Origin: an uncultured Opitutia bacterium
GTDB lineage: Bacteria > Verrucomicrobiota > Verrucomicrobiia > Opitutales > Opitutaceae
Direction: 5' to 3'
NCBI GenBank assembly: GCA_903825285.1
Contig: CAIJZY010000002.1
Coordinates: forward strand, 1 to 36,448
Length of the DNA stretch: 36,448 nucleotides
The position numbers were made by a program, and so were the translations under genes. Position 1 is the stretch's first letter, and every line of letters begins with the position of its first letter. The notes under the pieces were generated by a model. The model was not told the origin of the DNA and did no database searches. It saw nothing but the letters and a program-made list of their open reading frames with translations. Positions 1 to 36,448 of this stretch are shown here, in pieces.

Positions 1-142
1 ATTCCTGGTGGATTTCACTCATCGAGGCATGGCGGCATAATCGGCCCTCCGCGGAGCTTCAACCCGCAAAATATCCGTAACCGCCCAGCCCGGATTTTGA
101 TTTGCTTTCCCGGAATCGGAGGACTCAGTTTCCGCCTACCTA

Positions 143-838
143 ATGAGCGACTACGATTCCGATGGCGGGCCGGAGAATGAGTGGGAGGAACGCGGCGAAC
201 TGGCGTGGAACGAATTCGATTGGGAACGCTATTTGCGCGAGCAGGACGACACCATTCACCGCTACCTCGGCTTCTACGAGGCGTTCCGCAACCACCCGAA
301 TCGCATCGACGCCGTCGCCGAGCAGATGGGCTGGGGCCAGGGCAACTGGAGCGAAGCTCCCGCCGAGGAAGAGACCGCCGAGGTCGCCGAGGAGGACAGC
401 GCCGCCGATGTGCCGGAATACGGCGAGCCCGAGGTCTACACGCTGCACAAGAACCCGATTTTCGTCGCCACCAAGGCCATTTACCTGGGGGTGAAGCGCC
501 AGTGGGAGCTAAGCGCCGGCGACAGCGCCAAGGTGCCCGCCGCGCTCGCGCTGGCCCTGCTGGCCTCGCTGCACCGCGGCGAGGAACAGGCCGTCCAAGC
601 CATCCACGCCCTCGATTTCGGCGACTACGCCATGGCCGTCAGCCTCTTCAAGCGCGCGCTCAGCGGGCTCAACGAGTCGCTCACGCTGCTCAACGCCGCC
701 GAAGCCGCCAAACACCCTGCCGTGATGGCCTATCGCGAAGCGACCCTGCCCCGCCTGTTTGACCTCCGCGAAATCTGGCTCCGCGTGATCGCCGAGTGCC
801 GCGAGGAACTGGATCGTCCGGTGGACGAGGAGAGCTGA
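143..838 (+). CDS. Acidic hypothetical protein
   Basis: This is a 231-residue protein that I do not recognise. The N-terminal third is strongly acidic and rich in Trp and aromatic residues. An Ala/Glu-rich low-complexity linker follows at about residues 74-94. The C-terminal part (about 100-225) looks wholly alpha-helical and Ala/Leu-rich, with a helix-turn-helix repeat feel similar to TPR-like folds. There is no signal peptide or membrane segment, so it is probably cytoplasmic. Coding is supported by the high third-position GC and by an ATG that follows a pyrimidine-rich leader. No Shine-Dalgarno sits at a usual distance; a GGAGG lies more than 20 nt upstream. It ends 20 bp before the lipoprotein gene, so the two may be co-transcribed. 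Function unknown. Confidence 0.7.
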   Translation: MSDYDSDGGPENEWEERGELAWNEFDWERYLREQDDTIHRYLGFYEAFRNHPNRIDAVAEQMGWGQGNWSEAPAEEETAEVAEEDSAADVPEYGEPEVYTLHKNPIFVATKAIYLGVKRQWELSAGDSAKVPAALALALLASLHRGEEQAVQAIHALDFGDYAMAVSLFKRALSGLNESLTLLNAAEAAKHPAVMAYREATLPRLFDLREIWLRVIAECREELDRPVDEES

Positions 839-858
839 GCCAGCGCCCTCCAGCTTGC

Positions 859-1359
859 ATGCTCTCGCGCGACGGCATCACCGGAGAGCGTGGTGCCGGG
901 CTGATTTTTGGAAGACTTTTCCTCCCGCTAGTGATGCTGGTACTGGCTGGTTGCGGAGCCCTCACGTTGTCGCCGCTGACCAGCGAAGATCGTTCCGTTT
1001 CGCCCGTGGTGGATGCGGGAAAGTCGGTCATCTTGAAGGAATCGATGGTTTGGTATGATCAAGAGGTGGCGACTCGTGGGATCAGGTTCCCTGAAGGCCA
1101 GTACCTGCTCGAAGCGGAAGACGCCGAGTATTACTATTTTCGTTCCCCGTCGCCGCTCGAATACCGGATTTTCCAGAATGGAAGCCTTACCGACGGACGG
1201 TTCATGCCCGGCGGACTGTTTCTGAGCAAAGCACTTATCAACATGGTTCCGGCAGGAGCCTATCTGTCCGTCGAAGACCCCAAGCAAAAGACCCTGACCT
1301 GGAAATTGGGCAGTAATTTTCTCCGCAAGGAAGGATCGCTTTGGACAAAGAATTTCTGA
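859..1359 (+). CDS. Putative lipoprotein of unknown function
   Basis: This 166-residue protein carries a lipoprotein signal: a hydrophobic stretch (about residues 16-31) ends in a VLAGC lipobox with Cys32 as the predicted lipidated residue. The mature part is short, probably beta-rich, with an aromatic EYYYF patch, and shows no domain I recognise. The open frame extends upstream to 796, overlapping the previous gene. I chose the ATG at 859 because it gives a sensible signal peptide and avoids the overlap; an internal ATG just before the lipobox (codon 26) would leave too short a signal. Base composition is less GC-rich than the neighbours, which may indicate later acquisition or weak selection. 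It is expected in the periplasm, anchored to a membrane. Confidence 0.65.
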   Translation: MLSRDGITGERGAGLIFGRLFLPLVMLVLAGCGALTLSPLTSEDRSVSPVVDAGKSVILKESMVWYDQEVATRGIRFPEGQYLLEAEDAEYYYFRSPSPLEYRIFQNGSLTDGRFMPGGLFLSKALINMVPAGAYLSVEDPKQKTLTWKLGSNFLRKEGSLWTKNF

Positions 1360-1430
1360 ATCAGGAGCCGTCTGGGTCGAAATCCGCCTTGCACTTTCCT
1401 GTCCGCGGGTTTCGCTCGACCCCCTGATTC
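1358..1430. repeat. Two-part inverted repeat before tRNA-Ser
   Basis: GAATCAGG at 1358-1365 is the reverse complement of CCTGATTC at 1423-1430, and GGGTCGA at 1374-1380 of TCGACCC at 1416-1422. The outer and inner arms are contiguous on the right but separated by 8 nt on the left, so the folded form has an 8-nt bulge and a 35-nt loop. The structure begins at the lipoprotein stop codon and ends one base before the tRNA. No T-run follows, so an intrinsic terminator is not supported. It could be a processing signal or the scar of an insertion. Confidence 0.45.
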
Positions 1431-1431
1431 C

Positions 1432-1525
1432 GGAGGGGTGGCTGAGTGGTCGATAGCGGCGCTTTGCTAAAGCGTTATAGGGGTTTAAATCCCTATCGGG
1501 GGTTCGAATCCCCCCCCCTCCGCCA
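1432..1525 (+). tRNA. tRNA-Ser (anticodon GCU)
   Basis: The cloverleaf can be drawn by hand. The acceptor stem pairs GGAGGGG (1432-1438) with CCCCTCC. The anticodon stem GCGCT/AGCGT encloses the loop TTGCTAA, with GCT at 1466-1468. A long class II variable arm pairs TATAGGG with CCCTATC (the outermost pairs are imperfect), as expected for tRNA-Ser. The T arm pairs GGGGG with CCCCC around TTCGAAT. The discriminator is G (1522) and CCA is encoded at 1523-1525. GCU reads the AGC and AGU codons. The 3' end is shared with the first of three hairpins leading to the GIY-YIG gene. Confidence 0.97.
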
Positions 1526-1707
1526 TCCTTCGCCAAGGCTACGGATGGCACGGCCATCCTTACGGTGTACGGGCTCCAAGGATGTCGGTGGGGAAACAGA
1601 GGCGAAGGATGCCCTCCGAAGCTTCAGCGCAGGAGGGCTGGCACGGGGGCTACACCAGTTTCGAGATTTTTACGGTGCTCAGATGGCCTCGACGGGAGGA
1701 CCATCTG
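1522..1707. repeat. Three 7-bp-stem/14-nt-loop hairpins upstream of GIY-YIG gene
   Basis: Three inverted repeats share one geometry, 7-nt arms around a 14-nt loop. They are GCCATCC/GGATGGC at 1522-1528 and 1543-1549, GCCCTCC/GGAGGGC at 1611-1617 and 1632-1638, and CAGATGG/CCATCTG at 1680-1686 and 1701-1707. The first overlaps the discriminator base and encoded CCA of tRNA-Ser. The third ends 10 nt before the GIY-YIG start codon. The loop of hairpin 1, reverse-complemented, matches the loop of hairpin 2 at 9 of 14 positions, suggesting inverted copies. A further GCCATCC at 1553-1559 allows an alternative fold of hairpin 1 with a 3-nt loop. The GGAGGG-C-TGGC run at 1632-1642 resembles the 5' end of the tRNA (GGAGGG-G-TGGC). 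Confidence 0.75.
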
Positions 1708-1717
1708 GGACTCAGGC

Positions 1718-1960
1718 ATGCATTACGTGTACCTCATTGAGAGCGGGCTCGTCTCCGATCACCGCTACGCCGGTTACACCGATGACCTCAGGAAGCGGCT
1801 TGCCGAGCATAACACCGGCAAAAACGTCAGCACCGCCGACTTCAAGCCGTGGCGTCTCCGCACCTACCTCGCGTTCACAAGTAAACGCCAAGCCCTCGCT
1901 TTCGAACGCTATCTGAAATCCGGTTCTGGCCACGCCTTCTCGAACAAGCGCCTCTGGTAA
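1718..1960 (+). CDS. GIY-YIG domain nuclease (mini, URI-type)
   Basis: This 80-residue protein consists of a single GIY-YIG domain and nothing else. The first motif is YVY (residues 3-5), the second YAGYT (17-21). Arg27 in the LRKRLAEHN helix and Glu63 in AFERYLKSGSG fit the catalytic Arg and metal-binding Glu of the family. Length matches the small stand-alone YhbQ/URI type often annotated as excinuclease-like. The open frame extends upstream to 1565, but that part runs through the hairpin region and is not protein-like, so I start at ATG 1718. A GGGAGGA lies within the third hairpin loop, 17 nt upstream. Its position next to tRNA-Ser behind a set of hairpins suggests a small mobile or homing unit, though the real substrate is unknown. 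Confidence 0.85.
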   Translation: MHYVYLIESGLVSDHRYAGYTDDLRKRLAEHNTGKNVSTADFKPWRLRTYLAFTSKRQALAFERYLKSGSGHAFSNKRLW

Positions 1961-1999
1961 TTTCCACGGAGGTTGACGTGCCTCCCGTCCGTCCTACGC

Positions 2000-2030
2000 A
2001 AAAAACCCGCGCCGTTACCGGCGCGGGTTT
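2000..2030 (-). terminator. Rho-independent terminator of metK-ahcY
   Basis: A 12-bp perfect stem (AAACCCGCGCCG, 2003-2014, with its complement at 2019-2030) closes a 4-nt loop. Read on the minus strand, the GC-rich hairpin runs into a T-run (complement of the A-run 2000-2005). It lies 40 nt past the ahcY stop codon. On the plus strand only three T follow, so it is a poorer terminator for the GIY-YIG gene. Confidence 0.9.
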
Positions 2031-2069
2031 GAAGTTGGCAGAGGCAGCCAGAGCCGCCGGCCCGGAGGC

Positions 2070-3503
2070 TCAGTACCGGTAATGCTCGGCCTTGTACGGG
2101 CCTTCCACCGGGACGCCGAGATAGGCGGCTTGCTCCTTCGTGAGCTTGGTCAGCTTGGCGCCGATCTTCTCCAGGTGCAGGCGGGCGACTTCCTCGTCGA
2201 GGTGCTTCGGCAGGCGGTAGACGCCGATCTTGTAGCTGTCCTTGTTCTTCCAGAGGTCGAGCTGCGCGAGCGTCTGGTTGGTGAAGCTATTCGACATCAC
2301 GAACGACGGGTGACCCGTCGCGCAGCCGAGGTTCACCAGCCGGCCCTCGGCCAACAGGTAGATGCTGTTGCCCTTGGGGAACGTGTAGAGGTCGTATTGC
2401 GGCTTCACGTTGATGCGCTTCGCATCGGACGTGTTCAGGCGGTCCACTTGGATCTCATTGTCGAAGTGGCCGATGTTGCAGACGATGGCCTGGTCCTTCA
2501 TCGCGCGCATGTGCTCGAGCGTGATGATGTCCTTGTTGCCGGTCGTCGTGACGTAGATGTCGGCGGTGCCGAGCGTGGACTCGATCGTGTTGACCTCGAA
2601 GCCCTCCATCGCGGCCTGCAGGGCGTTGATGGGGTCGATCTCGGTGACGATCACGCGGGCGCCAAAGCCCTTGAGCGAGAACGCCGAGCCCTTGCCGACG
2701 TCGCCGTAGCCGCAGACGCAGGCGACCTTGCCGGCGATCATGACGTCCGTGGCGCGCTTGAGGCCGTCGGCGAGCGACTCGCGGCAGCCGTAGAGGTTGT
2801 CGAACTTGGACTTGGTGACGGAGTCGTTGACGTTGATGGCGGGCACGCGGAGCTTACCCTTCTCCAGCATCTGGTAGAGGCGGTGGACGCCGGTGGTGGT
2901 CTCCTCGGAGACGCCGCGCCAGTCCTTCGCCAGGGTGGTCCAATGCAGCGGGTCCTCCTTGTGGATGCGCTTGAGCAGGTCCTTGATCACCTGCTCCTCG
3001 TGGGAGCCGGACTTGGAGTTGACCCAGTCGCTGCCCTCCTCGAGCTCGCAGCCCTTGTGGATGAGCAGCGTGACGTCGCCGCCGTCGTCGACGACGAGCT
3101 GCGGGCCCTTGCCGCCAGGGAACGAGATGGCCTTGAGGGTGAGCTCCCAGTATTCCTCGAGCGTCTCGCCCTTCCACGCGTAGACCGGCGTGCCGGATTT
3201 CGCGATGGCCGCGGCGGCGTGATCCTGCGTCGAGAAAATGTTGCACGAGGCCCAGCGCACGTCGGCGCCGAGCTCCTTGAGCGTCTCGATCAGCACGGCG
3301 GTCTGGATCGTCATGTGCAGCGAGCCGGTAATCCGCACGCCCTTGAGGGGCTTGGTCGGGCCGAACTTCCGGCGGACGGACATGAGGCCGGGCATTTCGT
3401 GCTCGGCGATGGAAATTTCCTTCCGGCCCCACTCGGCCAGGGAAATGTCCTTCACCTGGTAGTCGGGCGTCTTGGATTTGGCGGCTTTGGTTGCGTTGGC
3501 CAT
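2070..3503 (-). CDS. ahcY: Adenosylhomocysteinase (SAH hydrolase)
   Basis: AhcY hydrolyses S-adenosylhomocysteine to adenosine and homocysteine, removing the inhibitory product of SAM-dependent methylation. It is a cytoplasmic NAD+-containing tetramer. The 477-residue length fits the long bacterial form. Visible motifs include [12 protein letters not shown] near the N-terminus, [13 protein letters not shown], the NAD-binding [11 protein letters not shown], the NIGHFDNEI segment and the canonical C-terminus PYKAEHYRY. The frame is open 24 codons further upstream, but that overlaps metK. The ATG at 3503 (MANATKA) gives a 23-bp gap after metK and a normal N-terminus. The minus-strand leader is pyrimidine-rich with no Shine-Dalgarno. 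It forms an operon with metK, so SAM synthesis and SAH removal are co-expressed. Confidence 0.97.
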
Positions 3504-3526
3504 GATAAGGAGGTGTCGGCTGAGGG

Positions 3527-4693
3527 TTACTTCACCGCCGCGCGGAGGGCGGCGACCTTGTTGGTCTGTTCCCACGGGAGCCCCGCCTTGCCGAAGTGGC
3601 CATAGTTGGTCGTCTGGCGGTAGATCGGGCGGAGGAGGTTGAGCTGGGAAATGATCTGGGCGGGCTTGAAGCCGAAGACCTGGGTGACGGCCTTGGCGAT
3701 TTTCTCGTCGGCCACGCGGCCGGTGCCCATGGTGTCAACGTAGACGCTGACGGGCTCGGGATAGCCGATCGCATACGCGACCTGCAGCTCGGCGAGGTCG
3801 GCGAGGCCGGCCGCGACGATGTTCTTGGCGACCCACCGGCACATGTACGCGGCCGAACGGTCGACCTTCGACGGATCTTTGCCCGAGAAGGCGCCGCCGC
3901 CGTGGCGGCCCCAGCCGCCGTAGGTGTCCACGATGATCTTGCGGCCCGTCAGGCCGGAGTCGCCCTGCGGCCCGCCGATGACGAAGCGGCCCGTCGGGTT
4001 GATCAGGAACTGCGTGCGCTTCGTGAGCATGCGCTTCGGGATGACCTTCCGGATGACATTCTCGACCAGGAAGCTCTCGATCTCGCGGTGCGACACGTCA
4101 TCCGTGTGCTGCGTGGAGATGACCACGTTCACCACCTCGACCGGCTTGTCGTTCTCGTAGCGGATGGAGACCTGCGACTTGGCGTCGGGACGCAGCCAGG
4201 CGACCTTGCCCGACTTGCGCAGCTGCGTGAGCTTCCGGCCCAGACGGTGGGCGAACATCACCGGCGTCGGCATCAGCTCCGGCGTCTCGTTGCACGCGTA
4301 GCCGAACATCAGGCCCTGGTCGCCGGCACCCTGCTCGGCCGTTTTCTTGCCCTTGGCCTTGCGGGCGTCGACGCCCTGCGCGATGTCGCCGGACTGCTTC
4401 GTCAGGTAATTGTTGATGAACACCGTGTCGGCGTGAAACACGTCGTCGCTGTTCACGTAGCCGATGTCGCGGATGGCGCCGCGCACGATCGCCTCATAGT
4501 TGAGGTGGGCGCGGGTGGTGATCTCGCCGGCGAGGATCACCATGTTGGACTTTACCATGGTCTCGCAGGCGACCCGGCTGGAGCGATCCTGCGCCAGGCA
4601 GGCATCGAGCACGCTGTCGGAAATGAGATCCGCGACCTTGTCCGGATGCCCTTCACCGACTGACTCAGAGGAGAAAACGAATTGATTGGCCAT
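3527..4693 (-). CDS. metK: S-adenosylmethionine synthetase
   Basis: MetK makes S-adenosylmethionine from methionine and ATP. The 388-residue length is standard. The N-terminus [19 protein letters not shown] carries the ATP-site GHPDK motif. Other signature parts are [12 protein letters not shown] (signature 1) and [19 protein letters not shown] (signature 2), the latter with active-site Lys and Asp residues. The frame extends upstream to 4756, but the ATG at 4693 gives the conserved start. Its leader is strikingly pyrimidine-rich and lacks a Shine-Dalgarno. It is the first gene of the metK-ahcY operon and is divergent from the Hpt gene. I saw no recognisable SAM-type riboswitch in the 168-bp leader region, though I could not fold it properly. 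Confidence 0.97.
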
Positions 4694-4861
4694 AGGAGAA
4701 AGCGAAACGAAACCGTCGCCCGAACGGCGTAGCAAGACTATTATCAACGCATGCATATTTTATGATATGAGTGGACGGAACTCCATCCCCCTGCCCATCA
4801 GACTATTGTCACTTGCACCCGCCGGCCCGTACGCATTTCCTACCGCGGTCAGACCCAGCCC
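4694..4861. promoter_or_regulatory. Divergent promoter region metK / hpt
   Basis: This 168-bp spacer separates two divergent genes, so it should hold promoters for both. The only AT-rich patch in it is around 4740-4770, including a CATATTTTATGATATGA stretch. On the minus strand GATAAT (4736-4741) is a possible -10 box, but I find no convincing -35 partner. Exact start sites cannot be assigned from sequence alone. Confidence 0.4.
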
Positions 4862-5224
4862 ATGCCCGATCCCGTCATCATCGATCCGCAGGCCATCGAC
4901 AATCTTCGGGCGCTGAATCCCGGGGATGACGACCAGTTTGTGCGCGAGATCATCGGGATGTTTCTCGACGACACGCCGCTGCGGATCGCCGAGCTGGACC
5001 AGTGCTTCACCTCGGGCGACGCGAAAAAGTTTTCCCGGGCCGCGCACAGCATCAAGGGCAGCTCCGCGAACCTCGGGGCGGCCGCGCTGCGGGCGGTGGC
5101 CGCGCAGCTGGAGGAGCGCTCGCGCGTCGAGCCGGCCTCGACGCTCGGACCGCTGCTGGAGTCGCTGAAGGCGGAGTACGCCCGCGCCGAGGCCGAGCTC
5201 CGGCGGCAGTTTCCGCTCCGCTGA
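4862..5224 (+). CDS. Hpt domain histidine phosphotransfer protein
   Basis: This 120-residue stand-alone Hpt protein would relay phosphate between a hybrid kinase and a response regulator. The motif AAHSIKGSSANLGA places the phospho-accepting histidine at residue 62. The preceding LDDTPLRIAELDQCF helix and the surrounding helices fit the four-helix Hpt bundle, which accounts for nearly the whole protein. No kinase or receiver gene is adjacent, so the partners lie elsewhere. It converges with the uracil-DNA glycosylase gene, with only 4 bp between stops, and diverges from metK. Cytoplasmic. The pathway it serves cannot be inferred from this context. Confidence 0.92.
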   Translation: MPDPVIIDPQAIDNLRALNPGDDDQFVREIIGMFLDDTPLRIAELDQCFTSGDAKKFSRAAHSIKGSSANLGAAALRAVAAQLEERSRVEPASTLGPLLESLKAEYARAEAELRRQFPLR

Positions 5225-5228
5225 CGCC

Positions 5229-6140
5229 TCAGGCGCGGTCGAGGAAGAACCCGCGCTGCCTCTCGGAGACGGTCAGGCCCGCGTGCTCCATCACCTGCAG
5301 CAGGTCCTCCCAGATCATCCGCTTTGAGCGGTTCGACTGGTTCCGCAGGATGTAGCTGGGATGGTACGTCACCATCAGCGGCTTGCCGGCGAATTCCTTC
5401 CAGCGCCCGCGCACCTCGCCGAGCGCCTTGAAGGTGCCGAAGCCCAGGAGCCCCTGCGCGGCCGTCGAGCCGAGGGCCACGAGCAGCTCGGGATTCACCA
5501 CCTCGATCTGCGCCTTGAGATACGGCAGGCAGTAATGCAGCTCCTGCTCCGTCGGCGGCCGGTTGCCGAACTGCACGCCGCGCGCATCCAGCGGCATCTC
5601 GGGGCGCCAGTTCATGATGTTCCCGATGTAGACGTCGGCGCGCTGCAGGCCCATCGCCCCGATCATCTTGGTCAGAAGCTGGCCCGCGGGGCCGACGAAC
5701 GGCTCGCCCTGCACCTCCTCCTCCGCGCCGGGCGCCTCGCCGACGAACATGATCCGGGCGTCGAGGCTGCCGACGCCGAGCACGACCTGCTTGCCCGGCC
5801 GCACATGGGCCCGGCAGACCGGGTCGTTGGTCACATGCGCCTTGAGCGCGGCCCAGCGCGTCGCCTTGTCGCCTTCCGGCAGCGTGAATGGCTGGGGCTC
5901 GGGAATGGGCGCGGCCCCCGTCTCCACGGGCTTGGTCGCATAGGTCCGGGCCGGTGTCTCGTAGGCCTTGGGCGCAGGCGCGGCGGCCGGGGCCGGCGGC
6001 ACGGCGGGCCCGGCCTGCGTCCGACGTCCCACCGCCGCGCGCAGCTGCTGCAGGCTCGCATCCGACACGGGGAGCGTCCTCACGCCCAGCGCCTTCAGGC
6101 GCTTCAGTTCGGCGGCAATGGCGGTTAGCGAGGCGCGCAT
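5229..6140 (-). CDS. Uracil-DNA glycosylase, family-4-like, with altered Fe-S ligands
   Basis: This 303-residue protein has a basic N-terminal helix, a Pro/Ala-rich linker (about 43-90) and a C-terminal UDG superfamily domain. Motif A is GEAPGAEEEVQGEPFVGPAG (134-153) and the C-terminal motif is HPSYILR with His260; both are typical of family 4, which removes uracil from DNA. Family 4 enzymes hold a 4Fe-4S cluster with four cysteines. Here only Cys109 and Cys204 remain: the second position reads His112 (CRAH instead of CRAC) and the third reads Trp178 (NWRP instead of KCRP). The cluster is therefore probably absent or remodelled. It is the last gene of a four-gene minus-strand operon, 6 bp after ribE. 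Confidence 0.88.
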   Translation of the reverse strand: MRASLTAIAAELKRLKALGVRTLPVSDASLQQLRAAVGRRTQAGPAVPPAPAAAPAPKAYETPARTYATKPVETGAAPIPEPQPFTLPEGDKATRWAALKAHVTNDPVCRAHVRPGKQVVLGVGSLDARIMFVGEAPGAEEEVQGEPFVGPAGQLLTKMIGAMGLQRADVYIGNIMNWRPEMPLDARGVQFGNRPPTEQELHYCLPYLKAQIEVVNPELLVALGSTAAQGLLGFGTFKALGEVRGRWKEFAGKPLMVTYHPSYILRNQSNRSKRMIWEDLLQVMEHAGLTVSERQRGFFLDRA

Positions 6141-6146
6141 AGCGGC

Positions 6147-6743
6147 TCAGGCGGAGCGGGTGCCCAGCAGTTTTTCCACGTACTTCCCGAGCAGGTCGAA
6201 CTCCAGGTTCACGCCGTCCCCCACCCGCTTCGCCCGGAGATTGGTCGCCGCGAGCGTGTGCGGGATGAGCCACACGGCAAAGCTGTCGCCGTCCACCTCC
6301 GCCACGGTCAGGGAGATGCCGTCCACCGCGATGCTGCCCTTGTGGATCAGGTAGCGACCCGACCCGGCCGGGGCGCGGACGCGGAGAAAATAGTCCCGGC
6401 CGCGCGGCTCGATGAGCTCCACGACGCCGAGCCCGTCGATGTGGCCCGTCACGAAATGCCCGCCCACCTTGCCGTCGAACCGGAGGCTGCGCTCAAGGTT
6501 CACCGCCGCGCCGCGGTCCAGCGCCGCGAAGTTGGTGAGGCGCCGCGTCTCCTCGAGCACGTCAAAGCCGAAGGTGCGGCCGTCGAAGCGGGCGACGGTC
6601 AGGCAGCAGCCGTTGACCGCGATGCTGTCGCCCACCGCCGTGCCCGCGCGCGTGACCTCCGCCGCGATCTCCAGCCGCCAGGCCGCGGCCTCCGGGGTGA
6701 AGGCCGACACGGTGCCGGTTTCCTCGACGATGCCGGTGAACAT
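6147..6743 (-). CDS. ribE: Riboflavin synthase, alpha subunit
   Basis: Riboflavin synthase converts two 6,7-dimethyl-8-ribityllumazine molecules into riboflavin and a pyrimidinedione. The 198-residue protein starts with the hallmark MFTGIVEETG. It shows the two lumazine-protein barrels typical of the trimer: the first holds AVNGCCLTV and VNLERSLR..GGHFVTGHIDG, the second GSIAVDGISLTV. Length is typical. It starts 2 bp after the pseudo-HtrA gene and is followed 6 bp later by the glycosylase, so it is translated inside an operon unrelated to other riboflavin genes. No FMN riboswitch is expected or seen at this internal position. Confidence 0.96.
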   Translation of the reverse strand: MFTGIVEETGTVSAFTPEAAAWRLEIAAEVTRAGTAVGDSIAVNGCCLTVARFDGRTFGFDVLEETRRLTNFAALDRGAAVNLERSLRFDGKVGGHFVTGHIDGLGVVELIEPRGRDYFLRVRAPAGSGRYLIHKGSIAVDGISLTVAEVDGDSFAVWLIPHTLAATNLRAKRVGDGVNLEFDLLGKYVEKLLGTRSA

Positions 6744-6745
6744 GG

Positions 6746-8131
6746 TCAGCGCAGCTTCACGCGCAGGACGGCGGTCTCGCCGCCGCGGCTCACGAGCAGC
6801 ACGAACTCCGCGCGGCCGAGGTCCGCCTCGATCTCGGCCAGTTTCTGGGCCGCGGCCGCGAAGGTCTTCACCTCCACGCCGTCGATCTCCTTGATCCAGT
6901 CGTCCGTGTGCAGCCCCGCCCCGCCCGCCGGGCCGTTGGGCTTCACAAAGTGCGCGATGACGCCGCTCGCCGCGGACTTCCGCACGCGCAGGGCCACCGC
7001 GTCGCCATAGACAAATTCCCGGATGGTGAGACCGATCCGGTCGAAATACTTCCGCTCCGCCTCGCCCATCAGCCGCGGCTCCTCGCCAAGGACGGTCTTG
7101 AGCTCCAGGCGGGCATCGCCGCGCAGCACGGTGAGCGCCATGGTGGCGCCGGGCTGGCGCCGCTCCACCTCGCGCTCCACGTAGGCCACCACCACGCGGT
7201 CGGGCTTCATGCGCGGCAGCGGCGCGCCGTCGATCGCGAGGAGGATGTCGCGGGCCTTCATCCCGGCCAGCTCCGCCGGGCTGCCCTCGAGCACCTCGCT
7301 CACCACGACGGCGGACTGGTTCTCCAGGTGGAGGAACTTGGCGACGTCGGGATCCACCGGCTGCATGCCGAAGGCGCCGAGCCAGGCCAGCGGCCGGCCG
7401 AAGAAGTTGGTCGGCACGCGGCCGAGGTACGGCAGGACGTCGGACGCGAGCAGGAAGGCGCTGCTTTCCTCGACGTTGACCAGCACGACCGGCGTGCCGG
7501 AGCGGTCCATGCGGGAGAACTGGACGAAGCTCTGGCCGAAGGAACTGGCGGCGAGGCCGACAAACTCACCCGCGCGGTTGAACACCGGCAGGCCGGGGCC
7601 CGCCACCTCCTGCAGCGCGATCGCGGTCCGCTGCGGCAGGGACTGGACGAGTGCGACCCGGCTCACCAGCAGGTAGGGCTGGAAGTCCTCCTCCTTGTTC
7701 CGCAGGCCGATGCCCCAGACCTCCTCGGCCATGGCGGGCTCGCGTTGCTGATGGGCGGCGAAATCCGTGATCGGCTGCAATTCGGTCCGCTGCGTTGCGT
7801 CCGCCCGGACGTAGTGCCAGCCCGTCAGCGCATCCTGCCCCAGGTAGACGCCCGGCACGCCCGTGGCGCTGCCGGCGCGGTAAACCTTGAACTCCTTCAG
7901 CTGCGACGGGGTCATGCGCGGGTTCACGGCAACGGGCGGCAGGATGATCGTGCCGTTGTGGTCGATCACGGTGCCGTACGCGATGGTGGGCCGGCGCTCG
8001 GTCTCGGTCTCGGTGTAGAACTCGACCGCGACCACGGTCTTGAGGCGCTCGGACCAGAGCGCGGGCAGCTCGGCGGCGCGGACGGCGCCCCCGGTGAGGA
8101 GAAGGCAGAGCAGCAGGCAGCGGGACATCAT
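6746..8131 (-). CDS. HtrA-like pseudoprotease with two PDZ domains
   Basis: This 461-residue protein has an N-terminal signal peptide (about residues 1-20), a trypsin-like domain, and two PDZ domains (about 255-345 and 370-455, with SPAELAGMKARDILLAIDG and GPAGGAGLHTDDWIKEIDG). The protease fold is recognisable but dead. The segment matching GLILTNAHV reads GTIILPPVA with no histidine, and the segment matching GNSGGP reads AGPGLP, with Pro179 in place of the catalytic serine. Its ATG overlaps the stop of the active HtrA gene in an ATGA arrangement, so the two are probably translationally coupled. A periplasmic adaptor, substrate-presenting partner or regulator of HtrA is the natural inference. 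The start at 8131 is preferred over the longer open frame, which runs antisense-like through the htrA gene. Confidence 0.85.
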   Translation of the reverse strand: MMSRCLLLCLLLTGGAVRAAELPALWSERLKTVVAVEFYTETETERRPTIAYGTVIDHNGTIILPPVAVNPRMTPSQLKEFKVYRAGSATGVPGVYLGQDALTGWHYVRADATQRTELQPITDFAAHQQREPAMAEEVWGIGLRNKEEDFQPYLLVSRVALVQSLPQRTAIALQEVAGPGLPVFNRAGEFVGLAASSFGQSFVQFSRMDRSGTPVVLVNVEESSAFLLASDVLPYLGRVPTNFFGRPLAWLGAFGMQPVDPDVAKFLHLENQSAVVVSEVLEGSPAELAGMKARDILLAIDGAPLPRMKPDRVVVAYVEREVERRQPGATMALTVLRGDARLELKTVLGEEPRLMGEAERKYFDRIGLTIREFVYGDAVALRVRKSAASGVIAHFVKPNGPAGGAGLHTDDWIKEIDGVEVKTFAAAAQKLAEIEADLGRAEFVLLVSRGGETAVLRVKLR

Positions 8132-9447
8132 GGCTTGAGAACGTAGAGGGAAACCTGGTGGTTGCGCTGGGCCTCGACCAGCACGGGCTCGGGCTTCTTT
8201 TCGTAGGCGGTGTGGACGGCCTGGATCGTGGCCAGGGTGGCCACGGGACGCTGGTTGATCTTGGTGATGACGTCGCCGCGCGACAGCCCGGCGACATCGG
8301 CCGGGAACCCCGGCTGTACGCCGATCACGAACACGCCGGTGGTGTCCTCGAGCTGGTTCTCGCGCGCGAAGGTCCGCGAGACCTTGCGCACGCTGAGGCC
8401 CCACTTCTCCAGGACCCACTCCTCGCCCACGCGGCTCTCGAGCTTCTCCGTCACGACGTTGTACTCGCCCGTCGCCGGCCCGCGCTTGATCGTCAGCCGC
8501 AGGGTCGAGCCCACGGTCGCCCCCGCGATGCGGTTCTGGATCGGCGGCAGCTGCTCGGGAAAACGGCCGTCCACCTTCTCGCCGTTGATCGCGAGGAGGA
8601 TGTCGCCCGGCCGCAGCCCCGCCCGCGCGGCCGGCGAACCGGGATCGACGCTGTTCACGAGCAGGCCGGTGTTGAGCGCGAGGGCGTAGAAATTCTCGAG
8701 GTCCTGCAGCGCGCGGGGCACGATACCGATGTAGCTCCGCGTGATGGAGCCGTTCCGCGACAGGCCCTCCACCACCCGCTTGGCCGTGTTGGCCGGGATG
8801 GCGAAGCCGAGGTTGTTCGCGCCGAGGTAGCCGCGCGAGGAGATGCCGATCACCCGGCCGTCCTCCGTCACGAGCGGGCCGCCCGAGTTGCCGGGGTTGA
8901 TCGCGGCGTCCGTCTGCAGCCAGGTGTTGAACGCGCCGGTCTCGTAGCCGTTCACGCCGTTGCTGTCCTCAAAGTAGCGATTGTTGTTCGAGATGATGCC
9001 GCGGGTCGCGGTGCGGGTCAGGCCGAATGGGGTGCCGACGGCGTAAACCGTCTCGCCGACGAAGAGCTTGTCGCTGTCGCCGAACTCCGCGTGGGCGAAC
9101 TTCAGCCCGCGGCGCTTCACCTCGGCCACGTCGAGCTGCAGCAGTGCCAGGTCCGTCCAGTGGTCCCAGCCGACCAGCCGCGCCCCGACGCGCTCGAGGC
9201 TGGACAGCGTGACCGAGAGCTCCACGGCGCGCGGGCTGGCCACGTGCGCGTTGGTCAGGATCAGGCCGTCGGCCGACAGGATCACGCCCGAGCCGATGCT
9301 GGCCGAGAAGCGCTTGGCACCGTCCTCGAAGGCCACCTCGCGCACGTCAATCCGGACCACCGCGTCGAGCAGCTGGTTGAAACCGCGCGACATCGACGCC
9401 GGCAGCGACCCGACGAGCGCGAGGCCCAGGAGAGCCGTCCTGAGCAT
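8128..9447 (-). CDS. htrA: HtrA/DegP-type periplasmic serine protease
   Basis: This 439-residue protein has a signal peptide (about 1-19), a trypsin-like domain and two PDZ domains (about 265-355 and 375-435). The catalytic triad is complete: His68 in LTNAHV, Asp99 in WTDLALL, Ser188 in NPGNSGGP. HtrA proteases degrade or refold damaged envelope proteins. The frame stays open far upstream on the strand opposite leuS, but only the ATG at 9447 yields a signal peptide. It is divergent from leuS across 45 bp and heads an operon that continues with its own dead paralogue, ribE and the glycosylase. The N-terminal LA loop region is short compared with E. coli DegP. Confidence 0.93.
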   Translation of the reverse strand: MLRTALLGLALVGSLPASMSRGFNQLLDAVVRIDVREVAFEDGAKRFSASIGSGVILSADGLILTNAHVASPRAVELSVTLSSLERVGARLVGWDHWTDLALLQLDVAEVKRRGLKFAHAEFGDSDKLFVGETVYAVGTPFGLTRTATRGIISNNNRYFEDSNGVNGYETGAFNTWLQTDAAINPGNSGGPLVTEDGRVIGISSRGYLGANNLGFAIPANTAKRVVEGLSRNGSITRSYIGIVPRALQDLENFYALALNTGLLVNSVDPGSPAARAGLRPGDILLAINGEKVDGRFPEQLPPIQNRIAGATVGSTLRLTIKRGPATGEYNVVTEKLESRVGEEWVLEKWGLSVRKVSRTFARENQLEDTTGVFVIGVQPGFPADVAGLSRGDVITKINQRPVATLATIQAVHTAYEKKPEPVLVEAQRNHQVSLYVLKP

Positions 9448-9492
9448 GATTGACCGGGAGGATGAAAACTTCACTGTGATTAGTTTCACGCG

Positions 9493-12066
<2,574 letters not shown>

Positions 12067-12090
12067 CTACGTTCATATTCCCCTTGCAAG

Positions 12091-12108
12091 CTAGGGTCTA
12101 TCCCCTAG
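12091..12108 (+). terminator. Possible weak terminator hairpin after leuS
   Basis: CTAGGG (12091-12096) pairs with CCCTAG (12103-12108) around a 6-nt loop and is followed by TCGTTT. The stem is only 6 bp and the T-run is poor, so this is a weak candidate. It sits in an AT-richer 88-bp spacer between leuS and the FecR gene that probably also holds the promoter of the exopolysaccharide module. Confidence 0.3.
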
Positions 12109-12154
12109 TCGTTTCGATATCGATTCAATACTGCAACTTGTCGTCAACAAGCCC

Positions 12155-12994
12155 ATGAAAACTCCCACCCACCCGCACCCCGGCTTTCGGGCCGCTGCGT
12201 GCCTCGCCGCCATGGCCGTGTTTGGGGTCGTCAGCATCGCTTCTGCGCAGGACAAGCCCAAGGGGCCCTCGGGAAAAATCTTTGTGGCGAGTGTGTCGGG
12301 CGAATCGCTCATCAGCCACGGGGGCCTGCTGGAGGACATGAACGCCAAGTCCGCCTACCTCGCCGAGGGGACAATCATCGAGACGAAGCCCAAGGCGACC
12401 AACGCGCTGGTCTATTCGAACGGCACGGGAATTTTCTTTGATCCCGACACTCGGGTGGAGGTGGAGAGGTTTCACCAGGATCCCTTTGTGCCGAACCGCA
12501 GCGACCTGGAGGTCGAGCCCTCGGTTTCCCAGACGAATGTGCTCATCGTGCGCGGTGCCGTGGGCCTATGCACCAGCAAGATGGTCGCCGGGAGTTCCAT
12601 GACCTACCGCACGCCGCTCGGCATTGTGAGCACGCAGGGCGCCAAACTGGTGATCGAGACCTCGCCCGACGGCACCACGATCTCGATGCTCGACGGCGAG
12701 AGCCTGGTGCGAAATGGCCAGATGGATATCGGCGGCAAGACGCTCCATTCCGGCGAGCAGGCCATCATCAAGGCCGCCTCCGGCAACGTGCCCGCGAGCA
12801 TGGTCATCAGCCAGATCCCGCCCGCCAGGCGCCCGGCGCTCGACGAGCGGATTTTCATGGCCTGTGCCGCGCGCAAGACGGTGTTCTTCGACACCTCGGG
12901 GCCGCAGGGCTCGGGTGAGATCAAGGCCACGCCGGTGGTGCCCGTGTCGCTGCCCGTGCCGGTCACGGTCAGCCCCTCGCAACTCCCGCCGTGA
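12155..12994 (+). CDS. FecR-domain periplasmic protein
   Basis: This 279-residue exported protein has a signal peptide ending near residue 31 (VVSIASAQ). A FecR-like beta domain lies at about 100-210: a DPDTRVEVERF strand, then MTYRTPLGIVSTQGAKLVIE and a SMLDGESLVRNG turn. It ends in a Pro/Val-rich tail. Stand-alone FecR-domain proteins of this type, with no sigma factor partner, are common in planctomycete and verrucomicrobial envelopes; their role is not settled. It is the first gene of a module with an outer-membrane barrel, an export protein and a BY-kinase. Its stop overlaps the next start (GTGA), indicating coupling. It probably acts at the periplasmic or outer-membrane face of the polysaccharide machine. 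Confidence 0.8.
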   Translation: MKTPTHPHPGFRAAACLAAMAVFGVVSIASAQDKPKGPSGKIFVASVSGESLISHGGLLEDMNAKSAYLAEGTIIETKPKATNALVYSNGTGIFFDPDTRVEVERFHQDPFVPNRSDLEVEPSVSQTNVLIVRGAVGLCTSKMVAGSSMTYRTPLGIVSTQGAKLVIETSPDGTTISMLDGESLVRNGQMDIGGKTLHSGEQAIIKAASGNVPASMVISQIPPARRPALDERIFMACAARKTVFFDTSGPQGSGEIKATPVVPVSLPVPVTVSPSQLPP

Positions 12995-14151
12995 CGCCCG
13001 TGCCGCGACCCATGTCCGTTTCTGCCTCATTCCGCGCCGCCACCGCCCTGCTGCTCATCGGCTGCCTCCTGTGCCCGCCGGCGCAGGCGCTGGTCAGCTT
13101 CAATGACGGCAAGGAGCATCTCTTCGTCACGGGGACTGCCGGGGCCAGCTACGATTCCAACATCCTCGCCCACGCCGGCGGCGGAGGGGACACCATTTAC
13201 TCGGCCGGGGTGCTGCTCGAATACACGCGCCGGGCCGGCTTGATCGGGGTGGATGCCAGTGTGGGGGTCGATCTCTCCCAGTTCGTCAACAACCGGAACG
13301 AAAACTCCACCGACCCGCGCTTCGCCCTGGCGTTCGCCAAGAGCACCGGCCGGACCACGGGCGGCCTGAGCCTGAGCGCCACCCGGGAAAACCGGGCCGA
13401 CTCGGCCGCGAACGTGCGGGCGCAATCCTGGGACTACGACACCACCCTCAACCTGAAGTACCCCGTCATCGATCGCTACTCCGTCTCCGGCACCGTGGGC
13501 TACACGGCGCGGATCTACGACGCGACGTCCGGGCTGACCAACCTGAGCACCTACAGCCTCGGCACCGACCTGCTCTACGCGCTCACCGACACGCGCGACC
13601 TCGCCGTGGGCTACCGCTACCGCTACGAGGAAACCTCGCGCAACACGGCCTACGACGACCAGTCCGTCACCGCGGGCGTCTCCGGTGCCATCCTTCCCCG
13701 CCTCAGCGGCTCCGTGCGCGCCGGCTACCAGATTCGCTCGCCGCGGAAGCAGGCGAAGGATGGCGGCGACCGCGGCCTGACCGCCTCCGCCGCCCTCACT
13801 TGGTACGCCACCAAGCGGCTCTCCTTCACCGGCCAGATGTCGAATGACCTCTCCGTCACGTCCACCAACCTCTCCATGAGCACCCTGAGCGGCAACCTCG
13901 GGGCCGAGTACGTGTTCAACAGCAAGCGGTCCGTCTCGGCCAATGTCGGGGGTGGCGACAACCGCTTCCTGGGCGCCGCCGGGCTCGATCGCCGGGATGA
14001 GTTCTTTACCTTTGGCGCAGGGGTGAACTACACCATGATGGAGCATCTCAAGATTTCCCTGAGCTACGACTACTTCAAGAACTGGTCCACCCTGAGCTAT
14101 TCCGACTACGACCGGAACACTTTCTCTCTTTCGCTGATCTCCCGCTGGTAA
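12991..14151 (+). CDS. Outer-membrane beta-barrel protein of exopolysaccharide module
   Basis: This 386-residue protein has a signal peptide (LLLIGCLLCPPAQA) followed by a repeated pattern of alternating hydrophobic/polar strands such as GTAGASYDSNI, LSLSATRENR and LAVGYRYRYEE. It ends in aromatic residues (SLSLISRW), as outer-membrane barrels do. The barrel fills almost the whole mature protein. Such BBP2-type barrels occur in Wzx/Wzy-like polysaccharide loci. The GTG at 12991 overlaps the preceding stop by GTGA; an ATG at 13012 is an equally reasonable start and gives a more compact signal peptide. The next gene starts 3 bp after the stop. It probably forms part of the outer-membrane secretion path; a pore role is inferred. 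Confidence 0.82.
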   Translation: MTPVPRPMSVSASFRAATALLLIGCLLCPPAQALVSFNDGKEHLFVTGTAGASYDSNILAHAGGGGDTIYSAGVLLEYTRRAGLIGVDASVGVDLSQFVNNRNENSTDPRFALAFAKSTGRTTGGLSLSATRENRADSAANVRAQSWDYDTTLNLKYPVIDRYSVSGTVGYTARIYDATSGLTNLSTYSLGTDLLYALTDTRDLAVGYRYRYEETSRNTAYDDQSVTAGVSGAILPRLSGSVRAGYQIRSPRKQAKDGGDRGLTASAALTWYATKRLSFTGQMSNDLSVTSTNLSMSTLSGNLGAEYVFNSKRSVSANVGGGDNRFLGAAGLDRRDEFFTFGAGVNYTMMEHLKISLSYDYFKNWSTLSYSDYDRNTFSLSLISRW

Positions 14152-14154
14152 CCG

Positions 14155-14793
14155 ATGACTCTCCCGACCCGCACCTTCGCCTGCTGGTTCGCCGCCCTCA
14201 GCCTGCTGCTGGGCGCCGCGGGCGCGGCGCGGGCGCAGATCACGCCCCTGAAGCCGGAGTCGCGCAAGGCCCTGCTCTACACGATCGCAATCACCGACAG
14301 CCTCCGGGTCTCCGTGTTCGGCGAGGATGACCTCTCCCGCGTCTCGCGGGTCGACGCCCGCGGCATGATCAACCTGCCGCTCATCGGCGAGATCAAGGTC
14401 TATGGCTTCACCCTCCGCGAGGCCGAGCAGGCCATCGCCGACGCCTACCGCGACGGGCGCTACCTCCGCAATCCGCAGGTCACGATCAATGTCGAGGTCT
14501 ACGCCATCCGCGAGATCTCGGTCCAGGGCCAGGTCAAGAGCCCCCAGCGCGTCGTCCTCCCCGCCGAGTCCACCATGTCCGTCCTCGAGGCCGTCACCAA
14601 GTGCGGCGGCTTCACCGACACCGCCAAGGGCACCGAGGTGCGCGTCACGCGCATCGGGCCCGACGGCAAGGTCAAGGTCTTCGTCGTCGACGTGGACAGC
14701 CTGATCAAGGGCAAGAACAAGGCCAAGTCGGAGGATGACTCCCTCCTGCTCCTGCCCGGCGACATCATCTACGTGCCCGAGCGAATCATCTGA
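14155..14793 (+). CDS. Polysaccharide export protein (Wza-like, SLBB)
   Basis: This 212-residue protein has a signal peptide (about 1-27, ending GAARAQ). A poly_export domain follows at about 40-120 (IAITDSLRVSVFGEDDLSR, GMINLPLIGEIKVYGFTLREAE, then INVEVYA), and a single SLBB domain at about 121-205 (ISVQGQVKSPQRVVLP, then LPGDIIYVPERII). Wza-family proteins form the outer-membrane channel for polysaccharide export and contact the BY-kinase through the periplasm. It is shorter than Wza, with one SLBB domain and no obvious C-terminal membrane helix or lipobox, so the separate barrel encoded just upstream may supply the membrane pore. It lies 11 bp before the kinase gene. Confidence 0.93.
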   Translation: MTLPTRTFACWFAALSLLLGAAGAARAQITPLKPESRKALLYTIAITDSLRVSVFGEDDLSRVSRVDARGMINLPLIGEIKVYGFTLREAEQAIADAYRDGRYLRNPQVTINVEVYAIREISVQGQVKSPQRVVLPAESTMSVLEAVTKCGGFTDTAKGTEVRVTRIGPDGKVKVFVVDVDSLIKGKNKAKSEDDSLLLLPGDIIYVPERII

Positions 14794-14804
14794 GCGCCCC
14801 ACCG

Positions 14805-16961
14805 ATGCAGGAACACACCTCCAAGCCGTTCCCCCCGGCGCACGACAAGGACGAGTCGCCGATCGAGCGGCGCACGCTCCGCGACTACTACATCATCCTC
14901 CGGGAGAGAATGTGGATCGCGCTGCCGCTGGCGCTGATCGTCGCCCTCGGCCTCGGCTACTGGAAGGCGCGCCAGCCGAAGATGTACCAGGCGGTCGCCA
15001 CGATGCAGTTCGAGAAACCGGAAACCCTCGTCACGACCCAGGGGGTCGTCGACCCGGCCGTTCGCAACGAAACCGAGCTCCGCACCAATCTCGAGAAACT
15101 GAACAGCCAGCGGCTGCGCACGCGCGTCGTCGAGTCGTTCACCCCCGACGAGATCCGGACCCTCCAGCGCCCGTACCTCAAGAACCTCAAGCCCGGCCAG
15201 GCTGTCCCGTCGGCCTCCGACTGCCTCGGCGCGGTGAACATCGACGCCGCCCGCAACAGCCTCCTCATCAGCGTCGTCGTCCGCCACCCCGACCCGACCG
15301 CCGCCGCGCTGGTCGCCAACCAGTTTGTCAGCCAGTTCTTCAGCTACCTCGCCGACTACTACGGCGGGCGCAGCGAGACCGGCGTCGAGTTCCTCCGCGC
15401 GCAGGCCGACCGCCTCGGCAAGGACGCGGCCGACGCCGAGCAAAAGCTGATGGCGTACAAGAAGGAGCACAACCTCGTCTCCCTCGACAACAGCACCAAC
15501 ATCATCGGCACGCGCCTGACCACGGTGAATGCCGCGCTCACCACCGCGCGGCTCAACCGCATCAACCTCGAGACTTCCTACGCGCAGGTCACCACCTACC
15601 AGAAGGAGAAGCGCGACCTGACGGAGATCTCCTACATCGCCGAGCATTCCACGGTGCCGACCCTCAAGAGCCAGCTCTCCGGCCTGCTCCAGACCCAGTC
15701 GGTCTACGCCGAGCGCTATCTCGAGCGCCACCCGAAGATGATCGACCTGTCCAACCAGATCGCCGTCGTCCAGGACCAGCTCGACAAGGCGATCGAGCTC
15801 GCCGTCGCCGACCTTGCCACGCGCCTCGCCGAGGCCCGCCAGAGCGAGACCAACCTCCAGGCCGAGTACGCCGACGCCGAGAAGGACTCGCTCAAGCTCG
15901 GCGACCTCGGCGTCGCCTACAAGACCCTCGAGAACCAGGCCAACGTCGCCAAGGGGAACTACGTCCAGATCCTCAACCGCCTCAACGAGACGACCACCTC
16001 GCGGAACATCGAGAAGATCCCCCTGCACCCGCTCGACCCCGCCGTCGTCCCCAGCGTCCCCTACGAGCCCGACCTGTCCCATATCCTCCGCACCTGCCTC
16101 GGCGTCGGCCTGCTCGTCTTCTTCGCCGTCGCCATCGGCCTGAGCTTCATCGACGACCGCATCAAGAGCGCCTGGGACGTCGAGTCCTTCATCGGCGCCA
16201 ACCTGCTCGGCATCATCCCCGACCTCACCAGCGCCAAGGACGACGAGAAGTACAATCTCATGCTCAGCGGGCAGCAGATGCCCGGCGTCGAGGCCTTCCT
16301 TAGCGTCTACAGCTCGGTCAAAATCCACTCCAAGCTCGATTTTCCCAAGTCCATCCTCGTCACCAGCACCATCCCGGGCGAGGGCAAGACCCTGATCTCG
16401 TGCAATCTCGCCGGCTCATTCGCGCGCCACGGCAAGCGGACGCTGCTCATCGACTGCGACCTCCGCCGCCCGATGCTGCACCGGCATTTCAAGCAGACGA
16501 ACAACACGGGCCTCATCACCTGGTTCGAGGCCGGTGCCAACCTGGAGCAGGACCTGACCACCAACCCGAGCCTCGGCATCATCAAGATCAGCGACAACCT
16601 CTCGCTGCTCTGCTCCGGCGGCCGCTCCAAGAGCCCGACCGAGCTGCTGGAGAGCCCCCTGTTCGGCCAGCTGCTTGAGCGCTGCAAGAAGCAGTACGAC
16701 CTCGTCATCATCGACTCTCCCCCGCTCGGCGCCGTCACCGACAGCCTGCTCATCGCCGAGCGCACCGACGAGGTCATCTACGTCTGCCGCTTCAACCGCG
16801 CCTACCGGAAGCACATTCGCCTCTACATGAAGGCGCTCCGGAACGGGAAAAACGAGGTCCTCGGCGTCGTCCTCAACGGCCTCTCCCCGCGGCGCGTGGA
16901 ATACTACACGAACTACCGGTACTACCTGAGCTACAAGAAATATTACGGGTCGCAGGGTTGA
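14805..16961 (+). CDS. Wzz/BY-kinase polysaccharide co-polymerase
   Basis: This 718-residue inner-membrane protein fuses a Wzz chain-length domain with a cytoplasmic bacterial tyrosine kinase. One membrane helix lies near residues 43-58, a long periplasmic coiled-coil region follows (about 190-400), and a second helix lies at about 425-450. The kinase domain shows Walker A PGEGKT (524-529), Walker A' LLIDCDLRRP (Asp550, Asp552) and Walker B LVIIDSPP (Asp637). The last 23 residues contain eight tyrosines, the autophosphorylated cluster that controls oligomer cycling in BY-kinases. It is the last gene of the module and works with the export protein upstream. No glycosyltransferase, flippase or phosphatase gene is next to it, so the rest of the pathway is elsewhere. 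Confidence 0.95.
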   Translation: MQEHTSKPFPPAHDKDESPIERRTLRDYYIILRERMWIALPLALIVALGLGYWKARQPKMYQAVATMQFEKPETLVTTQGVVDPAVRNETELRTNLEKLNSQRLRTRVVESFTPDEIRTLQRPYLKNLKPGQAVPSASDCLGAVNIDAARNSLLISVVVRHPDPTAAALVANQFVSQFFSYLADYYGGRSETGVEFLRAQADRLGKDAADAEQKLMAYKKEHNLVSLDNSTNIIGTRLTTVNAALTTARLNRINLETSYAQVTTYQKEKRDLTEISYIAEHSTVPTLKSQLSGLLQTQSVYAERYLERHPKMIDLSNQIAVVQDQLDKAIELAVADLATRLAEARQSETNLQAEYADAEKDSLKLGDLGVAYKTLENQANVAKGNYVQILNRLNETTTSRNIEKIPLHPLDPAVVPSVPYEPDLSHILRTCLGVGLLVFFAVAIGLSFIDDRIKSAWDVESFIGANLLGIIPDLTSAKDDEKYNLMLSGQQMPGVEAFLSVYSSVKIHSKLDFPKSILVTSTIPGEGKTLISCNLAGSFARHGKRTLLIDCDLRRPMLHRHFKQTNNTGLITWFEAGANLEQDLTTNPSLGIIKISDNLSLLCSGGRSKSPTELLESPLFGQLLERCKKQYDLVIIDSPPLGAVTDSLLIAERTDEVIYVCRFNRAYRKHIRLYMKALRNGKNEVLGVVLNGLSPRRVEYYTNYRYYLSYKKYYGSQG

Positions 16962-17045
16962 GCGGAGAGTCGATATCGGATACCGGACAACGGAGGTTGG
17001 AGGGGAACATGGAGGGCGTCGCGCTGACGGGATCGGGCCACGCGC

Positions 17046-17073
17046 CTTTCAACTTTCAACTTTCCACCTTCAA
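17046..17073. repeat. 7-nt-period tandem repeat A
   Basis: Four consecutive heptads, CTTTCAA twice, then CTTTCCA and CCTTCAA, lie 16 nt before the GTG of lpxI. A purine-rich stretch with a similar but poorer 7-nt rhythm (GGAGGTT then GGAGGGG) lies at about 16990-17010 and may be the opposing arm. The rest of the 128-bp spacer after the BY-kinase gene holds nothing else I recognise. Confidence 0.7.
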
Positions 17074-17089
17074 CCCATAGTCAACGTCC

Positions 17090-17938
17090 GTGCCCCCGCT
17101 GTCCGCCTTCCTCCCCGCCGGCTTCGACCCGAAGCGGCCCGTCGCGCTGATCGCCGGCCAGGGCCTCTACCCGGTGCTGGTGGCCGAGGCCGTCCGCCGC
17201 GCCGGCCTGCCGCTGCGGCTCATCGCCTTTGACGAGGAAACGCCGCCCGACCTGATCGCCTCGTTCCCCGAGGCCGAGCGCCGGACGCTGCTGGTGGGCC
17301 AGCTGGGCAAGATGCTCAAGGCCCTCCGCGAATTCGACGCCGGCTACGCCCTCATGGCCGGGCAGATCACGCCCCGCCGCCTGTTCAAGGGCCTCCACCC
17401 CGACCTCAAGGCCACGCAGATCCTGCTCACGCTCAAGCGGCGCAACGCCGAGACCATCTTCGGCGCCATCGCGAGCGAGATCGGCGGCATCGGCGTCCAG
17501 CTGCTCGACGCCCGCGCCTTCCTCGACCTCCACCTTGCCACGCCAGGGGTGATGACCGGGCGCCGCTTTCCCATCGAGGACGATTACCTCCAGCACGGCA
17601 TCACCATCGCCCGCGAGTGCGCCCGCCTCGACATCGGCCAGGGCTGCGTCGTCCGCAAGGGCACGGTCCTGGCCGTCGAGGCCTTCGAGGGCACCGATGA
17701 GATGCTCCGCCGCGCCGGCACCTTCAAGACCGACGGCGCGCTCTTCGTGAAGACCGTCAAGGTCCAGCAGGACTACCGCTTCGACGTGCCCTGCTTCGGC
17801 CAGCGCACGCTCGAGACCATGCGCGAGGCCGGACTGACCGCGGCCGCCCTTGAGGCCGGCCGCGTCATCATGCTCGACCGCCCCGCCGTCCTCGCCCAGG
17901 CCAAGACCTGGGGCATCAGTCTGCTCGGGTTTGAGTGA
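17090..17938 (+). CDS. lpxI: UDP-2,3-diacylglucosamine pyrophosphatase LpxI
   Basis: This 282-residue protein matches the LpxI family (DUF1009), which hydrolyses UDP-2,3-diacylglucosamine to lipid X in lipid A synthesis and replaces LpxH in many phyla. The N-terminal part starts VALIAGQGLYPVLVAEA. The C-terminal domain includes the family features AISLEDD-like FPIEDDYLQHG, GQGCVVRKGTVLAVEAFEGTD and GALFVKTVKVQQD. Length is typical. Start is a GTG at 17090, preceded by heptad repeats and a pyrimidine-rich leader. It shows that the cell makes lipopolysaccharide. It is followed by a bifunctional nuclease gene after 76 bp; no other lpx genes are present. Confidence 0.93.
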   Translation: MPPLSAFLPAGFDPKRPVALIAGQGLYPVLVAEAVRRAGLPLRLIAFDEETPPDLIASFPEAERRTLLVGQLGKMLKALREFDAGYALMAGQITPRRLFKGLHPDLKATQILLTLKRRNAETIFGAIASEIGGIGVQLLDARAFLDLHLATPGVMTGRRFPIEDDYLQHGITIARECARLDIGQGCVVRKGTVLAVEAFEGTDEMLRRAGTFKTDGALFVKTVKVQQDYRFDVPCFGQRTLETMREAGLTAAALEAGRVIMLDRPAVLAQAKTWGISLLGFE

Positions 17939-18014
17939 GCGGCGGTCGTGGGGGGGGGGTTCGAACGAACGCCCTCCGGCTCGCCGCTTGCGCTTTGCCC
18001 CACGCGGGCCAAAG

Positions 18015-18491
18015 ATGGCGCGCATGAACCACGACGTAGTCACCGTCACCGTCAAGGGGGTGATGCCCACCGCCAACGGGTGCGCCGTGTTCCTGGGTGA
18101 TGAGACCAAGACGTTTGTGATCTATGTCGACCACTCGGTCGGCAACGCGATCCAGATGACGATCGAGGGCGTGAAGAAGGACCGGCCGCTCACGCACGAC
18201 CTGATCGGCAGCATCATGCTCGGCCTCGACACCCGCCTCGACCACGTGGTGATCAACGACGCCCACGAGGGCACCTATTTCGCCCGGATCATCCTGCGGA
18301 TGGAAAACGAGCTCGCGAAGAAGATCGTCGAGATCGACGCGCGCCCGAGCGACTCCATCGTTCTCGCCCTGCAGCAGAAGCGCCCGCTGTATGTTTCGCG
18401 CGGGGTGTTCGACACCGCCGAGGACATGACCGAGATCCTCGAGCGCGTCCGCAAGCAGCAGGCGGAGGAGTCCGGCGAGGATGAGCCCTGA
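18015..18491 (+). CDS. Bifunctional nuclease family protein (DUF151)
   Basis: This 158-residue protein fits the BFN/DUF151 family, small cytoplasmic proteins with reported DNase and RNase activity in plants and a homologue solved from Thermotoga. Recognisable parts are FVIYVDHSVGNAIQM, RPLTHDLIGSIM, the ARIIL strand and the family signature EIDARPSDSIVLALQ. A C-terminal acidic tail (QAEESGEDEP) follows. The frame is open upstream to 17850 within lpxI, but similarity begins only near 18015; an ATG at 18024 (MNHDVV) is an alternative. Its last codons overlap the start of the dihydrouridine synthase gene by 11 nt, suggesting translational coupling. Its physiological role in bacteria is unclear. 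Confidence 0.9.
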   Translation: MARMNHDVVTVTVKGVMPTANGCAVFLGDETKTFVIYVDHSVGNAIQMTIEGVKKDRPLTHDLIGSIMLGLDTRLDHVVINDAHEGTYFARIILRMENELAKKIVEIDARPSDSIVLALQQKRPLYVSRGVFDTAEDMTEILERVRKQQAEESGEDEP

Positions 18492-19584
18492 TCCCGCCAC
18501 TCCCGCCCGACGCCTCCCGCCGGGCCTCGTCCCGGGCCTGCCGCTCACCGCGCTGGCGCCGATGCAGGACGTCACCGACCTCGCCTTCATGCGCGTCATC
18601 GCGCACTACGGCGCGCCGGACTACTTTTTCACCGAGTTCTTCCGCGTCCACACGCAGTCCCGGCCGGAGCGGCACATCCTGCGCGCCATCGACGAGAACA
18701 CCACCGGCCGCCCGGTCTTCGCCCAGCTGATCGGCGAGGATCTCGGGCACCTGGCCCGCACCGTGGCCGAGCTGCTCCATCACCCCATCGCCGGCGTCGA
18801 CCTTAACCTCGGCTGCCCCGCCCCCAAGGTCTACAAGAAGAACGTCGGCGGCGGACTCCTCCGCGAGCCGGGCCGCATCGATGAGATCCTCGGCGCCCTG
18901 CGCGCCGCCGTCCCCGGCCTGCTGACCGTCAAGATGCGGGTCGGCTTCGACGACCTTTCGTCCTTCGACCACATCCTCGACCTCATCAACCGCCACCAGG
19001 TTGACCTGCTGAGCGTGCACGGCCGCACGGTGAAGGAGATGTACCGCAGCGAGGTGCGCTACGACGCCATCGCCCGCGCCGTCGCCGCCGTCCGCTGCCC
19101 GGTCCTCGCCAACGGCAACCTGACCTCCGCCACCCGCGCCGCCACCGTGCTGGCCGACACGCGCGCCGCCGGCGTGATGATCGGACGCCACGCGATCCGC
19201 AACCCGTGGATCTTCCGCCAATGCCGCGAGCAGTTCGCCGGCCGGCCGGTGACGCCCGTCACGCTCGGCGAGGTGCGCGAGTACATCGGACGCCTCTATC
19301 GCGAGACCACCGTGCCCGGCCTGGCCGAGCGGCTGCACGTGAACAAGATGAAGAAGTACCTGAACTTTGTCGGACAGAGCGTGGATGCGACCGGCGCGTT
19401 CCTGCACGCCATGCGGCGCACCGAGAGCGAGTCCGCGCTGTTCGCGGTCTGCGACGCGCACCTGCTGGCCGATCCCGGTCGGATCTTCGCCGCCGAGCCC
19501 TACCCGGGGGTCATCGCCCGGCCCAATTGCGAGACACCCGACCCGGCCCCCGACGGCTGCTCGCTCGAAACCATCACCGCGTGA
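18481..19584 (+). CDS. tRNA-dihydrouridine synthase
   Basis: This 367-residue FMN enzyme reduces uridine to dihydrouridine in tRNA D-loops. It shows the FMN-site PMQDVTD (28-34), the catalytic motif LNLGCPAPKVYKKNVGGGLL with Cys112 as the likely proton donor, VKMRVGF, HGRTVKEMY and the phosphate-binding ANGNLTS and GVMIGRHAIRNPW. The C-terminal helical tRNA-binding domain is present (residues about 260-340). The exact Dus subtype cannot be fixed by eye; it is closest in appearance to the DusB-like group. It overlaps both neighbours: the nuclease gene by 11 nt and the LarA gene by a GTGA junction. This three-gene block is thus tightly coupled, although the functions seem unrelated. Confidence 0.94.
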   Translation: MSPDPATPARRLPPGLVPGLPLTALAPMQDVTDLAFMRVIAHYGAPDYFFTEFFRVHTQSRPERHILRAIDENTTGRPVFAQLIGEDLGHLARTVAELLHHPIAGVDLNLGCPAPKVYKKNVGGGLLREPGRIDEILGALRAAVPGLLTVKMRVGFDDLSSFDHILDLINRHQVDLLSVHGRTVKEMYRSEVRYDAIARAVAAVRCPVLANGNLTSATRAATVLADTRAAGVMIGRHAIRNPWIFRQCREQFAGRPVTPVTLGEVREYIGRLYRETTVPGLAERLHVNKMKKYLNFVGQSVDATGAFLHAMRRTESESALFAVCDAHLLADPGRIFAAEPYPGVIARPNCETPDPAPDGCSLETITA

Positions 19585-20843
19585 AAACCCACCTCGATTA
19601 CGGCACCACCGGCCTCGAACTCGACCTCGGCGGACTCAACGCCACGGTCCTTGCGCCCCGTTTCCTGGAGGGATTGCCCGACGAGGCCGCCGCCTTCACC
19701 GCGGCGGTGCGCGCGCCGATCGGCTCACCGCCGCTGCGCGGCCGGATCAAGGCCACCGACCGCGTCGCGGTCGTCATTCCCGACGGCACCCGGCCGCTGC
19801 CGAATGAGCGCCTGCTGCCGTGGCTCTTTGCCGAGCTCAGCCACGTGCCGGCCGAAAACTTCACCATCCTGATCGGCACCGGCACGCACCGCGCCAACAC
19901 GCCGGAGGAGCTCGACCGCATGCTCAGCCCCGCCGTCGCGCGCCGCTACCGGGTCGTCAACCACGTCGCCGACGATCCCGCCACGCTGGCCTCCGCCGGC
20001 CGTTCCGCCCTTGGCTACGAGGTGAAGCTCGCGCGCGATTACGTCGCCGCCGACCGCCGCATCATCATGGGCTTCATCGAGCCGCACTTCATGGCGGGCT
20101 TCTCCGGCGGCTACAAGGCGGTCTTCCCCGGCATTGCGGCGCTCGATGCCATCATGCACTACCACGCCGCCGGCATCATCGGCGACCCGCGCAGCACCTG
20201 GGGCGAGCTCGACGGCAACCCCACCCAGCAGCACGTGCAGGCCGGCGGCTCGCTCCTGCCGGTGGATTTCTGCGTCAACGTCACCCTCAACACCAAGCGC
20301 CAGATCACGCGCTATTTCTGCGGCGAGACGCTCGCCGCCCACCGCGCCGGCTGCCAGTTCGTCAAGGCCACGGCCATGAGCGCATGCGCCCATGACTTCC
20401 CCGTCGTCGTCACGACCAACAGCGGATACCCGCTCGACCAGAACCTCTACCAGACTGTCAAGGGCATGGCCGCCGCCTCCCGCATCGTCCGCCCCGGCGG
20501 GCTGATCGTCACCGCCGCGCGCTGCAACGACGGCTTCCCCGCCCACGGCAACTTCCGGAAGCTCGTCGAGGCATCCAGCTCCGCCCGTGAACTCATGGAC
20601 CGCATCATGACGCCGGGATTCTCCATGCTCGACCAGTGGCAGGCCCAGCACCTCGCCATGGTCCTGCTCAAGGCCCGGGTCGCCCTCCGCAGCGAGCTGG
20701 CCGACGCCGACGTGCGCCGCGCCCACCTGCTGCCGGTGCGCGATGTGCGCGCCGCCATCGATGACGAGCTGGCCCGCATCGGCCGCGACGCCCCCGTCGC
20801 CGTATTGCCCGAGGGCCCGCTCACGATCCCGTACCTCGCCTGA
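19581..20843 (+). CDS. larA: LarA-family nickel-dependent racemase
   Basis: This 420-residue LarA-like protein belongs to the family that racemises or epimerises 2-hydroxyacids (lactate, malate, gluconate and others) using a nickel-pincer nucleotide. His103 (GTGTHR), His169 and Lys179 (PHFMAGFSGGYK) align with H108, H174 and K184 of Lactobacillus LarA; the 10-residue His-Lys spacing is exact. N-terminal Rossmann-like DUF2088 features (VAVVIPDGTRPLPN) are present. The frame is open upstream to 19206 within the dus gene, but the GTG at 19581 overlapping the stop (GTGA) gives the family N-terminus. No larB, larC or larE is nearby, so cofactor synthesis must be encoded elsewhere. The substrate is not predictable: the family is diverse. 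Confidence 0.9.
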   Translation: MKTHLDYGTTGLELDLGGLNATVLAPRFLEGLPDEAAAFTAAVRAPIGSPPLRGRIKATDRVAVVIPDGTRPLPNERLLPWLFAELSHVPAENFTILIGTGTHRANTPEELDRMLSPAVARRYRVVNHVADDPATLASAGRSALGYEVKLARDYVAADRRIIMGFIEPHFMAGFSGGYKAVFPGIAALDAIMHYHAAGIIGDPRSTWGELDGNPTQQHVQAGGSLLPVDFCVNVTLNTKRQITRYFCGETLAAHRAGCQFVKATAMSACAHDFPVVVTTNSGYPLDQNLYQTVKGMAAASRIVRPGGLIVTAARCNDGFPAHGNFRKLVEASSSARELMDRIMTPGFSMLDQWQAQHLAMVLLKARVALRSELADADVRRAHLLPVRDVRAAIDDELARIGRDAPVAVLPEGPLTIPYLA

Positions 20844-20862
20844 GTCGGAGAGAGGCGGGAGA

Positions 20863-20971
20863 TCAGAGGTCAGATGTCAGAGGTCAGACGTCAGGTGCCG
20901 GAGAGCCCGGCACGGTGCTGGGACTAGATACGAAATCTGACATCTGAATTCTGACCTCTGAACTCTGACGT
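20863..20971. repeat. 7-nt-period inverted repeat B between convergent genes
   Basis: The left arm at 20863-20897 has five heptads of consensus TCAGANG. The right arm at 20937-20971 has five heptads of consensus CTGANNT, the reverse complement. Between them a perfect 7-bp hairpin (GTGCCGG/CCGGCAC, 20895-20913, loop AGAGC) is centred just inside the left arm. The whole could fold as one long imperfect cruciform or RNA hairpin in the 134-bp spacer between the larA and sufT stops. It may act as a bidirectional terminator, although no T-run is present. Confidence 0.85.
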
Positions 20972-20977
20972 CGGGCT

Positions 20978-21502
20978 TCACTCCAGTCCCAGCGCCTTCC
21001 GCCCCTCGGCGGAGATCATCTGGGGCGACCAGACCGGGTCCCACACGATGTGGACCTTGGCCGACTCCACGCTCGGCAGCGCGGCAATTTTCTGGCGCGC
21101 ATCCTCCGCGATGACCGGGCCCATGCCACAGCCGGGCGCGGTGAGGGTCATGCGGACCTCCACGCTGTGCCCTCCGCCCGACTTTTCGACGGACAGGTCG
21201 TACACCAGTCCGAGATCAACAATGTTCACCGGGATCTCGGGATCAAAGCAGCTGCGCAGCGCGGTCCAGACGGCCGCCTCGCTAAATTCATTGGCGGTCG
21301 GAGCGGTCTCCGCCGCGGGCGCATAGCCCTCCAGTGCCCCGGCCTGCTCGGCCGGGATGCGGAACAGGCCCTGGTCGGTGCGCACGGTCAGGTTGCCGCC
21401 GAGGGTCTGGGTCACGAACACCGCGGTGCCGGCGGCGAGTGTGACGCTGTCGCCCGCGGGAATGATCGTCGCCGTGACGGCGCGGGAAAGGGTGTGGGTC
21501 AT
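20978..21502 (-). CDS. sufT: Putative Fe-S cluster assembly protein SufT
   Basis: This 174-residue protein fits SufT, a DUF59/MIP18-type factor that helps mature Fe-S proteins in Suf-using bacteria. The N-terminal part (about 1-70) is the SufT-specific extension with a small beta domain (IIPAGDSVTLAAGT, NLTVRTDQGLFRI). The C-terminal DUF59 domain (about 75-165) has FDPEIPVNIVDLGLVYDL and MTLTAPGCGMGPVIAEDAR, with the conserved Cys of the family, and ends VHIVWDPVWSPQMIS. It follows sppA by 4 bp and shares its transcript. No suf operon is nearby. Confidence 0.92.
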   Translation of the reverse strand: MTHTLSRAVTATIIPAGDSVTLAAGTAVFVTQTLGGNLTVRTDQGLFRIPAEQAGALEGYAPAAETAPTANEFSEAAVWTALRSCFDPEIPVNIVDLGLVYDLSVEKSGGGHSVEVRMTLTAPGCGMGPVIAEDARQKIAALPSVESAKVHIVWDPVWSPQMISAEGRKALGLE

Positions 21503-21506
21503 GGGC

Positions 21507-23324
21507 TCAGTGCAGGCTCAGCTCGAGCGGCATGCGGGCGTAGACGCCCTGGGGATCGTTGAAGGACTGGAGCAGCTTCACTTCCTCCTGGAGGCGCGCG
21601 GCCACCTGGCCGGCGAGGCCCTGGCTGCTGGCGCGGCCGTTCGGGTGCATCCGCTCCATGAACTCGCCGATCGCCTCGGCCAGCTCCTTCTTCCGCGGAA
21701 ATTCCACCAGCCGGTAGTTCTTGCCCAGCTTGGCCGACGAGGCGGCGTAGCGGACCGCGGAGTCGAGCCCGCCGATCTCGTCCACCAGGCCGAGCTTCAG
21801 CGCCTCGGACCCGGACCACACGCGGCCCTGGGCAATCTCGCGCACAAAATCGAGCTTCAGGTGCCGGGCCTCGGCGACCTTGCCGGTGAACTCCTCGTAA
21901 ACCCAGTCCACCATCCGCTGCAGCACCGCCAGCTCCTCGTCGGTCTTCGGCCGCGTGATGGTGAGGGCGCCGGCAAACTTGCCGGTCTTCACCGAGTCGA
22001 AGGTGACGCCGAAATCGTTGGCGAGCTTCTTCACGTCAAACTGGATCCCGAACACGCCGATCGAGCCGGTGATGGTCGTCGGTTCGGCAAAGATGCGGTC
22101 GCTGTACGCGGAGATCCAGTAGCCGCCCGAGGCCGCGTAGCTGCCCATGGACACCACGACAGGCTTCACCTTCCGCGCCAGGCGGATCTCGCGCTGGATC
22201 GCCTCCGAGGCCGAGACGCTGCCGCCGGGGCTGTTCACGCGGAGCACGATGGCCTTGACGGAATCGTCCTGCCGCAGCTGCCGCAGCTCGCGGGAAAACT
22301 TGTCGCCGCCCACCTCGCCGGCCTCGCCCTCGCCGTCCACGATCGAGCCCTCGGCATAGACCAGCGCGATGCGGTCCGACCGGCCCAGCGTCATCCCGCC
22401 CGGGCTGTGCTCCGCGCGGTCGGCGGCGGTCTTGGCATAATTGGCGAGCGTCACCTGCTTGAACGCCTCCTTCGAGCCCTTGCGCCCGGTCTTCTCCTTG
22501 AGCTCGTCGAGCACCTCGTCGCGGTAGGCGATCCGGTCCACCAGCTTGCCGGCCTTCGCGGCCGCGGGGCGAATCAGGCCCTCGGCGTCCACCGTGGCCT
22601 GCAGCGCCGCCGGCGTCACGCCGCGGCTCCTCGCCATGTCGGCCACCAGGCTGCCCCAGACGTCGTCGAGCAGCTTCTGGATCTGCTCGCGGTTCTCCGG
22701 ACTCATGTCCTTGCGGGTGTAGGGCTCGACGTAGGACTTGTACTTGCCGACGCGGGTCACCTGCACGCCGATGCCGTACTTCTCGAACGCGCCGGCGAAG
22801 AACATCGGCTCGCTCGCGAGGCCGGGCATGAGGATCATGCCGTACGGGTCGAGCACCACCTCGTCGGCCACGGACGCCAGGTAGTAGTCGCGGGTCTGGA
22901 CAAAATTGAGGTAGGCCTTCACGGGCTTGCCCGAGGCCTTGAACTCCGCGAGCGCGTTGCGCACGTCCTTCAGCGCGGCGAAGCCCGTGCCGAAGCCCTC
23001 GGGCGCGAGCGAGCCTTTCAGCAGCACGCCCGCGATGCGGTCGTCATGCGCCGCCGCCCGCAGCGCGCGGGTCACAGTGCGCAGCTGCAGCGTCTCGTTG
23101 CGTCCGCCCCGGAAGATGCTCAGGTCCACCAGTGGCGGGCTGTCCGTGATGTTGGCCTCGAGATCGAACACGAGGTACGAGCCCTTCTCCACCGTCTGGG
23201 TCTTCTGCTGGTTGCCGAGGGCGGCGATCGCCCCGATGAACCCGATAAACAGCAGCGTGCCGCCGAACGCGAAGATCACAAGGGCCGCCAGCGCGCCCAG
23301 CATGGAGGTGAGGAAGTTCTTCAT
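21507..23324 (-). CDS. sppA: Signal peptide peptidase SppA, long form
   Basis: SppA degrades leftover signal peptides in the inner membrane, with its active site facing the periplasm. The 605-residue length and two-domain layout match the 67-kDa form. An N-terminal membrane helix spans about residues 9-35. In the N-terminal domain Lys196 (VGKYKSYVEPY) is the general base. In the C-terminal domain Ser399 (GSYAASGGYW) is the nucleophile, preceded by RVNSPGGSV and followed by TITGSIGVFG. Two upstream ATGs (23336, 23378) are in frame; 23324 (MKNFLTSMLG) places the helix normally. It is cotranscribed with sufT, 4 bp apart, and is divergent from the gene at 23531 across 206 bp that should hold both promoters. 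Confidence 0.94.
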   Translation of the reverse strand: MKNFLTSMLGALAALVIFAFGGTLLFIGFIGAIAALGNQQKTQTVEKGSYLVFDLEANITDSPPLVDLSIFRGGRNETLQLRTVTRALRAAAHDDRIAGVLLKGSLAPEGFGTGFAALKDVRNALAEFKASGKPVKAYLNFVQTRDYYLASVADEVVLDPYGMILMPGLASEPMFFAGAFEKYGIGVQVTRVGKYKSYVEPYTRKDMSPENREQIQKLLDDVWGSLVADMARSRGVTPAALQATVDAEGLIRPAAAKAGKLVDRIAYRDEVLDELKEKTGRKGSKEAFKQVTLANYAKTAADRAEHSPGGMTLGRSDRIALVYAEGSIVDGEGEAGEVGGDKFSRELRQLRQDDSVKAIVLRVNSPGGSVSASEAIQREIRLARKVKPVVVSMGSYAASGGYWISAYSDRIFAEPTTITGSIGVFGIQFDVKKLANDFGVTFDSVKTGKFAGALTITRPKTDEELAVLQRMVDWVYEEFTGKVAEARHLKLDFVREIAQGRVWSGSEALKLGLVDEIGGLDSAVRYAASSAKLGKNYRLVEFPRKKELAEAIGEFMERMHPNGRASSQGLAGQVAARLQEEVKLLQSFNDPQGVYARMPLELSLH

Positions 23325-23530
23325 GGAGTGGCGCATTCCTATCCGCTTTGGCGGGTTCCTCCAGCCGAAACACGACAATCGGTCCTAAAACCGGAAGGGC
23401 GGCGGCCGATCATAAGCTTTTGCACACGAACCGGCCCGGCGGTCACAGTCCTGTTAATTTCCACGCGGATCCGCCCGCAAACGACAGGAACGGGTTGCCG
23501 CGCCGGCCGTCAGCCTCCACCCTTTCCCTG

Positions 23531-25021
23531 ATGGGCGACCAAAAGAATCTCCTCACCACCCAGCGCAAGGCCCTCACGATCAACCTCGACGAGCCCAAGT
23601 ACGGCACGTTCGCGGAGATCGGCGCGGGCCAGGAGGTCGCCCGTGTCTTCTTCCAGGCCGGTGGCGCCTCGGGCACCGTGGCCAAGACGATCTCGGCCTA
23701 CGACATGACGTTCAGCGACGCCATCTACGGCAAGGCGCCGCGCTACGTCTCCCACGAGCGCCTGGGCCTGATGCTCGACCACGAATACCGGCTGCTCGAC
23801 GAGCGCCTCGGTGCCACCCGCGGGGATCGCACCACCTTCTTCGTCTTCGCCGACACGGTCGCCGCCCGCAATTACAAGGGCACCAACGAGGCCCATGGCT
23901 GGATGGGCGTCCGCTTCCAGACCGAGCCGCGCGGGCCCACCAGCGAGATCATCCTCCACGTCCGCATGTGGGACAAGGAGAACGTCCTCCAGCAGGACGC
24001 GCTCGGCATCGTCGGCACCAACCTGGTTTACGGCGCCTTTTACTACCGCGACGACCCGCGGAAGTTCATCCAGTCGCTCCTCGACAACCTCAGCTCCGAG
24101 CGCATCGAGGTCGACATGCTCCGCTTCAGCGGCCCGGCGTTCGCCAGCGTCGACAACCGGCTGATGTCGCTGCACCTGGTCCAGTTCGGCCTGACCAACG
24201 CGGTCATGTTCGGGCCCAGCGGCGAGGTCCTCCAGCCCTCCGAGGTCCTGCACAACAAGGCCATCCTCGTCGAGCGCGGCAGCTTCCGGCCCGTCACCCA
24301 TGTCAACGTCGACATGCTCAACTGCGCCACCGCGCAGTTCGTCCAGGAACCGCTGGTCAAGGGCAAGTCCGTGGTCGTCCTGATGGAGATCACGATGAAC
24401 AACCTGCTCGCCGCCGGGCAGCTCGACCCGCAGGACTTCCTCTCGCGCGTGGACCTGCTGGGCGACATCGGCTTCACCGTCCTGATCTCGAATTACTCCG
24501 AGTACTTCCGCCTGACCTCCTACTTCCGCCGCTACACGAAGGAGATGATCGGCGTCGCGATGGGCATCAACAACCTCCTCGAGATCTTCAACGAGAAGTA
24601 CTACGAGAACCTCGAGGGCGGCATCCTCGAGTCCTTCGGCCGCCTGTTCCGCCACTCCGTGCGGCTCTACATCTACCCGATGCGGCAGGAGGCGTACGAT
24701 TACTACCTGTCCACCGGCCAGACGAGCACGGGGGACGAGTCGGCCAACCGCCAGGCGCACTCCTTCGCCGCCAACGTGCTCATCACCGCGAAGAACGTCC
24801 AGGTCATCGACCACCTGCGGAACCTCTACAATCACCTGCTCGAGAACCACTACATCGACTGCATCGTCGGTTTCGACGCGACCATCCTGCACATCTTCTC
24901 CCGCGACGTCCTCCGCCGCATCCGCGAACACGATTCCACCTGGGAGCAGATGGTCCCCGCCACCGTCGTCAGCGCGATCAAGAAGCGCGGCCTCTTCGGC
25001 TACGCCGCCACGGCCAAGTAA
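23531..25021 (+). CDS. Conserved protein of unknown function (often mislabelled)
   Basis: This 496-residue protein belongs to a widely conserved family with a highly stereotyped N-terminus (YGTFAEIGAGQEVARVFFQ, then GGASGTVAKTISAYDM and FSDAIYG). From memory, homologues in databases carry labels such as TonB-dependent receptor or nicotinate-nucleotide adenylyltransferase, but no barrel, plug, signal peptide or nucleotidyltransferase motif is visible here. It looks cytoplasmic and mixed alpha/beta, with TTFFVFADTVAA, a glycine-poor C-terminal half and an ILITAKNVQVIDHL-type region near residue 420. The open frame extends to 23348, but the ATG at 23531 matches the family start. Divergent from sppA. 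I assign no function. Confidence 0.88.
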   Translation: MGDQKNLLTTQRKALTINLDEPKYGTFAEIGAGQEVARVFFQAGGASGTVAKTISAYDMTFSDAIYGKAPRYVSHERLGLMLDHEYRLLDERLGATRGDRTTFFVFADTVAARNYKGTNEAHGWMGVRFQTEPRGPTSEIILHVRMWDKENVLQQDALGIVGTNLVYGAFYYRDDPRKFIQSLLDNLSSERIEVDMLRFSGPAFASVDNRLMSLHLVQFGLTNAVMFGPSGEVLQPSEVLHNKAILVERGSFRPVTHVNVDMLNCATAQFVQEPLVKGKSVVVLMEITMNNLLAAGQLDPQDFLSRVDLLGDIGFTVLISNYSEYFRLTSYFRRYTKEMIGVAMGINNLLEIFNEKYYENLEGGILESFGRLFRHSVRLYIYPMRQEAYDYYLSTGQTSTGDESANRQAHSFAANVLITAKNVQVIDHLRNLYNHLLENHYIDCIVGFDATILHIFSRDVLRRIREHDSTWEQMVPATVVSAIKKRGLFGYAATAK

Positions 25022-25044
25022 CGCGGAGGGCCGCTGATGTGTGC

Positions 25045-25111
25045 GAAGGTGGGAGCGAGCTTGCTCGCGACCCAGGCCCGAACGGTCGCGAGCAAGCTCG
25101 CTCCCACCTTC
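25045..25111. repeat. REP-like palindrome, copy 1
   Basis: A perfect 28-bp inverted repeat (25045-25072 and 25084-25111) surrounds an 11-nt loop. Each arm contains the smaller palindrome GCGAGC-TT-GCTCGC, preceded by GTGGGA. The motif GTGGGAGCGAGCTTGCTCGC closely resembles the REP/BIME units of Pseudomonas. Copy 2 lies at 27785-27842; the arm cores are identical, and the loops share CCCGA. This copy lies between two plus-strand genes, 23 nt after the stop of the first. Two heptads (CCTGCCA, CCTGCCT) follow the right arm. The remaining spacer to 25276 shows nothing recognisable. Confidence 0.92.
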
Positions 25112-25276
25112 CTGCCACCTGCCTGAATCCGCGCCCGTCACTCGCTCGCTGAGCGGCTCTGGACCTTGGTGAGTCTCGCCACCCCGCAAAGCAAAGGCGA
25201 AGGAGGGCCCCGCCCGCCCGGCCATCCCGCTCGACTCCCGCAGCACGCCGGTCCATTCTCACGCTCACCCGCCACC

Positions 25277-25951
25277 ATGCTGAACCGGATCGCCGAGGGA
25301 CTTTGGGATCTGAATGAGCCGCTCTCCGTGCTGGGCATGGAAATCGGCCATCGCCTGACCGCCGTGCGCCTCGCCGACGGCGACCTCTGGGTGCATTCGC
25401 CGGTCCAGTACCGTCCCGCGCTGGCCGCGGCCCTCGCGGAGCTCGGTCCCGTGACGCACGTCGTCGCGCCCAACTGCATCCACGACACCTACCTCGAGGA
25501 CTGGTTCGCGGCGTATCCCGACGCGCGCTTCCACGGTGCCAAGGGCTTCTTCCATTCGCGCCCCGACCTGAAGTTCACCGACACGCTCGGCCCGGCCCCC
25601 GATCCGGCCTGGGCCGGCACCCTCGACCAGATCCTCGTCCGGGGCATGCCCCGGCTCAACGAGGTCGTCTTCCTCCACCGCACCAGCCGCACGCTCATCC
25701 TCACCGACCTGGCCTTCAACCTCGGGACGGAGATGCCCCTCCTCAGCCGCGTGCTGCTGCGCCTCAACGGCTGCTACAACTGCTTCGCCGCCTCGCGGCT
25801 GCTGCGGACCACCCTCCGCGACCGCGTCGCCGTCCGCTCCTCCCTCGAGCAGATCCTCGCCTGGGACTTCGACCGGATCGTCCTCAGCCACGGGCGCAAC
25901 GTCGAGACCGGTGGCCGGGAACTGCTCCGCGCCGCCTTTGCCTTCCTGTGA
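25277..25951 (+). CDS. DUF4336 domain protein (metallo-hydrolase-like)
   Basis: This 224-residue cytoplasmic protein resembles the DUF4336 family, thought to share the metallo-beta-lactamase-like fold but lacking the usual HxHxDH motif. Typical parts are IAEGLWDLNEPLSVLGMEIG at the start, LWVHSPVQ, VAPNCIHDTYLEDW, FLHRTSRTLILTDLAFN and the C-terminal RIVLSHGRNVETGG with a conserved His. The frame is open to 25166, but the family N-terminus begins at the ATG at 25277, which is preceded by a pyrimidine-rich leader. It lies 78 bp upstream of the DapF-like gene on the same strand. No enzymatic role has been established for this family as far as I know. Confidence 0.85.
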   Translation: MLNRIAEGLWDLNEPLSVLGMEIGHRLTAVRLADGDLWVHSPVQYRPALAAALAELGPVTHVVAPNCIHDTYLEDWFAAYPDARFHGAKGFFHSRPDLKFTDTLGPAPDPAWAGTLDQILVRGMPRLNEVVFLHRTSRTLILTDLAFNLGTEMPLLSRVLLRLNGCYNCFAASRLLRTTLRDRVAVRSSLEQILAWDFDRIVLSHGRNVETGGRELLRAAFAFL

Positions 25952-26029
25952 GGCCGGCGACTGGCGACGCTGGCCGGTAAAAATTTTCCGTGCGTTCGCG
26001 CGCCGCCTCGTTTTCCTGTTCCGCCACCC

Positions 26030-26884
26030 ATGCGCTTCTACAAGTACCACGCCCTCGGCAACGACTACATCGTCCTTAATCCCGCGGATTTCCCCGCGTG
26101 GTCGCCCGCGCCGACCGTCGAGCAGATCCGCGTCGTGTGCCACCGCAACTTCGGCGTCGGCTCCGACGGCATTCTCTGGGGCCCGCTCCCGTCGCAGCAG
26201 AGCCAGTTCGGCCTGCGCATCTTCAACCCCGACGGCTCCGAGGCCGAGAAGTCCGGCAACGGCCTGCGCATCTTCTCGCGCTTCCTCTGGGACCAGGGCC
26301 TGGTCAAGAACCCGACCTTCACCGTCGAGACGCCCGGCGGCCACGTGAAGACGGTCATCAAGGACGGCGGCAAGCTGCTCACGATCGAAATGGGCCGCGT
26401 CAGCTTCGACTCCGCCAAGATCCCCGTCGCCGGCGCGCCCCGCGAGGTCCTCGGCGAGAAGATCCGCATCCAGGACCAGGAGTTCACCTTCAACGCCGCC
26501 ACCATCGGCAACCCGCACTGCGTCATCGTCCTCCCCGAGATCACCGAGGCCCTCGCCCGCCGCTACGGCCCCGACCTCGAGGTCCATGCCAATTTTCCCC
26601 GCAAGACGAACGTGCAGTTCCTCAAGGTCCTCGACCGCGCCAACGTGCAGATCGAGATCTGGGAGCGCGGCGCCGGCTACACGCTGGCCTCGGGCAGCAG
26701 CTCCAGCGCCTCCGCCGCCGTCGCCCACCGGCTCGGGCTGGTCGACCGCCAGGTCACCGTCCACATGCCCGGCGGCAAGATCGGCATCGAGATCGGGACC
26801 GATTTCTCGATTCTCATGACCGGCACCGTGAACAAGGTCGCCGAGGGCACGATGCACCCGGAGCTGTTTCTGGTTAAGGTCTGA
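26030..26884 (+). CDS. dapF: DapF-like diaminopimelate epimerase homologue, both catalytic Cys replaced
   Basis: This 284-residue protein has the full two-domain DapF fold: MRFYKYHALGNDYIVL at the start, FGVGSDGIL, NPDGSEAEKSGNGLR and ERGAGYTLASGSSSS. DapF converts LL- to meso-diaminopimelate for lysine and peptidoglycan using two cysteines. Here the first catalytic position is Ser75 (EAEKSGNG instead of the usual CGNG) and the second is Ser221 (LASGS instead of ACGTG). The only cysteines left are Cys37 and Cys164, outside the motifs; NPHC at 161-164 is a normal DapF strand. Either this clade uses serines or a changed mechanism, or it acts on another substrate. No other dapF is in the window. 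Length and fold are normal, so it is not a decayed gene. Confidence 0.85.
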   Translation: MRFYKYHALGNDYIVLNPADFPAWSPAPTVEQIRVVCHRNFGVGSDGILWGPLPSQQSQFGLRIFNPDGSEAEKSGNGLRIFSRFLWDQGLVKNPTFTVETPGGHVKTVIKDGGKLLTIEMGRVSFDSAKIPVAGAPREVLGEKIRIQDQEFTFNAATIGNPHCVIVLPEITEALARRYGPDLEVHANFPRKTNVQFLKVLDRANVQIEIWERGAGYTLASGSSSSASAAVAHRLGLVDRQVTVHMPGGKIGIEIGTDFSILMTGTVNKVAEGTMHPELFLVKV

Positions 26885-26887
26885 CGC

Positions 26888-27001
26888 CAGGGAGCAAGTA
26901 ACAAGGCCCAGGGGACAAGTGGCAAGGTGGTCAGCCTGAACGCCACCCTGATGGGGATGCCTCGCGGACGATCCCTTGCCATCTGCCACCTGTCACTTGG
27001 C
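26888..27001. repeat. 7-nt-period inverted repeat C between convergent genes
   Basis: The left arm at 26888-26929 has six heptads starting CA(A/G)G, among them CAAGTAA, CAAGTGG and CAAGGTG. The right arm at 26974-27001 has four heptads of consensus NCTTGNC (for example CCTTGCC, ACTTGGC), roughly the reverse complement of the left. The arms flank 44 nt with no recognisable content. The element fills the spacer between the stops of the dapF homologue (plus) and the redoxin gene (minus). Confidence 0.8.
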
Positions 27002-27021
27002 CACGTGCGCGCGAAGCGCGC

Positions 27022-27630
27022 CTAGTACTTCACCGAGCAGCCGTACGGCTGCGAGGTGGCCTTCTCGACGGGCTTGCCGGATTTCACCGCGGCGAGCGCC
27101 GCCTTCACGTAATTGGTCGCCTTGGCGATGTCCTCGACCTTCGCCGAGCGGATGCTGTCGATCGCTCCCTCGTACACGAGCGTGCCGTCCGCCGTGATCA
27201 CGAACATGTGCGGGGTCGTCTTGGCCTCGTACAGCCGGCCGACCTTGCCGTCGCGATCGCGGCAATAGGCCGTCGGCGCCGCGCCCACGCGCTTCATCCA
27301 CGCCGCCACCTGCGCCGGCTCGAAGTCGCCCTCCGCGCCGGGCCGGCCGGAGTTGATGCTGAGCCACACCACGCCGTCCGCCACCGCCGCATGCTGCAGC
27401 GCGGGCATGTTGCCGCTGCCATAGTGCTTCACCACAAACGGGCAAGTCGGATTCACCCACTCGAGCACGACCGTCCGGCCACGGTAGTCCGCCAGCCGGT
27501 GCGTCCGACCCTGAATGTCCGTGAGCGTGAAATCAGGCGCCGGCTGGCCGATGGAAACCGCCGCCCGCGCCGTGCCGACCAAGGCCGCAAGGGCGGCCGC
27601 GAATGCAATCCAACGAAAGGAGAATTTCAT
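27022..27630 (-). CDS. Exported redoxin (peroxiredoxin-like, AhpC/TSA fold)
   Basis: This 202-residue protein has a signal peptide (about 1-23, ending GTARAA), followed by a thioredoxin-fold redoxin domain: IGQPAPDFTLTDIQGRTHRLADYRG, then VLEWVNPTCPFVVKHY. The single Cys in TCPFV is at the peroxidatic position; the CxxC of thioredoxin is absent. TTPHMFVI gives the cis-Pro loop. The C-terminus PYGCSVKY has a second conserved Cys that may be the resolving cysteine. Proteins of this type are often labelled thioredoxin family or redoxin; a periplasmic peroxidase or thiol role is plausible. The start at 27630 gives a clean signal peptide; the longer frame to 27705 does not. It is divergent from the gene at 27948. 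Confidence 0.9.
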   Translation of the reverse strand: MKFSFRWIAFAAALAALVGTARAAVSIGQPAPDFTLTDIQGRTHRLADYRGRTVVLEWVNPTCPFVVKHYGSGNMPALQHAAVADGVVWLSINSGRPGAEGDFEPAQVAAWMKRVGAAPTAYCRDRDGKVGRLYEAKTTPHMFVITADGTLVYEGAIDSIRSAKVEDIAKATNYVKAALAAVKSGKPVEKATSQPYGCSVKY

Positions 27631-27706
27631 GGTTAACAAAGGAAGTGCCTTAGTGTGGAGGCGAACCGGAATTTCGCCAGTACGACCGAGATTTTTCACA
27701 TTCATG

Positions 27707-27753
27707 CGGTCTTTCCCCGCGCATCACGCGCATGTACGCGGATGTGAAGACCG
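27707..27753. repeat. Composite inverted repeat in redoxin leader
   Basis: The outer arms CGGTCTT (27707-27713) and AAGACCG (27747-27753) enclose the inner arms CCGCG (27717-27721) and CGCGG (27737-27741). Internal loops of 3 and 5 nt separate them and the terminal loop is 15 nt. It lies 77 nt upstream of the redoxin start codon. It may be an operator or a leader RNA structure. Confidence 0.5.
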
Positions 27754-27784
27754 GTGGAATTCACTCGTGGCACGTGTGGAAAAT

Positions 27785-27842
27785 GTGGGAGCGAGCTTGC
27801 TCGCGACCTTTCCCGATCTGTCGCGAGCAAGCTCGCTCCCAC
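27785..27842. repeat. REP-like palindrome, copy 2
   Basis: A perfect 23-bp inverted repeat (27785-27807 and 27820-27842) surrounds a 12-nt loop. The arm core is the same as in copy 1 (25045-25111), starting GTGGGAGCGAGC and ending GCTCGCGAC. The loops of both copies share CCCGA. Unlike typical REP elements, which lie after genes, this one lies between two divergent genes. Confidence 0.92.
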
Positions 27843-27947
27843 CGCGGCCTCAACCGCAGCCTCCCTATCGCCGGCCAGCGGCCTTTGACACCCCAATCAC
27901 GCCACAATTCAGTTTGCCGCTGGGTGGGTCGCACCTAGCCTCACCGT

Positions 27948-29447
27948 GTGACTGGCTGGATTGCCGACTTCTTCCGCCTCGCCTGGGGCCTGATCTACTG
28001 GAACACACGCAAGTCATGGTTCCGGTACAGGCGCGGACGTTCGCCATGCCCCTGCCAGAGCCCAAGCGATTCCGGCCGCGCCCTTGAAACCCAGTGCGAG
28101 GCGGTCGTGCACTGGCACGAGGCCGCGCGCTTCCGCCGCGTCTGCCCGCTGCTCGTCCAGACGCCGCAGGGCTGGCGGTGCGCGGCCCACACCGCCGATG
28201 TCCGACCCTTCTGGGGCCGTGCCGCCGCCAGCTATGGCGGCACGATCGGGGCGCTCTACCTCACCGGCGCCCTCGCCGTCTTCATCTTCCTGCGCGTCGT
28301 CGGCTACCCGGTGAACATCTTCCAGGTCTGCTGGCCGCCATCCTGGTCCGAGGTGGCCCGCGCCCGCGGCTGGTATTTCACCGAGCAGGCCCGCCTCGCC
28401 TTCGCCGCCAACCGCACCGGCGAGGCCCTGCTCTACCTCTCCAACGCCTACGAGTTCGATCCCTCCAACTACGCCGCCGGGCTCACCCTCGCCAAGACAC
28501 TCCAGTCCGGCCAGCCCGTGCCGTCCAACCGGATTTATGAGCGGCTCTACCGCGAGCACACCGCTTTGCGCGAGGAGACGGCGCAGGAGTGGTTCCGGGC
28601 CATGCTGGCCCGCGGCGACTTCACCGGCGTGCAGGAGCTCGCCCGCGACCGGCTGCTCCACGGCACACCGCACGCCTCGGTCTGGATGCGCGCCCTGGTC
28701 TTCGCCACGCGGCAGCTGCACCGCGACGACCTGCTGCGCGCGCTGCGCGATGCGGGCGATCCTGCGATCACCGCCTGGCGGCCCCTGCTGGAGACGGAAA
28801 TTCTCTTCCAGGCCGGCCGCACCGCCGAGGCCCGCGCCACGCTCGACCGGGCCGACTGGCGCGGCGTGCCCGCCTACGGCGCATTCTACCAGGTCGACCA
28901 GCTCATCGCGCAGGGCGATGCCTTCGCCGCCCTCGACCGCCTCGGCAAGGTGGCACCCGACCTGGACCCGGAAACCCGGGTCGCCCTCGGCCTCGCCGCC
29001 TTCGCCCGCCAGAATCTCGGCCGGCCCTACCAGCAGCAGGTGGACCAGCTCCTCAACCCGCGCCTCTCGCCCGCGGTCCTGAAGGTGTTCGCCGTCCAGC
29101 TCATCCGCCATCCCGACCCCGCCCTCTTGGATCGGCTCTACGCAAAGCTGCAGGCCGAGCCCGTGGCGTTCAGCACCGACAACGCCGGCGTCTATTTCGC
29201 CCTGCTCTGCGCCGCCGGCGTGCAGGGGGACTGGACCAAGTTCTCCGCGCTCGGCCACCGCATCAGCGCCGAGTCGGGCATGTCCGCGTCGTTCCTCGTG
29301 ACGCTGGAGAACTTCTTCCACGGCCGCACCAACTCCGACCGCGCCACGTCCATCCTGCCGCTGCTGCCGCTGCCGCTCGAGGTCACCTACGCGATGATCG
29401 AGCGCTACCCCGGCCTGCCGCCCGTCTCGGTCCAACTCCAGCCATGA
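27948..29447 (+). CDS. Membrane-anchored helical-repeat protein of exosortase locus
   Basis: I do not recognise this 499-residue protein. An N-terminal region has a possible zinc-ribbon-like set of cysteines (Cys34, 36, 50, 66, 78, with His55, 57 and 81 nearby). One membrane helix follows at about 97-120. The rest (about 130-490) is helical and Ala/Leu/Arg-rich with TPR-like repeats, for example AFAANRTGEALLYLSNAYEF and FQAGRTAEARATLDRA. The topology would put the Cys-rich head in the cytoplasm and the repeats in the periplasm, or the reverse. GTG start at 27948. Its stop overlaps the exosortase ATG (ATGA), so it is likely to serve the same system, perhaps as a scaffold or chaperone; that role is inferred only from context. 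Confidence 0.78.
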   Translation: MTGWIADFFRLAWGLIYWNTRKSWFRYRRGRSPCPCQSPSDSGRALETQCEAVVHWHEAARFRRVCPLLVQTPQGWRCAAHTADVRPFWGRAAASYGGTIGALYLTGALAVFIFLRVVGYPVNIFQVCWPPSWSEVARARGWYFTEQARLAFAANRTGEALLYLSNAYEFDPSNYAAGLTLAKTLQSGQPVPSNRIYERLYREHTALREETAQEWFRAMLARGDFTGVQELARDRLLHGTPHASVWMRALVFATRQLHRDDLLRALRDAGDPAITAWRPLLETEILFQAGRTAEARATLDRADWRGVPAYGAFYQVDQLIAQGDAFAALDRLGKVAPDLDPETRVALGLAAFARQNLGRPYQQQVDQLLNPRLSPAVLKVFAVQLIRHPDPALLDRLYAKLQAEPVAFSTDNAGVYFALLCAAGVQGDWTKFSALGHRISAESGMSASFLVTLENFFHGRTNSDRATSILPLLPLPLEVTYAMIERYPGLPPVSVQLQP

Positions 29448-31051
29448 GCGACGCGTCACCCCGGCCCGGCTTCGCGCACCTCGCCCCCGCGGTCCGGCTC
29501 AGCCTCCTGCTGCTGGCCGTTCTCCTGGTCGCCCTCAGCGCGATGCTGTGGCCGCACTGGCGGTCGAACCCCGACCTGTCCCACGGCTTCTTCATGCCGA
29601 TCATCTTTCTGCTGCTGCTGCGTGAGGCGCGCCAGGGTGCGCCGCGCTACCTGCGCGACTCCGCCGGGCTGACCGCCGCGCTCGCCGTCGGACTCATCCT
29701 CGGGCTGCTCGCGCTCTCCGCGGGGGGATTGTACGCGGCCTCGCTCGGCTGGTCGCACGACCTCGTCGCCTTCACCCTGACCGGCGCCGGCGTCCTGTTG
29801 CTCCTCGCCAGCCTTGCCGTCCTCGCCTCGGCGCCGGTCCGCTGGCCGCCCTGCAACTGGACGGCCCTCGTCGCCGCCGGCCTGTGGCTGCTCAGCGCGC
29901 CCCTCCCGCCGGGCACCTACTCGCGCCTCACGCTCGGACTCCAATTGATGGTCTCCGAGAACGTGCTGCGCACCCTGCACCTGCTCGGCATCGCCGCCGT
30001 CCGCGAGGGCAACATCATCCAGCTCGCCACCGCCGCCGTCGGCATCGAGGAGGCCTGCAGCGGCGTGCGCAGCCTGGTGTCGTGCGTGTTCGCCGGCGTC
30101 TTCTTCTCCGGGATGCTCGTCCAGCGGCCGTGGTCCCGCGCCGTGCTCATCCTCCTCTCGGCCCCGCTGGCGCTGGCCATGAACTTTGCCCGATCCCTCG
30201 CGCTCACACTGCTGGCCAACGCCGGGGTGCACGTCGCCGGGGCCTGGCATGACTTCACCGGCTTCGCCGTCCTGGGTCTCACCGCCGCGCTGCTCGCCGG
30301 CCTCGCCTATCTCCTGGAGCGCCCGGCCCCCGTCGTGTCCCGGCCCGCCGCGGACTCCGCCGAGGCCCTGCCCGCCGCCGCATCGGCCCTGGCCCGCCGC
30401 CTGCTCGCCGGCGCCTTGGGTGCCGCTGTCGTCCTAACCGGCGCCTTCGCCCTGGCCACGCGGCCGGCCGAGCGCGCCGACGCCCCCGTGCCGGATCTCG
30501 CCGCCCTGCTGCCCGCCACGGCGGTGGGTTGGCGGGTCGAGACGGCCACCGACCTCTCTCAGTTCCGCGGCATCCTGCAGACCGACCACCTCGCGCAGCG
30601 GCTCTACACGCATCCCACGCGGCAGGGCCCGGCGGTGGTCATCGTCTACCTCGCCTACTGGCGCCCGGGCCAGGCGTCGGTCAGCCTCGTGGCCTCGCAC
30701 ACGCCCGACGCCTGCTGGCCCGGCGCGGGCTGGGAGGCGCTGCCGGTTCCGCAGCAGCGCGCCCGGCTGGCCGTCGGCTCGCGCCTCCTCCCGGACGCCG
30801 AGCAGCGCGCCTTCCGCAGCGATGCGTTCCTGCAGAACGTCTGGTACTGGCACCTCTACGACGGGCACCCGCTCCTGCACGAGGACCCGCATTCGCCGCG
30901 CGAGCTGCTCCGCCTGGCCTGGCGCTACGGCTTCCGCCGCGAGGGTGACCAGCTCTTCGTCCGCATCTCCAGCAACCTGCCCTGGGATCAGATCCGCCAC
31001 GAGCCGTTCATCGAACAGCTCTTCGCGCGCCTCCAGCCGCTTGGCCTCTGA
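29444..31051 (+). CDS. Exosortase fused to EpsI domain
   Basis: This 535-residue protein combines an exosortase (multi-helix transpeptidase acting on PEP-CTERM-type sorting signals) with a C-terminal EpsI/DUF3485 domain. The catalytic set is visible: Cys205 in IEEACSGVRS, Arg250 in MNFARSLALT and His269 in AWHDFTGFA. About eight membrane helices fill residues 15-310. The C-terminal domain (about 360-520) has VVIVYLAYWRPGQASVS and SHTPDACWPGAGWE, typical of EpsI. Exosortases cleave and attach exported proteins in bacteria that also make exopolysaccharide, in keeping with the module at 12155-16961. No protein with a PEP-CTERM-like tail was seen in the window, so substrates are elsewhere. The ATG at 29444 overlaps the previous stop. 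Confidence 0.93.
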   Translation: MSDASPRPGFAHLAPAVRLSLLLLAVLLVALSAMLWPHWRSNPDLSHGFFMPIIFLLLLREARQGAPRYLRDSAGLTAALAVGLILGLLALSAGGLYAASLGWSHDLVAFTLTGAGVLLLLASLAVLASAPVRWPPCNWTALVAAGLWLLSAPLPPGTYSRLTLGLQLMVSENVLRTLHLLGIAAVREGNIIQLATAAVGIEEACSGVRSLVSCVFAGVFFSGMLVQRPWSRAVLILLSAPLALAMNFARSLALTLLANAGVHVAGAWHDFTGFAVLGLTAALLAGLAYLLERPAPVVSRPAADSAEALPAAASALARRLLAGALGAAVVLTGAFALATRPAERADAPVPDLAALLPATAVGWRVETATDLSQFRGILQTDHLAQRLYTHPTRQGPAVVIVYLAYWRPGQASVSLVASHTPDACWPGAGWEALPVPQQRARLAVGSRLLPDAEQRAFRSDAFLQNVWYWHLYDGHPLLHEDPHSPRELLRLAWRYGFRREGDQLFVRISSNLPWDQIRHEPFIEQLFARLQPLGL

Positions 31052-31068
31052 CCGCAAGGTGCAGTCAG

Positions 31069-31103
31069 CGAACGCCGAGCTTCGAGCTACGAATTCCGAA
31101 CCA
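31069..31103. repeat. 7-nt-period tandem repeat D
   Basis: Five heptads of consensus CGA(A/G)NNN (for example CGAACGC, CGAGCTT, CGAATTC) end at the A of the start codon of the small membrane peptide. No clear opposing arm was found. The element lies 17 nt after the exosortase stop. Confidence 0.7.
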
Positions 31104-31195
31104 TGCCCCTGCGTGTCACCGCCATCGAGCGCCGGATCCTCGCCGTGCTCGCCGCCACCCTCGTCCTGGGGCTGATCGGGCTGGCCGTGCTGTGA
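31103..31195 (+). CDS. Small single-helix membrane peptide
   Basis: This 30-residue peptide has a short basic head (MPLRVTAIERR) and one hydrophobic helix (ILAVLAATLVLGLIGLAVL) running to the C-terminus, as in small inner-membrane proteins with a cytoplasmic N-terminus. It follows the exosortase stop by 51 nt on the same strand. The composition of the helix supports coding, but such short frames arise by chance in GC-rich DNA, so it is only a candidate. I recall small helical peptides near exosortases in related bacteria, but this is not verified here. It may be an accessory subunit of the exosortase. Confidence 0.45.
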   Translation: MPLRVTAIERRILAVLAATLVLGLIGLAVL

Positions 31196-31368
31196 AGCGG
31201 GCGTGAAACCGCCACCGCGCGGCCCGGGCGGAGGATTTCGGCTCGCCATTCCGGGCGCCCGCATCCTCTGCTGGTGCTCGTTCGTATGAGGAGTGGATGT
31301 CCGTGCTGTCGCCATGCTGGCCTGCCGGCCTCGCCGTCTGGGCGGCGCGGCGGGACCCTTCCGCCCGC

Positions 31369-31977
31369 ATGAAGCCCGACACGCCCATCGACCTCTCCGC
31401 GCCCGCGGCCGAGCGCGCCCGCGTGGACGCCGCCCTGCTGGGCCGGGCCGCCGGCGGGGACCGCGACGCTTTGGGCGAATTGTATGATAGGTTTTCCCGC
31501 CCGTTGTTCGCCACCGCGCTGCGCATCACGGGCAGCGCCGCCGAGGCCGAGGACGTGGTCCAGGAAGTTTTCCTCTCGCTCTGGACGCGCGCCCGCACCT
31601 TTGAGGTGGCCCGGGGCTCCGCGTTCGCCTGGGCCGTCACGCTGACGCGGCATCGCGCCATTGACCGCGTCCGGCAGCGCAACCGCCGCTCCGAGCTGCT
31701 CGGCCAGGCCACCGCCGAGGAGGCCGGCACCCAGCCCGCCCCCGCCGGCCCCGATTCCGCCGCCGCGCTGCTCGCCCGCGAACATGCCGGCGCCGTCCGC
31801 TCCGCGGTCGCCAGCCTGCCGCCCGAGCAGCGGCGCGCGCTCGAGCTGGCGTTCTTCGACGGCCTGACGCAGCAGGAAATCGCGGCGTCCCTGCGACAGC
31901 CCCTCGGCACCGTCAAGGCCCGCATCCGCCGCGGCCTGATCCGGCTGCGCGAAATCATCGGAGGCCATCATGACTGA
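31369..31977 (+). CDS. ECF-type RNA polymerase sigma factor
   Basis: This 202-residue sigma factor directs RNA polymerase to a small regulon. Region 2 is at about 30-105: the core-binding ALGELYDRFSRPLFATALRI, then EAEDVVQEVFLSLW and the -10 binding FAWAVTLTRHRAIDRVR. A Pro/Ala linker follows (about 115-140), then region 4 at about 140-195 with LPPEQRRALELAFFDGLTQQ and the HTH LGTVKARIRRGLIRLRE. The ATG at 31369 is preferred; an ATG at 31297 would add an unlikely N-terminus. It overlaps the anti-sigma gene by 8 nt, so the pair is translationally coupled, in keeping with the sigma-K/RskA-type arrangement. The 173-bp leader probably holds an autoregulated promoter, but I cannot pick its boxes out. 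Confidence 0.93.
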   Translation: MKPDTPIDLSAPAAERARVDAALLGRAAGGDRDALGELYDRFSRPLFATALRITGSAAEAEDVVQEVFLSLWTRARTFEVARGSAFAWAVTLTRHRAIDRVRQRNRRSELLGQATAEEAGTQPAPAGPDSAAALLAREHAGAVRSAVASLPPEQRRALELAFFDGLTQQEIAASLRQPLGTVKARIRRGLIRLREIIGGHHD

Positions 31978-32944
31978 CGAGACGATGCAGGAATACGCCT
32001 CGCTCTACGTGCTCGACCTGCTCGAGGGCCTCGAGCTCGACGCGTTCCAGGCCCAGCTCGCGCGCGATCCCGCCCTGCGCCAGCTCGTCCGCGAGCTGGC
32101 CGAGGCCGCGGCCCACCTGGCCCACGACGCCCCGGACGCCTCGCCGCCGGCCGCCCTCAAGGCCCGCATCCTCGCCCGGCTCGACACTCCCGCCCAGGCC
32201 GCGGCCCCGGCGACGGTCATCCCGTTTAAAGTTCCCTGCTGGGTGCCCTGGGCGGCCGCGGCCGTCTTTGTGCTGACCAGCGCGTGGCTCAGCCAGCTCT
32301 ACCTCGGCAGCCGCGCGGCGGCCGCCCTTCTCCGCGACCAGCAGCTGCTCGCGGACTTCGAGCTCAAGAGCGCGCGCCACCAGCTGGAGGCCGAGCGCAT
32401 CATCTCGCGCCAGGAGCTCTCCGCCTCCACCGCCGGCTCCACCGACCTCAACCGCGCCCTCCAGCTCGCGCGCCAGCAGGCTGCCGATGCCGAGGCCCAG
32501 CTCACCCGCACGCAGCAGCTGCTCGCGGCGCGCGACACCCAGCTCGCCCAGGCCACCCAGCTCGTCGCCGACACCGAGGCCCGCGCGCGGCGCGAGGCCG
32601 ACCTGGCCAGCCTCAAGATCGCCACCCTCGCCTCCCTGCTCGGCAGCAGCCCGCAGGCCCTGGCCGTCGCCGTCTGGAGCCCGACGCGCCAGGAGGGCGT
32701 GCTGCGCGTTGAGAAGCTGCCCGCCCTCGCGCCCGACAAGGACTACCAGCTCTGGCTGATCGACCCGCAGTACCCGATCCCGGTGGACGGCGGCGTGTTC
32801 ACCGTGGATCCCGCCAGCGGCGCGGCCAGCTACGCCTTCAAGGCCGGCAAGCCGGTCAGGGCCATCACCAAGTTCGCCGTCAGCCTCGAGCGCAAGGGCG
32901 GCGTCCCGCGGGCCGAGGGCCCGATGGTGCTGTTCGGCCCCTGA
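31970..32944 (+). CDS. Anti-sigma factor, RskA-like
   Basis: This 324-residue membrane protein is the likely anti-sigma partner of the upstream ECF factor. Residues 1-75 form the sigma-binding domain (EYASLYVLDLLEGLELDAFQ, then ARDPALRQLVRELAEAAA), without the zinc HxxxCxxC motif. A membrane helix lies at about 89-108 (VPWAAAAVFVLTSAWLSQLY). A long coiled coil (about 115-220, with many LARQQAADAEAQL-type heptads) leads to a C-terminal RskA domain (about 225-320) with SPTRQEGVLRVEKLPALAPD, YQLWLIDPQYPIPVDGGVF and a beta-rich end. The periplasmic domain would sense an envelope signal and trigger proteolysis to free the sigma factor. The coiled coil is longer than in typical RskA proteins. Confidence 0.92.
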   Translation: MTDETMQEYASLYVLDLLEGLELDAFQAQLARDPALRQLVRELAEAAAHLAHDAPDASPPAALKARILARLDTPAQAAAPATVIPFKVPCWVPWAAAAVFVLTSAWLSQLYLGSRAAAALLRDQQLLADFELKSARHQLEAERIISRQELSASTAGSTDLNRALQLARQQAADAEAQLTRTQQLLAARDTQLAQATQLVADTEARARREADLASLKIATLASLLGSSPQALAVAVWSPTRQEGVLRVEKLPALAPDKDYQLWLIDPQYPIPVDGGVFTVDPASGAASYAFKAGKPVRAITKFAVSLERKGGVPRAEGPMVLFGP

Positions 32945-33020
32945 CGTCCGGCCTGGCCGGGACGCCCGGCCCAACTTGAAACTTGCCCCGGATTCCATCC
33001 CCGGGGAACCTTGAGGGCGC

Positions 33021-34208
33021 ATGATCATCAAACCCAAAATTCGCGGCTTCATCTGCGTCACCGCCCACCCCGAAGGCTGTGCCGCGCATGTCCAGGAATG
33101 GATCAACCACGTCAAGGCCAAGGGCCCGATCGCCAACGGCCCCAAGCGCGTCCTCGTCGTCGGTTCCTCCATGGGCTACGGTCTCGCCTCCCGCATCACC
33201 GCCGCGTTCGGTTCCGGCGCCGCGACCATGGGCGTCTTCTTCGAGCGTCCCTCCGAGGAGGGCCGCCCCGCCACCCCGGGCTGGTACAACTCGATCGCCT
33301 TCACCCAGGCCGCCCGCAAGGCCGGGCTCTACGCCCGCAACTTCATGGGCGACGCGTTCTCCGTCGACATCAAGCGCCAGGTGGTCGAGGCCATCAAGGC
33401 CGACCTCGGGCAGATCGACCTCGTCGTCTATTCCCTCGCCTCGCCCCGCCGCACGCATCCCGTGACCGGCGCCGTGCACAAGTCCGTGCTCAAGCCCATC
33501 GGCGCGCCCTACACCAACAAGACGGTCGACACCGACCGGGGCGTCGTCAGCGAGGTCACCATCGAGCCCGCGAGCGAGGCCGAGATCGCCGACACCGTCA
33601 CCGTCATGGGCGGCCAGGACTGGGAGCTCTGGATGCAGGCCCTGGGCGAGGCCAAGCTGCTCGCGCCCGGCGCCCAGTCCGTCGCCTACAGCTACATCGG
33701 GCCCGAGGTCACGTGGGATATCTACAAGAACGGCACGATCGGCATGGCGAAGAACGACCTCGAGCGCGCCGCCAAGGCGATCAACGCCCAGCTCAAGGCC
33801 AACGGCAACGGCCGCGCCTTCATCTCGGTCAACAAGGCCCTCGTCACCCAGTCCAGCTCCGCCATCCCCGTCGTCCCGCTCTACATCGCCATCCTCTACA
33901 AGCTGATGAAGGCGCGCGGCACGCACGAGGGCTGCATCGAGCAGATGCAGCGGCTCTTCGCCCAGCAGATCTACGGGCCCAAGGCGGCGACATTCGACGA
34001 CGGCGGCCGAGTGCGCGTCGACGACCTCGAGATGATTCCCGAGATCCAGAATGCCGTCCGCCAGATCTGGCCGACGGTCACCACGGAAAACCTCGAGGCG
34101 GTCACCGACATCGCCGGCTATCGCACCGAGTTCCTCAAGCTCTTCGGTTTCGGCCTCGCGGGCGTGAACTACGACGCCGAGACCGAGCCGCATGTGCCGA
34201 TGAATTGA
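33021..34208 (+). CDS. fabV: FabV-type trans-2-enoyl-ACP reductase
   Basis: FabV catalyses the last reduction of the fatty acid elongation cycle, using NADH. The 395-residue length is typical. The N-terminal MIIKPKIRGFICVTAHPEGC is characteristic. The NADH-binding VLVVGSSMGYGLASR, and the active-site Tyr235 and Lys244 with exactly eight residues between (YKNGTIGMAK), identify FabV rather than FabI, where the Tyr-Lys spacing is shorter. Other marks are YSLASPRRTHPVTG and QSSSAIPVVPLYIAILYK. FabV enzymes are intrinsically less sensitive to triclosan than FabI. A weak GAGGG precedes the ATG. The gene stands alone; the 117-bp spacer before dtd carries heptad repeats. Confidence 0.97.
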   Translation: MIIKPKIRGFICVTAHPEGCAAHVQEWINHVKAKGPIANGPKRVLVVGSSMGYGLASRITAAFGSGAATMGVFFERPSEEGRPATPGWYNSIAFTQAARKAGLYARNFMGDAFSVDIKRQVVEAIKADLGQIDLVVYSLASPRRTHPVTGAVHKSVLKPIGAPYTNKTVDTDRGVVSEVTIEPASEAEIADTVTVMGGQDWELWMQALGEAKLLAPGAQSVAYSYIGPEVTWDIYKNGTIGMAKNDLERAAKAINAQLKANGNGRAFISVNKALVTQSSSAIPVVPLYIAILYKLMKARGTHEGCIEQMQRLFAQQIYGPKAATFDDGGRVRVDDLEMIPEIQNAVRQIWPTVTTENLEAVTDIAGYRTEFLKLFGFGLAGVNYDAETEPHVPMN

Positions 34209-34228
34209 ACGCCCCGCGTTCAATGCAT

Positions 34229-34325
34229 CGGGAGAAGGGAGCAAGGTGAAGGGACCACGGCTTCGATCCGGCCACCCGCGGTTTCCCGCGCCCTTGCCCA
34301 TGCCCTCGCCTCTCGCTTCCCCGCC
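34229..34325. repeat. 7-nt-period repeat E with opposing arms before dtd
   Basis: The left part at 34229-34256 has four purine-rich heptads resembling AGGGNNN (for example AGGGAGC, AGGGACC). The right part at 34291-34325 has five pyrimidine-rich heptads (CCCTTGC, CTCGCCT, CTCGCTT among them) and ends exactly at the dtd ATG. The arms are partly complementary. Between them lies a 34-nt centre containing CCGCGG. Confidence 0.65.
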
Positions 34326-34799
34326 ATGCGCGCGGTGATCCAGCGCGTCAGCTCGGCCCGCGTCCAGGTAGCGGGCGAGACCACCGGCGAGATCGGGCCG
34401 GGGCTGCTGGTGCTGCTCGGCGTGCAGGCGGGCGACACGGACGACGAGGCCCGCTGGCTGGCCGAGAAGATCGCGTCGCTGCGGATTTTCGAGGACGCCG
34501 GGGGCAAGCTGAACCTCGCCGTCACCGGGCTGGACCGGGGCGTGCCTCCCGGCCGGCCGCTTGCGCTGGTCGTCAGCCAGTTCACGCTGCTGGCCAGCAC
34601 GCGCAAGGGCGCCCGCCCGTCATTCAACGACGCCGCCAAGCCCGAGGCCGCGGTGCCGCTCTACGAGTCGTTCGTGCGGCACCTGGCGCAGGCCACGGCC
34701 GCGCCGGTCGCCACCGGACGCTTCGGCGCCCGGATGGCGGTCAGCCTGGTGAACGACGGGCCGGTGACGCTGCTCGTCGACTCCCGGCTCCGCGAATAG
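34326..34799 (+). CDS. dtd: D-aminoacyl-tRNA deacylase
   Basis: Dtd removes D-amino acids (and glycine from tRNA-Ala) from mischarged tRNAs, keeping translation homochiral. The 157-residue protein starts with the family [15 protein letters not shown]. It carries both conserved motifs of the RNA-based active site: SQFTLLAST (the usual SQFTL) near 88-96 and NDGPVT (the NxGPxT motif) near 143-148. Length is slightly above the usual 145-150. It converges with the TPR gene, with only 8 bp between stops. Its leader is unusually pyrimidine-rich and lies within repeat E. Confidence 0.96.
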
Positions 34800-34807
34800 G
34801 CCGCGGC

Positions 34808-35680
34808 TCAGTGCGCGGCGTTCAGGTGCTCGAACTCCAGTTGCGCCAGGTGGCGCTGGATGTCGCCCGGATACTGCAGGTCATACGAGGCGCTGAAGGC
34901 CGCTTTCGCTCCCGCGGTGTCGCCATTCTGCGCATGGACGCGTCCCGTGAAATAGTAGGCCTCGGCCTTCTCCCGCTGCCGCGTCTTGTCTTCCTTGGCC
35001 GACGCCCCGGCGCTCGCCAGAAACTGCGCATCGGTGAGCTTGCCGCTGAGGTAGCCCGCGATGGCCTTCGTCCAGGGATTCGTCCACGCGGCGTAATCGC
35101 CGAGGTCGCCGGACGCGTCCGCGCCGGTCTTGCGCAGGTCGAGCCCGCGGTAGATCTGGGCATAGTTGGCCATGAGCGGCGCCGTCTTCGCGCCCAACTC
35201 CATCGCCTTGGCGTAATCCGTGATGGCCTCCGCTTGGTCGTTGTCGCAGTCGCGGACGAGGCCGCGGTACAGGTAATAGGTCGCATCGCTGGGCTCGAGC
35301 TCGATGGCCTTCGAGCAGTCCTGGCCGGCGCCGGCAATGTTGCCCATGTACAGGTTGGCCAGACCACGCAGCAGGTAGCCGTTCGCCTGCCCCGGCCGCA
35401 GCTTGATCACCGCGCCGTAGTCCTCGACCGCGCCGCCATAATTGGTCTGGCCGGTCTTCGCCACCGCGCGGTTCGAGTACAGGGTGGGATCGTTCGGATT
35501 GAGCGCGATGGCGGACGTGAAGTCCACGATCGCATCATCCAGGCTGCCTTCCTTCATCTTGGCCAGGCCGCTGGCCTTGAGGCTGGCGGCTGTCTGTGCG
35601 GACAAAGCGGGCGCACCCGCGAGGACCAGGACGCCCACACCGGCGGCGCCGACCAAACGAAACAAGCTGGGGAGTTTCAT
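34808..35680 (-). CDS. Exported tetratricopeptide repeat protein
   Basis: This 290-residue protein has a signal peptide (about 1-29, ending APALSAQ) and at least three TPR units in its N-terminal half, for example GSLDDAIVDFTSAIALNPNDP, YGGAVEDYGAVIKLRPGQA and GAGQDCSKAIELEPSDA. A fourth, less regular unit lies near residue 155 and a final helical pair near 240-275. The periplasmic TPR solenoid probably mediates protein interactions; partners are unknown. The frame is open to 36055, but only the ATG at 35680 gives a signal peptide. A terminator-like hairpin lies 13 nt upstream of this start codon, in the leader. It converges with dtd. Confidence 0.85.
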   Translation of the reverse strand: MKLPSLFRLVGAAGVGVLVLAGAPALSAQTAASLKASGLAKMKEGSLDDAIVDFTSAIALNPNDPTLYSNRAVAKTGQTNYGGAVEDYGAVIKLRPGQANGYLLRGLANLYMGNIAGAGQDCSKAIELEPSDATYYLYRGLVRDCDNDQAEAITDYAKAMELGAKTAPLMANYAQIYRGLDLRKTGADASGDLGDYAAWTNPWTKAIAGYLSGKLTDAQFLASAGASAKEDKTRQREKAEAYYFTGRVHAQNGDTAGAKAAFSASYDLQYPGDIQRHLAQLEFEHLNAAH

Positions 35681-35692
35681 GGGAGGGTAATC

Positions 35693-35716
35693 AAAACCCG
35701 GCCGTTTCCGGCCGGG
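35693..35716 (-). terminator. Terminator-like hairpin in the TPR gene leader
   Basis: On the minus strand a perfect 8-bp stem (CCCGGCCG with CGGCCGGG, 35697-35716) with a GAAA tetraloop is followed directly by TTTT (complement of 35693-35696). The TPR start codon follows 12 nt later. This could be an attenuator for the TPR gene, or the terminator of a small minus-strand transcript starting in the 35717-35960 spacer. No minus-strand gene lies upstream that would need it. Confidence 0.6.
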
Positions 35717-35963
35717 CAGGTTCAGGGTTGGCTTTGAGACGCGATCGTCGGTCGAAAGTTTCGTAAAGATCCACGCGGTGCCCATCCGGCGCAAATTTCC
35801 GCCGAGATCTTCAGCTCTCCCTAATCGCTCTCCGGCAAGCACGTTACGCACCGGGATATTATTTCCGCATCCGGGGTGACCGAAACTGGGGCGATATTTT
35901 GCACACAAGCTTGACGGTGGGACAGCCGCCCGGAGGCAATAGGGCCGAGCCGCCCCACTCCGC
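35717..35963. other. Non-coding spacer upstream of the antiporter and TPR genes
   Basis: This 247-bp spacer between divergent genes contains no convincing ORF. It has AT-rich patches at 35855-35865 (GGATATTATTTCC) and 35892-35903 (GATATTTTGCAC) that could be promoter elements. It is the likely promoter region for the TPR gene (minus) and the antiporter (plus). Confidence 0.45.
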
Positions 35964-36448
35964 ATGCTTGAATTCGAACACGCCCTGACGCTGCTGCTGC
36001 TGATCGCCGGCCTGAGCGTCGTCGCGCGGTGGCTGCCGTGGCCGCAGCCGATCACCTACCTGCTCGGCGGCGGCGGCGCGGCGCTGCTGCCCTGGTTCCC
36101 GCGGCTCGTGCTCGATCCGGGGTTCTTCTTTCTCTGCTTCCTTCCGCCGCTCCTGTTTTCCGACGGCTGGATGATGCCGCTGCGCGAGTTCGTCCGCGCG
36201 CGCCGCGCCATCCTGATTCTCGCCATCGGCCTCGTCGCCTTCACCACCCTCGCCGTCGGTTTCGTCGCGCACTGGCTTGTGCCCGGCCTGCCGCTCGCGC
36301 TGGCCTTCGCCCTCGGCGCCGTCGTCTCACCCACCGACGCCGTCGCAGTCAACGCCATCACCGAGCGGCTGCGCGTGCCGGCCCGCCTGACGACCATCCT
36401 CAACGGCGAAAGCCTGATGAACGACGCGACCGGCCTGGTCGCGTTCAA
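35964..36448 (+). CDS. Na+/H+ antiporter, CPA1 (NhaP-like), N-terminal part
   Basis: The frame starts at ATG 35964 and stays open to the window edge (161 codons seen). It reads as a multi-helix membrane protein beginning MLEFEHALTLLLLIAGLSVV. It carries CPA1 family marks: ITYLLGGGG, FFFLCFLPPLLFSDGW, the ion-binding ALGAVVSPTDAVAV and NGESLMNDATGLVAF, where the Asp residues of PTDAV and NDATG fit the transport site. The C-terminal part is beyond the window. It would exchange cytoplasmic Na+ or K+ for protons at the inner membrane. It is divergent from the TPR gene across 283 bp. Confidence 0.9.
   Translation, partial: MLEFEHALTLLLLIAGLSVVARWLPWPQPITYLLGGGGAALLPWFPRLVLDPGFFFLCFLPPLLFSDGWMMPLREFVRARRAILILAIGLVAFTTLAVGFVAHWLVPGLPLALAFALGAVVSPTDAVAVNAITERLRVPARLTTILNGESLMNDATGLVAF

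Follow-up and report, generated by a model that had tools for sequence, protein, structure and literature searches.

The inverted heptad repeat between the two genes at positions 20,863 to 20,971 of the window (the whole 36,448-nt stretch of an uncultured Opitutia genome analysed here) is probably one copy of a genome-wide population of elements, mostly 100–140 nt long, in which two opposing arms of 7-nt units surround a usually unique centre. Our favoured reading, to which we give a probability of roughly 0.55, is that these are tolerated palindromic insertion elements, similar to REPINs, MITEs or Rickettsia palindromes, with arms of 7-nt period. Insertion elements are favoured because whole units are gained and lost between related species, because one family carries a dispersed common core, and because copies are found translated in frame within coding sequence.

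The first-pass annotation had described the window element as five heptads facing five. On direct reading of the sequence this is correct for the right arm (TCTGACA, TCTGAAT, TCTGACC, TCTGAAC and TCTGACG, or five YNTCTGA heptads), while the left arm comprises four complete units (TCAGAGG, TCAGATG, TCAGAGG and TCAGACG) and a broken fifth. The same reading gives different free heptad positions in the left and right arms and a centre in which the perfect 7-bp stem encloses AGAGC (Table 1). Of the flanking genes, we take the FeS-assembly gene to be SufT-like by name. When positions 20860–20972 are folded as RNA, either strand forms one long hairpin of −57.8 or −55.7 kcal/mol, with z-scores of −6.3 and −6.6 against 200 dinucleotide shuffles per strand. 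A scan of 16900–21600 yielded no terminator-like site or T-run tail at the element and two terminator-like sites elsewhere, against 1.5 expected. At gathering cut-offs, the sole Rfam match in the whole window is a tRNA away from the element. The claim that several other spacers in the window share the period stands for one clear case, the CTTTCAA array located just 5' of a gene called at 17090, and falls short for three weak arrays (16953–17007 and 31061–31110 at 19/28, 26891–26929 at 17/28). The weak arrays carry no weight alone because lag 6 is no less frequent at the loose 17/28 cut-off, where the non-coding stretches of the window hold 6 arrays at lag 7 and 7 at lag 6.

Table 1. Positions within the window of the paired-heptad element, its parts, its flanking genes and a second heptad array.
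Feature	Position	Strand	Basis or remark
Left arm, TCAGANR heptads, four complete plus a broken fifth (TCAGG)	20863..20895	+	lag-7 identity 24/28
Perfect 7-bp hairpin GTGCCGG / CCGGCAC	20895..20913	.	minus-strand fold; shifted form in plus-strand fold
Rest of centre, locus-specific	up to 20935	.	sequence reading
Right arm, five heptads, TCAGANN on minus strand	20936..20970	-	lag-7 identity 22/28
Whole paired-heptad element as detected	20847..20979	.	fills 134-nt gap between two stop codons
Lactate racemase (LarA)-like flanking gene	19581..20843	+	Pfam Lar_N 1e-56, LarA_C 3.9e-31
FeS assembly P-like flanking gene	20978..21502	-	Pfam FeS_assembly_P 8.8e-18
Second heptad array, CTTTCAA	17033..17082	.	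21/28 at lag 7; single arm by detection criterion

The lag-7 signal had been expected to exceed that of shuffled intergenic DNA across the genome, and it does so by a wide measure. In an 836,448-nt sample of the window's own genome (G000; 3.74 Mb in 62 contigs), of which 133,683 nt are intergenic, arrays with at least 20/28 equal positions at a given lag number 66 at lag 7 in intergenic DNA, against a mean of 0.3 in 20 dinucleotide shuffles. Lags 8, 6 and 9 give 1, 1 and 5 arrays, lags 4–6, 8 and 10–13 give 0 to 3, and at the multiples 14 and 21 there are 31 and 11. A same-genus species, G008, holds 24 arrays at lag 7 and 0 to 3 at the other lags from 4 to 13, while further relatives gave 6 arrays in 100 kb (G017), 1 in 100 kb (G010), 2 in 60 kb (G007) and 0 in 100 kb (G018). 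The genome matches the pattern TCAGANNTCAGANNTCAGA, which requires three consecutive TCAGA heptads, at 28 places and its backwards reading at none, and such triples occur in 12 of the 57 genomes searched, own included, equivalent to 11 of 56 relatives.

Most arrays are paired. With a partner accepted at 16/21 positions or more within 300 nt, an inverted partner was found for 43 of the 55 arrays lying in the first 436 kb, a direct one for 4 and none with a shuffled word, so that the arms at one locus are usually complementary, as had been proposed. The full 836 kb holds 38 paired elements and 15 single arrays. The left-arm words of the paired elements are GTAGYGR (12), TCAGANR (8), CGAACGY (8) and GTTGAAR (6), making 34, with the remainder consisting of one CGAACGY element of reversed polarity and three elements with other words; arm polarity is thus fixed in 34 of the 35 elements of the four families. 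These families share a build and the word varies between loci, which bears out the suggestion that the period rather than the word is common. The accompanying idea of a locus-specific consensus had to be abandoned, as each of the four families recurs at several loci. A GGG tract is absent from the consensus of all four words. This bears on G-quadruplex elements, the terms in which the Xanthomonas GGGAATC heptads are discussed (Rehm et al. 2015, PMC4692102): the period, the convergent pairing and the stop-proximal placement are as in Xanthomonas, but the four main words have their build and placement in common without any such tract, and we regard a quadruplex role as extremely improbable.

The CGAACGY family provides the clearest view of dispersal: at unlinked loci its copies have, like MITEs, inverted repeats at their ends and an interior in common. 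One CGAACGY element used as a BLAST query returned 85 matches (E up to 10), of which many are full-length. In an alignment of 19 copies, inspected by eye, a core can be recognised (GGATCGTCCCGCGGC...GCCGCGCGCTGGAATTCACTTC), the flanks are unrelated and the arms differ by whole heptads, and no target duplication was noticed in this alignment, which was judged by eye only. A common core was not seen in the TCAGANR, GTTGAAR and GTAGYGR families, so dispersal by copying is shown for CGAACGY alone. The alternative is that nothing moves and that arrays grow in place by 7-nt slippage, the second arm arising by template switching and the repeated words reflecting sequence preferences. Copies that differ by whole heptads are in keeping with slippage, but it does not account for many loci of one genome sharing both word and polarity, nor for a conserved core at unlinked loci, and the mismatched free positions of the window arms are unlike a fresh template switch. 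We consider in-place slippage distinctly unlikely.

The elements are placed at gene ends. According to a caller trained on recognisable genes, the 38 paired elements comprise 25 in gaps flanked by same-direction genes, 8 in convergent gaps, 4 in gaps called divergent and 1 inside a gene, so the convergent setting reported for the window element is accurate for that copy and is not the rule. One of the four 'divergent' elements lies in reality inside a WD40 gene, the false call arising because the caller missed the N-terminal part of that gene, and it is counted among the five of 37 that are not stop-adjacent. The other 32 of the 37 elements called intergenic are no more than 30 nt from a stop codon, against 18% of random intergenic sites (p 3e-19), and 19/37 are no more than 30 nt from a start, against 21% of random intergenic sites. 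Single arrays are not stop-adjacent, with 3/12 near a stop and 2/12 near a start. Stop adjacency also marks 11 of the 12 paired elements in intergenic DNA of G008. Once the element is subtracted, the remaining gap is short (median 21 nt); element-free gaps have a plain median of 88.5 nt and a length-weighted median of 439 nt, the latter including gaps from missed genes. Within the nuo operon of G000, the gene names of which are presumptive, there are three GTAGYGR elements. An intrinsic terminator is not a general explanation because of these nuo-operon copies and because the window copy is without a T-run tail. Backup stop codons in all frames, considered as a purpose of the stop-side arm, fail for TCAGANR by eye. 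In the G000 sample the Shine-Dalgarno signal at 567 gene starts is weak (78/567 against 52.8 in shuffles), and gene starts are uncertain for that reason; start codons are preceded by a strong C at −1 (0.71) and −2 (0.56).

Placement of this kind is what might be anticipated of selected RNA elements of gene ends, in which the stop-side arm pairs with the start-side arm in a REP/BIME-like manner and the site is kept for that purpose. The stop adjacency, the short gaps that are filled, the copies inside the nuo operon and the strong folds are all consistent with such a role. A further indication comes from GTAGCGAGCAT, an asymmetric motif of the GTAGYGR elements that has 17 matches, against 0 in the backwards control. 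Two of the 17 share one element; 14 point with the gene 5' of them, and the three exceptions lie at distances of 82 nt (one) and over 400 nt (two). This orientation is not predicted by neutral insertion and counts against our favoured reading. Sense RNA is, however, the less stable strand in 17 of the 25 same-direction elements (mean +6.8 kcal/mol, p 0.006; z-scores from single-base shuffles), which counts against selection for pairing. Covariation between CGAACGY arm pairs is also not above shuffles in 16 of the 19 aligned copies (three with a truncated or replaced arm were dropped), with values as high in 42/500 (cells paired), 68/500 (double changes) and 67/500 (score). Together with orthologous junctions that work without an element and copies in frame within coding sequence, these results make a selected RNA element doubtful, and it is likewise rather unlikely that the hairpin would protect the upstream mRNA or couple translation of the neighbour.

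Comparison of orthologous junctions provides evidence of turnover. Between sister species, elements are present or absent as whole units, and junctions are re-used by other words, so that the word does differ between species at the same locus, as the first-pass annotation had asked. At the junction of LarA and FeS-assembly genes, heptad pairs are present in G008 (CGAGTGA) and G004 (GGAGATC-type, 18/28), and G011 has TCTGACY heptads at a contig end; in G001 and G010 the junction is about 30–40 nt, G007 has no array, the neighbour differs in G005 and G009, and G006 gave a paralog only. At the junction of nuoD and nuoE, compared by eye, G000 and G008 share GTAGYGR, of which G007 has a diverged form; a different palindrome occupies G009, G005, G010 and G006, G003 carries CTCCTNN heptads, and only 16–37 nt separate the genes in G001, G002 and G011; no NuoE match was obtained in G004. 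At this one locus, the arms of G000 and G008 are 31/34 and 32/38 identical and the loop 22/42, and this better preservation of arms than of loop favours the RNA-element alternative. Between nuoE and nuoF, by eye, G000 has a GTAGYGR pair and G008 and G001 are empty. In most other same-genus species (L270-L277), this junction carries single-armed AATCGAA/AATCCGC-like heptads that end just before the nuoF start (by eye) and resemble the start-proximal arrays of Beggiatoaceae.

Across 62 conserved junctions compared (54 with G008, 7 with G010 and 1 with G007), elements occupy 7 junctions of G000 and 7 of the relatives, with 4 shared. The word is the same at the nuoD–nuoE junction and at C14:136748–136844, different at the LarA–FeS-assembly junction, and the fourth shared junction has single CTTTCAA-like arrays. 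At C14:27906–28029, a GTTGAAA pair lies below threshold in G000 and GTCGAAR is present in G008. Inverted arms with other periods were also seen by eye at the LarA–FeS-assembly junction of G003 and G002 (L080, L083). There, and at the nuoD–nuoE junction of G009, G005, G010 and G006, the apparent periods are about 9 and 11–12 nt (by eye). Since inverted arms of other periods occupy the same slots, 7 may not be the sole stride.

Turnover extends into protein-coding sequence. What initially looked like a divergent spacer is the intact WD40 gene (C14:78331-79554, minus strand; 407 aa; Pfam WD40 9.8e-31). Its translation runs through two TCAGANR pairs, at approximately residues 64–95 and 139–183, and by eye both inserts follow 'LAW' in successive blades. 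The gene was found in 10 of 12 genomes, own included, and nine orthologs were compared. Loop 1 is short in G001, G003, G006, G008 and G011. Of the other four, two carry pairs (TCAGA-type in G010, AGAAGG-type in G002), G009 has one unpaired array of TCAGCC type, and the TCAGA-like stretch of G005 is degenerate, with no lag-7 signal at 17/28. Units are therefore gained or lost within alignable coding sequence, repeatedly at loop 1 and with different words. At loop 2, a heptad insert was seen in none of the nine orthologs in the protein alignment; at the DNA level this loop was inspected in four of them (G009, G005, G006 and G008). Two of these four, G009 and G005 (L344, L348), have a different palindromic insert there, GTAGGGCGCGTTATCCCTAACGCGCC..., translated in frame.

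Beyond the genus, GTDB species genomes from many phyla contain at least 117 exact runs of four TCAGANR heptads, and the 80 loci listed hold 82 arrays. Among the matches listed, an inverted partner lies within 400 nt downstream in 8 of the 82 arrays and upstream in none, so pairing is not general for this word. Within 554,851 nt of these 80 loci, which were chosen for TCAGA and so bias the lag-7 count, 196 arrays at lag 7 reach 21/28, against 16 at lag 8; another heptad word is present in 33 of the 80, and 17 of 64 such other-word elements are paired. A frame open for at least 20 codons upstream and 80 downstream contains 21 of the 82 listed arrays, and open frames are favoured because TCAGANR lacks stop codons in all forward frames. 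Ten conserved-looking cases among the 21 were scanned and all 10 have a Pfam family; in two alpha-L-rhamnosidases (L154, L156) and a chorismate synthase (L191) the array is inside the domain match. The arrays of L154 and L156, one from a Verrucomicrobia and one from a Kiritimatiellaeota genome, are similarly placed in the N-terminal domain. Both the spread of the word over many phyla and the mostly single-armed state of its arrays are points in favour of in-place slippage, as is a hypothesis linking heptamer excess to the DNA-polymerase active site (quoted in PMC4692102).

For the tolerated insertion elements that we favour, a mechanism may be envisaged in which some factor copies or inserts elements, whole heptads are later added to or lost from the arms, and copies survive selection at the least harmful sites. 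In transcripts the arms could pair into an extended hairpin, with a possible secondary use through effects on mRNA decay or on translation of the neighbours. The lag-7 excess, the pairing, the nearly fixed polarity, the stop adjacency in G000 and G008 and the arrays in open frames of other phyla are further points for insertion elements. On the other side, no mobilising enzyme was found, in that no array lies within about 1.5 kb of the three Y1 transposase matches of the genome, and neither a target duplication (by eye) nor, outside CGAACGY, a common core was seen. More speculatively, and in our view improbably, a single widespread and so far unrecognised bacterial process could write DNA in 7-nt steps, one enzyme or copying reaction making both arrays and facing arms with almost any word at translation-tolerant sites (after stops, before starts and in protein loops), such that lineages carry their own words and the stride rather than the sequence is conserved. 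Heptamer excess in bacteria has, as far as we have seen, no settled cause, and this genus offers a clean test bed: several word families coexist in one genome, G-runs are excluded as a common cause, slots carry different words in sister species, and protein orthologs supply an empty site. The choices between insertion and slippage, and between RNA function and tolerated passenger, thereby become directly testable. The elements also illustrate how operon junctions and protein loops can be remodelled by short inserted palindromes.

Several known repeat systems share part of this architecture. Cyanobacterial STRR are tandem intergenic heptamers, as are the present arrays, although with other words; we do not know of STRR as inverted pairs. 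A REP is a single imperfect palindrome with a tetranucleotide tag and an associated transposase. REP, BIME and REPIN elements resemble ours in being multi-copy, intergenic, inverted pairs of about 100 nt around a variable centre, whereas the arms here are tandem heptads rather than hairpins and GTAG is contained in the GTAGYGR word alone. The three PF01797 (Y1 transposase) matches in the genome gave no REP/RAYT link, since no lag-7 array at 18/28 is present in their 3.2–3.3-kb loci. A GTAG-tagged palindrome pair reminiscent of a classical REP doublet (TGTAGGGCGGGGTC...GACCCCGCCCTACA) is found at G000:C46 ~58460–58560, beside the element at 58351–58457. Rickettsia palindromic elements are inserts of about 100 nt that also occur translated in frame inside protein genes. 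By description the WD40 case is alike, with a palindromic in-frame insert in a conserved gene and, at loop 1, a short loop in five of the nine orthologs; we know of no 7-nt period in the Rickettsia elements. Among the papers listed by full-text literature searches, none deals, to judge from titles and the opening lines of abstracts, with multi-word paired heptads or their in-frame insertion, which is weak evidence of absence.

The TAACTGA direct repeats of Beggiatoaceae are single-armed heptamer arrays that mostly precede start codons directly and sometimes lie in ORFs; they have been described in unrelated phyla, with one inverted case listed (MacGregor 2015, PMC4679880). They are similar in forming heptamer arrays at gene junctions and sometimes in ORFs and, in the part of that account considered here, differ in being of one word, single-armed and start-proximal. 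The closest precedent is in Xanthomonas, and paired opposing arms are not the distinguishing feature they had been taken for, as GGGAATC heptads form 70 and 75 convergent inverted pairs in two species (PMC4692102). Those pairs lie a mean of 28 nt from the 5' neighbouring ORF, with few between divergent ORFs, are stable between the two species in 83% and are generally away from mobile elements (PMC4692102). Common to both systems are 7-nt units with free positions, inverted tandem pairs that converge, intergenic location at many sites, stop-proximal placement and few elements between divergent genes. Already published are thus the bacterial heptamer excess (2007, as cited in PMC4692102) and, for Xanthomonas, inverted heptad pairs near stops. 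Apparently new are the several G-run-free families, the re-use of slots by different words and the in-frame insertion. In contrast to the one G-rich word per genome of Xanthomonas, as described in the part of that account used here, at least four words without G-tracts coexist in the present genome, most arrays are paired, junctions are re-occupied by other words, and copies are carried in frame.
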